A DNA stretch of 64,000 nt from Parapedobacter defluvii. GTDB lineage: Bacteria > Bacteroidota > Bacteroidia > Sphingobacteriales > Sphingobacteriaceae. The notes below the pieces were generated by a model. It saw only the letters and a program-made list of their open reading frames with translations. It made no database searches and had not been told where the DNA came from. The DNA is taken from assembly GCF_014642075.1 (NCBI RefSeq), contig NZ_BMIK01000008.1:124001-188000 (forward strand). The letters are read 5' to 3'. Each line of letters begins with the position of its first letter. Within the stretch, counting starts at the first letter, position 1. The position numbers were made by a program, and so were the translations under genes. This document shows, piece after piece, positions 1 through 64,000 of this stretch.

Positions 1-754
1 ACATGAGTTGGTCAATCTTCATATAGAGGGTTACAAATACCGAAGACAGGGCTAGGGGCCACGCATGCTTAAGAAGGTTCTTGGCTACCGTCAGATCAAA
101 CTTCCAATGGAAGGGGTTGTGGTGCTGCGCACGGTAAACATAGAGGTATCCAACCGATAGCAACACGGCGTCTCCGAGTAGCATCCAGATGAAAGCGTCT
201 AAGGGCGCCTTACAGAGGATGAGGGTAAGTTTCACCAGCGCCGACAACAGATTGGCTCCGACCTGCACATACATGATATACTTGCCTTTGGCAATGGACT
301 GGAAATAGCAGTCGATGATGTTGACAGATTGAGCTACGCACATGAACGATACGATGGTTACATAGTTCAACGGTGCTGCTGGGGGTTCGGGCGCGAAGTG
401 GCTGATAAGTAGGTAAGCCAAATAAATCAAGGGGATGGCGGCAAGTCCCGCAAGTAGCCGCAGACGAAATGCAGAACCCAGGATGGTGTGGTGCTGCTGC
501 GGATGCAACAGCAGCTGCCGGGTTACCAGGCTATCGGTTCCCAATGCACTTGCGGCTGCAAAAAAGGATATTAACGCAAGGGGGTAATTGAGAATGCCGG
601 TTTGGGCATCGCCTAGGTAATTGGGGATCGCAATGGCTGTGATCAGCATCTTGATGAACAGGGATCCCACACGGGCCATCAGCAACCAACCGGTATTTTT
701 CAGGTACTTGTCAAAGGCCTGCGCATCAAAACCGGGTAACGAAGGTAGCTTCAT
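1..754 (-). CDS. Polysaccharide/oligosaccharide flippase (Wzx/MATE-like), partial
   Basis: The frame is open from an ATG at 752-754 to the left edge, so the C-terminal part lies outside the window. The visible 251 residues begin MKLPSLPGFDAQAFDKYLKN and continue as alternating hydrophobic helices (for example WLLMARVGSLFIKMLITAIA, then LALISFFAAASALGTDSLVT). This is the N-terminal layout of the oligosaccharide flippase / polysaccharide biosynthesis membrane protein family, which moves lipid-linked glycans across the inner membrane. A Bacteroidota -7 box TATCTTTG lies upstream (777-784, minus strand). It is divergent from the thiol peroxidase gene. No glycan synthesis genes are visible on the available side, so substrate and exact subfamily are unknown. 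Confidence 0.75.
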   Translation of the reverse strand, partial: MKLPSLPGFDAQAFDKYLKNTGWLLMARVGSLFIKMLITAIAIPNYLGDAQTGILNYPLALISFFAAASALGTDSLVTRQLLLHPQQHHTILGSAFRLRLLAGLAAIPLIYLAYLLISHFAPEPPAAPLNYVTIVSFMCVAQSVNIIDCYFQSIAKGKYIMYVQVGANLLSALVKLTLILCKAPLDAFIWMLLGDAVLLSVGYLYVYRAQHHNPFHWKFDLTVAKNLLKHAWPLALSSVFVTLYMKIDQLM

Positions 755-914
755 GAATGCTGTCGGTGTTTTGGCGCAAAGATAGGTGAATATTTAGTAA
801 ATTAACTAGTTTATGGCTGCGCAGCTCTTGTAATATCATTCGGTTGTAATCAAATGCATTAATCTTTTTACATGCCATCGTAATTTGCTAATATTACCCG
901 AAAATTAGTGAACT

Positions 915-1415
915 ATGGCAACTATCACATTCAAAGGTTCCGAAGTGCATACGACTGGAACGCTTCCCGCGGTGGGAAACCAGGCACCTGATTTCAAATT
1001 GACTGACGGCAACTTGTCTGATAAGACATTGACTGATTACCGGGGTAAAAAAATTGTTCTTAATATCTTCCCAAGCATCGATACGGGAACCTGCGCGGCT
1101 TCTGTGAGAGCATTCAATCAGAAGGCTGCGGGACTGGACAATACCGTCGTGCTTTGTATCTCGAAAGACCTGCCGTTTGCTCAAGGGCGTTTTTGTGCTG
1201 CTGAGGGGATCAGCGATGTAGTGACGCTTTCTGAGTATAAGGACAGCAATTTTTCCGATGCCTACCAACTGAAGATTGCCGACGGCCCGTTAGCCGGACT
1301 GTTGAGTCGTGCCGTTGTGGTCATCGACGAAAATGGAAAGGTGGTCTACACGGAACAGGTTCCGGAAATTGCCAATGAACCCAACTATGACGCAGCCCTC
1401 GCGGCAATTTCTTAA
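915..1415 (+). CDS. tpx: Thiol peroxidase (atypical 2-Cys peroxiredoxin)
   Basis: The 166-residue protein has the full length of Tpx. It carries the peroxidatic cysteine in FPSIDTGTCAASVRAFN (Cys60) and the resolving cysteine in GRFCAAEG (Cys94). A further Cys81 lies in VVLCISKDLPFAQ. Tpx reduces hydrogen peroxide and organic, including lipid, hydroperoxides using thioredoxin. No signal peptide is seen, so a cytoplasmic location is expected for this species. The gene starts at ATG 915 and stands alone; the following frame begins immediately after its stop and may be co-transcribed. Family assignment is firm. Confidence 0.95.
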   Translation: MATITFKGSEVHTTGTLPAVGNQAPDFKLTDGNLSDKTLTDYRGKKIVLNIFPSIDTGTCAASVRAFNQKAAGLDNTVVLCISKDLPFAQGRFCAAEGISDVVTLSEYKDSNFSDAYQLKIADGPLAGLLSRAVVVIDENGKVVYTEQVPEIANEPNYDAALAAIS

Positions 1416-1552
1416 TCCTGTACAAAAAGCAGAATAAGATCAAAGCAATAACTCATTTCTACCGATGGGGTATCATTGCTGGCTTTTTAGCTAGTTGTTT
1501 ACACAATCTGCAAGCCCAAATCTGGCCACGCGGCCAGCTAGATACCCCTTAT

Positions 1553-2641
1553 TTGAACATCCCTAAGCGGAAGCAACTGCTGGTGCAGTTGGACATTGAA
1601 AACGGGGGGATGATCAGTAATAATAAACAGGTTCGTGAATCCTTCGGAAACATTTATTATAACGGGATAAACTTCCGGGTTGGATGGCAGACAGACACCG
1701 AAGGCGATAACTATCATCAGCTATACAACTATCCGATCTATGGAATCGGGCTTTATGCCAGCACGTTTCGGAAACCTGAGATAGGCACGCCTACAGCCCT
1801 TTACGGGTTCTTTGCTGCACCTATAAAAGTAGGCCGATTTAAGCGATGGGATTTTAATTATCGGATTTCGCTGGGATTGGCCAGCAATTTTGAGCCGTAT
1901 GATGAAGAAAATAACCCGTTGAATATCCTATTGGGTACACACCGGAATGTCTTCATTGACTTGGGTGCACAGGCAAATTACCGGCTGAACAATCACCTCC
2001 AATTGGGAGCTGGATTATCATTCCACCACTTTTCCAACGGTTCAATCAGGCAGCCCAATAAGGGTATTAACCTACTGCCCCTGAGTGTAACAATGACCTA
2101 CGTTCCCTACAGGCAGACACCCGATTTTACCAAGCACGAATTACCCGAGCTTGATGAAAAAGGACAGATTCATTTGCATTACGCTTTCGGTATTAAGCAA
2201 TTTGAACCGCAGAACAGGAAACGGTATTTCAAGTCTACGGTTGGTATGTATTGGAGTTACGCCGTGGGTTACAAATGGCGCCTCGGTGTAGGTGGAGACC
2301 TGTTTTATTCCGATTCGGGTAACCAACCCGAAATTGCTGGCGATGCGCTCAATAAGATCGGATCCATGCTTTCAGGAGGCCCCGCATTCTATATCGATCA
2401 TGTGCTGACAAAGCGGTTGTACCTCAACGGTAACATTGGTGTCTATGTGCATCGCAACCATTTCAACGGCGAAATCAAGCCCGTTTTTCTGCGTATAGGC
2501 ACACGTTATAAAGTCTGGAAAAATGCTTATGCGGGTGTATCCATCAAAGCCCACGCGGGAAAAGCTGACTTTGTGGAGTGGACAATGGGATATACCATAC
2601 AACAAAGAAAGAGCCGTTCACCGGAGCCGATAAGCCCCTGA
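1553..2641 (+). CDS. PagL-like lipid A deacylase (acyloxyacyl hydrolase family), start uncertain
   Basis: An outer-membrane beta-barrel-like protein with the lipid A 3-O-deacylase signature LSFHHFSNGSIRQPNKGIN; by family analogy the catalytic pair is His159 and Ser161 (numbering from TTG 1553). The family removes an acyl chain from lipid A in the outer membrane. The TTG at 1553 begins a protein without a signal peptide, yet the same frame is open back to 1391 and encodes a signal-peptide-like stretch, RWGIIAGFLASCLHNLQAQ, just upstream. That stretch contains no ATG, GTG or TTG; the only common alternative is CTG at 1418, three bases after the tpx stop. Translation therefore probably starts at a rare codon between 1418 and about 1475, or the true start has been lost. 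Confidence 0.75.
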   Translation: MNIPKRKQLLVQLDIENGGMISNNKQVRESFGNIYYNGINFRVGWQTDTEGDNYHQLYNYPIYGIGLYASTFRKPEIGTPTALYGFFAAPIKVGRFKRWDFNYRISLGLASNFEPYDEENNPLNILLGTHRNVFIDLGAQANYRLNNHLQLGAGLSFHHFSNGSIRQPNKGINLLPLSVTMTYVPYRQTPDFTKHELPELDEKGQIHLHYAFGIKQFEPQNRKRYFKSTVGMYWSYAVGYKWRLGVGGDLFYSDSGNQPEIAGDALNKIGSMLSGGPAFYIDHVLTKRLYLNGNIGVYVHRNHFNGEIKPVFLRIGTRYKVWKNAYAGVSIKAHAGKADFVEWTMGYTIQQRKSRSPEPISP

Positions 2642-2643
2642 GG

Positions 2644-4314
<1,671 letters not shown>

Positions 4315-4965
4315 TCAGTCTTCTATGACTTCACTGTTGTAACTTTCAGGTTCTATGACCTCTTCTTTGAAATATCGCTTTTGGTATAAAAGTATTAATG
4401 CAACTCCAACGGTAATGGCGGAGTCAGCGATGTTGAATACGGGCCTGAAGAAAAGAAAATCTTCTCCGCCCCATATCGGAAACCATGAGGGAAAATGACC
4501 CTGAACCAACGGGAAATAGAGCATATCCACAACTTTTCCATGAAGCAAACCAGCATATCCTCCTCCGGCCGGGAAAAGTTCTGCTTTCTCGAACCACGTA
4601 CTTTCGCTGAATATCAAGCCATAGAAAGTGGAGTCGATAATATTGCCCATGGCTCCCGCAAAAATAAGCGCAACATTGAGAATAAAGCCCCTGTGGTACT
4701 TGCGTTTGATCATGTAATGAAGCCCATAGCCAATCCCGATTACTGCTGCGATACGAAATAAAGACAGGGCCAGTTTGCCGGCTTCACCTCCGAATTCAAG
4801 GCCGAAAGCCATTCCATTGTTTTCGGTAAAATGGATGATGAACCAATCACCCAGAATTTTATACTCCTGACCAAGCGTCATGTTAAGCTTAATCCATAAC
4901 TTGAAAATTTGATCAATAAGGAGTACTGACACGATCAGTATGACGGGTTTGGTATAGCCTTTCAT
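4315..4965 (-). CDS. lspA: Lipoprotein signal peptidase (signal peptidase II)
   Basis: A 216-residue integral membrane aspartic protease that cleaves the signal peptide from lipoproteins after lipid modification of the +1 cysteine. The two catalytic aspartates are in GAMGNIIDSTFYG (Asp111) and VFNIADSAITVG (Asp181), with hydrophobic helices around them. It is longer than the about 165 residues of the Escherichia coli enzyme because of an insert between the two motifs, which contains LFPAGGGYAGLLHGKVVDM, and a charged C-terminal tail. Both are usual in Bacteroidota. It lies between the TraR/DksA-like gene and pgi on the same strand. Many lipoproteins in the window are expected substrates. Confidence 0.96.
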   Translation of the reverse strand: MKGYTKPVILIVSVLLIDQIFKLWIKLNMTLGQEYKILGDWFIIHFTENNGMAFGLEFGGEAGKLALSLFRIAAVIGIGYGLHYMIKRKYHRGFILNVALIFAGAMGNIIDSTFYGLIFSESTWFEKAELFPAGGGYAGLLHGKVVDMLYFPLVQGHFPSWFPIWGGEDFLFFRPVFNIADSAITVGVALILLYQKRYFKEEVIEPESYNSEVIED

Positions 4966-4972
4966 GGTTTAT

Positions 4973-5048
4973 AGCTATCGGCTATCAGCGATCAGCTATC
5001 GGTTTGCCAGCAGGTTCAAAAGCTGATTTCCGATTACTGATTGCTGAC
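4973..5048. repeat. Heptanucleotide repeat blocks, inverted, between two operon genes
   Basis: Four 7-nt units AGCTATC, GGCTATC, AGCGATC, AGCTATC run from 4973 to 5000. After 20 unrelated bases, four more units AGCTGAT, TTCCGAT, TACTGAT, TGCTGAC run from 5021 to 5048. The second block resembles the reverse complement of the first (about 15 of 19 positions match between 4985-5003 and the complement of 5030-5048), so the transcript could fold. The blocks fill nearly all of the 90-bp gap between lspA and the TraR/DksA-like gene. Confidence 0.75.
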
Positions 5049-5055
5049 GGCCTGA

Positions 5056-5442
5056 TTAATACTGTTTCAACTTGGCTTCCATGCTTAATGTGGTGTGGGG
5101 CACAGCACGGAGCCGTTCTTTTTGGATGAGCTTGCCTGTCTCGCGGCAGATACCGTAGGTCTTGTTTTCAATGCGTACCAAAGCAGCTTCCAGGTTATCA
5201 ATGAATTTTTTCTGACGAGCTGCCAATTGATTGGTCTGCTCTTTTTCCAATGTGGCTGATCCGTCTTCCAGCGTCTTAAACGTGCCTGCCGTATCGTCAG
5301 TTCCATTGGCATTGCTGCTATTCAGTGATTTGGTCAGGGATGACAATTCTTCTTTCGCTACGCGGAGTTTCTCCAGGATGATTTCCTTGAATTCCTGTAG
5401 CTCAGCATCACTATACCGTGTTTTTTCGTTGTTATTTGACAT
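5056..5442 (-). CDS. TraR/DksA family protein without zinc-finger cysteines
   Basis: A 128-residue protein starting MSNNNEKTRYSDAELQEFKE. The N-terminal half is a predicted coiled coil and the end carries the DksA-like motif YGICRETGKLIQKERLRAVP. DksA-type proteins bind the RNA polymerase secondary channel. Of the four zinc cysteines of classic DksA only one is left (YGIC); the partner positions are E, T and others, as is common in Bacteroidota members. I chose ATG 5442, four bases after the ileS stop, rather than the in-frame ATG at 5460 that would overlap ileS by 14 bases. It is probably co-transcribed with ileS and lspA. Confidence 0.85.
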   Translation of the reverse strand: MSNNNEKTRYSDAELQEFKEIILEKLRVAKEELSSLTKSLNSSNANGTDDTAGTFKTLEDGSATLEKEQTNQLAARQKKFIDNLEAALVRIENKTYGICRETGKLIQKERLRAVPHTTLSMEAKLKQY

Positions 5443-5446
5443 AATT

Positions 5447-8400
5447 TTACACTTTTTCAATTAAAACATTCATCTCCTTTTCAGCGATCTCTATTGTGTC
5501 TCCCATAGCGAGGCTATCCTCAAATATCAAAGAGTCTGCCAATATCTCGGTGCGAATATAAGATAAATTACCCTGAGCAGCGGTAGCGATGTCGGGAATG
5601 TTGCTTAGACAGACCCGGATTCGGTCGGTTACCTCAAGTCCGTGCTCTTTGCGGAGATTTTGGATTCGGTTTACCAGCTCGCGCGAAATGCCCTCATTCT
5701 TAAGTTCGGGGGTGATGTGGATGTCCAGCGCCACGGTGAGGTTGCCCAGGTTGGCTACCTGCCAGCCGGCAACGTCCTCGGCAATAATTTCCACGTCATT
5801 TAGCTGTATGATGTATTCCGTAGGAAGCGAAGCGGAATCATCACCCCCTGGATTGCGTATTGTGATCTGACCGTTGCGCTCCAGCAGGGCAATCTCATCG
5901 GCGGTAAACGCCTGGATGACTCCGGCGACTTCCTTCATGTCCTTGCCTACTTTTGGCCCCAGGGTTTTGAAATTGGGCTTGATTTTCTTTTTGATGATGC
6001 CCGATGTATCGGTAATAAACTCAATTTCTTTGATGTTGGTTTCAGAAAGGATCAGATCTTTGACCGTTTCCACTTTGCGCTGAAAATCGTCGTCAAGTAC
6101 GGGCAGCAGGACTTTATTCAGCGGTTGCCGTACATTGATGCCGGTTTTCTTGCGTAGCGATAACGTCAGTGACGAAATATCCTGAGCCAGGGCCATGCGA
6201 TCTTCCAGATCTTTATCGACCAAATCCGGGTGATATGCGGGGAAATCAGCTAAATGAACCGATTCTGCAGATTCTTTGCCGGTTACACCGTTCAGGTCCA
6301 AGTACAGTTGGTCGCTGAAAAACGGTGCGATGGGCGACATCAGCTTGGCGATGGTATCTAAGCAGGTATAAAGCGTTTGATAGGCCGAGATTTTATCGGA
6401 TGTATAATCGCCTTTCCAAAACCGTCTGCGGCACAGCCGCACATACCAGTTACTCAGATGTTCATCCACAAATGTTTGAATAGCCCGGGCTGCTTTGGTA
6501 GGTTCAAAGTCGGCATAGTAACCGTCCACTTCTTGGGTCAAACTATTGAGCAGGGAGATAATCCAGCGGTCTATCTCCGGCCGGCTCGCAATGGGTAAAT
6601 CGGGCTCGCTGTAAGCAAACTTATCAATGTTGGCGTACAATGCAAAGAATGCATAGGTATTGTACAACGTACCGAAGAATTTGCGGCGAACCTCATCCAA
6701 CCCCTCTTCATTGAATTTAAGGTTATCCCAGGGGGCGGCATTGCTGATCATATACCAACGCGTGGCATCGGCACTGTATTGCTCAATGGTAGCAAAGGGA
6801 TCGACTGCATTGCCCAGCCTTTTTGACATTTTGTTGCCGTTTTTATCCAGCACCAAGCCATTGGAGACCACATTTTTGAAAGCAACGGAATGCCGGAGCA
6901 TGGTGGAGATAGCGTGCAGGGTGAAAAACCAACCCCGGGTCTGATCGACCCCTTCGGCGATGAAATCCGCCGGATAGGCGCCCTCAAATGCCGCATTGAA
7001 TGGCGTGTCACTGCCCGCAGCAAGCTTCTGCTGGTCCAACCCCCATTGCGCGAAAGGCATGGCTCCACTGTCGAACCATACGTCGATGAGGTCGGGCTCG
7101 CGGTAGAGTTTTTGTCCGGCATCCGATACCAGGACGACATCGTCTACATACGGACGGTGCAGGTCAAGTTCCGCTGTATCGAATTTGCTCAGATACGCTT
7201 GCAGTTTAGCTTTCTCAGCCTCATCGAGCACATCCGAAGACAGACTGCTTTCAATCCGTGTTTTCAGCTCGGCGATCGATCCGATGCAAATCTCTTCGTT
7301 TTCATCGGCACTGCGCCAAATAGGCAGCGGCGTGCCCCAATAGCGGGAACGTGAGAGGTTCCAGTCTACCAGGTTTTCCAGCCAGTTGCCAAAACGGCCG
7401 GTACCGGTCGCTTCCGGTTTCCAGTTGATGGTTTTATTGAGCGCCACCAATTCATCTTTTACCGCCGTGGTACGGATAAACCAGCTGTCCAGTGGATAAT
7501 AAAGGATGGGCTTGTCCGTACGCCAGCAATGGGGGTAGCTGTGCTCGTATTTTTTGACCTCAAAGGCTTTATTTTCCTCTTTCAGCTTGATGGCAATCAG
7601 CACATCGGTGGGTTTAAACCCTGCTGCCGACCGCTCTTCGTCGCTGTAATATTCTTCTTTAACAAACCGACCGCCAAATTCACCGATTTCCTTCACGAAT
7701 CGGCCCCGTTTGTCAACGATGGGGACATCCTTCCCGTTTTCGTCTTTCACGAATACACCCGGCACATCGTTTTCCTTGCTGACACGGAAGTCATCCGCAC
7801 CGAACGTTGCAGAAGAGTGCACAATACCCGTACCGTCCTCCGTAGTAACGAAGTCGCCCGCAATGACACGGAAGGCCTTTTGCTCCAGTTCTTCGTTGGT
7901 AACATAGGGCAGCAACTGATGGTAACGGAGATTGACTAATTCGGCACCCGAAAATTCTCCCCGGATTTCCCAAGGAATGATCTTGTCTCCCTGTTTGTAA
8001 TCTTTCAGCGGAATGGCCTGGCCTTCTGATTTAAAATATCTGCTGACCAATTCCTTAGCCAGTATCACACTTACGGATTCAAATGTATATTGATTAAAGG
8101 TGCGGATTTTGACATAACGGATGTCCTTTCCGACCACCAACGCACTATTCGCGGGCAGTGTCCAGGGCGTGGTCGTCCAGGCAAGGATTGCCGTATCCTC
8201 GTTTTCGTCCTCAAAAAGGGCCGCCATGGCAGGGTGTACCTGGTCACGTTTGAGGCGGAACTCGGCAACGATGGTGGTATCCTTCAGGGGCTTGTACGTG
8301 CCCGGCTGGTTGAGCTCATGGGAACTGAGACCCGTACCGGCGGCCGGCGAATAAGGCTGTATGGTATATCCTTTGTAAAGCAGCCCTTTCTTGTAGAGTT

Positions 8401-8890
8401 CTTTCAAGATCCACCAAAGGGTTTCGATGTATTCGTTTTCGTAGGTGATGTATGGGTTTTCCAGGTCTACCCAATACCCCATTTTTTCAGTGAGGTCATT
8501 CCACACATCGGTGTATTTCATGACCTCCCGGCGGCATGCTGCATTGTAGTCGGCTACCGAAATCGTCTTACCAATGTCTTCTTTAGTGATACCCAGGGTT
8601 TTTTCGACAGCAAGTTCAATCGGCAGCCCATGGGTGTCCCATCCACCTTTGCGTTTTACCTGATAGCCTTTTAAGGTTTTATAGCGGCAGAAAATATCCT
8701 TAATGGTGCGTGCCATTACATGATGGATCCCCGGCATGCCATTGGCTGAAGGGGGGCCTTCATAAAAAGTATAAGGCCTTTCTGCCGGACGCTGGGAAAT
8801 GCTTTTTTCAAAGATTTTCTCTGCTTGCCAGCGGGCCAATACCTCTTTGCCGATTTCGGATAAATGAAGCTGCTTATATTCCTTGTACAT
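5447..8890 (-). CDS. ileS: Isoleucyl-tRNA synthetase, type-2-like with GxHH motif
   Basis: A 1147-residue class I aminoacyl-tRNA synthetase that charges tRNA-Ile and edits valine. The HxGH signature is replaced by GIHH in PPSANGMPGIHHVMAR (residues 54-57), and the second signature is NKMSKRLGNAVDP. The editing domain and the C-terminal region are full length. The start is ATG 8890 (MYKEYKQLHLSEIGKEVLAR), matching family N-termini; 72 upstream in-frame codons to 9106 are not protein-like. A TATCTTTG box lies at 8919-8926 on the minus strand. No T-box leader is seen. The gene heads the ileS - TraR/DksA-like - lspA - pgi series. Confidence 0.96.
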   Translation of the reverse strand: MYKEYKQLHLSEIGKEVLARWQAEKIFEKSISQRPAERPYTFYEGPPSANGMPGIHHVMARTIKDIFCRYKTLKGYQVKRKGGWDTHGLPIELAVEKTLGITKEDIGKTISVADYNAACRREVMKYTDVWNDLTEKMGYWVDLENPYITYENEYIETLWWILKELYKKGLLYKGYTIQPYSPAAGTGLSSHELNQPGTYKPLKDTTIVAEFRLKRDQVHPAMAALFEDENEDTAILAWTTTPWTLPANSALVVGKDIRYVKIRTFNQYTFESVSVILAKELVSRYFKSEGQAIPLKDYKQGDKIIPWEIRGEFSGAELVNLRYHQLLPYVTNEELEQKAFRVIAGDFVTTEDGTGIVHSSATFGADDFRVSKENDVPGVFVKDENGKDVPIVDKRGRFVKEIGEFGGRFVKEEYYSDEERSAAGFKPTDVLIAIKLKEENKAFEVKKYEHSYPHCWRTDKPILYYPLDSWFIRTTAVKDELVALNKTINWKPEATGTGRFGNWLENLVDWNLSRSRYWGTPLPIWRSADENEEICIGSIAELKTRIESSLSSDVLDEAEKAKLQAYLSKFDTAELDLHRPYVDDVVLVSDAGQKLYREPDLIDVWFDSGAMPFAQWGLDQQKLAAGSDTPFNAAFEGAYPADFIAEGVDQTRGWFFTLHAISTMLRHSVAFKNVVSNGLVLDKNGNKMSKRLGNAVDPFATIEQYSADATRWYMISNAAPWDNLKFNEEGLDEVRRKFFGTLYNTYAFFALYANIDKFAYSEPDLPIASRPEIDRWIISLLNSLTQEVDGYYADFEPTKAARAIQTFVDEHLSNWYVRLCRRRFWKGDYTSDKISAYQTLYTCLDTIAKLMSPIAPFFSDQLYLDLNGVTGKESAESVHLADFPAYHPDLVDKDLEDRMALAQDISSLTLSLRKKTGINVRQPLNKVLLPVLDDDFQRKVETVKDLILSETNIKEIEFITDTSGIIKKKIKPNFKTLGPKVGKDMKEVAGVIQAFTADEIALLERNGQITIRNPGGDDSASLPTEYIIQLNDVEIIAEDVAGWQVANLGNLTVALDIHITPELKNEGISRELVNRIQNLRKEHGLEVTDRIRVCLSNIPDIATAAQGNLSYIRTEILADSLIFEDSLAMGDTIEIAEKEMNVLIEKV

Positions 8891-8918
8891 CAATTGTTTG
8901 TGTTCAAAAATGAGGATG

Positions 8919-8926
8919 CAAAGATA
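8919..8926 (-). promoter_or_regulatory. -7 box TATCTTTG of ileS
   Basis: An exact match to the Bacteroidota -7 consensus TAnnTTTG, 28 bases upstream of the ileS ATG. I do not see a clear TTG at the -33 position, so this is a partial promoter match. Confidence 0.45.
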
Positions 8927-9098
8927 GTGAATTAGTACGAAAGGAAAAAAGGAGATGTGATTCGGGCGGTTGCTCCTCAACTGGAATCGGTTCGCGCTGC
9001 TCCCAATTGCTATGTTTCGTCTGCAAGCCGCCCGAATTGTTGAGGATATCTTTACAAAAGAGAAGACTAATGTTGGTTTAAGACAACTGTAGTTCGTC

Positions 9099-9285
9099 CT
9101 TACCAATTACATACCTGTTTGATACCTTTTGTTTACCGTTTTGGTAAGGCCGAGGTAAGGAATTGGTAAAGAAATGGTAAAGCGGAGGTAAGGGATTGGT
9201 AAGCGAGAAGTAAGGAAAGCGTAAGGAAGAACTATGGGAAAGGTATAGAAAGGGTAAAACTTTGGTACGTGAATGGTATAGAAGC
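9099..9285. repeat. 11-nt periodic tandem array with orientation switch
   Basis: Thirteen consecutive 11-nt units start at 9143, 9154, 9165 and so on to 9275 without a single phase slip. Most begin GGTA (consensus GGTAAGGAANN); the exceptions are AGTA at 9209, CGTA at 9220 and ACTA at 9231. Four units to the left (from 9099, 9110, 9121 and 9132) keep the TA step in the same 11-nt phase. They carry TACC, the reverse complement of GGTA, except for the variant letters around it. The junction forms the hairpin TTACC-GTTTT-GGTAA. The array fills most of the 480-bp gap between the iscA-type gene and ileS; the rest of that gap (8891-9098, 9286-9371) holds only the ileS promoter region and nothing else I recognise. 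Confidence 0.85.
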
Positions 9286-9371
9286 AGAAGCATCTTGAAA
9301 AAACGAGCGTACTGCCTTTAATGAATTAAGGCAGAAGCTAACGTGGAAATAACTTCTTTAGTGGATAAGAC

Positions 9372-9725
9372 TTACGCGGAAAACGACGACCCGCACCCGC
9401 AGGTGCTGCTCGCGTTCGGATTATTGAATGTAAACCCGCGGGCATCAAGGCCATTTTTAAAATCGATTTCCATGCCTGCAAGGTATAGACCATGGGCCTT
9501 GTTCATAAACACACGTATTCCTTCAATATCGTATTCGGAGTCTCCTTCTTTCTTCTGGTCGAAGCCCAACACATAGTTCATACCGGCACATCCGCCTCCT
9601 TCGACACCTACCCGCAGTCCAAAATCATCCGATATTTCCTGTTGCTCTTTTAGTTTTTTGAGTTCGCTGACGGCGCCGGGTGTCAACGTCAGCGGAGCTG
9701 AGGGTGAAAGCGTTGCTGTACTCAT
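9372..9725 (-). CDS. HesB/IscA family iron-sulfur cluster assembly protein
   Basis: A 117-residue A-type Fe-S carrier. The three conserved cysteines are present: one in EGGGCAGMNYVLGF and two in the C-terminal STCGCGSSF. The family holds an Fe-S cluster or iron and passes it to target proteins. ATG 9725 (MSTATLSPSAPLTLTPGAVS) is chosen over an ATG seven codons upstream because it matches family N-termini. No other isc or suf gene is adjacent. A TATTTTTG box (9752-9759, minus strand) lies upstream and could be its promoter. Confidence 0.92.
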   Translation of the reverse strand: MSTATLSPSAPLTLTPGAVSELKKLKEQQEISDDFGLRVGVEGGGCAGMNYVLGFDQKKEGDSEYDIEGIRVFMNKAHGLYLAGMEIDFKNGLDARGFTFNNPNASSTCGCGSSFSA

Positions 9726-9823
9726 CGTATGCTGATTTAAATTCAAACAAACAAAAATACATAAATTTCCCCACTTTTGCAGATAAATGTGGATTTTTAC
9801 GTTCCATAAACAAAGCAGACAGG

Positions 9824-10351
9824 ATGGATATTACAGCGTTTTCGTTAGATCTTATTAAATATGTGTTAGCAGGATGCATTGTGGTGGGCCTGGCCAATTG
9901 GATGTTCTGGACAAAGTATAACAGCTATACATTTAAGCTCAAAATGCTGGAGAAAAAACATGCTGTCAACAAGGATCTGTTACCGTTGCGGCTGCAGGCT
10001 TACGAACGGCTTATTCTTTTTGCTGAACGGATCAATCCCGCCAATTTATTGATACGCTTGCATGAGCAGGGGTTGAGCGCGGAGGATTTTGAACAACATC
10101 TGGTCAACGAGATACGTGCGGAATACCAGCATAATGTTACACAGCAATTGTATGTGAGCAACGCCGCCTGGTCGGTTACCAAACAGATAAAAGACAATAC
10201 GGTTGCCTTGATCCGCAATGCAAGGACGGGGCTGCAGGCAGGCGCCAGCGCAAAAGAGCTCAGTAACGTGATCCTTGGCCACGTCGCGGCGTTAGACGAA
10301 AATCCGTATGAACTGGCACTTAAAACCATCAAAAATGAATTGATGAGTTGA
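9824..10351 (+). CDS. Conserved hypothetical protein with N-terminal membrane helix
   Basis: A 175-residue protein. One hydrophobic segment, LIKYVLAGCIVVGLANWMFW, near residues 9-28 is followed by a soluble, helical, charged domain (LEKKHAVNKDLLPLRLQAYERLILFAERINP). This is the layout of a small, conserved Bacteroidota family of unknown function (I think of the DUF7935 type, from memory). ATG 9824 sits after AGACAGG, a weak ribosome-binding sequence; an in-frame ATG at 9680 would give a long non-conserved extension. It lies divergent from the iscA-type gene and just upstream of the glyA promoter. The function is unknown. Confidence 0.8.
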   Translation: MDITAFSLDLIKYVLAGCIVVGLANWMFWTKYNSYTFKLKMLEKKHAVNKDLLPLRLQAYERLILFAERINPANLLIRLHEQGLSAEDFEQHLVNEIRAEYQHNVTQQLYVSNAAWSVTKQIKDNTVALIRNARTGLQAGASAKELSNVILGHVAALDENPYELALKTIKNELMS

Positions 10352-10377
10352 ATATTACGGGCAAGTTTATATCTTTG
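10348..10377 (+). promoter_or_regulatory. glyA promoter, TTG-N19-TATCTTTG
   Basis: TTG at 10348-10350, a 19-nt spacer and TATCTTTG at 10370-10377 match the Bacteroidota housekeeping consensus exactly. The expected transcription start lies about 28 bases before the glyA ATG. Confidence 0.7.
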
Positions 10378-10411
10378 CGCAACTTTTTAACATTCAATTC
10401 TTTGTATCATA

Positions 10412-11683
10412 ATGAGAAGGGACGAAACCATATTCAAATTAATCAATGAGGAGCTCAAGCGTCAGGAAGAAGGCATCGAACTCATTGCATCCGAAAACTT
10501 CGTAAGCAAGCAGGTGATGGAAGCCGCAGGGTCTGTGCTGACGAACAAATATGCAGAAGGCCTCCCCGGAAAGCGTTACTATGGTGGCTGCGAAGTGGTA
10601 GATGAGGTGGAGACCATTGCCATCGAGCGTGCGAAACAGCTGTTTAATGCCGAGTGGGTAAATGTGCAGCCGCACTCCGGTGCACAGGCCAATGCAGCTG
10701 TCTTTTTAGCACTGTTACAGCCCGGCGATAAGATTTTGGGTTTTGACCTCTCACATGGCGGACACCTTACCCACGGTTCACCAGTTAATTTCTCCGGAAA
10801 ACTTTACCAACCGTTGTTCTATGGTGTAGATAAAGAAACCGGCTTAATAGACTACAAGCAATTGGAAGAAATCGCCTTGCAGGAAAAACCAAAGGTCATC
10901 ATCTGCGGCGCATCGGCTTATTCACGCGATTGGGATTATGCGTTTATCCGTCGGGTTGCTGATGAAATCGGAGCCTTGGTAGTCGCAGACATTTCTCATC
11001 CTGCGGGACTCATTGCGCGTGGACTGCTTAGCGATCCATTGCCCCATTGCCACGTGGTCACGACCACTACCCATAAAACGCTGCGTGGTCCCCGTGGCGG
11101 CCTCATCCTAGTAGGCAAAGACTTTGAAAATCCCTGGGGCATAAAAACCCCGAAAGGCGAAGTCCGTAGCATCACGTCACTACTGGATTTGGCTGTATTC
11201 CCCGGTACCCAGGGTGGCCCGTTGGAACACATCATTGCTGCCAAAGCCATTGCGTTTGGCGAAGCACTGAGTGAAGACTACATGGAGTATATCGTTCAAG
11301 TGAAAAAGAACGCCGCAACGTTGGCCCAGGCTTTTGTGGGCAAGGACTACCATATCATCTCGGGTGGTACCGACAATCACCTGATGTTGATTGACCTTCG
11401 CAACAAAGGGATCAGTGGTAAAGCGGCTGAAGCTGCACTAGGTAAAGCTGGAATCACGATTAATAAAAACATGGTACCTTTTGACGATCGGTCGCCGTTT
11501 GTTACATCCGGCATCCGTTTGGGAACGGCCGCCATCACCACGCGGGGTCTCAAAGAAGCACAGATGCTGGAGATTGCTGAAATGATTGATGTTGCGCTGA
11601 TCAAACACGACGACGACGCTGCACTCGGCAAAATCCATAATAAAGTGAAAGCGCTGATGACGGAGTATCCACTGTATAAATAA
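10412..11683 (+). CDS. glyA: Serine hydroxymethyltransferase
   Basis: A 423-residue PLP enzyme that converts serine and tetrahydrofolate to glycine and 5,10-methylene-tetrahydrofolate. The PLP-binding lysine lies in [16 protein letters not shown]. The N-terminal active-site segment [19 protein letters not shown] and the cofactor region [10 protein letters not shown] are also intact. It has its own promoter and a strong terminator immediately downstream, so it is a single-gene unit. Confidence 0.98.
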
Positions 11684-11704
11684 CATCAGTGAAAGATTTA
11701 AAAA

Positions 11705-11733
11705 GGGCTCACACAAGCGTGTGAGCCCTTTTT
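11705..11733 (+). terminator. Rho-independent terminator of glyA
   Basis: A perfect 10-bp stem GGGCTCACAC / GTGTGAGCCC with the loop AAGC is followed by five T residues, 21 bases after the glyA stop. Confidence 0.93.
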
Positions 11734-11917
11734 GTGGATTAAAAGTTATGCTGATTCTGTTTATTCAAGACGTTAAATTCAAACAAAAGCTTTGATATTC
11801 TGAAAATTTTGTTTTTTTTTGAAGAACCAATACAAATAGGAGAGCTACTATAGGAAATACGACTACACGACAAGGATTACTTATTTGTTGAAAATAGTAA
11901 AGGGAAAGTAGCGTATT

Positions 11918-12505
11918 ATGAAGCTTGAACAACGAACCGACCAAGAACTTATTCGTCTTTATATCGCCGGTGATGAAACCGGGCTAGCCATTTTAATTGA
12001 CCGATATAAGTCAAAGATATATACATCTATCTATTTGCTGGTAAAAGATGAGTATCTGGCAGAAGATATCTTCCAGGATACCTTTATCAAAGTGATCAAC
12101 ACCCTCAGAAACGGCCGTTACAACGAAGAAGGTAAATTTTTACCTTGGGTGATGCGTATTGCGCATAACTTAGTCATCGATTATTACCGGAAGGAGCGTC
12201 GTACTCCCGTAGTGGTAAACAGCGATGGTTTTGATATTTTTGATGTGCTCCACTTTACCGACGAAAGTGCGGAAACGCGTATGATCCGTGAACAGACTCA
12301 TAAAGACCTGCGGAGAATGATTCAACTTCTTCCAGACGATCAGAAGGAGGTGCTCATCATGCGGCATTACGGCGAGATGAGTTTCAAAGAAATTGCTGAT
12401 GTTACGGAAGTAAGCATTAATACAGCGTTAGGCAGAATGCGTTATGCACTCAATAACCTCCGCAAAATGATGTACGGGAAAGAGCTTGCACTCAAAATCG
12501 GATGA
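11918..12505 (+). CDS. RNA polymerase sigma factor, ECF family (stand-alone)
   Basis: A 195-residue sigma-70 family protein with region 2 (AEDIFQDTFIKVINTLRNGRY, then LPWVMRIAHNLVIDYYRKER) and region 4 (LPDDQKEVLIMRHYGEMSFK followed by EIADVTEVSINTALGRMR). ECF sigma factors direct RNA polymerase to small regulons. No anti-sigma gene is next to it: the next gene is convergent. This stand-alone type is highly conserved in Bacteroidota. The 234-bp gap before it holds the glyA terminator and A/T-rich DNA. Its target genes cannot be read from the window. Confidence 0.92.
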   Translation: MKLEQRTDQELIRLYIAGDETGLAILIDRYKSKIYTSIYLLVKDEYLAEDIFQDTFIKVINTLRNGRYNEEGKFLPWVMRIAHNLVIDYYRKERRTPVVVNSDGFDIFDVLHFTDESAETRMIREQTHKDLRRMIQLLPDDQKEVLIMRHYGEMSFKEIADVTEVSINTALGRMRYALNNLRKMMYGKELALKIG

Positions 12506-12510
12506 GTAAA

Positions 12511-13119
12511 TCAGGCAAACAGCTTTCCTTGGGTAAACCGTGGTAGTATGCCGAGAAAGTTAAATTTATGTGCTACCGAATACGGATGGGTTCCCACCTT
12601 TCGTTTTAACAGGATCATGTTTTTAGCCTGAAAGTTTCCGTGATAGTTCGTCCGGTTCCAGATCGGCCATATCGCCTCGTGTTGTGAAGGCGTAAGATTT
12701 CGCGCGATGGTCACATGAGGCTTTGAAACAAAATACGGCGCAAATCCCCTGGTATTTAAGAGCGGACGAAGTTCGGTACGACGTAAGGACACCAGTTCGA
12801 GTATCGGATCGGTCGATGCAACATGAACGAATAACGTATGGCCAAAGCTGCCAAAACCCTGTAGTTCTACATCAAAAGGCCTTGTTGCTGCCGCGAGTTG
12901 ATGGAGCTGTCTGATAATGTTTTTTTCATACGTTTCATATTGTACAAACCTCATCAAGGTAATATGACCCTTGGAAACAATGGCATTCGGATAGCGATGA
13001 CTCCTTATGAAATATTGCTTAAATGCCCGTATCTGTTTTTGTGCTTCGGCAATCGGCTCGATGATTAATAGATATTCATACAGATGAAATCCAAAAGAGG
13101 GTTGAAATAGCGCATCCAT
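12511..13119 (-). CDS. 2H phosphoesterase (2'-5' RNA ligase-like) family protein
   Basis: A 202-residue protein with the two H-x-T/S-x motifs that define 2H phosphoesterases: HITLMRF in the first half and HVTIARNL in the second. Members act on 2',3'-cyclic phosphates or 2'-5' linked nucleotides in RNA. The stop is six bases from the convergent sigma factor stop. Upstream lies an A/T-rich region with a 13-bp inverted repeat. The exact substrate is unknown. Confidence 0.85.
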   Translation of the reverse strand: MDALFQPSFGFHLYEYLLIIEPIAEAQKQIRAFKQYFIRSHRYPNAIVSKGHITLMRFVQYETYEKNIIRQLHQLAAATRPFDVELQGFGSFGHTLFVHVASTDPILELVSLRRTELRPLLNTRGFAPYFVSKPHVTIARNLTPSQHEAIWPIWNRTNYHGNFQAKNMILLKRKVGTHPYSVAHKFNFLGILPRFTQGKLFA

Positions 13120-13128
13120 AATCTAATA

Positions 13129-13191
13129 TTTTTAGTAAAAATATATTATTCTTAGCAAAATTCCAAGCCATAAGTTATTTTTTACTAAAAA
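13129..13191. repeat. 13-bp inverted repeat upstream of the 2H phosphoesterase gene
   Basis: TTTTTAGTAAAAA (13129-13141) and its exact reverse complement TTTTTACTAAAAA (13179-13191) flank 37 A/T-rich bases. A related TTAGCAAAA word lies between them. The position just upstream of the start codon at 13119 would suit an operator or a promoter element. Confidence 0.6.
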
Positions 13192-13234
13192 AATTAACAA
13201 TTATTTTTCTTGTGTGTGGATGGCGTGCACTGTC

Positions 13235-13780
13235 TTAGAGGAATTTGCTGAGAAGAACGGTGCTGTCGGATTGCCGTAATGGTTTGAATCCCATTTTTTC
13301 GGCAAATCGGCGCGCGTTATGGTTGGTGGATGATGTGTTGCATCGCAACACTTTAACCCCATACGATGTTGCGGCAAAGGCAGCCACGAGTGCCAATGCT
13401 GCGGCCATAATTCCCTTCCCCCGGAATGTGGGAAGAAGTGATCCGCCGAATTCGATTTCGTGGGTTTCACGATTCCAATGGTGTAATGCACAGTCACCTA
13501 TTACCTTAGTCGGACAGTCGGCTAGACGGATCGTCCACAGCATTTCACACCTCGAAACGATTCGCTTTGTAAAACATTCTGCGGTTTCATTGGGCAGTAT
13601 GGGAGATTCCCAAAGCTGTCCGTGTACGGCAATTCCGGCGTATAGGTCAAAAAATTCCTGATTATCGGCATAAGTCAGTACATTCAGTACGACTCCGCCA
13701 CCTGACAATTCATGGGGTTCATCAATTGAGGTTTCATAAGTGTGGGCGCGGTGGTGAATCGTCCGTTCGAAGAAAAACAT
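13235..13780 (-). CDS. GNAT family N-acetyltransferase
   Basis: A 181-residue protein with the GNAT acetyl-CoA-binding region FRGKGIMAAALALVAAFA and the C-terminal segment NHNARRFAEKMGFKPL, typical of RimJ/RimL-like acetyltransferases that modify protein N-termini or small amines. I chose ATG 13780 (MFFFERTIHHRAHTYETS); an in-frame ATG at 13843 would overlap the preceding gene by 56 bases and adds a basic, non-conserved tail. Only seven bases separate the start from the stop of the DUF1801 gene, so they may be co-transcribed. Its substrate is unknown. Confidence 0.85.
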   Translation of the reverse strand: MFFFERTIHHRAHTYETSIDEPHELSGGGVVLNVLTYADNQEFFDLYAGIAVHGQLWESPILPNETAECFTKRIVSRCEMLWTIRLADCPTKVIGDCALHHWNRETHEIEFGGSLLPTFRGKGIMAAALALVAAFAATSYGVKVLRCNTSSTNHNARRFAEKMGFKPLRQSDSTVLLSKFL

Positions 13781-13787
13781 ATCCAAA

Positions 13788-14189
13788 TTATCTTTTTGAC
13801 GGCTTCGCCTTAGCTTTTGCCTTTTCCTTATTTTCCGCTGCACGTTTTTTGACGAGACGGGTTATCAACGCTTCCGGAAGCGGCTCCTCCCAGGGAAAAT
13901 GTATGGCACCTTTCGTCTGTTTATAACGGGATAGCTCTTCCTTAAATGTCTCTTTAAGGGTAGCATTAGCTGGATAGAGCGCCCAGTGATTTTTCCATGC
14001 TGCAAAATAAATAAGTATTCCGTTATACTTATACGTAGGCATTTTGTAGCTGATTACTTCGTCGGCTTCCGGCACAGCCTGCTTAATGATTGCCCTTAGC
14101 CGCTCCAATAGCGCTCTTTTGCTGTCCTCCCCAATGGAAGTTAGGTATTGATTGACCGTGTTGATGTTATTTGCTTGCGTATTTTCCAT
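13788..14189 (-). CDS. DUF1801 / YdhG-like iron chaperone family protein
   Basis: A 133-residue protein with the DUF1801 core: LRAIIKQAVPEADEVISYKM followed by PTYKYNGILIYFAAWKNHWA and a C-terminal region GAIHFPWEEPLPEALITRLV. Related Bacillus proteins (YdhG) resemble frataxin and have been linked to iron delivery; that role is not shown for this protein. The C-terminus is a lysine/alanine-rich tail (KEKAKAKAKPSKR). It precedes the GNAT gene on the same strand. Confidence 0.8.
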   Translation of the reverse strand: MENTQANNINTVNQYLTSIGEDSKRALLERLRAIIKQAVPEADEVISYKMPTYKYNGILIYFAAWKNHWALYPANATLKETFKEELSRYKQTKGAIHFPWEEPLPEALITRLVKKRAAENKEKAKAKAKPSKR

Positions 14190-14311
14190 GGTTACCGGTA
14201 ACCGAGAATTCCATGATACAAACTTAGCCGATAAATTAATATCACGGGATGGGAAAATATGACAATGTAGGGGGGCGGATGCGACAATAGGGGAGGGCCG
14301 GCGTGTGCCGG

Positions 14312-14923
14312 TCAGATCAGTTTCTGTTCGAATGCCATTTTGACGAGTACCGCTGTGTTTTTCGCACCTAGCTTCAATAGCAGGTTCTTTCGATAGCCTT
14401 TGATGGTCTCCGGGCTCAGGAAAATCTGTTCGGCAATTTCACCGTTTGTCAGCCCTTCACAAATCAGCCGGAGCAATTCCCGCTCCCGTTGGCTCAGCCA
14501 AATGTTTTTTGAGGCAGGTTTTTTCATCAGAAGGTCGATTTCGTGGCATAGAAATGTCTTACCTGCGGCTACCGCTTCAATTCCGGCCAACACTTCCTCG
14601 GTCATGGCGTTTTTAACCAGGTAACCCGAGGCCCCGTTATCCAACATCTGTCTGACAACGGTATATTCATTGTGCGTAGTCAGTGCCAATACTTTTGTGT
14701 CCGGAAATTGCGTGGTCAACTCCTTACAAAGATCTATGCCGCTCATATCCGGTAATCCAACGTCTAGCAGCAATACATCCGGTTTCCAAAACCCGATGGA
14801 ATGGCGGCAGTCCATCGCATTATGGGCGATCCCAACCACGGTTGCTACCGTCGATTCGGCGATCAATCCTTGCAACCCCTCTGCCAGGATCTTATGGTCG
14901 TCAACGATTGCTACTTTTATCAT
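14312..14923 (-). CDS. Two-component response regulator, NarL/FixJ type
   Basis: A 203-residue protein: a receiver domain (phospho-acceptor Asp54 in PDVLLLDVGLPDMSG, conserved Lys in GYLVKNAMTEE) and a C-terminal LuxR-type helix-turn-helix (LSQRERELLRLICEGLTNGE, then IAEQIFLSPETIKGYRKNL). The start overlaps the stop of the histidine kinase gene by four bases, so the pair is co-translated. The target genes are not evident; no obvious regulated gene adjoins the pair. Confidence 0.95.
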   Translation of the reverse strand: MIKVAIVDDHKILAEGLQGLIAESTVATVVGIAHNAMDCRHSIGFWKPDVLLLDVGLPDMSGIDLCKELTTQFPDTKVLALTTHNEYTVVRQMLDNGASGYLVKNAMTEEVLAGIEAVAAGKTFLCHEIDLLMKKPASKNIWLSQRERELLRLICEGLTNGEIAEQIFLSPETIKGYRKNLLLKLGAKNTAVLVKMAFEQKLI

Positions 14924-16857
14924 ACCTGTTCATTTGGCTTCAATTCCAGTTCCACATGGATTTCTGTTCCATGTTCCGATGAGTAAATGTCCATATTCCC
15001 TTGAAAAGCAGCAACACGCTGTCGGATGTTTCGTAGGCCCATGCCCTCAGTGACCATTTGCTGATCGAAGCCAATTCCATCGTCCTGGACGGTAAACGAG
15101 ACACGGTCCGGTTCTTGAACGAATTGCACATTAATATGCGTGGCTTCTGCGTGTTTGAGCGCATTGTTAACAAGTTCATGGATGCAGCGATAAATCAGTA
15201 TCTCCAACTGCTCAGGCAGTCGGCCTTCGTTGCCGAAATAATGAAAATCTACGCCTGGGATGGCACCGCAGAAATCGGATAGCGAAGCTTTCAGGCCATA
15301 ACGCATCAACGATTCAGGCATCATATGATGGGCTACGCGGCGCAGCTCCTGAATGGAATCATCTAGCATACCCAATGCTTTTTGAAAGCGGGGCACATCA
15401 ATAGTTCCCATAACGGTGCCGCTTTTCATTTGGGGTAGGTTTAGTTTGACGACGGAAAGCATGCTGCCCAGTCCATCGTGCAGGTCTTTGGCCAAACGGC
15501 TGCGTTCGGCGGCTTCGCTGTCAAGAGCCGCCTGCGCTGCGACCAGCTGTTTTTCCTGTTGCAGGCGGATTGCCTCTTTTTCTGCTAGCTTACGTTGGCT
15601 TACGGCTAAGCGATAGCGAACCACCGCAAAGGCCAGTCCGCACAATAGGATTATGGCACCGGCAATACCCAACCAGGCATATAATCGACGTTGTCGTTCG
15701 AGCGTATAAATCTTTAATTCTTTTTTTTCTGCTTCGTATTTCACCTCCAACGCCGACACCGCTTTTTGATAATCCTGACTACTGTAACGATCCAAGACGT
15801 CCCGATAGTGATCCAGGTAAAGGGATGTGAGATCGGCGTGCCCCAAATGCGCATGCGCCCGGATGAGGTTGGCATACACGTTCCGCAAGACATTGGTATC
15901 GGTTGAATCATTGTCCAAGACCTTCATGGCATGTTCCACACATTGGTCATAGTGCCCCTGATATAAATGGATGTTGGATAAAATGATCAGGGAATGGGCG
16001 ATCAGGTTGGGAAATCCCAGTTCGTTAGCCCGACGCAGCGCCTCTTCAGCAATGGGCAAGGCATTTGCATAATCATCATGGTGATGATGTATTTTGGCGA
16101 TAGTCTGCAATGCGATATTTTCGCTATGCATGTTGCCGCTTTCCCGAAATAACCGGAGAGCCTCCTCAGCGTAATGCAGGGATTGAGCCTTCGTTTTGTC
16201 TTTGTATAAATAAATGTCGCTGAGCGATGTATATACGCCCGCAAGACCTTCTTTGTCGTCGGTTTGCTCGGCCAATTCCCTAGCCTTCCCAAAGTAAAGC
16301 AAGGCTTGATCGTAATTGATCATCATCTGATAAATGCCGCCGATGTTGGCATACAGCTTGCCCGTTTCCCTTAGGTTCTTTTCCCGTTCGAAGTAGCCGA
16401 CGGCCTTTAAATAACTTTCGATCGATTCTCTATACAGACCCTGCTTCTGGTACAGGTTGCCATACGCAGCATGGATAACGGCTTCAAGCCTTTCTTCTCC
16501 AATCCGCTCTACGATGGCTAATGCGTTCCCAAGATAGGTGGCTGCCGAATCGTATACGGATCCCATGTAATAGGCTACCCCTATATTCCGGTAAAATGTT
16601 GCCCGCATATGTTCATCTGTGGTTTGCGATACCAGTTCAAGCCCTTTCTTGCCATATGCGACTGATTTCTGCATGTCGCTATTCATATATGCCCAACTGA
16701 GGTCATCGTATAGGTTTATGCGTTCAGAAGTGGGAAGACTCTTGTCTTGCAGCAACTGTTCTAACGAATCGATCGATTGCGCCAACAATCCGTCTGAAAG
16801 CAAGCAGGCAGTGAAAAATAGGAAAATCCATCTTCGTTGATGAGCTATCTTTTTCAT
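14920..16857 (-). CDS. TPR-containing sensor histidine kinase (HisKA_3 type)
   Basis: A 645-residue kinase. A signal peptide (IFLFFTACLLSDGLLAQ) is followed by a periplasmic array of tetratricopeptide repeats to about residue 370, one membrane helix (AWLGIAGAIILLCGLAFAVV, near 390-410), a coiled linker, and the HisKA_3 dimerisation domain with the phospho-accepting histidine in RLAKDLHDGLGSML near residue 459. The HATPase domain follows (HELVNNALKHAEATHINV; DDGIGFD; GMGLRNIRQRV). It phosphorylates the overlapping response regulator. The TPR sensor form is common in Bacteroidota; the ligand is unknown. Confidence 0.94.
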   Translation of the reverse strand: MKKIAHQRRWIFLFFTACLLSDGLLAQSIDSLEQLLQDKSLPTSERINLYDDLSWAYMNSDMQKSVAYGKKGLELVSQTTDEHMRATFYRNIGVAYYMGSVYDSAATYLGNALAIVERIGEERLEAVIHAAYGNLYQKQGLYRESIESYLKAVGYFEREKNLRETGKLYANIGGIYQMMINYDQALLYFGKARELAEQTDDKEGLAGVYTSLSDIYLYKDKTKAQSLHYAEEALRLFRESGNMHSENIALQTIAKIHHHHDDYANALPIAEEALRRANELGFPNLIAHSLIILSNIHLYQGHYDQCVEHAMKVLDNDSTDTNVLRNVYANLIRAHAHLGHADLTSLYLDHYRDVLDRYSSQDYQKAVSALEVKYEAEKKELKIYTLERQRRLYAWLGIAGAIILLCGLAFAVVRYRLAVSQRKLAEKEAIRLQQEKQLVAAQAALDSEAAERSRLAKDLHDGLGSMLSVVKLNLPQMKSGTVMGTIDVPRFQKALGMLDDSIQELRRVAHHMMPESLMRYGLKASLSDFCGAIPGVDFHYFGNEGRLPEQLEILIYRCIHELVNNALKHAEATHINVQFVQEPDRVSFTVQDDGIGFDQQMVTEGMGLRNIRQRVAAFQGNMDIYSSEHGTEIHVELELKPNEQV

Positions 16858-16889
16858 TCGGGTTATGGACCGTATTAATCGATTATGAA

Positions 16890-16933
16890 CAAAGATAGTG
16901 TATTTACTTCCTCAAAAAACCCCCTTTTGGGGG
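16890..16933 (-). promoter_or_regulatory. Kinase promoter with adjoining G/C hairpin
   Basis: On the minus strand, TATCTTTG (16890-16897) matches the -7 consensus. TTG at 16913-16915 is 15 bases upstream of it, shorter than the usual 19-20. Directly beyond it is a perfect hairpin, CCCCC-TTTT-GGGGG on the plus strand (16920-16933). On the minus strand the hairpin is followed by six T residues, so it could be an operator or a terminator-like element. Confidence 0.45.
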
Positions 16934-17115
16934 TATTATCGTGAACAGGTGCTCATAACTTTGCATTCATCTTCAGAAGCTACGTGCCCAAAACAGCCGT
17001 TTTACCAACAACGTGTTTTATGATGATAAGCCAATAGGTATATAAATGACATTGATATGGCTGATCGGCCCTGCCTATCCGATTCTTATTTGTAATATCG
17101 CAAAAAAAACAACGT

Positions 17116-17433
17116 ATGACAGTACAGATCAATTCAGACAAGCACATTAAAGTCAGCGAAAACTTTATCGCCCGGATTACGGAAGAGTTAACTGATACGC
17201 TTTCTCATTTTGAAGAATTCATCACCCGCATCGAGGTTTTCCTCGCCGATGAAAACAGTACCCGGCAGGGAAGCAACGACAAGCGATGCACGATAGAAGT
17301 GCGTATAAAAAATCTGAAACCAGAAGCTGTTACGGCCACCGCTGATGACATTGGTCTCGCATTCAAACAAGCTACCGATAAGGTGCTCCAATTGGTGCGG
17401 ACACGCGTAGACAAGCTGAAAAGTCATTCATAA
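17116..17433 (+). CDS. HPF/RaiA-family ribosome-associated protein (short form)
   Basis: A 105-residue protein with the ribosome hibernation factor fold: MTVQINSDKHIKVSENFIAR, then LTDTLSHFEEFITRIEVFLA and CTIEVRIKNLKPEAVTATAD, ending with the helix AFKQATDKVLQLVRTRVDKL. Proteins of this family bind the 30S subunit and inactivate or dimerise ribosomes in stationary phase. It lacks the C-terminal dimerisation domain of long HPF. It is a single gene with a strong terminator. The 258-bp gap upstream also holds a TAACTTTG box at 16956-16963. Confidence 0.9.
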   Translation: MTVQINSDKHIKVSENFIARITEELTDTLSHFEEFITRIEVFLADENSTRQGSNDKRCTIEVRIKNLKPEAVTATADDIGLAFKQATDKVLQLVRTRVDKLKSHS

Positions 17434-17438
17434 ACTAA

Positions 17439-17470
17439 AAAACCCTCTCTAAGAAATTAGAGAGGGTTTT
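17439..17470. terminator. Bidirectional terminator between hpf-type gene and tRNA-Asp
   Basis: A 14-bp perfect stem, AAAACCCTCTCTAA (17439-17452) and TTAGAGAGGGTTTT (17457-17470), with the loop GAAA, has A and T ends. It can serve the rightward hpf-type gene and the leftward tRNA gene. Confidence 0.9.
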
Positions 17471-17475
17471 GTCAG

Positions 17476-17549
17476 CGGTCTGGACGGGACTCGAACCCGC
17501 GACCCCATGCGTGACAGGCATGTATTCTAACCAGCTGAACTACCAGACC
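17476..17549 (-). tRNA. tRNA-Asp (anticodon GTC)
   Basis: A complete 74-nt cloverleaf on the minus strand. The acceptor stem is GGTCTGG / CCAGACC, the discriminator base is G, the anticodon loop is CTGTCAC with anticodon GTC, and the T arm contains GGTTCGAGTCC. The 3' CCA is not encoded. Confidence 0.97.
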
Positions 17550-17615
17550 TGCTTCCCGTTCGGGACTGCAAATATAGCGTGTTTTCGCTATTTGCAAACA
17601 AAAATTTTAAAATAT

Positions 17616-18689
17616 TTATAATGTCGCACCTTCCTTCATTTTCTCGGCGTTTTCAGCGAATTGGAGGGCGTCGATAATATCCTGAATATCACCATCCATG
17701 ATAGCTGGAAGGTTGTATAGGGTCATTCCGATGCGGTGTTCCGTGACCCGTCCCTGCGGATAATTATAGGTGCGGATTTTGGCAGAACGGTCGCCCGTGG
17801 AAACCATCGTCTTCCGTTTGGCAGCAATATCTCCCTGCTTTTTCTGCACTTCCAGCTCGTATAGCTTCGAACGAAGCATTTCCATTGCCAGTTCCCGGTT
17901 GGCCAGTTGCGATCGCTCCACCTGGCAAACAACCACAATTCCGGTAGGCTTATGGGTAAGCTGTACCTTGGTCTCTACTTTGTTGACGTTTTGACCTCCG
18001 GCCCCGCCTGAGCGGGATGTTTGCATTTCGATATCCGCAGGATTTATCTCCACGTCAACCTCTTCGGCTTCGGGAAGTACCGCAACGGATGCAGCGGAGG
18101 TATGCACCCGGCCTTGTGTCTCCGTATCGGGTACACGCTGCACACGGTGTACGCCTGATTCGTATTTCAACTGGCCGTATACATCCTCGCCGGTTACCTT
18201 CAGAATGACTTCTTTGTAACCGCCTGCGGTTCCTTCGGTTACGTCCATCACTTCGGCACGCCATCCCTTCTGTTCAAAATAACGCGTATACATCCGATAG
18301 AGGTCACCCGCAAACAACGCGGCTTCATCCCCACCTGTGCCACCCCGGATTTCCAATATGGCATTTTTGGAATCTTCGGGATCTTTCGGAATGAGCATCA
18401 GCCGGATTTCCTCTTCTTTGGCTTCTTTTTGCTCCAAAAGAATATCCAGCTCTTCTTTGGCCATCTCACGCAATTCCTGGTCTTTTTCGTTAGCAAGAAT
18501 GCCTTTGTTGGTTTCGATATTGCTGACCATATTTTTATAAATATGATACTGCTCCACGATTTTGCCCAGATCTTTGTATTCTTTATTGAGCTGGGCAAAC
18601 CGTTTCATATCGTTGATGGCTTCGGGGCTACTTAATTCGCGCTCTACCTCTTCCCACCGATCTTTTATGGCTTTTAATTTTTCTAACAT
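17616..18689 (-). CDS. prfA: Peptide chain release factor 1
   Basis: A 357-residue class I release factor that ends translation at UAA and UAG. The GGQ peptidyl-hydrolysis motif lies in [16 protein letters not shown]. The stop-codon recognition region is [18 protein letters not shown] (a P-x-T form; PAT in Escherichia coli). It is full length and starts at ATG 18689. The paired factor, prfB, lies in the same window. A 10-bp inverted repeat lies in the upstream region. Confidence 0.97.
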
Positions 18690-18709
18690 AGCTTGTTACG
18701 CGTGAATTC

Positions 18710-18759
18710 GCTGATTTGTTTTTTCAGAAATACAAATCAGCAATATGCGCACAAAAATA
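18710..18759 (-). promoter_or_regulatory. prfA upstream region: inverted repeat and -7 box
   Basis: GCTGATTTGT (18710-18719) and its exact complement ACAAATCAGC (18732-18741) flank 12 bases, and could form a hairpin in the prfA 5' leader. TATTTTTG on the minus strand (18752-18759) matches TAnnTTTG; no clear TTG stands at -33. Confidence 0.5.
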
Positions 18760-18805
18760 CGTTTTTTTACCGTTTTTTTGGATGTAAAAAAGCATCGCTA
18801 TCCTA

Positions 18806-19135
18806 TCAGTGTGGTGAAACGACCTTGAGGCCGACGATTGAACCGATGAGTGTGGTGATAAAGACCAACCGCCATAGCGTAGCCGGTTCTTTAAAGAAGA
18901 TAATACCGACCAGTACAGTGCCGACGGCCCCGATGCCCGTCCATACAGCGTAGGCAGTGCCAAGCGGCAGCGTTTGGGTAGCCCGTATGAGCAGCACCAT
19001 GCTTAATGTAAGGCAGACGACGAAGCTGGTGTACCAACCGATGGATTCCATACCAACAGTGGTTTTCGCTTTGCCAAGGCTTGCTGTAAATCCGACTTCA
19101 AACAGGCCTGCAATAATTAAGATAATCCAATTCAT
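18806..19135 (-). CDS. SMR-family exporter, SugE/Gdx-like
   Basis: A 109-residue protein with four membrane helices and the conserved charged glutamate in MNWIILIIAGLFEVGFTASL. The segment TLPLGTAYAVWTGIGAVGTV is nearly identical in pattern to SugE/Gdx. SMR proteins work as dual-topology dimers; Gdx exports guanidinium ion, others export quaternary ammonium compounds. No guanidine riboswitch is visible upstream. A Crp/Fnr-type regulator gene lies 78 bases upstream on the same strand and may control it. Confidence 0.9.
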   Translation of the reverse strand: MNWIILIIAGLFEVGFTASLGKAKTTVGMESIGWYTSFVVCLTLSMVLLIRATQTLPLGTAYAVWTGIGAVGTVLVGIIFFKEPATLWRLVFITTLIGSIVGLKVVSPH

Positions 19136-19213
19136 AGTAAAATTATGGAATGTTTTCCTGCAAATATCCGCATTGAACGGCTTTGAATTTTTTACAAATG
19201 ATAAAAAAAGGAA

Positions 19214-19777
19214 TTACCTGAATTCAGCACGGATACGGCTTAATGTGACCTGGCTGATGCCCAGGTAGGAAGCGATGTATCCCAGTTGGACGCGTTGCAA
19301 TAAATTCGGCTGATTGGTTACGAGTTCATGATAACGTTCAGCGGCAGGTTTGAATTGCCGTGACATCAATCGCTCTTCCGTCTTTATCAGCTCTTGCTCG
19401 GCAAGTTTCCTGCCCCAGTTTGCGATGTGGACATCGAGGGTATATAATTGATGCAATTCGGCTATTTTCAGGCAGTACAGTTCGCTCGTTTCCAACAATT
19501 CGATATTCTCATAACCGGGACGGCGCTGAATATAACTTCTCAGTGAGATTAAGGAATCCCCGTCCATTCCGAAACATAGGGTTACTTCGTTGGCGCCGTC
19601 GTGATAGTAGACGCGAGCTAATCCCTGGGAAATAAGGTAAATGTTGCGCTCTAATTTGCCAGCCCGGAAGAGTAGGTGACCCTTGCGCAACGTAACAGGT
19701 TGGGCAATTTCCGCCAGTCGATGTGCTGACGCGGAAGGCAGTTGAGCGATGGCTGATATGACCGTAAGGATATCCAT
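19214..19777 (-). CDS. Crp/Fnr family transcriptional regulator
   Basis: A 187-residue protein with an N-terminal cyclic-nucleotide-binding-type beta-barrel (TLRKGHLLFRAGKLERNIYL, LISQGLARVYY) and a short C-terminal helix-turn-helix (GYIASYLGISQVTLSRIRAEFR region). It has no Fe-S cysteines like those of Fnr. Such one-component regulators are common in Bacteroidota; the effector is unknown. It starts seven bases after the lpxH stop and is followed by the SMR exporter gene, so all three may be on one transcript. Confidence 0.9.
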   Translation of the reverse strand: MDILTVISAIAQLPSASAHRLAEIAQPVTLRKGHLLFRAGKLERNIYLISQGLARVYYHDGANEVTLCFGMDGDSLISLRSYIQRRPGYENIELLETSELYCLKIAELHQLYTLDVHIANWGRKLAEQELIKTEERLMSRQFKPAAERYHELVTNQPNLLQRVQLGYIASYLGISQVTLSRIRAEFR

Positions 19778-19784
19778 GCTGAAA

Positions 19785-20534
19785 CTAAGGTTCCCACCGG
19801 CGCAACATCAATTGCGCGCCGTCAAACACTGCATAAGTATTGTAATTTATCCACTCGCCCAGGTTAAGGTACTTGCTGCCTTTAGGTAAATCGATTTCCA
19901 ACGGAAGATGGCGGTGCCCGAATATAAAGTAGTCGTAATGCTGTTTTTCGAGTATAGATTTGGCGTACACAATCAGCCATTCCTTGTCTTCACCTTGAAA
20001 ATCTTCCTCCCCGCCGGATGCAATTCGGCTATGGGCAGACCATCGCTGCGCGATGCCGATCCCCAAGTTGGGGTGCAGCCGGGCGAACAGCCATTGGCAG
20101 AAGCGGCTGCGGAATATTTTCTTCAGCAATTTATAGGTGCCATCACCCGGGCCCAATCCATCCCCGTGATGGAGATAAAATGTTTTTCCGCCCCGCTCAA
20201 TGACCCGCTCGTTGTCGATGATTTCGGCCCCCAGTTCGTTTTTAAGGTAGCTAAACATCCACATATCGTGGTTGCCCTTGAAAAGCGTAATCCGTACGCC
20301 GAGGTCTGCCAATTCGGCCAGTTTGCCCAAAAAACGGATGTAGCCTTTTGGCACGACGGTGGCATACTCAAACCAGAAGTCGAAGATATCTCCCATTAGG
20401 TAGAGCTCAGCGGCGTCCGTTTTAATGGCGTCCAGCCAACCAACGATGCGCGACTCCCGCTCGCGCGTCGCCGAACGGGGATGGGCTCCCAGGTGAAAGT
20501 CAGAAGCGAAATAGATCTTGTCGCGCGTTGCCAT
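19785..20534 (-). CDS. lpxH: UDP-2,3-diacylglucosamine diphosphatase
   Basis: A 249-residue metallophosphoesterase that hydrolyses UDP-2,3-diacylglucosamine to lipid X and UMP in lipid A synthesis. Metal-binding motifs are complete: FASDFHLG, LMGDIFDFW, FKGNHDMW, HHGDGLG and FGHRHLP. The ATG at 20534 (MATRDKIYFASDFHLGAH) is the family N-terminus; 100 further in-frame codons upstream to 20834 run antisense into prfB and are not real. The -7 promoter box ends only six bases before this ATG. Confidence 0.95.
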   Translation of the reverse strand: MATRDKIYFASDFHLGAHPRSATRERESRIVGWLDAIKTDAAELYLMGDIFDFWFEYATVVPKGYIRFLGKLAELADLGVRITLFKGNHDMWMFSYLKNELGAEIIDNERVIERGGKTFYLHHGDGLGPGDGTYKLLKKIFRSRFCQWLFARLHPNLGIGIAQRWSAHSRIASGGEEDFQGEDKEWLIVYAKSILEKQHYDYFIFGHRHLPLEIDLPKGSKYLNLGEWINYNTYAVFDGAQLMLRRWEP

Positions 20535-20540
20535 CGCGGC

Positions 20541-20571
20541 CAAACTTAGATAAAATTGTTGTGATGTACAA
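20541..20571 (-). promoter_or_regulatory. lpxH promoter, TTG-N20-TAAGTTTG
   Basis: On the minus strand TTG (20569-20571), a 20-nt spacer and TAAGTTTG (20541-20548) match the Bacteroidota consensus. Only six bases separate the box from the lpxH ATG, so the mRNA would be leaderless or nearly so. Confidence 0.65.
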
Positions 20572-20587
20572 TTGTCATCAAATTCCT

Positions 20588-20595
20588 TACCTTTG
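20588..20595 (+). promoter_or_regulatory. prfB -7 box TACCTTTG
   Basis: An exact TAnnTTTG match, five bases before the prfB ATG at 20601. The -33 element is not clear. If used, the transcript would be leaderless. Confidence 0.4.
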
Positions 20596-20600
20596 CCCCC

Positions 20601-21684
20601 ATGACCAAGGAACAGATACAGGACTTGAGGGATCGAACAGCTTCCCTGAGGAGGCATCTTTGACATCGATGCACGAAAAGCGGAGATAGAAAAAGAACAG
20701 GATATCACCCTGCAGCCCAATTTTTGGGATGATTCCAAAGCGGCCGAGAAAACGCTGCAATCCATCAAGAGCAAAAAAATATGGACCGACCATTTCGACG
20801 AAGTGGCCGCAGCGGTAGATGATGCGGTGGTCATGTTTGACTTTTACCAATCCGGAGATGCTTCGGAAGCCGACCTCCGCGAGCAATACGAAAGCGCGCT
20901 GGAGAAAGTGGAGGCACTGGAGTTCAAAAACATGCTGAGTGCCGAGGAGGATCAGTTAGACGCTGTGTTGCAAATCACCGCCGGTGCGGGAGGGACAGAA
21001 AGCTGTGACTGGGCAGGTATGCTCATGCGGATGTACATCATGTGGGGCGAAAGCAATGGGTATAAAGTAACTGAACAGGATTATCAAGAAGGAGACGTGG
21101 CGGGGATCAAAACGGTTACCTTACAGTTTTCCGGCGACTTTGCCTACGGTTATCTCAAAGGAGAAAACGGCGTACACCGGCTGGTCCGGATCTCCCCGTT
21201 TGATTCCAACGCCAAGCGGCACACCTCTTTTGCGTCTGTATATGTGTATCCCTTGGTGGATGATAACATCGAAATTGAAGTAAAGGATGCGGACATCGAA
21301 TGGGATACCTTCCGCTCCGGGGGCGCAGGCGGGCAGAATGTGAATAAGGTGGAAACGGCTGTACGCCTGCACCATAAGCCCACAGGCATCATCATCAAAA
21401 ATCAGGAATCGCGCTCCCAGTTGCAGAACAAGGAAAACGCCTTACGGTTACTGAAGTCACAGCTGTATGAAATCGAGATGCGCAAGCGGCAGGAAGCTAC
21501 AGCGGCAATAGAGGGTAGTAAGAAAAAAATCGAATGGGGGTCACAGATCCGGAACTATGTGCTGCATCCATATAAGTTGGTCAAAGACCTGCGTACCAAT
21601 GTTGAAACTTCCAATACCCAGGCGGTACTTGACGGGGAAATCGATGAATTTTTAAAGGCCTACTTAATGGAATTCGGTGGGTAA
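20601..21684 (+). CDS. prfB: Peptide chain release factor 2, programmed +1 frameshift
   Basis: RF2 ends translation at UAA and UGA. The reading frame starts at ATG 20601 and encodes 20 codons ending CTT, then meets TGA (20661-20663). The classic signal AGG AGG CAT CTT TGA C (20649-20664) is present: an internal Shine-Dalgarno AGGAGG, the slippery CTT and the poorly terminating TGA-C. A +1 shift continues with GAC at 20662 to 21684, giving about 360 residues. The SPF stop-recognition motif ([12 protein letters not shown]) and GGQ ([12 protein letters not shown]) are intact. RF2 level thus controls its own synthesis. It is divergent from lpxH. Confidence 0.97.
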
Positions 21685-21687
21685 TCA

Positions 21688-22224
21688 CTAAAACTCATTC
21701 TTCCACATCATGCTCTCTACAGGGCGGGTTGTTTTATTATTGTATTTTGCATTTCCCTTGGTATTGTAGAAGGTTTCGATCTCTCCTTCAACTTTGAAGT
21801 AAATCAACTGACCGATGGGCATCCCTGCATAGATCCGAACAGGCTGGGCAACGGAGATTTCCAGTGTCCAGGTATTGCAAAACCCAACATCCCCTTTGCC
21901 GGCCGTGGCGTGGATGTCGATACCCAGGCGTCCCGTACTGGATTTCCCCTCAAGAAAAGGCACGTGATTATGGGTTTCGGTATATTCAAGTGTCACGCCG
22001 AGGTAGAGCGTATTGGGTTCTAACACAAATCCGGTTTTTGGAATTTCAAAATGAACAATTTCGTTGTGTTTTTTGGCATCGAGCACCCGGTCTTTATAGG
22101 TAGCTAAATATTTTCCCAGATGAACATCGTAAGAATTGGTGCCCAGGCACTCCCGGCGGAAGGGCTCGATGATGATGGAGCCGCGTTCAATTTCCTCCAG
22201 TATGCGTTTATCAGATAAGATCAT
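21688..22224 (-). CDS. dcd: dCTP deaminase
   Basis: A 178-residue enzyme that deaminates dCTP to dUTP, supplying dTMP synthesis. The active-site and fold motifs are present: the N-terminal LGTNSYDVHLG, and FLEGKSSTGRLGIDIHATAG followed by KGDVGF with the catalytic glutamate region nearby. Whether it is a mono- or bifunctional (dCTP deaminase/dUTPase) form cannot be decided from sequence alone. It is convergent with prfB and three bases from it. A TATCTTTG box lies at 22256-22263 (minus strand). Confidence 0.95.
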   Translation of the reverse strand: MILSDKRILEEIERGSIIIEPFRRECLGTNSYDVHLGKYLATYKDRVLDAKKHNEIVHFEIPKTGFVLEPNTLYLGVTLEYTETHNHVPFLEGKSSTGRLGIDIHATAGKGDVGFCNTWTLEISVAQPVRIYAGMPIGQLIYFKVEGEIETFYNTKGNAKYNNKTTRPVESMMWKNEF

Positions 22225-22294
22225 TATGGATTTTTGATTTCACAAATCGTTCCGCCAAAGATAGTGTAATAATTGTTATGCAGAAAAATGACAT

Positions 22295-22325
22295 TTGTGA
22301 AAAAAGGCAATTTTCGCTAAGTTTG
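22295..22325 (+). promoter_or_regulatory. Phosphopantetheinyl transferase promoter, TTG-N20-TAAGTTTG
   Basis: TTG (22295-22297, within TTTG), a 20-nt spacer and TAAGTTTG (22318-22325) form an exact consensus promoter. Five bases separate the box from the ATG at 22331, implying a leaderless mRNA. Confidence 0.65.
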
Positions 22326-22330
22326 ACTAC

Positions 22331-22975
22331 ATGGCATTGGTATATTTACGCGAGCTGGATAACAACGTTCGCTTCGCAATCTGGCGCATCGAAGAATCTG
22401 CGGACGATCTGATTGGCCGTCTGCAGTTGGATGATCGCGAAAAAGCGGTGCTCAGCCGTTTGAACAAAGGTAAGCGGACGTTGCACTGGCTGGCCACCCG
22501 GGTGTTGCTGCGGAAGATGCTGGACACGCCCGGCTACATCGATTGCCCGTCGGATGAAAACGGCAAACCGTATCTGGCAAATTTCCCACAGCGGATTTCA
22601 TTGACACATTCCTTCGATTACGCGGCCGTGATGATGAGCGATAACGGTGAGGTAGGAATTGACCTGGAACTGGTAAAACCGAAAATCCTGCGCATTGCGG
22701 ATAAATTCATGAAAGCGGAAGAGCTGGAAGTCGTCGGTAATGACCATGTCGAAAAGCTATATGCCTGTTGGTGTGCAAAGGAAGCGGTATATAAATTGCA
22801 GGGAAACAAAGGTGTGTCGTTTAAGGACAACATGACCATACGGTCTTTTGATTTTCAGGATCAGGGCGTGTTGTTCCTGGAGTTGGATGCACCCGAACGA
22901 AAGGAATTGTTTAAGGTATATTATGAAAAATTCCAGGAATACATGCTGGGATATGTGACGGAGGGTCAATTATAA
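22331..22975 (+). CDS. 4'-phosphopantetheinyl transferase family protein
   Basis: A 214-residue protein of the Sfp/AcpT superfamily, which moves the 4'-phosphopantetheine arm of CoA to a carrier-protein serine. The magnesium-binding motif GEVGIDLELV and the WCAKEAVYKLQG motif are both present, as is the upstream RISLTHSFDYAAV. The half length (about 215 residues) fits Sfp-type enzymes. It is followed with a one-base gap by a small unknown gene, so they are probably co-translated. The carrier protein it serves is not in the window. Confidence 0.92.
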   Translation: MALVYLRELDNNVRFAIWRIEESADDLIGRLQLDDREKAVLSRLNKGKRTLHWLATRVLLRKMLDTPGYIDCPSDENGKPYLANFPQRISLTHSFDYAAVMMSDNGEVGIDLELVKPKILRIADKFMKAEELEVVGNDHVEKLYACWCAKEAVYKLQGNKGVSFKDNMTIRSFDFQDQGVLFLELDAPERKELFKVYYEKFQEYMLGYVTEGQL

Positions 22976-22976
22976 G

Positions 22977-23381
22977 ATGCTTAAAAGAGATTCATTAACT
23001 GCACAGATGCAGCAGTTGAGCCATACACTGGCTAAAGTGAAGCGGCTGATTGAAGAGCGGCAGGAAACACAGGCGCTGTCCACTTTACAGGAAGTGTTCG
23101 GGGAGTATTTTGGTACAAATATCACCGATCTGCTGGAAACTCCGGCCAACGTGTTTATACAGCGGTTCAAAAAGGAAGACCTAAAACCGGAAGCATTGGG
23201 TCTGTTGGCCGATTTTCTCGATGCACTGGCTGACGTGAGCGATGATGCTTCAGACAGACGCGCAATTTGGGAGAAGGTGGTGCTCATCTACGATACGTTG
23301 GAACAGGAACACAAAGTAGTTTCCTTTGCCCACATTGCGCGGAGAAGTGCCATTTTGGCGCAGTTGGATAGCCAATCCTGA
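22977..23381 (+). CDS. Hypothetical protein downstream of the phosphopantetheinyl transferase gene
   Basis: A 134-residue, mostly helical soluble protein with no recognised motif (MLKRDSLTAQMQQLSHTLAK; VFGEYFGTNITDLLETPANV). It starts one base after the preceding stop and so is very probably expressed with it. A helical repeat-like character near residues 20-90 is all that can be said. It converges with the leftward membrane-anchored gene whose stop is seven bases on. Confidence 0.7.
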   Translation: MLKRDSLTAQMQQLSHTLAKVKRLIEERQETQALSTLQEVFGEYFGTNITDLLETPANVFIQRFKKEDLKPEALGLLADFLDALADVSDDASDRRAIWEKVVLIYDTLEQEHKVVSFAHIARRSAILAQLDSQS

Positions 23382-23387
23382 TACAGG

Positions 23388-24758
23388 TTACGAAGCACTT
23401 TTAAGTGCATTCACTAGTTGAATGAGGCTATTGATCTGGGTATTGTGCATGCGGAGCGTACCCTGCGTGGATACGTTTCCCTCACCGGTCCGTCTGCCCG
23501 ATACTTCAAGATGATCAAAAAGCTGTATATAGGGAGTGAACATAGGCGAGAGAGAAGCCGGGTCCATGCGTCCGAAATTAATCCGCAAATACAGTACGCG
23601 ATCGTTAGCAGCACGCTGTGCTGGAATTTCGGAATAACGATCTGCTGTGTGAAATTGAAGGAATCCGCCGGGAACGGCACTTATGTACAGTTGATATAAG
23701 GGCATCGCGTCCCGATTTACTCCTTGTGGGCCGAGCATCCCTTGGGTCTGTAAATAAGCCAGTAGACCGTCATCGGCCGCGATGGATAAATAAACTTCTG
23801 GTACGGATTTTTCAACCAGCTCCTCACGTTCGTGCATGGTGAAATCTTCGTCGTAGTCATAGCTGATAACCGTGTCCTGTTGCTTTACCGTGCCTTTCCA
23901 TTCTGCGATTAAATTCCCCTGATAATGTTCCAATAGGCTATCCCCCAGTAGCGTATAGGGGCCGATTTTAATGGGTTTACCCGCTAAGAAGGATGGTATG
24001 CCGGCTATCCAGAGGCTGGCGGTATTGGACTCGGGGAATCGGGGTTCGATCACTCCGGATGTAGGTGGATTTCCCAGGGTATGCGTAATGGAAAATAATA
24101 TCCGGCCGTTTTTAAATTTGATGGCTGCTTCTTGCTCACCCCTTATGGCAATATGGCCGCTGGATTTCTGGATATCGCGGAAAGGACTTTCGCTGATCGC
24201 TGACCATGCATCGGATGTCATCAGCGCATCTATTTTTTTCCGGATTACAGGCAAAGGCGATGCGATTTTTTGGGGCGATACCGCAAAGAAAACGTTATTG
24301 GCATCATAAACAGCCAACACATGGTCAGAATAGGCAAATTTTCCCAGTGTATCCCGTTGCACAATCAGTGTTGATTGTTTGGTTAACCAGTTGGAAAATT
24401 CAGCGGTATCGGCCAGTGGCACCGAGCCGAAATAAAGGGCAGAGGAGGCATCGGTTGCTGCGGAATCAAGCTGGTATAAGAAAACATTCGCAGGCACCGA
24501 TATTCCTGTTTGTGATAACGTTTCTCGGTTGAATTCCATTGGCTTTTCATGCGCTTTGCCCTGGTAATAAGAACGGTTCCAAAGCGCATTCCAGGCAAGG
24601 TCTACCAGAAGTGCATCCACACTGATCCGGATAACGGATTTTGCTTCGATTGGGATCGGCGTTTGATAGGAACGGTGCTGTCGGTACGTCCAATATCCCC
24701 ATGCAGCAGCCACAACCAGCAGCAGGAGGCCTATGAGAATAGCAAGTGTGCGTTTCAC
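23388..24758 (-). CDS. Hypothetical membrane-anchored protein
   Basis: A protein of about 456 residues. It has one N-terminal membrane helix (LAILIGLLLLVVAAAWGYW) followed by a large extracytoplasmic domain without a motif I recognise. I prefer the GTG at 24758, one base past the bcp stop, which gives a clean signal-anchor start MKRTLAILIG; an in-frame ATG at 24803 would overlap bcp by 44 bases. It is the last of a leftward group FAH - M23 - bcp - this gene. The function is unknown. Confidence 0.75.
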   Translation of the reverse strand: MKRTLAILIGLLLLVVAAAWGYWTYRQHRSYQTPIPIEAKSVIRISVDALLVDLAWNALWNRSYYQGKAHEKPMEFNRETLSQTGISVPANVFLYQLDSAATDASSALYFGSVPLADTAEFSNWLTKQSTLIVQRDTLGKFAYSDHVLAVYDANNVFFAVSPQKIASPLPVIRKKIDALMTSDAWSAISESPFRDIQKSSGHIAIRGEQEAAIKFKNGRILFSITHTLGNPPTSGVIEPRFPESNTASLWIAGIPSFLAGKPIKIGPYTLLGDSLLEHYQGNLIAEWKGTVKQQDTVISYDYDEDFTMHEREELVEKSVPEVYLSIAADDGLLAYLQTQGMLGPQGVNRDAMPLYQLYISAVPGGFLQFHTADRYSEIPAQRAANDRVLYLRINFGRMDPASLSPMFTPYIQLFDHLEVSGRRTGEGNVSTQGTLRMHNTQINSLIQLVNALKSAS

Positions 24759-24759
24759 G

Positions 24760-25224
24760 TTAGCTGGCCAATAGTTCGCGTACCTGCTGGGCTGCGCGTT
24801 CATTGTCTACTTTGTCGATGATGTGCGTAATGGTTCCCTGCTCGTCAATAACGAATGTAACGCGCAGCGTGCCCATGTATTTTCTTCCGAACAGCATTTT
24901 TTCACCCCAGACACCGTAGTCATTGACGATTTTCTGATCGGTATCTACCAGTAAATTAAACGGGAGATCGAACTTCTTGGTAAAATTCCGGTGCGAGCGC
25001 TCCGTATTGATGCTTACGCCGATGACTTCAAATCCATCGGCCAGTAACGATTGGTAGTTGTCCCGGAAATTACAGGCTTCGGCGGTACAGCCCGGTGTGT
25101 TGTCTTTGGGATAAAAATAGAGAATGACTTTCTTTCCCCGGTAGTCTGCCAATGAGACCTTCTCTCCATATTGATTGGTTGCGTTGATGGCAGGGGCCTT
25201 ATCGCCCACTTTCAGTTTCTTCAT
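24760..25224 (-). CDS. bcp: Thioredoxin-dependent thiol peroxidase (Bcp/PrxQ)
   Basis: A 154-residue peroxiredoxin of the BCP/PrxQ group. The peroxidatic cysteine lies in FYPKDNTPGCTAEACNFRD, with the second cysteine five residues on, as in PrxQ. It reduces peroxides with thioredoxin in the cytoplasm. The start is ATG 25224 (MKKLKVGDKAPAINATNQYG); upstream in-frame codons to 25347 belong to the M23 gene read out of frame. It is the third gene of a leftward group, 19 bases after the M23 stop. Confidence 0.95.
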   Translation of the reverse strand: MKKLKVGDKAPAINATNQYGEKVSLADYRGKKVILYFYPKDNTPGCTAEACNFRDNYQSLLADGFEVIGVSINTERSHRNFTKKFDLPFNLLVDTDQKIVNDYGVWGEKMLFGRKYMGTLRVTFVIDEQGTITHIIDKVDNERAAQQVRELLAS

Positions 25225-25243
25225 TCGGATGCTTGCTGTATAT

Positions 25244-26938
25244 TTAGTTGATAAAGTTTGCTTCGTATGTTTGCCGGTTATCCTTCCAGTCAACAACCTC
25301 CAAACGGAATCGGTGTTTCCCTTTGGCGAGATCGCCTTCAAATACATGCCAGAGGGAACGCGATTTGGAATCGTACTCCATAAGTACCCATTGATCGTCT
25401 ATGTAGCCGTTGAACGACTGGATGCCTGATAGGTCGTCGAAAATCTTGAAGTTAACCCGGTTTATTGCGCCCATGTCCTTGCCTTCACTGATGTTCTGCG
25501 GTTGGATTGTGGGCGGCAGGGTATCGACAGTTACATAGAAACTGCCAAAGGATCTCGTTTTGGTGCGTACCCAACCGTCGTCAAAATTGCCTCCCTGCGA
25601 TCGCCTTTCGACGTCAACAATGATGGCTTTGGGTTTCAATGCGTCCGTCAGTGTTTCGTCGGGCTTTATTTTCAGTTCGTAACTTTTGAACAGGGGGATG
25701 AATCGGTTGTGGACATGCTGAAGCATGGAGTAGCCGTCTTTCGGACGTGCTCCCTGATGGTAGTTGAAATGCAGGTGGTCGTATAGCGCACCCAACGGCA
25801 TAATCACTTCGACGTGCTCGGCGGCATAGTGATTTTCCCGGTCGTAGCGGAACATGGCCGTACCGGAGGTGCGTGGTCGTGCAGGTGTGTAGGAGGGGGT
25901 ATTCCGTACATTGAAGGTGTGTGTGCTGGTGTTGCCATGGGCATCTCGTACCCGATAGGTGAAGGTATGTTCTGCTTCGTCTGTCAGCGTAATGCTTCCA
26001 TCTCCTTCGAGAAAATGGAAAATGTTAACAGGGTTGTTCGGATCCTTAAAGCTTTTTTGCACCCGGGTCTTTTTCAGGATATAGTAAGGATAGTCAATGT
26101 AGGAATGGATGGTACTGGAGGTTTCGAACGACAGTTCCTCGAACAGTACCGTGCTGACGGGGTGACCATCCAGCAACAGTTCGATGGAATACACCCCGTT
26201 GTTGAACGATGTGCCGCTATGCCGGTCTACCGTGTTGATTCCCACGCCAAACCGCCCATTTACGGGGATGGTCTGTTTATTCGTAAGCGAGAGATGACGC
26301 CGGGGTGTATGTTCACTGAACGGATCATCCGCGAGGTCATAGACCGTAATCCCCCGGATAGTGGGAGGAATGTCGTCGGGAAATTTCAGGCCAAACAGTT
26401 GGGGATTGAGTGGAGCTTCAGTCTTTGTATCCCGGATTTCAAAGTGCAGATGTGGTCCTTGTGAACTGCCTGAGTTGCCCGATAAGCCGATGCGGTCACT
26501 CTTTTTCACTATCACTGTATTTTCTTCCAGGGGGATGTCCACATCAAAACGCTGTAATTCGTATTGCTTCGCTTTGACAATGGCCATCAGTGGTGCACTG
26601 AATTCCTGCATGTGCAGGTAAACGCTCGTATAGCCGTTGGGGTGGTTGATGTAAACCGAGTTCCCCCCTCCGCCGATCTGGACGCGGACGCGGGATACAT
26701 AACCATTTGCAACAGCAAAAACCGGAAGTCCTACCCGTTGCTGGGTACGGTAGTCATCGCCCGCATGGAAATGCGTGGAACGCAGTTCGGCAAAGGTACC
26801 CGATGCCTGAGGAGGGATGGCCAGTGGGCTCCGGAAATATCCCTGGGGGTATTCACGGTTTTTGATGAGGGGGAGTTGTGCCTCCGCATGGGAAATAATA
26901 AGTGTGTAGATAATCGCTAAAACAAAGATAAACCTCAT
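25244..26938 (-). CDS. M23 family metallopeptidase (LytM-type), exported
   Basis: A 564-residue protein with a signal peptide (MRFIFVLAIIYTLIISHAEA). The LytM zinc motifs follow: HFHAGDD near residues 56-62 and GPHLHFEI near residue 165, with GNSVYINHPNGYTSVYLHM between. The rest is a long beta-rich C-terminal region with no clear family. M23 enzymes cut peptidoglycan cross-bridges in the periplasm or on the cell surface; some act as inactive regulators, but the zinc ligands look complete here. It overlaps nothing and is 13 bases from the FAH gene upstream. Confidence 0.9.
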   Translation of the reverse strand: MRFIFVLAIIYTLIISHAEAQLPLIKNREYPQGYFRSPLAIPPQASGTFAELRSTHFHAGDDYRTQQRVGLPVFAVANGYVSRVRVQIGGGGNSVYINHPNGYTSVYLHMQEFSAPLMAIVKAKQYELQRFDVDIPLEENTVIVKKSDRIGLSGNSGSSQGPHLHFEIRDTKTEAPLNPQLFGLKFPDDIPPTIRGITVYDLADDPFSEHTPRRHLSLTNKQTIPVNGRFGVGINTVDRHSGTSFNNGVYSIELLLDGHPVSTVLFEELSFETSSTIHSYIDYPYYILKKTRVQKSFKDPNNPVNIFHFLEGDGSITLTDEAEHTFTYRVRDAHGNTSTHTFNVRNTPSYTPARPRTSGTAMFRYDRENHYAAEHVEVIMPLGALYDHLHFNYHQGARPKDGYSMLQHVHNRFIPLFKSYELKIKPDETLTDALKPKAIIVDVERRSQGGNFDDGWVRTKTRSFGSFYVTVDTLPPTIQPQNISEGKDMGAINRVNFKIFDDLSGIQSFNGYIDDQWVLMEYDSKSRSLWHVFEGDLAKGKHRFRLEVVDWKDNRQTYEANFIN

Positions 26939-26951
26939 GAAATTTCCGATA

Positions 26952-27563
26952 TTATTTCACATAAAAACGAAGCAGCTGCCGATCGCCGATAAATCCCTCC
27001 AGCAAATCACCCACAGACACGGGGCCTACACCCGCAGGTGTGCCGGTAAAAATGAGATCTCCTTTACGTAGCGTGATGTACTGCGATACAAAAACCAGGA
27101 TGTCTTCAAACGAAAACAAAAGATCCCGCGTATTGCCTGTTTGGACGGTTTCTCCATTCTTATCCAAACGGAATGTCAGGTCATACACGTCTCCAACTGT
27201 TTCCTTCGGAAGCAATTCACTCACCGGTGCCGAGCCATCAAACGCTTTGGCCAGTTCCCAGGGCAACGCTTTCTCTTTATGCTGCTGCTGGATATCCCTG
27301 GCCGTAAAATCGATCCCCAGCCCAATTGCATCGTAATAGGTGTGTGCAAATTTCGCGCCGATGTGCTTTCCCTCCTTGCAGATCCGGAGCACAATTTCCA
27401 CTTCGTGATGAATATTTTTGGAAAAATCCGGATAGTAAAAATCCCGGTTATCTTTCAGCACAGCCGTATCCGGCTTGAGGAAAATAACCGGTTTTTCGGG
27501 AATCGGGTTATCCAGTTCCTTGGCATGTTCGGTATAGTTACGGCCTATGGCAATGATTTTCAT
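26952..27563 (-). CDS. Fumarylacetoacetate hydrolase family protein
   Basis: A 203-residue single-domain FAH-fold protein. The metal-binding motif is in HHEVEIVLRI (E-x-E), with GLGIDFTARDIQQQ and the C-terminal GDLIFTGTPAGVGPV typical of the family. Members include oxaloacetate decarboxylases, acylpyruvases and hydratases; this short form is closest in layout to acylpyruvase/oxaloacetate decarboxylase enzymes, but the substrate cannot be assigned. It is the first gene of a leftward group with M23, bcp and the membrane protein. Confidence 0.9.
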   Translation of the reverse strand: MKIIAIGRNYTEHAKELDNPIPEKPVIFLKPDTAVLKDNRDFYYPDFSKNIHHEVEIVLRICKEGKHIGAKFAHTYYDAIGLGIDFTARDIQQQHKEKALPWELAKAFDGSAPVSELLPKETVGDVYDLTFRLDKNGETVQTGNTRDLLFSFEDILVFVSQYITLRKGDLIFTGTPAGVGPVSVGDLLEGFIGDRQLLRFYVK

Positions 27564-27582
27564 TGGAATATGTTTTACAATA

Positions 27583-27667
27583 GAACGCGGATGACACTGG
27601 TTTTACGGATGCTCACAGATCAATTGTCTATCGGTGAAAATCCACCCCATCCGCGTCATCTGTGTTC
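27583..27667. repeat. Imperfect inverted intergenic repeat with ACRCRGAT-like words
   Basis: The left arm GAACGCGGATGACACTGG (27583-27600) pairs, allowing G-T, with the right arm CATCCGCGTCATCTGTGTTC (27648-27667), around a less regular centre. It fills much of the 286-bp gap before the next gene. Similar words recur at 40307-40361 and 57186-57226. Confidence 0.6.
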
Positions 27668-27849
27668 CATCCTCCATCCGAATAACTTGTTTTCCGGCAA
27701 ACTTAACGCTTTGCGGTGAAACAACCGAATGTTATTACAAGGATGTTAAACCCATGAGCTCATCGTGGCTGAATGGATGAAATGGTTTTAATTTATTCGT
27801 TTTTAAAAAATTTGTATATTCACTTCTGGAATTAAACAAGGAGGTGTTT

Positions 27850-28569
27850 ATGCAAACATTGAATGCCAATTGGTTTATCGAAGTACCCATTGATTTTGAG
27901 CACAAACAATACCAGCTGTTGGCCTATTTGCAGCAAATCAATACACATTTCAACAAGACACAGCTTTATCCCAATTTGAATGACTTGATTTTCCATTACA
28001 ATAACCTCAAGAAATTCAAAAGTGACAAAACCATGCTTGAAACAAATTTTCCGGTACGGTTAAGTAATATCGACCTTACTGCCGTCAAGATGACGTATGA
28101 GAGAATTGTGAATGACGATGCCATGATGAAGGAAATTGAACAAATCATTGGCTATGCCGTCAGCAAAATTAAACCTGCCATCAAAGAAGGACAGCAAATC
28201 CATGATTTTGTGGAAAGCCATTTAGCCATTTCGGAAATAGGCGTGCGGCCACTGTATCCTTTCCACGGGTACCTGCTGTTACGTAATGGCGACGAAAAGG
28301 GGACGCGGGTATACGAATATCAGGTGACACTTTTTGAAAATCATCACGAGAAATACCGCGGAATTCACACCACTTATGTCGCCAAATATGAAAAACATTT
28401 TATTTACAATACCCCTGAGTCCATACGGAAAGATCTGATCCATACCCGTAGGGAAGTGCCCAATCCGGCGGTTTATCAGGTGGAAAGTGACATTACCTTT
28501 CCCGTGGAGAACACCCTGTTGCCCTTAGCCAAGAAAACACTTGTCAAGACAATCTCGGCGTTAAACTGA
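27850..28569 (+). CDS. Hypothetical protein with a strong Shine-Dalgarno site
   Basis: A 239-residue soluble protein with no motif I recognise (MQTLNANWFIEVPIDFEHKQ; YPNLNDLIFHYNNLKKF). The start at ATG 27850 is supported by AAGGAGGTG (27838-27846), an unusually good Shine-Dalgarno sequence for a Bacteroidota gene; a GTG six bases upstream overlaps that site and is unlikely. It is a single gene between two intergenic regions. Its sequence suggests a mixed alpha/beta protein; nothing points to a function. Confidence 0.75.
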   Translation: MQTLNANWFIEVPIDFEHKQYQLLAYLQQINTHFNKTQLYPNLNDLIFHYNNLKKFKSDKTMLETNFPVRLSNIDLTAVKMTYERIVNDDAMMKEIEQIIGYAVSKIKPAIKEGQQIHDFVESHLAISEIGVRPLYPFHGYLLLRNGDEKGTRVYEYQVTLFENHHEKYRGIHTTYVAKYEKHFIYNTPESIRKDLIHTRREVPNPAVYQVESDITFPVENTLLPLAKKTLVKTISALN

Positions 28570-28920
28570 TGAGGTAGCCCAACGTATACACCAATGGTTT
28601 TCGAAAAATAAAAACCATTTGTCGGGGCTGCTGTTAACATCAGTAACTATTAAAAACGGGTCTGTTATAAGCACGTAAATTACAAACACACACAAATTAT
28701 GCAATTCAGGAAGCGTCCGCCACCGTTTGCTAAATTGGTTTAGTAAACTGCATTAATTGTAATCTTTGGGGGTGTTTTTCCAAATTCCCATCTACTATGG
28801 AAGTCGGCACCTAAATGTCTTCCGACACCCACAAATTTAAGCTAACACACATCATGAACTTTTGCTGATGATTCCAATCAGCAAGATCCCATCTACCATT
28901 GAAGATTAAAACTGATTCAA
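28570..28920 (+). promoter_or_regulatory. Leader region of the first SusC gene
   Basis: No gene is present in these 351 bases. TTG (28735-28737) and TAATCTTTG (28760-28768, one base longer than the -7 consensus) are a weak promoter candidate. The word CCCATCTAC-YATNGAAG occurs twice, at 28787-28803 and 28888-28904. Between them lies an 8-bp inverted repeat TTGCTGAT / ATCAGCAA (28862-28884), 37 bases before the ATG. The pair of repeats and the hairpin could serve regulation of the SusC/SusD genes. Confidence 0.4.
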
Positions 28921-31900
28921 ATGAACTATTTAACTTATTTTACAAGGGGATATACTGTTCTAGTCGTTCTGTTTTTGGTTTCGGCGGCAGCTTACGGTGC
29001 AACCGTATCCCATCTGCCAATATTGCAGCAAACCATTACCGGGAAAGTTGTCGGAGCCACGGATAGCCTGCCGCTTACGGGGGTCACCGTTGCGGTGAAA
29101 GCTACTTCCCGGGGAACTACCACCGATGATAACGGAAACTTTTCCATCGAAGCGTCCAAAGGAGAAACGATTATCTTTACCTATCTGGGATATCAGGATC
29201 AGGAAATAGAAGTAGGCGATGAGCAGGTACTTTCCATTGCGCTCCAGCCGGATGATGCCCAGGCGCTGGAGGAGGTCGTGGTGGTGGGATACGGTACCTT
29301 GCGCCGTAAAGAAGTAACTTCCGCGGTGGCCACCGTGCGGGCGGAAGATTTCAATGCCGGCGGTGCGCGTTCGCCCATGGACCTGATCCAGGGTAAGGTA
29401 GCCGGGTTAAATATTACTCGTACGCAAGGCAATAATCCCAATTCGGGTGCAGCCATCCAATTACGAGGGGTTACGTCACTGACGGGCTCGCGCACGCCGT
29501 TGATTGTGATTGACGGCATTCCGGGTGGAAGCTTGGATTTGCTGCAGCAGGACGACATCGAGTCGTTCGACGTACTGAAAGACGGGTCGGCTGCAGCAAT
29601 TTATGGAACGCGGGGAAACGCAGGCGTTATTCTCATTACAACCAAAAAGGGACGCGAAGGAGAGGCCCGGTTTGACTATTCCACCTATGTGCAGCGGGAA
29701 GTGGTGGATCGAAAACCGGATTTTCTGAAAGCGTCCGACTTCAGGGAGCTGATTTCACAGGGGTTGATCAGTGCCGATCAGGACTTTGGTGCTTCTACCG
29801 ATCTCTATGAAGAGCTGGTGAACCGGCAGAATGTAAGTCAGTACCATAACTTTGCCGCGTCGGGTGGATCGGCTAATACCAATTACCGGGCATCCGTGTT
29901 TTTCAACGATGCGAATGGCATCGCGAAGCAAAGCGCCCGGGAACAGTGGGGTGGACGGATCAACATCAACCAGCGGGGCTTGCAGGATCGGCTTAGCATG
30001 CAGGTAAACCTAGCGGCAAATTTCACCAAGTCAAACCTGTTGGGTGGTGGGTTTGATAATTCGGACGACCCAAACGCCCGGGTTAACAGTACCGGCTCGG
30101 ATTTCGAGCAAGCTGTACAACGTAATCCAACTGCACCGATTTACAACGAAGATGGATCGTTTCTGGAAACACAGGCATATAATAATTATAATCCCATATC
30201 TCGGTTAGCAAACCGCATTGCGGAACGCAACCAGCAGGTATTCTCAGGCGATGCCAAACTGACCCTTGATATTATCGAAGGTCTTTCGGCCTCTGTATTC
30301 GGATCGTATGTACGAACGAATCTGAATGACCGTTTTTATCGTTCAACGAATGACTGGGAGCAGCGTGAGGGTACAGACTGGCAAGGCATGGCCTATGCGG
30401 CCAAGTGGAACGACCTTTCCTGGACCCAAACGTTGGAGTCGACGGTCGACTATCATACGACATTCAATGAAGATCATTCATTAACGGCGCTGCTCGGCTA
30501 CAGTTATCAATACGGCAGTGTCGAACGGTTCAATGTAAATAACAACGGTTTTACCAGCGATGGCTTTCTGGACTGGAACCTTGGAGCCGGCAGTGCCATC
30601 AACAACACCGCTTTGCCGCGGCCGGGAATGGGCAGCTTTAAAGAAGATAATACGCTGGTGGCGTTCTTCGGCCGGGTAAATTACGCCTACCGGGGTAAAT
30701 ACATGGCACAGGCCATTCTCCGTCGGGAAGGCTCATCCCGCTTCGGTGCCAACCACAAATGGGGAAATTTCCCCTCGGTATCCGTTGGTTGGACATTGAG
30801 CGAGGAGGAATTCCTGCAGGATGTATCGCAGATAAACGAGCTCAAACTCAGGGTAGGATACGGTGTAACGGGCAACCAGGGGATCCCTAACTACCGTTCA
30901 TTGCTTACCTTGGGCACCGGTGGCGTGTATCCGCAGGAGGGGGTTTACTACCAGACGTATGGACCCGCGCGTAACCCCAATCCAAACCTGCGGTGGGAGC
31001 AGAAAGCGGAATGGAATTTTGGTTTGGACTTCGCCCTGTTCAACAATCGCCTTAGCGGTGCAATAGACGTTTATGACCGCGAGACCAAGGACCTGCTGTA
31101 TGAATACAATGCACAACAGCCCGCATTCGTACGCGATCTGATCTATACCAACGTAGGCTCCATCCGTAACCACGGTGTAGAGCTGCAGCTATCGGCAGTA
31201 GCCATGCAACGCGATGACTTTCGCTGGAACATCGATTTCGCCGGAAATACCAATGCCAATAAACTGACGAAACTGTCTGCCGACGTCTTCCAGGCAAACT
31301 GGTTGGAGTTTTATGGACTGCCTTCGCCGGGTGCACTCGGCAACGCCTTCCGGTTGGAAGAAGGTGGAGAAGTGGGGAATTTTTACGGTAAGCGTTTTGC
31401 CGGCTTTACCGACGAAGGACAGTGGCTTTTCTACAAGGCAGATGGAACGACCGGAACCGCCGTCGAGATGAACGCCAACGACCTGACCATCATCGGCAAC
31501 GGGGTACCCAAATATCAGGCTTCCCTAAACAATTCGTTTGTTTATAAGAATTTCGATTTGACGATCCTGTTCAGGGGAAAATTCGGCTTTGACATCCTGA
31601 ACACGCAGGACCTGTATTTTGGAAATAAGCGATGGCTGCCTAACAACCTGCTTCGGAGTGCCATTACTACACACAATCAACTGAATGACGACCCGCAGTA
31701 TTCCGACTATTACCTGGAGCGCGGCGATTTCGTGAAGCTGGACAATGTGACACTCGGCTATAGCTTTCAACTGAACTCCTCGTACATCCGCAATATGCGG
31801 GTTTATGTAACCGGCAGAAATATCGCAACCATTACCGGATACAGCGGTATTGACCCGGAGCTGGAAGATACCGGGTTTGAGGCCGGCGTGGATAAACGGG

Positions 31901-31953
31901 GATTTTATCCACGCACGCAATCGTGGGCAATTGGGTTAAATGTTGGATTTTAA
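28921..31953 (+). CDS. SusC/RagA-type TonB-dependent outer membrane transporter
   Basis: A 1010-residue protein. A signal peptide is followed by a CarboxypepD_reg-like domain (ITGKVVGATDSLPLTGVTVA, residues about 40-110), the plug domain (EEVVVVGYGTLRRKEVTSAV, then VIDGIPGGSLDLLQQDDIES) and a long beta-barrel ending in an aromatic residue (GLNVGF). SusC proteins import oligosaccharides through the outer membrane with a SusD lid. It has no STN domain, unlike the second SusC in the window, so no FecI/FecR partner is expected. It is followed by its SusD gene. Confidence 0.96.
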   Translation: MNYLTYFTRGYTVLVVLFLVSAAAYGATVSHLPILQQTITGKVVGATDSLPLTGVTVAVKATSRGTTTDDNGNFSIEASKGETIIFTYLGYQDQEIEVGDEQVLSIALQPDDAQALEEVVVVGYGTLRRKEVTSAVATVRAEDFNAGGARSPMDLIQGKVAGLNITRTQGNNPNSGAAIQLRGVTSLTGSRTPLIVIDGIPGGSLDLLQQDDIESFDVLKDGSAAAIYGTRGNAGVILITTKKGREGEARFDYSTYVQREVVDRKPDFLKASDFRELISQGLISADQDFGASTDLYEELVNRQNVSQYHNFAASGGSANTNYRASVFFNDANGIAKQSAREQWGGRININQRGLQDRLSMQVNLAANFTKSNLLGGGFDNSDDPNARVNSTGSDFEQAVQRNPTAPIYNEDGSFLETQAYNNYNPISRLANRIAERNQQVFSGDAKLTLDIIEGLSASVFGSYVRTNLNDRFYRSTNDWEQREGTDWQGMAYAAKWNDLSWTQTLESTVDYHTTFNEDHSLTALLGYSYQYGSVERFNVNNNGFTSDGFLDWNLGAGSAINNTALPRPGMGSFKEDNTLVAFFGRVNYAYRGKYMAQAILRREGSSRFGANHKWGNFPSVSVGWTLSEEEFLQDVSQINELKLRVGYGVTGNQGIPNYRSLLTLGTGGVYPQEGVYYQTYGPARNPNPNLRWEQKAEWNFGLDFALFNNRLSGAIDVYDRETKDLLYEYNAQQPAFVRDLIYTNVGSIRNHGVELQLSAVAMQRDDFRWNIDFAGNTNANKLTKLSADVFQANWLEFYGLPSPGALGNAFRLEEGGEVGNFYGKRFAGFTDEGQWLFYKADGTTGTAVEMNANDLTIIGNGVPKYQASLNNSFVYKNFDLTILFRGKFGFDILNTQDLYFGNKRWLPNNLLRSAITTHNQLNDDPQYSDYYLERGDFVKLDNVTLGYSFQLNSSYIRNMRVYVTGRNIATITGYSGIDPELEDTGFEAGVDKRGFYPRTQSWAIGLNVGF

Positions 31954-32049
31954 AAGAGGCGAAAATGAAACCTGCTGTGTCGGCGCCTAATGCAGAAGGC
32001 GATGAAAACGCAGGTTCCATTAGGCTGTTAAGAATAAAATTATTTTCTA

Positions 32050-33678
32050 ATGAAACGATATTTGAATAAAATGGGACGCACCGTATTGGTGAGCCTGGTG
32101 GTGCTGATCGGTGGATGTACCAATTTGGATGAGAACTTATACAGCGAATTGGAGAAAGATAGCTTCTACAATTCCCGCCTGGAAGTATTGCAGGCATCAC
32201 TCCGGCCATTTACGCACATGCAGGCATGGCTGGCACCCACCGGTCAGACGGGATACTTTTATCACGCGGAGTTATCAGCGGATCAATTGGCGTGGCCGCA
32301 GAAAGGACGCCACGGTTACGATGGAGGTGATCATTTCCGTCAGCACTATCACACCTGGACAGACAACGAAAACCCGACACGGACGGCCTGGATATTGATG
32401 TGGACCGGCGTGGGTTACATTAACTCGGCCATCGCAGATCTCAGTGGAGTTGACTATGCAGCCTTGGACATCAGCGAGGAGGAAATGGCGGCAATCGTGG
32501 CCGAATTGCACGTCTTACGGGCATTCCATTACATGAAAATTATGGAATTATGGGGAAATGTGCCGATCTCGACCGAAGTGGCCGAAGAGCCTACCAACCT
32601 CCCGACACAACCGCGGGAAGAGGTGTTCGAGTTTATCCGCACCGAATTGGAAACGTACGTGCCGCAGCTGTTACCCTACTCGGAAGAGTTGGTTGGACGG
32701 GTTTCGGCTTCTGCCGGATATGCCATGCTGGCTGAACTGTATCTCAATGCGGAATATTTCGTTGGAACGCCGATGTGGGATGAATGCATCGCAGCTTGCG
32801 ACAAAATCATTAATGGAGAAGCCGGTGGGCTCGGTGGAACACCGAAGCTTGCACCGGATTTAACCACTACCTTCAGCAATACGAATCAACATGCAACGGA
32901 GTCTCTATTTCAGTTTGCGTTCAGCAGACAGGGTGGATTCGTTTTCGATTGGGGCGCATACCTGATGGGATATTCGAATATAAGCGAAGCACTTGATGTA
33001 GGCTATTCGGGGAATAATGCCATGGTTGTTATTCCCACTGCATTCGACGCGTACGCGGAAAACGATCTTCGCAAATCGGAATGGTGCCTGTTCGGTCCGC
33101 AATACAAATACGGCACGGATGAGCCGATACTTGGAACGGAAGAATGGAATGAACGTCCGTTTATATACGTTAATTCCATCCGGCGGGAAAGCGAGGGGGA
33201 TGTGACCAGCGAAGGCAGCATGGCGGAAGGAGAAGAAAACAGCGGTGCCCGGTTCAATAAGTACAAATCAGGGCGGGTCAGTGATCCGAATTACCGGGAA
33301 AACCATTACATCATGTACCGCCTTACCGAAATTTACTTCAATAAGGCCGAAGCCATCATGCGCCGCAATGGCGGCACTGCCACGCAGGAAGCGGTTGACC
33401 TCATCAATGCCTGCCGCGAACGGGCCTTTGCACCTGAAGACTGGCCAGAAGCACGGTATACAACCGCTACATTGACCTTAGATGAGCTGCTTGCAGAAAG
33501 GGGGCGCGAGTTTATCTTTGAGGGAAAACGGCGTACCGATATCATCCGTTTCGGCAAGTTTACCAATGGAACATGGTGGGATCATGAACCCACGAACGAT
33601 CCAAACCGGGAAATCTACCCGATTCCATATACACAGATTGCCATCAATCCAAATCTTGAACAAAACCCAGGGTATTGA
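32050..33678 (+). CDS. SusD/RagB family nutrient-binding lipoprotein
   Basis: A 542-residue lipoprotein with the lipobox LVVLIGGC, so it is anchored in the outer membrane. The helical TPR-like SusD core follows (LHVLRAFHYMKIMELWGNVP near residue 155; NKAEAIMRRNGG; LLAERGREFIFEGKRRTDII), and the end IPYTQIAINPNLEQNPGY is typical. It caps the preceding SusC barrel and binds the glycan. The ligand is not predictable from sequence; neighbouring genes suggest a sugar processed by Gfo/Idh/MocA enzymes. Confidence 0.96.
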   Translation: MKRYLNKMGRTVLVSLVVLIGGCTNLDENLYSELEKDSFYNSRLEVLQASLRPFTHMQAWLAPTGQTGYFYHAELSADQLAWPQKGRHGYDGGDHFRQHYHTWTDNENPTRTAWILMWTGVGYINSAIADLSGVDYAALDISEEEMAAIVAELHVLRAFHYMKIMELWGNVPISTEVAEEPTNLPTQPREEVFEFIRTELETYVPQLLPYSEELVGRVSASAGYAMLAELYLNAEYFVGTPMWDECIAACDKIINGEAGGLGGTPKLAPDLTTTFSNTNQHATESLFQFAFSRQGGFVFDWGAYLMGYSNISEALDVGYSGNNAMVVIPTAFDAYAENDLRKSEWCLFGPQYKYGTDEPILGTEEWNERPFIYVNSIRRESEGDVTSEGSMAEGEENSGARFNKYKSGRVSDPNYRENHYIMYRLTEIYFNKAEAIMRRNGGTATQEAVDLINACRERAFAPEDWPEARYTTATLTLDELLAERGREFIFEGKRRTDIIRFGKFTNGTWWDHEPTNDPNREIYPIPYTQIAINPNLEQNPGY

Positions 33679-33690
33679 TAAATAATCGGG

Positions 33691-33730
33691 AAATTGCCAG
33701 TAAGTTGTTACGCAACTGCTGGCAATTTTT
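33691..33730 (+). terminator. Terminator after the first SusC/SusD pair
   Basis: AAATTGCCAG with AGTTG (33691-33707) pairs with CAACT and CTGGCAATTT (33713-33728), broken by a small internal loop, and ends in a run of T. It separates susD from the oxidoreductase gene. Confidence 0.85.
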
Positions 33731-33871
33731 AGTATATTAGCCCCGCACAATTAAAGAGATCGATTGTGCTAACCAATGTACTGCAGGAAACAAGCATACG
33801 CTAAAACAACTTAGCATAGCGATTTCATTGATGCCGCTAAAAACGAACAGTAGATCAATAATTTATGTTAA

Positions 33872-35314
33872 ATGGAAAGTAATAAAAACTCAACAGGTGC
33901 AACCCGCAGAGATTTCATCAAAACGGGCGCTGCGGCAGCAGCAGGTTTTATGGTAGTGCCACGCCATGTACTCGGAGGTGCAGGTTTTGTTGCGCCGAGC
34001 GACAAACTGATTGTTGCCGGTATCGGTGTCGGAGGTAAAGGCAATTCAGATTTGAAAAGCTTTCACGACAGTGGAAAGGCAGAAATCGCATTTCTCTGTG
34101 ATGTGGACGATCGCCGTGCGGCCGATTCCGTGAAACGGTTTCCCAAAGCGAAGTATTACAAAGACTTCAGGGAAATGCTGGATAAGGAGCATAAAAATAT
34201 CGATGCCGTTTCCGTATCCACTCCGGATCACAACCACGCCATTCAAGCGCTTGCTGCCATGCAGCTGGGTAAACATGTGTATGTACAGAAACCACTGACG
34301 CACGATATCTTTGAAGCACGTGCATTGACCGAAGCAGCGAAAAAATACAAGGTCGTTACCCAGATGGGCAATCAGGGAGCTTCCGGCGACGGTGTCCGCA
34401 TCATGCGTGAGTGGTTTGATGCCGGATTGATTGGCGACGTGCATACCATCTATACCTGGACCGATCGGCCTGTATGGCCACAAGGTATTCCCTGGCCCGA
34501 GCAAAAAGCGGAGGTTCCCAAAGAACTGGACTGGGATCTTTGGCTCGGTACCGCACCCTACAAAGATTATGTGGATAAATTGGTACCTTTCAACTGGCGC
34601 GGATGGTGGGATTACGGCACCGGAGCGTTGGGCGATATGGGTTGCCACATCATGGAAGCACCGTTTAGCATATTGGGGCTTCAGTACGTAAAAGATGTAC
34701 AGGCGAGTGTGGGTAGCGTATATGTCGACGAGTTTAAACGGGGTTATTTCCCCGAAAGTTGCCCGCCTTCAAGTTATGCAGTACTGACCTTCCCCAAATC
34801 TGAAAAAACTTCCGGTGATGTGAAGATACATTGGATGGATGGAGGAATCCAGCCGCAGCGGCCGGAAGAACTGGGAGCCAATGAGGTATTTGGTGACGGT
34901 GGAAATGGCATTCTTTTCATCGGCACCAAAGGTAAGATGATGGCCGGCTGCTATGCGGAAAATCCGCGGTTACTGCCTACATCATTGACCGAGCAGCACA
35001 AGCTGCCGGTGAAATACACACGCGTACCCGGAGGCGCAGGTGGCCACTATGCACAATGGGTGGAAGCCTGTATCGCCGGATTCGGGAACAAAGAGGTCAG
35101 TTCTCCCTTTGCAATCGCAGGCCCGCTGACCGAAGCATTGCTTATGGCTAATCTGGCTATCCGCGGTTCCGATTTGCGCGTTGATAATAAATATCCCGGC
35201 AGGAACCTGAAATTGCTTTGGGACAACAATGCAATGAAAGTAACCAACTTTGACGAAGTCAATCAGTTCGTCAAGCGGCAATACCGTAACGGATGGGAAT
35301 TGCCCACGGTATAG
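33872..35314 (+). CDS. Tat-exported Gfo/Idh/MocA family oxidoreductase
   Basis: A 480-residue protein with a twin-arginine signal (TRRDFIKTGAAAAAGFMVVP). The Rossmann NAD-binding motif GIGVGGKGNSDL follows. The second-domain motif is KHVYVQKPLTHD, with Q in place of the usual E of EKP. Gfo/Idh/MocA enzymes oxidise or epimerise sugars and related polyols. The QKP variant is common in secreted Bacteroidota members. It lies downstream of susCD but after a terminator, so co-regulation is not certain. A terminator follows it. The substrate is unknown. Confidence 0.92.
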   Translation: MESNKNSTGATRRDFIKTGAAAAAGFMVVPRHVLGGAGFVAPSDKLIVAGIGVGGKGNSDLKSFHDSGKAEIAFLCDVDDRRAADSVKRFPKAKYYKDFREMLDKEHKNIDAVSVSTPDHNHAIQALAAMQLGKHVYVQKPLTHDIFEARALTEAAKKYKVVTQMGNQGASGDGVRIMREWFDAGLIGDVHTIYTWTDRPVWPQGIPWPEQKAEVPKELDWDLWLGTAPYKDYVDKLVPFNWRGWWDYGTGALGDMGCHIMEAPFSILGLQYVKDVQASVGSVYVDEFKRGYFPESCPPSSYAVLTFPKSEKTSGDVKIHWMDGGIQPQRPEELGANEVFGDGGNGILFIGTKGKMMAGCYAENPRLLPTSLTEQHKLPVKYTRVPGGAGGHYAQWVEACIAGFGNKEVSSPFAIAGPLTEALLMANLAIRGSDLRVDNKYPGRNLKLLWDNNAMKVTNFDEVNQFVKRQYRNGWELPTV

Positions 35315-35342
35315 CAATTGCCACGTATATAATAGCATAAAA

Positions 35343-35372
35343 GGAGGCCGTCATGTTGAAGTGACGGCCTTA
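35343..35372. terminator. Hairpin between convergent genes
   Basis: GGCCGTCA (35346-35353) and TGACGGCC (35362-35369) form an 8-bp stem with an 8-base loop, flanked by AAGGA and TTA. It lies between the convergent oxidoreductase and isomerase genes. The T run is weak. Confidence 0.6.
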
Positions 35373-35376
35373 TGCT

Positions 35377-36294
35377 TTATAATGCCTTGATTTTATCCAA
35401 TTGGTCGGCTATGGTTTTAAGATAGGTTCCGTTACCTCCTTTCACCTCTGCGGTGATCCATCCCCCTTTGTAGTCAACCTTCCTCAGTGCATCCATAACG
35501 ACAGGCCAATTGTTGTCACCCGCCAACAAGTCTACATCGAAACCCTTCCATAAACCTTCGTTATTCATCTTATCACGGCTGAATTCTTTTGCATGGAGTT
35601 TGACGATCCGTGAATTCAGTGTTGTTATCCAATGTTCTGGCCATCCGTAACGCAAGATGTTTCCAATGTCAAAGTACCATCCAATCAGCGGGTGATCAAT
35701 GGCGTCAACAAATTCCCGTGCCTCAACGGGGCTCAGTATAAAGTTATTCCAGACATTCTCGAGCCCGATTTTCATGCCGGTCTTTTCCACGTGAGGGATG
35801 AGCTTTCGAACCGATTCCAGGGCATTCTTGTAAGCAACTTCATAAGGAACTTTGTCATTTACCACGCCTGGGACCACCAGAACCGTATCGCCGCCAAGTT
35901 CCTTCACCTCACTCAACGATTTGGCAACCGAATCGATCGTGAATTGCCTGACCGATGCATCGGGGTCAGACAAAGGCTTCGACCAATGGTCTTTGTTAAC
36001 CACGCTCGGTAGCTCGATCCCTGTCTGGTCCCGGGCAGCAAGCAATTCCGTTAAGGGGATATCTACCGGACTGTTGAACTCAATGCCATCAAACCCGATA
36101 TCTTTTACCAGCTTGAATTTATCTAACAACGATAAGTCTTCTTCAATCATCCCAAAACCCAACCCCTTTTTTAAGGTGAGCTTCTGTGCAGGTGCGTTGC
36201 TAACCGGTGTGCCGTATCCCTTCAATAAGGGAGCGATCGTTGCCCCTGTAGCCAGTAAGGCGGCCATCTGTATGAAAGTTTTTCTTTCCATCAT
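35377..36294 (-). CDS. Exported sugar phosphate isomerase/epimerase-like protein (TIM barrel)
   Basis: A 305-residue protein of the xylose isomerase-like TIM-barrel (AP endonuclease 2) family. The N-terminus MMERKTFIQMAALLATGATI looks like a signal sequence, and the barrel contains GFDGIEFNSPVDIPLTELLA, VLVVPGVVNDKVPY, LIGWYFDIGNILRYGWPEHW and HAKEFSRDK, with the Asp/His/Glu metal ligand pattern. It lies 9 bases after the second oxidoreductase gene on the same strand, so they form a pair. Such pairs often process inositols or keto sugars; the actual substrate is unknown. Confidence 0.88.
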   Translation of the reverse strand: MMERKTFIQMAALLATGATIAPLLKGYGTPVSNAPAQKLTLKKGLGFGMIEEDLSLLDKFKLVKDIGFDGIEFNSPVDIPLTELLAARDQTGIELPSVVNKDHWSKPLSDPDASVRQFTIDSVAKSLSEVKELGGDTVLVVPGVVNDKVPYEVAYKNALESVRKLIPHVEKTGMKIGLENVWNNFILSPVEAREFVDAIDHPLIGWYFDIGNILRYGWPEHWITTLNSRIVKLHAKEFSRDKMNNEGLWKGFDVDLLAGDNNWPVVMDALRKVDYKGGWITAEVKGGNGTYLKTIADQLDKIKAL

Positions 36295-36303
36295 TTATGC
36301 TTG

Positions 36304-37620
36304 CTATGAATTAATTCCGGGTATCGCCGCCGGTATGTCATATTTCATGTCCCATGATACATTTTCAGGGAAGAGAACCTCATCCGAGGCCAAAGCCTCC
36401 TGAATAGAGACCGTCTGCCCCGTATAACCGGCCATCCGGCCGGCTAAGGCCACCAAATTGGACTTTACCATCCAATCGCCGTCATATTTAGGCTTGTTCT
36501 TCCGGATGGAGGCAAATAACTCGTCGTGTTCCTGTTGATACATGCTCCTGGATTCCGAATTTTTATAGGCATTTTCGTCGGTGAACTTCGTTTGGTCGTC
36601 ATATTTCCATGCCCTACGGCCAAGTATTTCGTGGCTTCCCGTTCGGCAGTCAACAATGCATCGGCCTTTATCGCCGACTAATTCCACGGCATAGGCAGGT
36701 GCGGTGTCTGCCTGTTGCCTGCAGAAGAAATAGCTTTTTACACCGTCTTCGTATTCATATACCATGGCGAAATGGTCGAACACGTTGCCAAACTTCTTAT
36801 CGGTCCTTTTTTGGCGGCCCCCACTTCCCGTAACGCGAAGCGGTAACGTATCGCCCATGGCCCATTGCATCATATCCAGGCTGTGGATGGCTTGCTCGAT
36901 GATATGGTCGCCTGAAAGCCAGTTGTAATACAGCCAATTCCGCAATTGGTATTCAAAATCCGTCCATTGCGGCTGTCGTTCTTTGTACCATAGCTCTCCC
37001 GTGTTGTAAGTTGCTTCGGCAGTCAGGATTTTTCCGATCTTTCCATCCAATACCCGACCGAATGTTTCCCGCTTGGGAAGATGATAACGCCAGCAGAATC
37101 CGGAAACCAAAGCGAGGTTCTTTGATTTAGCATTTTCGGAAGCTGCGATAACCCGTCTCAGGCCGGGCGCATCCACCGCAAAGGGTTTTTCACAGAAAAT
37201 ATGCTTGCCTGCGTTCACCGCAGCTTCCAGGTGCGTGGGCCGGAATGCGGGAGGGGCAGCCAACAACACGACGTCAATATCACTTTCCAAGAGGCGTTGG
37301 TAGGCATCGAGGCCCACAAATTTATGGGTGTCATCCACCTGTACTTTGTCGCCCATCTGGGATTTAATCGTATTGTAGGAATCTTCCAACTGATCGCTGA
37401 ATGCGTCAGCCATCGCGGCTAATACAACGTTTTGGTCTGCATTCAGTGCCTCCATAGCCGCAGCGGTGCCCCGGCCTCCGCAACCGATGAGCCCGACCTT
37501 CAGCGTGTCGGTGTTTAATGACCAAAAACCGTCTGATGCCAATACATAATTCGTCGTGGCTACACCCGCAAGGGTGGTTATCCCCGCAGTTTTCAGAAAT
37601 TCCCTTCTTGAATAATTCAT
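36304..37620 (-). CDS. Tat-exported Gfo/Idh/MocA family oxidoreductase (GH109-like)
   Basis: A 438-residue protein with a twin-arginine signal (SRREFLKTAGITTLAGVATT), the NAD-binding motif LKVGLIGCGGRGTAAAMEAL and the second-domain motif KHIFCEKPFAVD. The layout matches secreted Gfo/Idh/MocA proteins, including the NAD-dependent GH109 alpha-N-acetylgalactosaminidase group; I cannot separate a glycosidase from a simple oxidoreductase here. It is the first gene of a leftward pair with the isomerase-like gene and is convergent with the first locus. Confidence 0.9.
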   Translation of the reverse strand: MNYSRREFLKTAGITTLAGVATTNYVLASDGFWSLNTDTLKVGLIGCGGRGTAAAMEALNADQNVVLAAMADAFSDQLEDSYNTIKSQMGDKVQVDDTHKFVGLDAYQRLLESDIDVVLLAAPPAFRPTHLEAAVNAGKHIFCEKPFAVDAPGLRRVIAASENAKSKNLALVSGFCWRYHLPKRETFGRVLDGKIGKILTAEATYNTGELWYKERQPQWTDFEYQLRNWLYYNWLSGDHIIEQAIHSLDMMQWAMGDTLPLRVTGSGGRQKRTDKKFGNVFDHFAMVYEYEDGVKSYFFCRQQADTAPAYAVELVGDKGRCIVDCRTGSHEILGRRAWKYDDQTKFTDENAYKNSESRSMYQQEHDELFASIRKNKPKYDGDWMVKSNLVALAGRMAGYTGQTVSIQEALASDEVLFPENVSWDMKYDIPAAIPGINS

Positions 37621-37829
37621 ATGATAAAAAATTTATGGATTTTGTATACCTGGCGTTTCAATTGGCTATAATTAGGGCAGCAATATAGGATTTTGATTCA
37701 TTTAAATGAAATGCCTTAACCTCAGTAGGGAGGTAATGGTATAGGGCGCAGAATACCTATTTACAGGTTACCTGCAAGGTAAAACGATTTAACATGCCTG
37801 CGGCTATAGAAGTTTAGGGATGTATTTTT

Positions 37830-38057
37830 TTATTTTTCCTGGCTTTTCTCCTGAGCCTCTTTTTTTCTGAGCTCAAAATTTGCTGCCGCGAGGCCGGAGC
37901 CATATTTTGTTGATACATACATTGCAGCGGCGGCGGCAAGGATGACAAGGATAATCCCCCAAGCTCCCTTCCGTTTATCCTGTTTCATCAACCAGATGAG
38001 GAAGACTACGAGGGGAATCGCAAAAATCAATATAAAAAACCAGCTGGTTCCGATCAT
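37830..38057 (-). CDS. Small membrane protein, conserved hypothetical
   Basis: A 75-residue protein, starting MIGTSWFFILIFAIPLVVFL, with two membrane helices (positions about 3-23 and 31-48) and a charged, glutamate/lysine-rich tail (FELRKKEAQEKSQEK). ATG 38057 gives the compact form; an in-frame ATG at 38180 would add 41 non-conserved residues reaching into the leader of the arg genes. Nothing in the sequence or neighbourhood shows its function. The 209 bases before the next gene (37621-37829) hold nothing I recognise. Confidence 0.65.
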   Translation of the reverse strand: MIGTSWFFILIFAIPLVVFLIWLMKQDKRKGAWGIILVILAAAAAMYVSTKYGSGLAAANFELRKKEAQEKSQEK

Positions 38058-38386
38058 GCTACAAAGGTCGGAAAAAAACGAAATAAACCTTGCGTAAATA
38101 AAAGATATTTTTGCTACATTTGGCACCTTAATTGCAGCGTAGCTGTAATATGCATTAAGGATGAACACAAAAAATATCATAGCTATATCTACTGCATCAT
38201 GCGTTCAGCATTATGCAACGTGCTTTTTGTGTGGAATTTCAACTGCCGAAAGACCGGTACTCCGGTTTCGACGACCCATATTGCCCCGGGCTTAATAAGG
38301 GGCAGCCTCTCTAACTACGTACGGCAGGGAGTCCGACGCTGTACTTCGATCAAACAGTTTTTAATCTTTAGGGGTCGTTTATTCCA
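38058..38386 (+). promoter_or_regulatory. Structured leader of the arginine gene group
   Basis: No gene is visible. Four hairpins follow one another on the plus strand. They are TGCATCATGC / GCATTATGCA with one mismatch (38193-38217); CGAAA-CCGG / CCGG-TTTCG with a two-base bulge (38247-38270); TGCCCC / GGGGCA (38282-38304); and GTACGGC / GCTGTAC with one G-T pair (38319-38344). The ATG is 42 bases on. The first could instead be a DNA operator, since TGCAT-like half sites recur at 38151. The whole could be a regulatory RNA leader. Confidence 0.5.
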
Positions 38387-39097
38387 ATGGAACTTTCAGA
38401 CTTTATAATCATCCCGGCGACCGAACAGCATGTCGGTTATGCCCAGCAAATTTGTGATGAAATGGCCGAGTCGGCCAAAGCCCGGGGCACAGGCATTGCG
38501 CGTCGGAGCCCTGAATATGTGGCCACCAAAATGAAGGAGGGTAAGGCCGTGATCGCTTTGCGCAAAGCAGACAGGGCCTGGGCCGGATTTTGTTACATCG
38601 AAACGTGGAGCCATGGCGACTTTGTGGCCAATTCGGGCTTGGTGGTAAATCCCGACTTTCGGAAAGTGGGTTTGGCAAAAGCGATTAAAAAACGTATCTT
38701 CGAACTCTCCCGGGAAAAATACCCCAAGGCAAAGATTTTTGGTCTTACCACGGGATTGGCCGTCATGAAAATCAACTCGGATCTGGGCTATGAACCGGTT
38801 ACTTATTCGGAACTGACACAGGACGAGGAGTTTTGGAAGGGATGTCAAAGTTGTGTTAACTACGATATCCTGACTATGAAGCAGCGTAAAAACTGCATGT
38901 GTACCGCCATGCTTTGGGATCCGGTGGAAAAAGAAAAGGAATTGCGCGAGCGGATCGAAATGAAGGCCAAAGCCAAGGAACGTTTAAAGCAGATTACGAA
39001 AAAATCGTCACTTTTGAAACGTATTGAGGCAAGGCTGTGGAAATCCACCAAAAAGATGGTTACTGCATTCGTTGCCCGCTATCCGAAAACAGTATAG
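38387..39097 (+). CDS. GNAT family N-acetyltransferase of the arginine gene group
   Basis: A 236-residue protein with the acetyl-CoA motif NPDFRKVGLAKAIKKRIFEL and a cysteine-rich, basic C-terminal part (CQSCVNYDILTMKQRKNCMC). It lies 22 bases upstream of argG on the same strand. In Bacteroidota the arginine cluster commonly starts with such a GNAT, thought to act in the first step of arginine synthesis in place of classical ArgA; that role is an inference here. The start at ATG 38387 fits the family (MELSDFIIIPATEQHVGYAQ). Confidence 0.88.
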   Translation: MELSDFIIIPATEQHVGYAQQICDEMAESAKARGTGIARRSPEYVATKMKEGKAVIALRKADRAWAGFCYIETWSHGDFVANSGLVVNPDFRKVGLAKAIKKRIFELSREKYPKAKIFGLTTGLAVMKINSDLGYEPVTYSELTQDEEFWKGCQSCVNYDILTMKQRKNCMCTAMLWDPVEKEKELRERIEMKAKAKERLKQITKKSSLLKRIEARLWKSTKKMVTAFVARYPKTV

Positions 39098-39119
39098 TTG
39101 TAGAATCAAAAAATAATCA

Positions 39120-40301
39120 ATGGACAAAGTCGTATTAGCGTTTAGCGGAGGATTGGATACCTCTTTTTGCTGCATTTATCTATCCAAAGACCGGGGGCTG
39201 GAGGTACATTCTGTTATTGTGAATACCGGAGGGTTTTCGGCCGATGAGCTGGCTCAGATCGAACAGCGGGCGTATTCGCTGGGTGTAAAATCCCATGCAG
39301 TGGTAGATGAAACGCAGAACTACTACGACAGCAGCATCAAATACCTCATCTTTGGAAATGTGCTGAAAAACGCTACGTATCCACTTTCGGTCAGTGCAGA
39401 ACGGGTAAGCCAGGCCACGGCCATTGCTAATTACGCAAAAAAGATCGGTGCACAATACGTTGCCCATGGCAGTACAGGTGCAGGAAACGACCAGGTACGG
39501 TTTGACATGATTTTCAACATACTGATCCCGGAAGTGGAAATCATCACGCCCATCCGCGATCTCAAATTGAGCCGTGAAGAAGAGATTGCGTACCTGCAGA
39601 AACATGGCGTTGAATTCAATGCCGAAAAGGCTAAATATTCGATCAACAAAGGTATATGGGGTACATCGGTAGGAGGTAAGGAAACGTTGACTTCCCACGA
39701 TACGCTACCCGAGGAAGCATGGCCAACCCCGCTTACTTCGACCGAGCCACGCCGTGTTACCATCGAGTTTGAAAAGGGCGAACCCGTTGCATTGGATGGC
39801 AACCGTATCGGTCCGGTGAAAGTGATCCAGGAGCTGCAAGCCATTGCCCAGCCGTATGGTATCGGCCGTGATATCCACGTGGGTGATACGATTATTGGCA
39901 TCAAAGGACGTGTTGGCTTCGAAGCGGCTGCACCGCTGATTCTCATCAAAGCACACCATACGCTGGAGAAACATACCCTGACCAAATGGCAACTCAGCTG
40001 GAAGGACCAACTGGCTGCATTCTATGGGAATTGGATGCACGAAGGGCAGATGCACGATCCCGTGATGCGTGATATCGAGGCATTCCTGCAAAGCACCCAG
40101 CAGACCGTAAGCGGCAAGGTATTTGTCGAATTGAATCCTTATCGCTTTACCGTTATCGGTATCGAGTCCCCGCACGACCTGATGTCCAATAAATTCGGCA
40201 GCTACGGAGAAATGAACAATACGTGGACCGGGGAAGACGTGAAAGGATTCTCCAAGATATTTGGCAATCAGGTATCCATTTGGCATAAAGTGAACGGGTA
40301 A
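39120..40301 (+). CDS. argG: Argininosuccinate synthase
   Basis: A 393-residue enzyme that joins citrulline and aspartate using ATP in the arginine pathway. The ATP-binding P-loop motif is AFSGGLDTSFCCIYL near the N-terminus, followed by AHGSTGAGNDQVRFDM, typical of ArgG. It is shorter than the 447-residue Escherichia coli protein and matches the common 400-residue class. It lies between the GNAT gene and argC; 74 bases separate it from argC. Confidence 0.97.
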   Translation: MDKVVLAFSGGLDTSFCCIYLSKDRGLEVHSVIVNTGGFSADELAQIEQRAYSLGVKSHAVVDETQNYYDSSIKYLIFGNVLKNATYPLSVSAERVSQATAIANYAKKIGAQYVAHGSTGAGNDQVRFDMIFNILIPEVEIITPIRDLKLSREEEIAYLQKHGVEFNAEKAKYSINKGIWGTSVGGKETLTSHDTLPEEAWPTPLTSTEPRRVTIEFEKGEPVALDGNRIGPVKVIQELQAIAQPYGIGRDIHVGDTIIGIKGRVGFEAAAPLILIKAHHTLEKHTLTKWQLSWKDQLAAFYGNWMHEGQMHDPVMRDIEAFLQSTQQTVSGKVFVELNPYRFTVIGIESPHDLMSNKFGSYGEMNNTWTGEDVKGFSKIFGNQVSIWHKVNG

Positions 40302-40306
40302 ACCAG

Positions 40307-40361
40307 GGAACGCATCTAATTGATCAGTGAGTATACGTCAAATCCGTATAATCTGCGTTCC
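40307..40361. repeat. Short inverted intergenic repeat between argG and argC
   Basis: GGAACGCA (40307-40314) and TGCGTTCC (40354-40361) are a perfect 8-bp inverted pair around 39 bases containing ATCTAATTG and AATCCGTATAATC words. Read in reverse complement it starts GGAACGCAGATTATACGGAT, a heptad-like series related to the element at 27583-27667. Confidence 0.65.
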
Positions 40362-40375
40362 ATAAAAGAAGAGAC

Positions 40376-41395
40376 ATGACAAACATTAAGATAGGTATTA
40401 TTGGCTCGGCTGGTTATACCGGAGGTGAGCTGCTACGCATACTCATTAACCATCCCCAAGCGGATATCGTGTTTGCACATAGCGGCAGTAACGCGGGGAA
40501 TCGGATATCGGATATACATACCGATTTGTTTGGCGATACCGATTTGCGGTTCTCTAAAACCTACCACAGCGATATTGATGTGCTGTTTCTTTGTGTGGGG
40601 CATGGAGATGCCCGTAAGTTTTTGGATGCCAATACGTTTGCTCCGCACGTTAAAATAATCGACCTTTCTCAAGATTACAGATTGCGGGCAAATACCGCTT
40701 ACCAAGGGGCGCACTTCATATATGGTTTACCCGAGCTGAATCGGGACGCTATCCGTTCTGCACACTACATAGCCAATCCGGGATGCTTTGCCACAGGTAT
40801 CCAATTGGCCCTTTTGCCGTTGGCCGCCAAGGGACTGCTTCAGCATCCGATTCATATCAATGCAACCACCGGTTCCACCGGTGCCGGACAGAAACCATCT
40901 GCCACTTCCCATTTCAGCTGGCGGAGCAATAACCTCTCTATCTACAAGGCCTTTGAGCATCAGCACCTGCAGGAGATCAGCGAATCGCTGGATCAGTTGC
41001 AACCGGGTTTCCTTCCTGCCGGTAACGGTACCTTGCTGCAGCGGGCCATGGAGCGCATCCATATCATTCCGCAACGGGGCAATTTTCCCAGAGGCATTCT
41101 CTCAGCTATTTACCTGGACAATACATTAAGTGAAGATGAGGTGTATGCGTTATTTGAGTCCTTTTATGCTACACACCCATTTACGCATATCAGCAAGGCC
41201 AATATCGATTTGAAGCAGGTAGTCAATACGAATAAATGCCTGTTGCACTTGGAAAAGCATGGCGATAAACTGTTTGTCGTAAGTATCGTCGATAACCTGC
41301 TCAAAGGTGCCAGCGGACAGGCCGTACAAAATATGAACCTGATGTTTGGCCTTGAGGAGAATGCTGGCCTGAGGCTGAAGAGTGTAGGGTTTTAG
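40376..41395 (+). CDS. argC: N-acetyl-gamma-glutamyl-phosphate reductase
   Basis: A 339-residue NADPH-dependent enzyme of arginine synthesis that reduces N-acetylglutamyl phosphate to the semialdehyde. The Rossmann motif is IGIIGSAGYTGGELLRI. The catalytic cysteine is in HYIANPGCFATGIQLALLPL (Cys near residue 137), and GNGTLLQRAMERIH belongs to the C-terminal domain. In some Bacteroidota the pathway uses succinylated intermediates; the sequence alone cannot tell. The other arg genes (argD, argB, argF, argE) are not in the window after it. Confidence 0.96.
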   Translation: MTNIKIGIIGSAGYTGGELLRILINHPQADIVFAHSGSNAGNRISDIHTDLFGDTDLRFSKTYHSDIDVLFLCVGHGDARKFLDANTFAPHVKIIDLSQDYRLRANTAYQGAHFIYGLPELNRDAIRSAHYIANPGCFATGIQLALLPLAAKGLLQHPIHINATTGSTGAGQKPSATSHFSWRSNNLSIYKAFEHQHLQEISESLDQLQPGFLPAGNGTLLQRAMERIHIIPQRGNFPRGILSAIYLDNTLSEDEVYALFESFYATHPFTHISKANIDLKQVVNTNKCLLHLEKHGDKLFVVSIVDNLLKGASGQAVQNMNLMFGLEENAGLRLKSVGF

Positions 41396-41471
41396 CTGCT
41401 TTAATCAGTTCATTGTTTTGAAGTGGATGTGTGTGTAGGTTTACTTGTAGTATTGTCGGAATACGCGTATT

Positions 41472-42215
41472 ATGTTAAGGCATAAGGGGAAAGGCCGGAC
41501 TTATTCCCACAATCTCAAACTGGCATCATTATTATCCGGAGTGGCCGGTATGGTTAATATATGCGGCGTGCTTGCATTGGGTACACTAACCACCAATGTT
41601 ACCGGACATTTTGCCTACTTTGCCGAAACGTTGTTCCTGCAAGATTTCAGTACTGCGCTGGTGTTCATGATTTATATATTGTTTTTTCTGTTGGGCGCAT
41701 TTGTATCGGGACTGCTGACCGAGTCGGTGACTGACCGGTTCCACACAGCTTATCTAATGCCGTTGGCTGTGGAGATCGTGATACTGTGTGCGGTGACGGC
41801 ATTCGGTGAGATTTATTACGGTACTGACAGGTCTCCGGTCGTCGCCTTGGCGTGTGCACTCCTTTTTGCAATGGGACTGCAGAATGCGTTGGTTACACGC
41901 GTTTCCCAATCCGTAGTGCGGACTACCCACCTCACTGGGCTATTCACGGACTTGGGAATTGAATTGGCCCAACGACTCATCTATCGGGGTACCGCCGAAC
42001 GGACACGATTGCGCAAAAGTATCTTTCTGAAGCTAATGATCATTATGGGCTTTTTCCTCGGGGGAATCGCTGGTGGCTACCTCTACCAATACTTCCAACT
42101 GAGAGCACTGCTTTTGCCCGTAGGGGTGCTGCTATTTACGCTCGGATATGACCAGTTGCTATTCCGGTTCTATCGATTGAAACGGAAGCTACGGTCGAAA
42201 GCGTTGGAAGTATAA
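41472..42215 (+). CDS. YoaK/DUF1275 family membrane protein
   Basis: A 247-residue integral membrane protein with about six helices (ASLLSGVAGMVNICGVLALG; STALVFMIYILFFLLGAFVS; LMPLAVEIVILCAVTAFG; LIIMGFFLGGIAGGYLYQYF). The motif LALGTLTTNVTGHFAYF and VRTTHLTGLFTDLGIEL are typical of DUF1275. The function is unknown. It is a single gene between argC and the second polysaccharide locus. Confidence 0.88.
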   Translation: MLRHKGKGRTYSHNLKLASLLSGVAGMVNICGVLALGTLTTNVTGHFAYFAETLFLQDFSTALVFMIYILFFLLGAFVSGLLTESVTDRFHTAYLMPLAVEIVILCAVTAFGEIYYGTDRSPVVALACALLFAMGLQNALVTRVSQSVVRTTHLTGLFTDLGIELAQRLIYRGTAERTRLRKSIFLKLMIIMGFFLGGIAGGYLYQYFQLRALLLPVGVLLFTLGYDQLLFRFYRLKRKLRSKALEV

Positions 42216-42271
42216 TGACAAATGTTTAGTCTTCTGGCCTGGAGAGGCCTGCCGGAAATCGGAGTAACCGC

Positions 42272-42285
42272 ATTTTCGCGAAAAT
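42272..42285. promoter_or_regulatory. 14-bp perfect palindrome upstream of the PUL sigma factor
   Basis: ATTTTCGCGAAAAT is perfectly self-complementary and lies 38 bases before the sigma factor ATG. A TACATTG box at 42290-42296 (one mismatch from the -7 consensus) follows, so the palindrome would sit just upstream of the promoter core. Confidence 0.5.
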
Positions 42286-42323
42286 TCCTTACATTGCCCC
42301 GCTGAGGAAACCAATAGACACAA

Positions 42324-42923
42324 ATGCACGACAAAAAGGTTATGGAGACACAGGATGAATTCCTGTTGGATGCATTGAGTCAGGGCAGCCACTCGGCCTT
42401 TGAACAATTGTACGATCGCTATAGCAGACGTATTTATGCGAATCTCATTCGCTTAGTGCGTTCCGAAGCGATTGCGGAGGAGCTGCTACAGGATGTATTC
42501 ATGAAAGTATGGGAACTTCGTGCAACCCTCAATACAGGGCAATCCTTCCAGTCTTTTCTATTTCAAATATCCGGTAACCTGGCAATCGACTTTTACCGCA
42601 AAAGTGCCCGTCGGCAGACGATGGAAGCGGCGAAAAAATTGATTGAGGAATCAGCCTACGACCATATAGAAAAATACATTAATTTTAAGGAGGCCGAAAT
42701 TTTACTCGACAGGGCTATTTCTGCATTGCCCCCGCAACGCCAGCGTATTTTCAGGCTATGTCGTATCGAGGGCAAATCGTATGAAGAAGTGGCGGAGTTG
42801 TTCTCTCTTACCCGTAACACGGTAAAAGACCATATGACCAAAGCAAACCGTTTTCTGCGTGAAATATTAAGTCAGGAATATGGGCCTTTCCTCGTATTAC
42901 TAGCCGTCGCATTTAGTTTTTAA
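42324..42923 (+). CDS. ECF RNA polymerase sigma factor (FecI-like)
   Basis: A 199-residue sigma factor with region 2 (AEELLQDVFMKVWELRATLN; NLAIDFYRKSARRQTMEA) and region 4 (LPPQRQRIFRLCRIEGKSYE; EVAELFSLTRNTVKDHMTKA). It stands directly before a FecR anti-sigma gene and a SusC gene with an STN domain. This is the trans-envelope signalling set that switches on a polysaccharide locus when its glycan binds SusC. An ATG at 42342 is a possible alternative start. Confidence 0.94.
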   Translation: MHDKKVMETQDEFLLDALSQGSHSAFEQLYDRYSRRIYANLIRLVRSEAIAEELLQDVFMKVWELRATLNTGQSFQSFLFQISGNLAIDFYRKSARRQTMEAAKKLIEESAYDHIEKYINFKEAEILLDRAISALPPQRQRIFRLCRIEGKSYEEVAELFSLTRNTVKDHMTKANRFLREILSQEYGPFLVLLAVAFSF

Positions 42924-42994
42924 TTTTTTTTCAGTCTAGAGCCACCCTTTTCTCATTCCCATTCGTGTTAACCTAGAGAGCCGCTTAAAAAATT

Positions 42995-44212
42995 ATGAAA
43001 AGCGATTACCCATACGAATTGTTCAGTCGGTACCTGAAAAGGGAGACGACACCAGCCGAGGAGACATCCTTGATGGTGTACTTTCGCGATCAGGAAAATA
43101 CGGGAGAACTCCAAGACCTCGTTGTGAAGGCACTTTCGGATTTACAGGAAAATGAATACGAAGAGCGTGCGTTGGCACAGGAGGCACTGGACCGTGTGAA
43201 AGCAAATTTGAACCATTTGCTGGAGCAGGAAGGAAGAAGAAGAGCTGGTCGCGTACGTGGAATCCGCAGGTGGCTGCCATATGCCGCGGCAATAATTTTT
43301 GCATGCACACTGGGTGCATGGTTTTTGATGAAATCGGGAGAGAAGATAGACGAACCGAACGTGGTCGGCAGTAATATTTTACCTGGTGGCAACCGGGCAA
43401 CGTTGACATGGGCTGACGGCAGCACAATCGACTTGAGCGAAACCCAATCGGGAATTGTGGTAGGGAAGGAAATCACTTATGTAGATGGCTCTGATGTGCT
43501 GCATGTGGAAGCCGGAAAGCCAGAAAGCCAGTCGCGATCTTCGGATGCTGAGTGGCTGACATTATCGACTCCGAGAGGGGGAACCTACCAGGTGATTCTT
43601 CCGGATGGATCCCAGGTCTGGCTCAATGCCAGCACGACGCTTAAATACCCAAGCCAGTTTACCGGACCGGAACGTGTGGTAGAATTGACCGGTGAAGCCT
43701 ATTTTTCGGTAACCCACATTCGCGGGAAAGCGAATCAGCAAATGGTTCCATTCCGGGTATTAAGTAACGGTCAGACGGTCGAAGTCCTCGGTACGGAATT
43801 CAATATCTCTGCATACCCGGATGATATCGATACGCGAACCACGCTCGTCAGCGGATCGGTACAGATCATGAATAGCGCATCTAAAATTACCCATACATTA
43901 AGGCCCGGAGATCAAAGTATCACACATCAACAGCAAACGGAGGTGATTCAGGTAGATCCTTCGCTGGCCGTCGCGTGGAAATCCGGAGACATCGTACTCA
44001 CCAATGTAGCGCTGGAAACGATTATGCAGCAAATTTCACGTTGGTATGATGTAGAAGTGGAGTATGCTGCTGTCCAACCCAGATCCGCTGAATTTTTCGG
44101 TACGGTATCACGCATGCGTGAGTTATCAGCGGTTTTGCAGGCGATGGAGTCCACCGGCAATGTGCGCTTCCAGCGTAATAACAGAACAATTATTGTAAAT
44201 CCTAAAAATTAA
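42995..44212 (+). CDS. FecR-family anti-sigma factor
   Basis: A 405-residue inner-membrane protein. A short cytoplasmic N-terminal part (residues 1-90) is followed by one membrane helix (WLPYAAAIIFACTLGAWFLM), the periplasmic FecR domain (STPRGGTYQVILPDGSQVWL; YPSQFTGPERVVELTGEAYF) and a C-terminal DUF4974 region (LTNVALETIMQQISRWYDVE; MESTGNVRFQRNN). It holds back the preceding sigma factor and relays the STN signal from SusC. It lies 71 bases after the sigma gene. Confidence 0.95.
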   Translation: MKSDYPYELFSRYLKRETTPAEETSLMVYFRDQENTGELQDLVVKALSDLQENEYEERALAQEALDRVKANLNHLLEQEGRRRAGRVRGIRRWLPYAAAIIFACTLGAWFLMKSGEKIDEPNVVGSNILPGGNRATLTWADGSTIDLSETQSGIVVGKEITYVDGSDVLHVEAGKPESQSRSSDAEWLTLSTPRGGTYQVILPDGSQVWLNASTTLKYPSQFTGPERVVELTGEAYFSVTHIRGKANQQMVPFRVLSNGQTVEVLGTEFNISAYPDDIDTRTTLVSGSVQIMNSASKITHTLRPGDQSITHQQQTEVIQVDPSLAVAWKSGDIVLTNVALETIMQQISRWYDVEVEYAAVQPRSAEFFGTVSRMRELSAVLQAMESTGNVRFQRNNRTIIVNPKN

Positions 44213-44363
44213 TGACAACATGAAGACATAGCTACTCCCTCATTCAGCCACCAAAAAAACCGAATCCCGACGGCAATCGGTATCCGGTCATGTCTGGTAG
44301 GCCATTTCCTTGATTGCGACTAAACAAATAAGAATTTTAATCACTACCAAACCTTTCAAAGGT

Positions 44364-47300
44364 ATGCATTTTTTTCGTATATGTATGCGGCACCTGCCGC
44401 CTCAAATTGGGCTTTACATGAAGCTTCTCATCCTATTTCTTTGCCTCGGATTAGTACATGTCAGCGCGAAAACATATGGTCAGTATGTGAGTCTGAGTGT
44501 GAAAGATACTCCTCTTGAAACCGTTATTCAACAGCTACGGGGACAAACCGGTTACGACTTTGTTGCGGACAGGAAATTGGTCCGTAGCGCCGGTAATGTC
44601 AACGTCCAGCTTCACCAGGCAACGCTTGAAGAGGCGCTAAAAGCCTGTCTTCAGGGAAAGTCCATCGCTTACCGCATCAACGGGGGCATTGTGACGCTTG
44701 TTCCGGAGAAGTCGGCTGGGTACCGGCGTGGCGGAATCCCATCCTCGGCAACCTCCGCTCTCCAACAGGCGATCAGCGGAACAGTTACGAATGAACAGGG
44801 AGACCCATTAGAAGGGGTAACGATCACCGTAAAAGGTAAGGCTATTTCTTCGATAACAGATACTGAAGGAAACTTTCATATCGCCGTTCCCAACGATGCT
44901 CAATTTTTAGTGTTTACGATGATCGGCTTTGAGGAAGTAGAACGCGAAATCGGCGGACAAACAATTGTTGATGTTACGCTGAAGACGGCTATTAGTGATT
45001 TAGAAGAAGTGGCTGTGGTCGCGTACGGCGTCCAAAAAAAGGAAAGTGTAGTTGGCTCGATATCAACGGTAAAACCGCGGGATTTGAAGGTGCCCACGCG
45101 GTCTTTGACCAATGCGTTGGCCGGTAACATAGCCGGGGTCATTGCGGTCCAGCGCTCAGGCGAGCCGGGTAAAGATGATGCACAATTTTGGATACGTGGG
45201 GTAAGTACATTTGGAGCAGGCGCTAATCCACTGGTGTTGGTAGACGGTGTAGAACGGTCATTGTCCAATATCGAGCCGGAAGAAATCGAAAGCTTTTCGG
45301 TTTTGAAAGATGCTGCGGCGACAGCGGTTTATGGCATACGGGGAGCAAATGGTGTCGTACTTGTTAATACAAGAAAGGGACAAACCGGTAAGCCGACAAT
45401 CAGTGTAAAATCTGAATATGGGATGGTTGGAGCTACCCGACTTCCCAGGCTAACGGACGCAGCAACCTCTTATAGGTTGTATAATGAGGCCAATTTAAAT
45501 GTCAATCCAAACTTTAAAAGTCCGTATACAGAAGATATCATTGAAACCTACGAACTTCAATCAGATCCATTGTTATATCCGGATAATGATTGGATTGGTT
45601 TAATGATGAAAGATTGGACTCACAGCGGGCGAACCAATCTAAATATCTCAGGAGGTGGGGATGTTGCGAAGTATTTTGTGTCTGCCACATATTTTTCGGA
45701 AGATGGGATATGGAAAGGAGGAAATCTGGATGCATATAACAGTAATACCACATTACGCCGATACAATTTCCGGGCAAACACCGATATAAAATTGAATAGA
45801 TACACGGATTTGTCACTGAATATCGGTGGGATATTGGTTACGCAAAATATGGCTGGATATGACAGCGACCATTTGTGGTCATGGATATTAAAGTCAGGGC
45901 CTGGCGATTATGCACCCGTGTATCCGAACCCCGATGGAGACGGTGTCGTCTATGGAGGAAGTGGCAGCCATGCCATCAGAAGCCCTTATGCGGATTTGTT
46001 CAATTCTGGCTTCCAAACGACCTGGAATAATAATCTCCAGTCCAGTTTGATACTGAAGCATAGCTTGTCTTGGCTTAGCGAAGGACTAGCTGTCAAGGGA
46101 ATGTTTTCGTTTGATGCTGATAATTCCCATGTCATCCAGCGGACAAGGGAAGGTGATTTATACAGGGCGACAGGAAGGGATCGTTTTGGAGTGCCACAAC
46201 TGACTAGGTATTGGGACGGGCAAGAAGATTTAAATTATAATACCGTATCCGGCGGGGATAGGCGAATATATCTACAAGCAGATATTTCCTATAATCGAAT
46301 TTTTGGTAAACATTCGGTTGGTGGATTGCTGCTTTACAATCAACAGGATTTCGTCAACGCAAACGCAAACAACGCAATTGCTGGATTACCCTATCGATTT
46401 CAGGGATTGGTGAGCAAGTTGAGTTACGGTTATGCGGAGCGCTATTACATCGAATTGAATGCAGGCTATAATGGCTCGGAAAATTTCAAACGGGGAGATC
46501 GATTCGGTTTTTTTCCATCGGTGGGCCTTGGATGGATTGTGTCTGAAGAATCATTTTATAAGGAATCCATTGGGCAGCATATATCTTATTTAAAATTGAG
46601 AGGTTCATATGGATATAAGGGAAATGACCAGATTGGTGGGAGGCGATTTGCTTACTTGACGACAATCGGCGGCGGGAACGGAGGATGGCGGTATGGACTT
46701 AATGGAGACAATACAATTGGTGGTACAGGCGAGGATGAGTGGGGAGCAGACTTAACCTGGGAGCTGGAAACTGAAGCCAATATCGGGGTGGAAGCCCGCT
46801 TTCTAAAAGGCTTCTATCTCCAAGCGGATGTGTTTAACAGGCAACGTTCTGGCATATTTTTACAACGCGCGTCTTTACCGAATTACATGGGACTTACAAA
46901 AAACCCTTGGGGTAATATCGGAAAGATGGACAATCGGGGTATTGATGTTTCACTTGAATACCGGAAACAATTGGGAGAGATTGACTTGGCGTTTAGGGGC
47001 AATTTTACGTATGCTCGAAATAAAGTCGTGGAAAACGACCAGCCTGATCCGCTATATTCTTACCAGGCCGAAAAAGGCAGGCGTTATGGTCAGCAATTCG
47101 GGTTACAGGCTATTGGCCTATACGAAGAAACTGATTTTTTGGATGTGTCGCAGGGGATTTTGCGGGAGGAGTTGCCTGTTCCCGGGTTTGGAGGGAGGGT
47201 GTATCCCGGGGATATAAAATACGTAGATTATAATGGAGATGGACTGGTGAACAGCTACGATATGGTCGCCATCGGATATGCTCCAAATCCTGAAATGGTT

Positions 47301-47774
47301 TACGGTTTCGGGCTTAATTTTGTCTATAAAGGAATAGACTTTTCCGCATTTTTTCAGGGATTGACGCACATGGATTTTATGTTAGGCGGGGAAGGCTTTT
47401 TTCCATTTCGCGAATCGCTTTCCGGGATCGTCGCCCAGCAGGTTGCGTTAGACAGGTGGACTGTTGAAAATCCGGCACAAGATGTGTTATTCCCCAGACT
47501 GGCAGTCGGGGAAAATATAAATAACTATGTGCCGTCAACCTGGTGGCAAAGAGAGGGAAGTTATTTGCGGCTAAGAACCGTGGAAGCCGGTTATACCATA
47601 CCGAAACCGTTAACCGACCGGCTTAAAATAGGAAGTGCCCGAATCTATTGTGTAGCGCTGAATCCGGTGACATGGAGCCAATTTAAATACTGGGATCCCG
47701 AATTGGGTTCCGGGAACGGTGGACGTTATCCCATCCAGCGAAACTTTTCTGTAGGTCTGAATTTAACCTTTTAA
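44364..47774 (+). CDS. STN-domain SusC/RagA-type TonB-dependent transporter
   Basis: A protein of about 1136 residues. The chosen start, ATG 44364, gives MHFFRICMRHLPPQIGLYMK and a signal peptide (LLILFLCLGLVHVSA); a TTG at 44310 is possible but less likely. The mature part starts with an STN domain (VSLSVKDTPLETVIQQLRGQ; LEEALKACLQGKSIAYRING), then a CarboxypepD_reg domain (ISGTVTNEQGDPLEGVTITV), a plug and the SusC barrel ending in NLTF. The STN domain contacts FecR in the periplasm, so the protein both imports the glycan and signals its presence to the sigma factor. Confidence 0.95.
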   Translation: MHFFRICMRHLPPQIGLYMKLLILFLCLGLVHVSAKTYGQYVSLSVKDTPLETVIQQLRGQTGYDFVADRKLVRSAGNVNVQLHQATLEEALKACLQGKSIAYRINGGIVTLVPEKSAGYRRGGIPSSATSALQQAISGTVTNEQGDPLEGVTITVKGKAISSITDTEGNFHIAVPNDAQFLVFTMIGFEEVEREIGGQTIVDVTLKTAISDLEEVAVVAYGVQKKESVVGSISTVKPRDLKVPTRSLTNALAGNIAGVIAVQRSGEPGKDDAQFWIRGVSTFGAGANPLVLVDGVERSLSNIEPEEIESFSVLKDAAATAVYGIRGANGVVLVNTRKGQTGKPTISVKSEYGMVGATRLPRLTDAATSYRLYNEANLNVNPNFKSPYTEDIIETYELQSDPLLYPDNDWIGLMMKDWTHSGRTNLNISGGGDVAKYFVSATYFSEDGIWKGGNLDAYNSNTTLRRYNFRANTDIKLNRYTDLSLNIGGILVTQNMAGYDSDHLWSWILKSGPGDYAPVYPNPDGDGVVYGGSGSHAIRSPYADLFNSGFQTTWNNNLQSSLILKHSLSWLSEGLAVKGMFSFDADNSHVIQRTREGDLYRATGRDRFGVPQLTRYWDGQEDLNYNTVSGGDRRIYLQADISYNRIFGKHSVGGLLLYNQQDFVNANANNAIAGLPYRFQGLVSKLSYGYAERYYIELNAGYNGSENFKRGDRFGFFPSVGLGWIVSEESFYKESIGQHISYLKLRGSYGYKGNDQIGGRRFAYLTTIGGGNGGWRYGLNGDNTIGGTGEDEWGADLTWELETEANIGVEARFLKGFYLQADVFNRQRSGIFLQRASLPNYMGLTKNPWGNIGKMDNRGIDVSLEYRKQLGEIDLAFRGNFTYARNKVVENDQPDPLYSYQAEKGRRYGQQFGLQAIGLYEETDFLDVSQGILREELPVPGFGGRVYPGDIKYVDYNGDGLVNSYDMVAIGYAPNPEMVYGFGLNFVYKGIDFSAFFQGLTHMDFMLGGEGFFPFRESLSGIVAQQVALDRWTVENPAQDVLFPRLAVGENINNYVPSTWWQREGSYLRLRTVEAGYTIPKPLTDRLKIGSARIYCVALNPVTWSQFKYWDPELGSGNGGRYPIQRNFSVGLNLTF

Positions 47775-47783
47775 GTAACCGTT

Positions 47784-49631
47784 ATGAAAATCGACAAGTT
47801 TATATATTTCTTTTCACTGGCGATCGCTGTTTTTATCGTTTCCTGCGATTCTGATTTTCTGGATAAGCAGCCGGACGACATGCTCACGTTAGACCAGGTT
47901 TTTAAGACAAGAAGGTATACCGAGCAATACCTGGCCAATGTATATAGTTACATTCCGGATGAAGCCAACGGCGACCGGGTAAACCTGACACCCGCATCAG
48001 ACGAAGCTAAGTTTTCAGAACAGGGAGTCCCTGGTTTTCAAATCAACATCGGTAATTGGGGACCTACATCCTCCGTCCCTTATGGATGTTGGAATAGTAT
48101 GTATCGGGGAATTCGCTCGGCATCGGTATTTATTAATCGCGTGGATGAGTGCGAAGAGATCACACCTGATTTGAGGACCCGCTATAAGTCTGAGGCGAGG
48201 TTTCTTCGGGCGTATTTCTACTTTTTACTGCTTCGTCAATATGGCCCGTTGGTTTTGTTGCCCGAAGTGATCCCGGTAGATGCCGAACCCGCGGAAATCA
48301 TGCTGCCTCGAAGCACATACGATGATTGTGTAAGATACATTGCCAACGAGTTAGATGAGGCATTGCAGGGCCTGCCTGATCGCGTTACGGACCTTAACCA
48401 GTTAGGTAGGCCAGATCAGTTGACAGCCCTCGCGCTAAAGTCACGGTTGCTTTTATATGCGGCAAGCGATATGTTTAATGGCAATACAGAATACGCAGCA
48501 TTTAAAAACGGAGACGGTACGCAGTTAATCAACCAAGCATATGATGTAAATAAGTGGCAGCTTGCTGCAGAGGCCGCAAAAGCGGTAATTGATCGAATGC
48601 CCGACGGACTATTAATTAAGTACGATTCAGAAGGAGAATTAGATCCCGTAAACTCCTATCGGGATATTTATCTCGATAAATGGAATAAAGAAGTGATTTG
48701 GGCCTATTCAGCAGGTAAAGAAGGATGGGAGGCGCAGACCTGGGAATATAATGGCATGTTGGTGCAGGTCAACGGATATGCGAATTATGGAGTTACACAG
48801 CAACAGGTTGACGCTTTTTTTATGGAAAATGGGCACCGCCCTATCCTTGGGTATCAGGCAGACGGAGAGCCGATAATTAATCCGGAGTCAGGTTATATTG
48901 AAAGCGGCGTGCACAGAGACGCTACGGAATATACGCCGGCTGGTGTTTGGAATATGTATGTGGGACGGGACCCCCGGTTTTATGCGACGGTAACTTTCAA
49001 TGGGTCGGAATGGCTATGGCACGGTACGGATGGAAAGTCTAACTATTATGCGGAATTTTTTGCCACCGGCAAAGATGGTATCCAGGGAGGTGCGAGAGGT
49101 CAAAATCCCACATGGACAGGATATGTTATCCGTAAATATTCAGGTCCCAATTCCAACCGCGTTAACTTCACTTATTTATCTTCTCCTTCATGGATACTTT
49201 TTAGGCTGGGAGAGATGTATCTGAATTATGTTGAGGCACTTAACGAATATGCGCCAGGGCATCCGGATATCTTGAAATACCTAAACCTGATTAGGTATCG
49301 GGCAGGTATTCCTGGTTATGGAGAGGGGACCTTAGCCATTCCCGGTTCTCAGGAGGAAATGAGAGCGTTAATTCGGGCTGAACGGCGCGTAGAGCTTGTA
49401 TTTGAAAGTCACCGTGTTTTTGATACGCGACGTTGGAAGATTGCTCCAGAAACCGATGGAGGTGCCATCTATGGAATGGATCGCAACGCCGGTACTTCCC
49501 TTGCCGATCCGACATTCTATAAAAGAACGGTCGTGGAAAATAGGGTGTTCGAGTTTAAGCATTATCTCTGGCCCATTGAGCAGGACGAGTTGGATCGGAA
49601 CAGACTACTGGTGCAGAATCCAGGGTGGTAA
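47784..49631 (+). CDS. SusD/RagB family nutrient-binding lipoprotein
   Basis: A 615-residue lipoprotein with the lipobox AVFIVSCDSD. SusD core features follow: YKSEARFLRAYFYFLLLRQY GPL near residue 140, NYVEALNEYAPGHPD, ALIRAERRVELVFESHRVFD and the closing IEQDELDRNRLLVQNPGW. It pairs with the STN-SusC as a glycan-binding lid on the outer membrane. The longer length relative to the first SusD reflects extra loops. It starts nine bases after the SusC stop. Confidence 0.95.
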   Translation: MKIDKFIYFFSLAIAVFIVSCDSDFLDKQPDDMLTLDQVFKTRRYTEQYLANVYSYIPDEANGDRVNLTPASDEAKFSEQGVPGFQINIGNWGPTSSVPYGCWNSMYRGIRSASVFINRVDECEEITPDLRTRYKSEARFLRAYFYFLLLRQYGPLVLLPEVIPVDAEPAEIMLPRSTYDDCVRYIANELDEALQGLPDRVTDLNQLGRPDQLTALALKSRLLLYAASDMFNGNTEYAAFKNGDGTQLINQAYDVNKWQLAAEAAKAVIDRMPDGLLIKYDSEGELDPVNSYRDIYLDKWNKEVIWAYSAGKEGWEAQTWEYNGMLVQVNGYANYGVTQQQVDAFFMENGHRPILGYQADGEPIINPESGYIESGVHRDATEYTPAGVWNMYVGRDPRFYATVTFNGSEWLWHGTDGKSNYYAEFFATGKDGIQGGARGQNPTWTGYVIRKYSGPNSNRVNFTYLSSPSWILFRLGEMYLNYVEALNEYAPGHPDILKYLNLIRYRAGIPGYGEGTLAIPGSQEEMRALIRAERRVELVFESHRVFDTRRWKIAPETDGGAIYGMDRNAGTSLADPTFYKRTVVENRVFEFKHYLWPIEQDELDRNRLLVQNPGW

Positions 49632-49656
49632 TAAGGGTACATAACGGATTGTAATT

Positions 49657-51489
49657 ATGAAATTCAATTTTTTAATGACCGCTCGGTTTTTGGGGTTGTT
49701 TATGTGTCTGCTAGGGATTTTCATGGGCCTGATTGTTTTGGGCGGCTGTAAGAAATCACCGCACACCTTTGCGGAGGAGCGGCCGCAGGATAGTGTTCCT
49801 TCTACTGCCGAGGAATTCGCTTCGATTACCGTGAAAAATGGCAGGTTAACATTTGAAGATGGAAGAGAAGTTTCGCTATTTGGTACCAATTATCATCCGA
49901 TGAGCTGGTATCAATATCGGAATATGAAGGCACTGGGCGCCGATTTTCGAAGTGTCATTCGGCAAGATATCAGTGATATGAAGAAGATGGGAGTTCAAGT
50001 GGTCAGGGTACATGTGTTTGAGCGTGAGATAAGTGATCAGCAGGGTGCGCTGATCGACAATGTCCACCTTGACATTTTTGATATGCTTGTTGATGAACTG
50101 ATCAAACAGGGGATGTATTTATACCTCACGCCCTTAAGCTGGTGGAACGCTCCCGATGAATTGGACACTTCATTTAGCAAGCAGGTAACCAAGATGGGCA
50201 TGATGTTCGACGAGCAGGCTGTTGAAGCGTCAAAGCGGTTTGTCCACGAATTCCTGGTCCATGAGAATCGTTATACAGGGCATCGGTTGGTGGACGAACC
50301 TAATCTTGCCCTGTTAGAAATCTTAAATGAGCCTTGGTATTTTCCTTACGCCGCCATGGAGGATGTGTCCCGGGATCACAGCTGGCATAAAGAAAATGAA
50401 ACCACTGAAGAAACCTATCGAAAAGACTACGAAACATGGAAGTCTAAATGGCTTGCCTATTGTCAGGAAAGGAACGTTATGCCCTCGGAGTCTAACTACG
50501 ATAAATTTCAGCAAGGCGAGATTTTAGCCTATTTGAATGGGATGGTTTCCGTAATCAGGGAAACGGGATCTGCTCATCCCATAGCGGCAGCCCTGTTTGA
50601 AAGTTCCTATAATAAGGGCGTTCTTGATGCCATACAGGCGAGTAAGGTAGATGCAGTAACAGATGGCTGGTATCCGGGAGGGTTTGAATATAATGAAGAA
50701 AAGAACTTATTTGAGGAGGCAGCTAATTATGAGTTGCCTCAACAGGTAAGGCAGAAGGCCAAAGTAGTCTACGAATTTGATATACCGGGTACGTTTGATA
50801 ATGTTGGAATGTATCCGGCTATGGCTCGAAGATACCGAAGCATGGGCGCTCAGATAGCCTGTCAGTTTCAATACGATTCTTCAATTACGGCTCCGTATAA
50901 TGTGGATTGGGGCATCCATTACCTGAATTATCTATATACACCCGCCAAATCGATTGCTTTTGCGATTGCTAGAAAAGCATTCAATGAAATTCCGTTGGGT
51001 ACAAAGTATCAGGTAACTTCTGATAAGCAGGTGTTCGGCGACTTTGCAGTTAGTTTTCAACCGTATCAAGCCATGGTTGTTCAGCCGTCTGATGTGATGT
51101 ATGCACAAACACTGGAAGATTGGATCCCGTATCAGCTTCCAAGGACGCCCAAGCACGTGTTGGGACGGGGAAATTCGACATTCATCCATTACGAAGGTAG
51201 CGGGTTTTATGATTTTCAGCAGGATACGGATACGAAAGCTGTACTATATGTTTCGCCAGATATTCTTAGGCAGGAGGATGTCCAACAATTATTCACGAAC
51301 ACTTCTACACAGCGAGAAGTTATCAAATTAGGATATACCACCCATCGACGTCTGGAAATCAAAATTCCCGGATGGAATTCGTTCACAGCGACGGACCCCG
51401 CGGGTAATTCACAGCAAATCACTAACGGCAAAATGATGGTTTTGCCGGGTAAATCATACCAATTAGTTAAGTCAAATACACAACAATGA
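49657..51489 (+). CDS. Clan GH-A glycoside hydrolase-like lipoprotein (GH5-type)
   Basis: A 610-residue protein with a long hydrophobic N-terminus ending in a lipobox (LIVLGGCKK), so probably an outer-membrane lipoprotein. A TIM-barrel glycosidase follows. LLEILNEPWYFPY near residue 224 holds the NEP acid/base glutamate of clan GH-A, and VVYEFDIPGTFDN near residue 371 is the likely nucleophile strand. The C-terminal part is a beta domain. GH5, GH2 and related families share these motifs; the exact family and substrate cannot be read, but the GH92 partner suggests a mannose-containing glycan. The stop overlaps the next ATG by four bases (ATGA). Confidence 0.75.
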   Translation: MKFNFLMTARFLGLFMCLLGIFMGLIVLGGCKKSPHTFAEERPQDSVPSTAEEFASITVKNGRLTFEDGREVSLFGTNYHPMSWYQYRNMKALGADFRSVIRQDISDMKKMGVQVVRVHVFEREISDQQGALIDNVHLDIFDMLVDELIKQGMYLYLTPLSWWNAPDELDTSFSKQVTKMGMMFDEQAVEASKRFVHEFLVHENRYTGHRLVDEPNLALLEILNEPWYFPYAAMEDVSRDHSWHKENETTEETYRKDYETWKSKWLAYCQERNVMPSESNYDKFQQGEILAYLNGMVSVIRETGSAHPIAAALFESSYNKGVLDAIQASKVDAVTDGWYPGGFEYNEEKNLFEEAANYELPQQVRQKAKVVYEFDIPGTFDNVGMYPAMARRYRSMGAQIACQFQYDSSITAPYNVDWGIHYLNYLYTPAKSIAFAIARKAFNEIPLGTKYQVTSDKQVFGDFAVSFQPYQAMVVQPSDVMYAQTLEDWIPYQLPRTPKHVLGRGNSTFIHYEGSGFYDFQQDTDTKAVLYVSPDILRQEDVQQLFTNTSTQREVIKLGYTTHRRLEIKIPGWNSFTATDPAGNSQQITNGKMMVLPGKSYQLVKSNTQQ

Positions 51490-52394
51490 ATTGTCATATC
51501 AAAACATTTTGTATGAACCGGATTTCGATAGGAGCTGTCTGCAGCTACGTATTATTTGTTTTATTATTGGCTGGATGTAAGTCATCGGATATCGGAAACG
51601 GCCGGCCGAAGGTTGTTACGGAACCGATCTTGGAAATAGGTGAAGACTTTGCCATCGGTGGTGCATTGATACACCAAGCGGGTGGCGGCGAGATTTTGGC
51701 ACAGGGCCTATGTTGGGATACCAAACCGAATCCTACGATTAATGCGTTGGGAAAAACCCAGGAATCTTTATCATCCGGGGAATTTTCAAGCACAATGACA
51801 GGTCTTTCTGCCGGTACCACCTACTATGTAAGGGCATATGCGACAAACAATACAGGTACAAATTATGGCTATGAATTGAACTTTAAAACAATGAGTAAGC
51901 AGACATTTGAAGTAGGTGATGAATATGGAGGGGGCATTGTTTTTTATGTCGATGAAACCGGCATGCATGGATTAATTGCTGCATTTTCGGATATCAATAA
52001 TGAAGAGCCGGTTTCTTGGAAGATTACTCATAACGAAGAAGAGTTGGCCATTGCCGCATATGAGAGTGGGATAGGCTTGGGGATGAATAATACGCAGCGT
52101 ATCATTGCTAATCAGGCCCCGCTGGATGATGGTTCAGGCATATATGCCGCTAAACTGTGCAGAGAGTACCAGGGAGGTGGTTACGATGATTGGTACCTTC
52201 CTTCAGCGATGGAGCTGGAAGCGTTATTTGCAAACAAGGAAATTGTTGGAGGATTCGTGCCCGAGGAGTATCTTTCTTCGACCGGTAATGAAAATGAATA
52301 TTGGACATGTGTTACCGTACATTTCGATACAGGCCAGGTTGATTTAGCATTAACTTCGGATATGCAGCGGGTCAGGGCCATACGAGCGTTTTAG
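51486..52394 (+). CDS. DUF1566-type surface lipoprotein of the PUL
   Basis: A 302-residue protein with a lipobox (LLLAGCKSSD). The start is taken at ATG 51486, overlapping the preceding stop; ATG 51513 (MNRISIGAVCSYVLFVLLLA) gives a more usual signal peptide length and is equally possible. The protein has a fibronectin-like beta domain (GLSAGTTYYVRAYATNN) then a DUF1566/Lcl-like C-terminal domain (GGGIVFYVDETGMHGLIAAF; YQGGGYDDWYLPSAMELEAL). By position it may bind the glycan at the cell surface; this is an inference. Confidence 0.8.
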   Translation: MNCHIKTFCMNRISIGAVCSYVLFVLLLAGCKSSDIGNGRPKVVTEPILEIGEDFAIGGALIHQAGGGEILAQGLCWDTKPNPTINALGKTQESLSSGEFSSTMTGLSAGTTYYVRAYATNNTGTNYGYELNFKTMSKQTFEVGDEYGGGIVFYVDETGMHGLIAAFSDINNEEPVSWKITHNEEELAIAAYESGIGLGMNNTQRIIANQAPLDDGSGIYAAKLCREYQGGGYDDWYLPSAMELEALFANKEIVGGFVPEEYLSSTGNENEYWTCVTVHFDTGQVDLALTSDMQRVRAIRAF

Positions 52395-52402
52395 GATCGA
52401 CC

Positions 52403-54697
52403 ATGCACTACCAACTAGTAATCTTTCTGTTGCTGTCCAGTACATTTTGTAGTGGACAAATAGGAAACGATGTAAGCGATACCGGGAAAACACCTGTTGA
52501 TTACATAAACCCCTTGATAGGCACTGCCTTCGAGGGGTTTTCAGCAGGTTTGGAGGGAGGGGGAGCGGCCCCATTTGTAAACCGGCCTTTTGCGATGACC
52601 AATTTCCTTGCGCAGACCAATCAGAATAAGATGGGCCTTATGGCTTATACATATGAACAGGACCGTATCATTGGATTTCTGGCAAGCCACCAGCCTACGG
52701 TGTGGATGGGCGACTACGGATACGTGTCGATAATGCCGCAGATCGGGGCGATCGAAGTACTTCCTGAGCGTCGGGGACTTCACTTTCGGCACGAAGATGA
52801 GGTGTCCAAACCACATTATTATTCGGTGATTATGCAAAGCGGGACAGAACGCATTCGCGGAGAGATCGCGGGGGCGAGCCGTGCAGCTGAATTCCGTTTC
52901 ACGTTTCCAGCCAAGACGGTTAGAAGAATTATCATTCAAGGGATAAACGTAGATTCATCGCTGAATGACCCAATCAACGACTATCAAACAAGGTTGAATA
53001 CGCTGGAAGGATATGTATGGGTTGATCCGGTAAATAGACGTATTGTCGGTTTTAATCCTGATCGCCAATCGGCGCAGCTCGGGCCGCCTCTTGAAAATTT
53101 TCGTGGGTATTTTGTCCTCCAGTTCGACCGTGATTTCATGGGCTATGGGACATGGAACTCAGCGGGCATTGTGCCTGGAGGACAGTCGCTTTCCGGAGCG
53201 CGAGTTGGGGCGTATGTTGAATTTGGTCCGTCGGCAGGAGATGATGAGCCGGTTTTAGTGAAAATAGGTACGTCGTTTATCAGTGAAGATCAAGCCATAT
53301 ACAATATGAATCATGAGATTCCGGGTTGGGATTTCGAAGGGGTAGTAGCGGATACCTATCAGGCTTGGAAACAGTGTATGGATCGGCTCGTGCTTGGTAA
53401 CAGCGTGGACGATCGATCTAAAAAGATATTTTACACTGCGCTTTACCGAACATTGCTGTTTCCCAGAGAGTTTTCTGAATATGGACGGTATTATAGTGCT
53501 TTTGATGACCGTGTCCATAAGGGAGATTCGTACAACGATTTTTCACTTTGGGATACGTTCCGGGCGCAGCACCCGCTAATTGCTCTTATTCAGCCGGAGC
53601 GCGTGAATCCAATGATCAATTCGCTATTGCAGATGTATCAAGAAGGAGGGTGGTTGCCGAAATGGCCGAATCCAACCTATACGAATATTATGATTGGCAC
53701 GCATGCTGATGCCGTAATCTCCGATGCTTATGTAAAGGGGTTTAGAGGTTATGATATTGAGCTGGCACTAGCGGCAATGATGAAAAATGCCGAAGCCCCT
53801 CCCCAAGGTGATACATTGAAAAGATGGAGAGATCGTGAACGGTGGACATCCTACGAAGCAAGGGCAGGACTTACCTACTACTTGGGTCGCGGATTCGTCC
53901 CCGCCGATCAGACCGAGGAATCGGTTTCCCGAACCATAGAATTCGGAATCGACGATTGGTGTATCGCACAGGTGGCGAAGGGTCAAGGTCAATCCGTCAT
54001 GTATGAGCAGCTGATGAAAAGCAGTAGCAATTGGAAGAATCTGTACAACAGAACAACGGGTTTTATTGCACCGCGTAATTCCGACGGAAGTTGGTATCGC
54101 GACAAAGACGTTGGTTTCACCGAAGGTTCCAAATGGACGTATCTATTTGGCGCAATGCATGATATTGAGGGCATGATTAATATCATGGGGGGCAGAGATT
54201 CGTTCGTTAGCAAACTAGATACGAATTTCCAGCAGCATTTATATCGGCATGATAACGAACCGGGCCACCATTATATCTATTTGTACAATTATGTAGGTCA
54301 GCCTTGGAAAACGCAGGAACTCATACGGAAGCACACGTCTGAAGAGAATTTTCGCGACGCTCCCATTGGCATTAACGGCAATGACGATTGCGGCCAAATG
54401 TCAGCATGGTATCTCTTCAGTGTAATGGGTTTCTATCCTGTGGTGCCTGCTTCGGGAGAATATGTGTTGGGCGCACCGCAGTTCAGCGATATCACACTAC
54501 GTCTATCAGAAAATAGGATATTGACAGTTAGGGCGAGGAATCTTTCGGAAGAGAATAAGTATGTGAAGGCCGTTTACCTCAATGGTGAGCGGCTGTCAAA
54601 CTTTATTGTCAAGCATGCTAAGCTGATGGAAGGAGGTACATTGGAATTTGTTATGACAGATGTACCCACCAATGCATTTCCGGAACTGACCGAATAA
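52403..54697 (+). CDS. GH92 family alpha-mannosidase
   Basis: A 764-residue exported protein (signal MHYQLVIFLLLSSTFCSG) of glycoside hydrolase family 92, calcium-dependent exo-alpha-mannosidases. The family start VDYINPLIGTAFEGFSAGLE is present, as is the conserved acid motif GFTEGSKWTYLFGAMHD near residue 572, and the base/calcium region GNDDCGQMSAWYLFSVMGFY near residue 659. GH92 enzymes remove terminal mannose from alpha-mannan or high-mannose N-glycans. It is the last gene of the locus and supports mannose-containing glycans as the target. The stop is 25 bases from the convergent hemL stop. Confidence 0.95.
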   Translation: MHYQLVIFLLLSSTFCSGQIGNDVSDTGKTPVDYINPLIGTAFEGFSAGLEGGGAAPFVNRPFAMTNFLAQTNQNKMGLMAYTYEQDRIIGFLASHQPTVWMGDYGYVSIMPQIGAIEVLPERRGLHFRHEDEVSKPHYYSVIMQSGTERIRGEIAGASRAAEFRFTFPAKTVRRIIIQGINVDSSLNDPINDYQTRLNTLEGYVWVDPVNRRIVGFNPDRQSAQLGPPLENFRGYFVLQFDRDFMGYGTWNSAGIVPGGQSLSGARVGAYVEFGPSAGDDEPVLVKIGTSFISEDQAIYNMNHEIPGWDFEGVVADTYQAWKQCMDRLVLGNSVDDRSKKIFYTALYRTLLFPREFSEYGRYYSAFDDRVHKGDSYNDFSLWDTFRAQHPLIALIQPERVNPMINSLLQMYQEGGWLPKWPNPTYTNIMIGTHADAVISDAYVKGFRGYDIELALAAMMKNAEAPPQGDTLKRWRDRERWTSYEARAGLTYYLGRGFVPADQTEESVSRTIEFGIDDWCIAQVAKGQGQSVMYEQLMKSSSNWKNLYNRTTGFIAPRNSDGSWYRDKDVGFTEGSKWTYLFGAMHDIEGMINIMGGRDSFVSKLDTNFQQHLYRHDNEPGHHYIYLYNYVGQPWKTQELIRKHTSEENFRDAPIGINGNDDCGQMSAWYLFSVMGFYPVVPASGEYVLGAPQFSDITLRLSENRILTVRARNLSEENKYVKAVYLNGERLSNFIVKHAKLMEGGTLEFVMTDVPTNAFPELTE

Positions 54698-54721
54698 TCA
54701 ATAGTCAATCGAATGAATTGG

Positions 54722-56098
54722 TTATCGATTATGCCTAAACACTTCATCCAAACTCTCAAAAATTGCACGCTTGGCTTTTTCCAATTCAGTTTTGCTATGC
54801 GCTGCGGATACAAAGCCTACTTCGTAGCCCGAAGGACCGAGGTAGACCCCCCGATTGAGTAATTCACGGTGGAATACTTTGTAAAGCTCCATGCTGCCGT
54901 GATCGATATCTCCTGCAGTACGGATAGTAGTCTGACTGGTAAATGCAAACCAGAAAATGGAGCCCACGTTCACTAAGTTGACTTTGTAATTTTTAGCGGC
55001 AGCATAGCGCTGGATAGCTTCTGCAAATTCTGCTGTTTTCTGGTTGAGGTTTTTGTAAAACCCGCTGCTGCGCAGCTCGGTAAGCTGGGCGATTCCCGCG
55101 GCCATAGCAACCGGATTGCCCGACAATGTACCTGCCTGATAGACCCCTCCATCCGGAGAGATATGGCTCATCAGCGCTGCCGAGGCGCCATAAGCGCCCA
55201 CAGGCATACCTCCCCCGATGATCTTACCATAGGTGAGGATGTCGGGTTGGACATCGTAATGGGCAGCTGCCCCCTCAAAGCCCAGCCGGAAGCCGGTAAT
55301 CACTTCATCAAAAATGAGAAGAGTGCCGTTTTCTTTTGTGATGTTGCGGAGAAAATGAATGTATTCGTGTTCTTGGATGAGCAAGCCGTTATTGGCAGGA
55401 ATTCCTTCGATGATGACGGCTGCGATCTGTCCCTTGAATTCCGAAAAGGCAGTTTCCACAGCTTCCCGGTCTGCTAAGGGAATCACCAAGGTCTCATCTG
55501 CAAACGCCTTCGGCACCCCGGCTGAGGAAGTCTCACCAAAGGTAACCAAACCCGATCCGGCTTTAACCAACAGGGAATCAGAATGACCGTGGTAGCAGCC
55601 ATCAAATTTGATGATTTTATCACGCCCGGTATAACCACGTGCCAACCGGATCGCAGACATCACCGCCTCCGTGCCCGAACTGACGAAGCGGAGTTTCTCG
55701 ATGTACCGATTGTGCTTGAGGATCAGCTCAGCCAATTCATTTTCCAATGCCGTAGGCGCACCAAAACTTAGACCTTTTTCCAACGTCTTGGTTACTTTTT
55801 CCCGTATTTTAGGGTGGTTGTGACCCAGGATCAGCGGCCCCCAGGAGCAACAGAAGTCGGTGAATTGATTTCCATCTGCATCCCACAGAAAGCAGCCGTC
55901 GCCCCGTTCGATGAACAACGGGGTACCGTGTACGGATTTAAATGCCCTAACCGGCGAGTTTACACCCCCCGGGAAATATTGTTTTGCTTTTTCGTAGAGT
56001 TCAGCAGACTTTTCCCTCGAAATATCACCCTTTTTTCCCGATCCAGCAGCACGCTGTTCATCATTGCCGGTAAAAGCTTTTTTTAACGCATCTAACAT
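54722..56098 (-). CDS. hemL: Glutamate-1-semialdehyde 2,1-aminomutase
   Basis: A 458-residue PLP enzyme that makes 5-aminolevulinate from glutamate 1-semialdehyde, the second step of C5-type haem synthesis. The PLP lysine lies in PDILTYGKIIGGGMPVGAYG, after LLIFDEVITGFRLGFEGAAA. About 27 residues (LDALKKAFTGNDEQRAAGSG) precede the usual family start. It is the last gene of the leftward set hemA - hemCD - hemB - hemL; heptad repeats fill the gap to hemB. Confidence 0.97.
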   Translation of the reverse strand: MLDALKKAFTGNDEQRAAGSGKKGDISREKSAELYEKAKQYFPGGVNSPVRAFKSVHGTPLFIERGDGCFLWDADGNQFTDFCCSWGPLILGHNHPKIREKVTKTLEKGLSFGAPTALENELAELILKHNRYIEKLRFVSSGTEAVMSAIRLARGYTGRDKIIKFDGCYHGHSDSLLVKAGSGLVTFGETSSAGVPKAFADETLVIPLADREAVETAFSEFKGQIAAVIIEGIPANNGLLIQEHEYIHFLRNITKENGTLLIFDEVITGFRLGFEGAAAHYDVQPDILTYGKIIGGGMPVGAYGASAALMSHISPDGGVYQAGTLSGNPVAMAAGIAQLTELRSSGFYKNLNQKTAEFAEAIQRYAAAKNYKVNLVNVGSIFWFAFTSQTTIRTAGDIDHGSMELYKVFHRELLNRGVYLGPSGYEVGFVSAAHSKTELEKAKRAIFESLDEVFRHNR

Positions 56099-56144
56099 GC
56101 TTCGTAACGCTAAAAACTAAATTCTAATATACTTATCATCAATG

Positions 56145-56207
56145 TCTCGTACTTCGTATCTCGTACTTCGTACCTTATACCTCGTACCTTATACCTCGTA
56201 CTTCCTA
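56145..56207. repeat. Heptanucleotide tandem array between hemL and hemB
   Basis: Nine consecutive 7-nt units: TCTCGTA, CTTCGTA, TCTCGTA, CTTCGTA, CCTTATA, CCTCGTA, CCTTATA, CCTCGTA, CTTCCTA. The array ends at the hemB stop codon (56205-56207). Confidence 0.9.
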
Positions 56208-57176
56208 CAACCATCCCTTTTCCAATACTTCTTTGGCGTGGTAGGTAAGAATCGCCGTAGCACCAGCCCGCCGTATTCCCAGCAGGACTTCCATCGTGGC
56301 GCGCTGCTCATCCAACCAGCCATTACGGGCCGATGCTTTGATCATGGCGTATTCCCCACTTACGTTATAGGCTGCGATAGGCAGGTCAACTTGATCGTGC
56401 AGGAGATTGATGACATCCAGATACGGCAATGCGGGTTTCACCATCAGGAAATCCGCTCCTTCCTGTGTGTCCAGTGCTGCTTCAACCAATGCCTCGCGTT
56501 GGTTTGCCGGATTCATCTGGTATGTCTTTTTGTCGCCGTGTTTCGGAGCCGAATTGAGTGCATCGCGGAATGGGCCATAGAATGCACTTGCGTATTTCGC
56601 TGTATAGGACATGAGTGATACATGGGAGAACCCCGCTTGGTCCAGCTCCCCACGTATATAGCCGATCCGTCCGTCCATCATGTCGGAAGGTGCAATGATG
56701 TCCGCGCCGGCCTGGGCGTGAGCTACCGCCATTTTGCCTAAGATTTCGAGTGTTTCGTCATTGAGGATTTCGCCGTTTTCAACAATGCCATCGTGGCCGT
56801 CGCTGCTATATGGGTCCATTGCGACGTCGGTAACTACACACGCCTCGGGGAAATTTTTTTTCACTTCGGCAATCGTACGAAGGTACAAGCTGTTTTCCCG
56901 CGTTGCTTCGGTAGCGTATTTATCTTTTAGGGCTTCTTCAATGTTGGGGAACAGGTCAAAAGCACGGAGCCCCAGCTTCATGCATGTTTCCACCTCACGG
57001 AGCAAGTTGTCAAGTGAGTAGCGGAAAATACCCGGCATTGAACTCACTTCCGACTTTATGTGATTACCTTCAATGACAAACAGGGGGAAAATCAGGTTGG
57101 CAGCGGTCAGGTGTGTCTCCTGTACCATATCACGTACTACCGCAGATTTGCGGTTCCTTCTGGGTCTTCTTAGCAT
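56205..57176 (-). CDS. hemB: Porphobilinogen synthase (delta-aminolevulinate dehydratase)
   Basis: A 323-residue enzyme that condenses two 5-aminolevulinate molecules to porphobilinogen. The Schiff-base lysines are in GADFLMVKPALPYLDV and SYTAKYASAFYGPFRDAL. In the metal site the segment reads CVVTDVAMDPYSSDGHDGI: the three zinc cysteines of the zinc-dependent enzymes are replaced, so this is the magnesium-dependent type. It lies between hemCD and hemL. Confidence 0.97.
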   Translation of the reverse strand: MLRRPRRNRKSAVVRDMVQETHLTAANLIFPLFVIEGNHIKSEVSSMPGIFRYSLDNLLREVETCMKLGLRAFDLFPNIEEALKDKYATEATRENSLYLRTIAEVKKNFPEACVVTDVAMDPYSSDGHDGIVENGEILNDETLEILGKMAVAHAQAGADIIAPSDMMDGRIGYIRGELDQAGFSHVSLMSYTAKYASAFYGPFRDALNSAPKHGDKKTYQMNPANQREALVEAALDTQEGADFLMVKPALPYLDVINLLHDQVDLPIAAYNVSGEYAMIKASARNGWLDEQRATMEVLLGIRRAGATAILTYHAKEVLEKGWL

Positions 57177-57185
57177 CTGTTAACA

Positions 57186-57226
57186 ATAAAAATCTGTGCG
57201 TATCCGCTGCATTCGTTTCATCGGTT
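57186..57226. repeat. Intergenic repeat-like sequence between hemB and hemCD
   Basis: AAAATCTGTGCGTATCCGCT and the next bases carry ATCTGTG, ATCCGCT, ATTCGTT and ATCGGTT words spaced in a loose heptad, resembling the elements at 27583-27667 and 40307-40361. The match is weak. Confidence 0.4.
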
Positions 57227-57234
57227 TCCCTCCT

Positions 57235-58872
57235 TCAATAATCCAGTCCGAACACAGCTTCTGCTAACCCGATTTCATCCGGTGAATAAGGAAGCGTATA
57301 AGACAGGCCCAATTCTTCGATTTTCCTGGCAGTGGAACGACCGATACAGATGATTTTCTGACCGGGATCAACTAAGTTGTCGGCAAAATAGGCCTCTACA
57401 TTAGAAGGACTGGTGAAAATCAGCACGTCCGCATTGGATTTGGAAACGTTCGTATCGACTTGGGTTTGATAAACCGGGAGATTAATCACCTTGGTGTCGG
57501 CCGTCAGTGATTGTTGGATGGTCTCCAATGAATCTTTTGCCCGTGGAATCAAGACTGTGGTTCCGGCTGCAATGTTTGCAAATTCAGCCGCGATTTGCTC
57601 CATGTTAATGCCCAACCGCTCACCAGAAAAATCAGGCGCATGGCCAAACTGGCGCAACATTTCCTCGGAGCCTCTGCCAATCACGGCAAATTTTGTCCGC
57701 TTACTCAGCCTGGGTTCCAGACGGAAGAAGTTTTCTATGCCGTTTTTGCTGCCAAAAAATATCCAGTCGACGTATTTGAGGATATAAGGATCCAGTTTAT
57801 TGATGATGGGGAATATCCGGATCAGGGAACGGCCTTCCACCGCAATGCCGCGGGCGGTCATTGCGCGGTAAAAATAGTTCGACTCGCTGACATCCCGTGT
57901 GATAAAAACGTTAGAAGGCAGTTTGCGGTTTTTATCGAACTTATTAGCGATCCGTTCGGCCAGCCCATCGGTGCTTTCTGCGGATAGGTATAGCCGGTCT
58001 GGAAATTCTTCGTCGCTGTCGGCTTTGGATGTCCATACCTCGTATTTGCCATCTTGTTTGCGACAGTAACAGCCCAGTGGAGCATGGCAGCCGGCGTCAA
58101 ACCGATTTAGGACCTCGCGCTCCACGGCAATGGTTTCTGCTACCCCGGCGTCATTGATCAATTGCAGGACATCGTACAAATCTTTGTTGCTTTCTTTGAT
58201 CTGTATCGCTAGCACACCTTGAGCCGGTGCAGGGATGATCTCGACCGGGGGGAGTTCTTCTACATGGAAATCACTGAGATCTACCCCGACCCGGGTGATC
58301 CCAGCCTTGGCCAGCATAATGGCATCAAAATTCTCATTCCGGAGTTTTTCGATGCGTGTTAATACATTGCCACGCAGGTCATCGAATTCAAGATCCGGCC
58401 GCATGGCTAGCAGCTGTGCCTTTCTGCGATTGGATGACGTACCTACCGTTGCATTGTGTTTCAGTGTAAGCCTTTTTTTGAGATCAACGCAATCGGTATG
58501 GACAATGAGTAATTCGGAAGGATCTTCACGGGAAGTCACGGCGGCAATGATCAATCCTTCCGGCTGTACCGTTGGTAGGTCCTTGTGCGAATGTACGGCA
58601 ATATCGATCCCCCCGGTTAGCAGCTCCTCTTCCAATTCTTTCGTGAAAAAGCCTTTACCCTCTAATTTGTCCAAACGCAAATGCTGTACAATATCTCCCT
58701 GGGTTTTGATAACCTTCAGTTCAGCCTGGATGCCAATATCCGCCAGTTTACTTTTTACATAATTGGCCTGCCACAAAGCAAGTTCGCTGCCCCGTGTACC
58801 GATAATTAGTACACGGTCTACTGTTTTTGTGCGCTTTTTGGCGATTTCCGTCAAGGGTTCCTCAATTAGCAT
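57235..58872 (-). CDS. hemCD: Fused hydroxymethylbilane synthase / uroporphyrinogen-III synthase
   Basis: A protein of about 545 residues. The first part, about residues 20-310, is hydroxymethylbilane synthase (IGTRGSELALWQANYVKSKL; HNATVGTSSNRRKAQL; dipyrromethane cysteine in FDAGCHAPLGCY). The second part, from about residue 319, is uroporphyrinogen-III synthase (LPSNVFITRDVSESNYFYRA; IFTSPSNVEAYF; CIGRSTARKIEELGLSY). It makes the cyclic tetrapyrrole in two steps with one protein. ATG 58872 is chosen: the in-frame TTG at 58878 lies inside the -7 promoter box. Confidence 0.95.
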   Translation of the reverse strand: MLIEEPLTEIAKKRTKTVDRVLIIGTRGSELALWQANYVKSKLADIGIQAELKVIKTQGDIVQHLRLDKLEGKGFFTKELEEELLTGGIDIAVHSHKDLPTVQPEGLIIAAVTSREDPSELLIVHTDCVDLKKRLTLKHNATVGTSSNRRKAQLLAMRPDLEFDDLRGNVLTRIEKLRNENFDAIMLAKAGITRVGVDLSDFHVEELPPVEIIPAPAQGVLAIQIKESNKDLYDVLQLINDAGVAETIAVEREVLNRFDAGCHAPLGCYCRKQDGKYEVWTSKADSDEEFPDRLYLSAESTDGLAERIANKFDKNRKLPSNVFITRDVSESNYFYRAMTARGIAVEGRSLIRIFPIINKLDPYILKYVDWIFFGSKNGIENFFRLEPRLSKRTKFAVIGRGSEEMLRQFGHAPDFSGERLGINMEQIAAEFANIAAGTTVLIPRAKDSLETIQQSLTADTKVINLPVYQTQVDTNVSKSNADVLIFTSPSNVEAYFADNLVDPGQKIICIGRSTARKIEELGLSYTLPYSPDEIGLAEAVFGLDY

Positions 58873-58875
58873 AGA

Positions 58876-58906
58876 CAAACTTAGATAAATTATTGATATG
58901 GATCAA
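58876..58906 (-). promoter_or_regulatory. hemCD promoter, TTG-N20-TAAGTTTG
   Basis: On the minus strand TTG (58904-58906), 20 bases and TAAGTTTG (58876-58883) match the consensus; three bases later comes the hemCD ATG, so the mRNA would be leaderless. The same box and spacing occur before lpxH and the phosphopantetheinyl transferase gene. Confidence 0.65.
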
Positions 58907-59026
58907 TACACTTTTGGTATCCATAAGACCACTCCGCTAAGTTAGCTTTTCTATGCAATTTTATTGGTTTGCATACAAAAGGAATTGAAAAATTCATGAA
59001 GAACAATGGAAAATTAGCGGAAAATT

Positions 59027-60268
59027 TTAATTGAGATCGGAGCTATTGGTTTTGACCAGAATATCCTTGGCCATCACCATGGGCACCTTGATGTATTTTT
59101 TTTCCATATAGTCAATTACCTTCTCGAGCACCATTCTTGAATTTGCATCCAACGCATTTACTTCCGTGGCGAAGACTTCGTTGAGCGCGAATGAGCGTAT
59201 TTCTTTTACCTTTTCAGGGACTTCACGCATAGCCAACTCTACGCGCCGCTGTTTGAGTATGGGAAGGAACTCACGGATATTGTCGGCGATGATCCGCTCT
59301 GCATGGGCAAGCTCATCATAGCGTTGCTGCAGGTTTTTGGAAGCAATGGCCTGTAGGCCGCTTACTTCTATGTAGTGTATGGGGTGGTGCTGCAGTACTT
59401 CAGCGTGTACATCATTGGGAATGGCAAGATCCACAATCACCTTTTTATCGGTCTCCCCATTGAGCAACGATTGATACAACTCCGTGTCCACAATTGCTTC
59501 GGGGGCTCCGGTGCAGGTAATCAGAATGTCAAACCCTCCTTTGTATCGGGGCAGTTCACTCAGCGGATAGGCTTGGGCATTCAGCTCCTTACTCAAAGCC
59601 CGGGCGTTTTCCAGTGTCCGATTGAATATGGTAAAATTGGAAAAACGGTGTTTCTGCAAATACTTAGCAAAGTTCTGGTTGGTTTCTCCGGCTCCGATGA
59701 TGAGAATACGGGGGTTTTCATGCAATTTAATTTCCCGCAATTTTCGGTAAGCCAGTGAAACAACAGAAACCGGATTACGGGAGATGTGCGTATGCGTATA
59801 TACTTCTTTGGCGGTTTTGACCAATCGATCCATTACCAACCGCAAAAAATCTCCGGTAAATCCGCTCACACGGCAGCGTTCGTAAGCCTTACGGACCTGG
59901 GCAAGGATTTCTTTTTCGCCAACAACCAGGCTTTCCAAGGAGCAGGACATCCGTAATAAATGATTCAGTGCATCCATACCCTCGTAGGTAGTTACCTGAC
60001 CGAGGAAGCACTCCAACCGTTCAGAAGGTACACAGAAATTCAGCTTATGCATAAATTCCTTGATGAACTCTGGCTTCAGCTCATGTGCCCCATAAAACAC
60101 AAATTCCACACGGTTACACGTGCCGACATAAAAAATTTCGGGAATATCAAAGCTGTGTTTAAGATTGATTAACCGGCTTTCCAGCTCCTCATTACAGATA
60201 ACCAGATTACCTAAATCTTTCAAATCCACATGTTTGTGGGTGAATGCTATGACTTTGAGATTCTTCAA
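59027..60268 (-). CDS. hemA: Glutamyl-tRNA reductase
   Basis: A 413-residue NADPH-dependent enzyme that reduces glutamyl-tRNA to glutamate 1-semialdehyde, the first step of C5 haem synthesis. The nucleophilic cysteine is in EIFYVGTCNRVEFVF (Cys51). The Rossmann motif is ILIIGAGETNQNFAKYLQ, and the C-terminal dimerisation helix follows. The start codon is TTG at 60268 (MKNLKVIAFTHKHVDL); no ATG precedes it in frame with family similarity. It heads the leftward hem gene set. TACTTTTG (60299-60306, minus strand) is a candidate -7 box. Confidence 0.95.
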   Translation of the reverse strand: MKNLKVIAFTHKHVDLKDLGNLVICNEELESRLINLKHSFDIPEIFYVGTCNRVEFVFYGAHELKPEFIKEFMHKLNFCVPSERLECFLGQVTTYEGMDALNHLLRMSCSLESLVVGEKEILAQVRKAYERCRVSGFTGDFLRLVMDRLVKTAKEVYTHTHISRNPVSVVSLAYRKLREIKLHENPRILIIGAGETNQNFAKYLQKHRFSNFTIFNRTLENARALSKELNAQAYPLSELPRYKGGFDILITCTGAPEAIVDTELYQSLLNGETDKKVIVDLAIPNDVHAEVLQHHPIHYIEVSGLQAIASKNLQQRYDELAHAERIIADNIREFLPILKQRRVELAMREVPEKVKEIRSFALNEVFATEVNALDANSRMVLEKVIDYMEKKYIKVPMVMAKDILVKTNSSDLN

Positions 60269-60422
60269 GGCTGTCTATACTCCACTAATTTTCGGAAACA
60301 AAAGTACAACATCTCTGTGCAGAGGTCTGTCAGAAATGTGTAAAACACAGATATTTAGAATGTTTATAAATTAGACTGCAATTCTTGTTGTTTCCACCTG
60401 TTTTATATCACGATTTTACTGT

Positions 60423-60430
60423 TATCTTTG
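60423..60430 (+). promoter_or_regulatory. Aldose epimerase gene -7 box TATCTTTG
   Basis: An exact TAnnTTTG match, about 94 bases before the ATG at 60525. A -33 TTG is not clear. Confidence 0.4.
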
Positions 60431-60480
60431 CCAGGGGATGATCCCTGCTTTTACAAACCTTGGGTATTGAACCATTACGA

Positions 60481-60504
60481 AACCTACGCGATGAAGCGTA
60501 GGTT
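60481..60504 (+). promoter_or_regulatory. Perfect hairpin in the aldose epimerase leader
   Basis: AACCTACGC (60481-60489) and GCGTAGGTT (60496-60504) form a perfect 9-bp stem with the loop GATGAA, 20 bases before the ATG. It could be a regulator site or an RNA hairpin. Confidence 0.55.
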
Positions 60505-60524
60505 CCACGAGACAGTTTAAGAAC

Positions 60525-61673
60525 ATGAAACATAACGCAAGCAAGTCATTGGCCTTTGTTGCCGCAATCGTAGGAATGTCAGCCTGTAATCCACCACAGG
60601 AACAATCGGCCCATCAAGCTTCAACGGCTGAATTGACCGTATCGCCCGCCGATTTTGAGGCGGAGATTAACGGAGATTCGGTGCATTTATACACCCTTAC
60701 AAACGGTAAGGCGACAGCGGCTATTACCAATTACGGTGCGCGTGTTATCAGTCTCCATGTACCTGATAAAAGTGGAAATTTGGTAGATGTGGTGCTGGGT
60801 TATAAAGATTTGGCTTCTTACCGGAAACCGGGCGAAGGATTTTATGGAGCTGTTGTGGGCAGGTATGGCAACCGTATTGCCAAAGGACGGTTTGAGTTGG
60901 ACGGCCAAAGTTATCAATTGGAACTCAACGACGGGCCCAATACACTGCATGGAGGCACCAATGGGTTTTTCGGGAAGGTGTGGGAAGTAAAACATGTGAC
61001 CGATAGCAGCCTGGAGCTGCAATATATATCGCCCGACGGTGATGCGGGGTATCCCGGCAAGCTAGATGCAACCGTCATCTATACGCTTACTTCGGATAAT
61101 GGTTTGGATATCACATACCGAGCCAGTACCGACAAACCGACGGTAGTTAACCTTACCAACCACGCATATTTCAATCTCAGTGGCGAAGGCGACAGTACCA
61201 TTTTGGATCACCTGCTTACCATTCGCGCAGACGGGTATACACCCGTGGATGAAACCCTTATACCGACGGGAGAGATTGCTCCGGTTGAAAATACACCCTT
61301 CGATTTCCGTCAGCCTACGGCTATCGGAAAACGTATCGATACCGCGGACGCGCAGTTGTTGCTCGGAAAAGGGTATGACCACAATTTTGTGCTTAAGAAA
61401 GATCCGGGCCTGCAACTTGTTGCAACCGTTGAAAGTCCCAAAACGGGTATTGTAATGGATATTTTGACCGAAGAACCGGGCCTGCAGTTTTACAGCGGCA
61501 ATTTCATGGACAAGGTTCAGAATGCGAAAGGCGGAAAAACTTATGGTTACCGTTCGGCATTCTGCCTCGAAACGCAGCATTTTCCGGATGCACCGAACCA
61601 GCCGGATTTTCCATCAACGGTGCTCGAACCCAAGGCAGAATACCATACGCGGACCGTATATCGGTTTAGATAG
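60525..61673 (+). CDS. Aldose 1-epimerase, exported lipoprotein
   Basis: A 382-residue mutarotase that interconverts alpha and beta anomers of aldoses. The N-terminus MKHNASKSLAFVAAIVGMSA is followed by CNPP, a plausible lipobox (VGMSAC), so the enzyme is probably a periplasmic or surface lipoprotein. GalM motifs are present: GRYGNRIAKGRFELDG, NDGPNTLHGGTNGFFGKVWE, VVNLTNHAYFNLSGEG (catalytic His) and EPGLQFYSGNFMD (catalytic Glu). Many Bacteroidota carry such exported paralogues. It is a single gene with a long structured leader. Confidence 0.95.
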   Translation: MKHNASKSLAFVAAIVGMSACNPPQEQSAHQASTAELTVSPADFEAEINGDSVHLYTLTNGKATAAITNYGARVISLHVPDKSGNLVDVVLGYKDLASYRKPGEGFYGAVVGRYGNRIAKGRFELDGQSYQLELNDGPNTLHGGTNGFFGKVWEVKHVTDSSLELQYISPDGDAGYPGKLDATVIYTLTSDNGLDITYRASTDKPTVVNLTNHAYFNLSGEGDSTILDHLLTIRADGYTPVDETLIPTGEIAPVENTPFDFRQPTAIGKRIDTADAQLLLGKGYDHNFVLKKDPGLQLVATVESPKTGIVMDILTEEPGLQFYSGNFMDKVQNAKGGKTYGYRSAFCLETQHFPDAPNQPDFPSTVLEPKAEYHTRTVYRFR

Positions 61674-61679
61674 GACGGA

Positions 61680-62035
61680 CTATCTTTTTGCCGCTTTTTT
61701 CTTCAGTTTTTCGATGTCCCGTTTGATGACTTTGGCAGGGGCTTTTTCCAATACCGCCAATCATCACTTTTTACAACGGGCTCAAGGCCATCTTCAACTC
61801 CCCGTGTGGCCATTTCATCGGTCACATGAAAGGCATCGAGAACGATTGTCGGATAGAAATCCTTGTTGGTTGTTTGCAGCCGTTGCTGAAGCCAGTTTAG
61901 AGAAAAGTATCGCAAACTAAGTACGATGAGGATGATGAAGTTTTTTGGCAGTTGCTTGCTGCAAGTCCAGCTGATTTCCCGCGATGCACGTTCCTCTGCC
62001 GAAAAATCGAAACCGGCACGGTCGATGATCTGCAC
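61680..62035 (-). pseudogene. Doubtful small membrane protein frame, possibly frameshifted
   Basis: A GTG-started frame runs from 62035 to a stop at 61703. It includes a hydrophobic stretch (NFIILIVLSLRYFSL), then FYPTIVLDAFHVTDEMATRG and VVKSDDWRYWKK. At an A5 run (61743-61747) a one-base insertion would join it to another frame that ends KVIKRDIEKLKKKAAKR (stop 61680-61682), a natural-looking C-terminus. The rest of the 395-bp gap holds only the promoter of the next gene. I do not recognise a family; it may be a decayed gene, a sequencing error, or chance. Confidence 0.3.
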
Positions 62036-62044
62036 ACATTTTTA

Positions 62045-62052
62045 TATATTTG
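62045..62052 (+). promoter_or_regulatory. -7 box TATATTTG of the exported unknown gene
   Basis: An exact TAnnTTTG match 17 bases before the ATG at 62069. The -33 element is unclear. Confidence 0.4.
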
Positions 62053-62068
62053 GGATAATACCCACATT

Positions 62069-63061
62069 ATGAAAAGAATAGTAATCTTTTTGGGGGCGAT
62101 GGTATGGATCGTGACCGCTCCGGCCCAAGTGGCTGATAAGCCACTGCCCCACAGCCTGACGCTGGCGGTAAAAGGCGTGTTGGAAAAGCGGCTATCCGGA
62201 TCGGATATACGCGGAAGAACGGATAGCTTTTTGATAAGTAAGGATTCATTATCAAGGTTATACACTTTCAATAGCGATGTAAATGAGTTGCTGCCACCGA
62301 TGACCCTGAGCGAGCTGAACAGTGAGTTGAATGTATTGTTAACGGAACAAACGGATGAAGGACTGGCAGGGGAAGTATTTTTCGATACCCACTTGGACAG
62401 TGTGGTGGTACGTGTGCAGCCGGCCGCGAATACGGACAATATTTTTGTGTCGGGATCCCGGATACCTGAACCGGGCGACGGAATGGAAAGCTTTTCTAAA
62501 AGATTGCATGACTATTTACGGGGTGAAATAGCGGCGGGTCGTATTTCGCAGAAAACGTTTGCCGATATCCGTCACATCGGGGTTTTGGTAACCAATTTTG
62601 GTTATTCGGTGAAGGGGCCGAAAAGTGAACGGTTGGGGAGTATATTGGATAGCTTTTGGGTGGCAGAGAGCCGATCGCGGAATTGGACGATGGGAATATG
62701 GAGCGGGTATACAGCGGATGTAAAGGTCGATGTGAACGTTTTCCCCGAATACCTGAGCGGAAAATCTCCGTGGCCGGAACCACCTACTGAGTGGGCGGTG
62801 ACGCACGTTATTGCATCGTTTAAAAATGGAAGGCAGCAGGATCCGTATATCTATTGTACGGAAAGATATGCGTCTGCATTTAAACCCTATACCATGGTGT
62901 CCATGGTATATGATCCGATGCTGCAAACCTATCGGATGCCCTGCATACACGCCGGTAGTGTGGAGAAATGTCAGCGCTTGGTGGAGGATGTAAAGCGACA
63001 GGTGAAGAACACGCCGGATGGGTATGAGAAGACTGGGCGTATCTACTTTTACCGGGAATAA
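62069..63061 (+). CDS. Exported hypothetical protein
   Basis: A 330-residue protein with a signal peptide (MKRIVIFLGAMVWIVTAPAQ). The mature part has no motif I recognise; it contains SFSKRLHDYLRGEIAAGRIS and HIGVLVTNFGYSVKGPKSER, with an aromatic-rich C-terminal half and a cysteine pair (PCIHAGSVEKCQ). An in-frame start at 61952 would place the signal peptide inside the protein and is rejected. It is a single gene, followed by 331 bases without a gene. Periplasmic or outer-membrane location is likely; the function is unknown. Confidence 0.75.
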   Translation: MKRIVIFLGAMVWIVTAPAQVADKPLPHSLTLAVKGVLEKRLSGSDIRGRTDSFLISKDSLSRLYTFNSDVNELLPPMTLSELNSELNVLLTEQTDEGLAGEVFFDTHLDSVVVRVQPAANTDNIFVSGSRIPEPGDGMESFSKRLHDYLRGEIAAGRISQKTFADIRHIGVLVTNFGYSVKGPKSERLGSILDSFWVAESRSRNWTMGIWSGYTADVKVDVNVFPEYLSGKSPWPEPPTEWAVTHVIASFKNGRQQDPYIYCTERYASAFKPYTMVSMVYDPMLQTYRMPCIHAGSVEKCQRLVEDVKRQVKNTPDGYEKTGRIYFYRE

Positions 63062-63201
63062 CCAAAAAAAATAAAAACCACCCTTTTTGGGTAGGTACAT
63101 TCCAGATGGGAATATTTTTCTTTGTGTCAACATCTATTAAGTTAAGTTGATGATTGCCTTGCATCAGAAAATACAAAATCTGATTGTAAAAGTGCGCCCA
63201 T

Positions 63202-63357
63202 ATTCGGATGATTTAGAAGCTTAGGTGCCTTCGTCATCCGGGTTTTCTGTATTGCGAATCTATTAATTGTGGGCTGACCTAAACCCTGGCCAAGGAACCT
63301 TGGTCAATATTGAGAACGGTAGTGATCGGCTGAAAGGCCGATCCTGCCGATTTTTTT
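63202..63357 (+). ncRNA. Candidate structured RNA or complex regulatory region
   Basis: In the 331-bp gap 63062-63392 without a gene, three paired elements follow one another. They are CGGATGA / TCATCCG (63205-63211, 63234-63240) inside ATTCG / CGAAT; the near-perfect palindrome TGGCCAAGG-AA-CCTTGGTCA (63287-63306); and GATCGGC / GCCGATC (63324-63330, 63337-63343). A run of seven T (63351-63357) follows eight bases on. ATCCTGCC / GGCAGGAT (63341-63348, 63386-63393) could also fold, and may serve as a minus-strand terminator of the last gene. Confidence 0.3.
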
Positions 63358-63392
63358 GTATTAGATAGGAGCGCGCTACCGATTTGGCAGGA

Positions 63393-64000
63393 TTACTTTA
63401 GTAATTCAGTCTTTACGTAGTTATAGCTCTTTGCAATGCTTTCGTAAGGATCAATGGTAATGACATCCTGCTCCACGAAGGCATATTGTAAACCGGCGGT
63501 GTCTTTTTCAGCCATGATTTTTTTGAAATCAATGCTTCCCGTGCCAACTTCGGCATATGAGATTGCTGAGACAATTTCCATTACTGGCTTTTCGTCATAA
63601 TCCGGTCCTGTTACCTTAGTTGTATTGGACTTGTCCATGTCTTTGATGTGCCACAACGGGAAACGGCCGGGATGTGTTTCAAAATAGGCAGCGCTGTCGG
63701 TACCGGATTTTTCGCTCCAAAACAGATCCAACTCAAAGGCCACCAAATCTTTATCGGTATGGTTAATTAAAATATCCAGTCCTTTATTGCCGTCAGTCAG
63801 GGTGCGAAATTCCCAAAAATGATTGTGATAGCCGATTTTCAACCCCGATTTAGCAGCAAGTGCACCACCTTTGTTGAGTTGATCGGCCATAAATTGATAG
63901 TTATCAGCCGTCATTTTGTCAATCAGCAACAAGGGCGGTATGGGAGCGATTACATAGGTTTGTCCTAACTCCGCGGCAATATCGAGGTAAGCTTTTAGCG
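63393..64000 (-). CDS. Sugar phosphate isomerase/epimerase-like protein, partial
   Basis: The frame enters from the right edge and stops at 63393, so the start is outside the window. The visible 201 residues are the second half of a xylose isomerase-like TIM barrel: KAYLDIAAELGQTYVIAPIP, then KIGYHNHFWEFRTL, LVAFELDLFWSEKSG and FPLWHIKDMDKSN. These contain the His, Asp and Glu residues that usually bind the metal. It probably acts on a small sugar or polyol. It resembles in type the isomerase at 35377-36294. No signal peptide can be judged. Confidence 0.9.
   Translation of the reverse strand, partial: LKAYLDIAAELGQTYVIAPIPPLLLIDKMTADNYQFMADQLNKGGALAAKSGLKIGYHNHFWEFRTLTDGNKGLDILINHTDKDLVAFELDLFWSEKSGTDSAAYFETHPGRFPLWHIKDMDKSNTTKVTGPDYDEKPVMEIVSAISYAEVGTGSIDFKKIMAEKDTAGLQYAFVEQDVITIDPYESIAKSYNYVKTELLK

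Follow-up and report, generated by a model that had tools for sequence, protein, structure and literature searches.

What keeps the spacing of a short repeat fixed at 11 nt when the sequence of its units drifts, and what could read such a repeat? The question is raised by an array between an iscA-type gene and ileS in Parapedobacter defluvii. It is found in the window analysed here, a 64,000-nt stretch of the genome labelled G000 (G and L numbers are used below as genome and locus labels). The preliminary description of this array listed 17 units at 9099–9285, with the TA at a constant position and no slip, four TACC units to the left and thirteen mostly GGTA units to the right. The listed 11-mers confirm both points, and the phase holds across the switch in orientation as well. 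Ten of the 13 units at 9143–9285 start with GGTA and the remaining three with AGTA, CGTA and ACTA. When TA alone is followed, the run reaches three units to the left of 9099 (unit 9066, first TA at 9068); these three are without TACC. When the 64-kb window was shuffled 100 times with dinucleotides kept, the longest TA run averaged 3.4 units and never exceeded 5, and TACC/GGTA runs never exceeded 3; the real sequence has runs of 20 and 10, respectively. The array was also said to fill the iscA-ileS gap, which is too strong, as it occupies less than half of the 481 nt (8891–9371) and is situated ~175–210 nt upstream of the ileS start. Coordinates are given in Table 1; TAnnTTTG is the consensus of the Bacteroidota promoter box.

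Table 1. The array in the iscA-ileS gap, its parts and its neighbours (positions in the window)
Feature	Position	Strand	Basis
Whole TA run, 20 units, 11-nt step	9066..9285	.	unit list and shuffles
Left arm, 4 units, TACC on + strand (= GGTA on -)	9099..9142	-	unit list
Switch point, inverted repeat TTACC-GTTTT-GGTAA	9133..9147	.	sequence
Right arm, main block, 6 GGTA units	9143..9208	+	unit list
Tail block, 3 in-phase units AGTA, CGTA, ACTA	9209..9241	+	unit list
End block, 4 GGTA units	9242..9285	+	unit list
TATCTTTG, resembles promoter box TAnnTTTG, between array and ileS	8919..8926	-	sequence
ileS, neighbour gene	5447..8890	-	
iscA-type gene, neighbour	9372..9725	-	

Known repeat types include CRISPR arrays, with repeats of ~20–50 nt and unique spacers, and REP/BIME, which consist of a hairpin repeat unit and a RAYT transposase gene. 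A CRISPR array is ruled out here by the period of 11 and the 4-base core. An ordinary tandem repeat, whose units are near-identical and all placed head to tail in a single sense, is ruled out by the two senses with kept phase and by a mean linker identity of ~0.5 or less between arrays. Tandem Repeats Finder yields only fragments of the window array, as is expected because the units drift.

The array is not alone in its genome. The pattern (GGTAN7)3GGTA has matches at four places in G000 and none in the reversed control. Relaxing the search to five GTA with one mismatch gives 60 matches, 59 of them in the same four places, and again none in the reversed control; the sixtieth, C1:573612, looks like chance. 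The other three arrays, L031, L032 and L033, show their parts in the same order as the window array: 4–5 mostly TACC/TACT units, the switch, 10–16 GGTA units, three AGTA/ACTA/ATTA units and 3–4 GGTA units. Their neighbours, read from translations, are unrelated, namely an NmrA-like and a secreted-type protein, a hydrolase and sufD, and ddl and a PASTA protein.

Copies were expected in related genomes and are found there. The looser GGTA pattern is present in 20/151 genomes of the family and 7/25 genera, with one reversed-control match. A sample of 395 genomes gives the strict pattern in six, 2/11 in the family and 4/384 outside it, with one match in each of the latter four and none in the reversed control. 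Thus the GGTA class is mainly a family feature, as the strict pattern is rare outside. Six of the 9 genomes of the Parapedobacter genus carry GGTA arrays, and the GGTA places per genome range from none to six. Among 40 regions fetched, both arms and the switch are present in all 20 from Parapedobacter; the 20 from elsewhere include many shorter arrays and several (e.g. L091, L100–L102) that are weak or chance. An in-phase tail block of two to four AGTA/ACTA-type units is found in 9/24 Parapedobacter arrays, including all four of G000. The intergenic location given in the preliminary description is supported: L103 is the one array within a long open frame among the 58 regions scored, and mechanical open frames overlap one end of L065, L067, L069, L083 and L123, while L082, L092 and L097 are overlapped by 1–6 bases. 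Scoring of another 60 loci places ten at 16–37 and the rest at ≤5, where 300 shuffles give ≤6.

The fixed phase with drifting unit sequence, claimed from the window array, is also supported by counts. In 24 Parapedobacter arrays, 293 TACC/GGTA cores are in phase vs 106 in the ten other phases combined (counted from −300 to +400 nt, with the 35-base search seed left out), and spacings within Parapedobacter arrays are multiples of 11 in 355/365 cases. In Pedobacter and genus g15 the 11-nt spacing dominates (197), and spacings of 13, 12 and 10 occur (18, 14 and 14), in a count that includes flanking sequence. Thus the strict 11-nt spacing is a Parapedobacter trait. Many of at least 119 stretches, and of 38 virus stretches, were set aside by eye from the printed units, without a formal rule, as near-identical 11-nt tandem repeats, which are present in unrelated bacteria as well.

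Near-identical 11-nt GGTAC repeats at L104, L140, L175, L244 and other loci, in unrelated bacteria and virus contigs, are probably a separate phenomenon. An IMG/VR virus contig (L254) shows seven GGTA-n7 units of drifting sequence at 8040–8116, with no HTH gene recognised beside them. Bacteroidales/Bacteroidota contigs (L110, L123, L141, L144, L160, L181, L192, L209) display TCTACC followed by GGTAGAGAAA-type units with an 11-nt spacing, possibly a distant form of the GGTA arrays.

Certain places are conserved. The iscA-ileS gap contains a GGTA array in 5/9 genomes of the Parapedobacter genus (G000, G028, G068, G078 and G093) and a CGAA array in G057; in the remaining three of the nine compared (G003, G045 and G087) there is none. 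The ribD/prmC gap (3 genomes) and the vicinity of glmS (2 genomes) are also recurrent sites.

The G057 array belongs to a second class, which has the design of the GGTA arrays with a different core (TTCG/CGAA). The pattern CGAAN7 four times is found in 39/151 family genomes and 9/25 genera, with reversed-control matches in 7/151. G000 has at least 5 CGAA places among the 26 listed of its 27 matches. G057 has 175 matches, and the switch of 11 of the 13 arrays read in it is marked by a dyad, GCAAN4TTGC, which occurs 11 times, ten of them at switches, in 61,212 bases of 12 G057 loci. A swap of core like that in the iscA-ileS gap is found upstream of rpsA: the array there is of the GGTA class in G028 (L066) and of the CGAA class in G057 (L440), with 95.5% identity over 647 aa between the proteins. 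The switch steps of the CGAA class (33 loci) measure 10, 11, 21, 22 or 32 nt in 33/38 cases and 20, 23, 26, 30 and 30 nt in the remaining five. These steps are near whole turns of the helix and not always multiples of 11, which favours geometry on DNA over copying of units.

CGAA arrays with shared flanks adjoin SusC/TonB-type receptor genes at L329, L330 and L331 of G000 and at L337 of G093. Some of these arrays fall within mechanical open frames, and the region looks like one duplicated regulatory region.

Candidate readers are found beside some of the arrays. The order HTH_17 gene, array, DUF6266 gene (PF19781) recurs in Parapedobacter, Pedobacter and g15, with an extra gene between array and DUF6266 in G028. 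When DUF6266 genes were collected by motif from 70 loci, 14 of the 26 displayed an 11-nt array ≤1 kb upstream, with scores of 5.8–8.0 bits vs a shuffle maximum of 3.86 and with TACC, CGAA/TTCG or CGGA-like cores; L291 (A-rich) and L294 are left out of this count. Five more have upstream scores of 4.3–5.0, above the shuffle maximum, and are not counted as arrays. The C-terminal part of the DUF6266 model resembles fn3, which yields no function, and no paper on DUF6266 was found in the open-access literature searched. DUF6266 as a universal partner is ruled out, as G000 has 13 DUF6266 matches and none is seen beside its four GGTA arrays.

The type of HTH goes with the core. The recognition-helix residue after T/S-Y/L is K or R in 9/9 HTHs beside TACC arrays and Y or F in 7/7 beside CGAA arrays, and G063 and G093 contain both types, each adjoining its own core. 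For 13/15 HTHs the nearest relative in another genus has the same core class, although these cases are not independent. Among the 9 genus genomes, a CGAA-type HTH is present in all five with at least 13 CGAA matches, strong in four and moderate in G057; none was found in G028 and G068 (1 and 4 matches), and G078 and G087 (0 and 1 matches) show weak relatives. G078, with no CGAA match, has a TYYR-type HTH. The GGTA-type HTH is strong in only 4/6 genus genomes with GGTA arrays. The two exceptions are G000 and G045, in which a profile search gives only the CGAA-type HTH and generic HTHs. G087 has a strong GGTA-type HTH, yet no GGTA match; the GGTA-type HTHs of L406 and L393 have no array behind them, and in G057 no array is found beside its HTH gene. 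Pfam assigns the array-linked HTH to HTH_17 near the curated cut-off (2/3 above), and NCBIfam and PHROG scans show it as BldC-like or excisionase-like with weak scores. The best profile match is BldC (6ama, E 1.9e-5). BldC is also at rank 1 in Foldseek, with E = 0.076 and 0/126 matches below 0.001.

The reading that we prefer, to which we give an even chance, is that the arrays are docking rows on double-stranded DNA, coated by BldC-like HTH_17 filaments. The cores, GG-TA or, in the sister class, CG-AA, would recur once per 11-bp unit and face almost the same side of the helix. BldC/excisionase-type winged-helix proteins (HTH_17) would bind head to tail, one per unit, and two filaments of opposite polarity would grow outward from the switch point. 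The filament may then act on adjacent promoters, here that of ileS, or, where an HTH gene adjoins the array, on the DUF6266 gene. The two-way phased build, the recurrent sites, the change of core at two of them, the gene order around the HTH loci and the tie between HTH type and core are observed; we infer the binding, the growth and polarity of the filament, any effect on transcription and the reader of the GGTA arrays in G000. A protein array along one helix face had been proposed in the preliminary description and is supported as the best reading. The phase kept outside the search seed and across the switch, the switch steps near whole turns, the core swap and the switch dyad count for it, as do the recurrent HTH_17–array–DUF6266 order, the agreement of HTH type with core, the CGAA-type HTH in the genomes rich in CGAA matches and BldC as the best profile and Foldseek match. 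The HTH misses (G000, G045, G087, L406, L393, G078 and G057), the 9-bp repeats of BldC and the weak Foldseek E-value count against it.

The protein principle, a BldC-type filament on direct repeats, is already known. As described in PMC5859096, BldC of Streptomyces binds 9-bp direct repeats head to tail, one winged-helix protein each, in variable repeat number, and the extended filament that results bends the DNA and makes it shorter. The arrays resemble BldC sites in showing direct repeats in variable number, and the array-linked HTH is closest to BldC by profile. However, BldC sites consist of two or four 9-bp repeats in one sense, whereas the arrays reach ~30 in-phase 11-bp units in two senses with a switch, carry several unlike cores and are found in dispersed copies. 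Lambda Xis and RdfS are likewise HTH_17-type proteins that oligomerise along DNA, RdfS as superhelical filaments (PMC11963761). These act at mobile-element attachment sites, but the arrays adjoin housekeeping genes; no integrase was recognised next to the array loci read. The preliminary description knew of no described family with these properties, and no description of phased two-way arrays that are scattered over a chromosome and can exchange their cores was found in the open-access literature searched.

A broader form of the filament reading is more doubtful and is offered tentatively. In Sphingobacteriaceae the arrays may form a chromosome-wide class of sites for two-way nucleoprotein filaments. 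Their geometry would be constant, each helical turn bearing one core and both arms leading away from a dyad, and the core could be exchanged in line with the recognition helix of winged-helix proteins whose family is diverging. A site could change its core in place, and a single genome could use several codes in parallel. If the filament reading is true, it would provide natural pairs of protein and core from which the DNA choice of BldC/Xis-type proteins, and the way in which sequence encodes filament length and polarity, could be learned. It would also represent a chromosomal regulatory or architectural system of a kind that repeat finders tend to miss because sequence drifts while geometry stays.

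Another DNA-binding protein, e.g. a nucleoid protein, may read the phased array instead, the HTH loci being further landing places. We consider this unlikely, although G000 and G045, with GGTA arrays and no GGTA-type HTH found, are in its favour; within single genomes the HTH type tracks the core.

The chances are smaller, and rather poor, that the arrays are a selfish or mutational repeat, grown by slippage and spread by conversion with neither reader nor use. Simple slippage had been named as the pattern that would speak against a selected array, and it does act: L032 contains near-identical 22-nt blocks in alternation. Units are also more alike between places within one genome (0.777, 43 pairs) than at the same place across genomes (0.713, 26 pairs), different places across genomes giving 0.720 (207 pairs); the within-genome excess is reached by 0/5000 permutations of genome labels and holds without two possible duplicates. 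The empty iscA-ileS sites of G003, G045 and G087 point the same way. Slippage thus makes copies, but leaves unexplained why the arrays run two ways and why the core is swapped, as it is at two sites (iscA-ileS and upstream of rpsA). The phase preserved over the orientation switch, the switch dyad of G057 and the link between HTH and core also argue against a repeat with no reader. The arrays resemble cyanobacterial STRR repeats and ordinary minisatellites as short-period intergenic tandem repeats. The arrays differ from these in keeping phase and core while the units drift, in the orientation switch and in their conserved places.

An element acting as RNA is improbable, whether a leader that folds or a Rho-dependent terminator in which pyrimidine-C pairs are evenly spaced. 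Results for the foldable RNA suggested in the preliminary description are mixed. The window array folds better than shuffles, with z = −3.0 for one strand and −3.4 for the other, and means over 24 arrays are −1.2 and −2.0 (25 shuffles each). L032 and L033, however, show z about zero or positive, no excess over shuffles, there is no Rfam match up to E = 1 for 8880–9400, and inverted arms by themselves give some folding. RNA folding is a weak, inconstant feature of the arrays. In rut sites pyrimidine-C pairs are evenly spaced and C exceeds G in the transcript. On the TACC strand C outweighs G (0.27 vs 0.17), and in the window both iscA and ileS have the TACC-rich strand as their sense strand, but the TTCG strand of six G057 arrays shows no C excess (C 0.29, G 0.30) and at least 8/24 arrays are between divergent genes by mechanical reading frames.

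A chromosomal centromere or anchor, like the iteron centromeres of plasmids that are bound by ParR, is very improbable. The parC site of plasmid R1 consists of 11-bp direct repeats in two sets, as the arrays do, and Foldseek places the pSK1 Par-centromere complex 8csh at rank 18 (E = 0.95). The R1 repeats, however, are near-identical, adjoin a motor gene and are on a plasmid, whereas the arrays drift, have inverted arms and are chromosomal, several per genome. The GGTA arrays also vary in number and place within the genus, no ParM/ParA-type motor gene was recognised in the translations read beside the four of G000, and a plasmid search with the window array and gap gave no match.

Intrinsically bent DNA with no protein reader deserves almost no credence: one flexible step, TA or CG, is present per 11 bp, but the bending proposed in the preliminary description is not supported, as 24 arrays show no bend excess over 30 shuffles each (mean z = −0.01; roll/twist vector sum with one set of dinucleotide values).

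Arrays of other cores and periods are found as well. At L423 (G003) and L415 (G087) a third HTH type (TYDR), with D at the helix position, precedes arrays that by eye have a ~21-nt period, two helical turns. Further cores, as CGGA/GCGGA arrays, are present upstream of DUF6266 at L307 and L373, and TTCGTACC/GGTACGAA units are found behind a TFYR-type HTH gene at L310. Between array and start codon of DUF6266 genes (e.g. L299, L333, L375, L310, L092) there is, by eye, a short row of ~10-nt units such as TGCCAATTAC, and in the same stretches a TAnnTTTG-like box, often with the palindrome TACCGGTA. The window itself contains a second periodic array at 56146–56208, intergenic, with a 7-nt period, a TAC/GTA core and TCGTACCTCATACCTCGTACT-like units.
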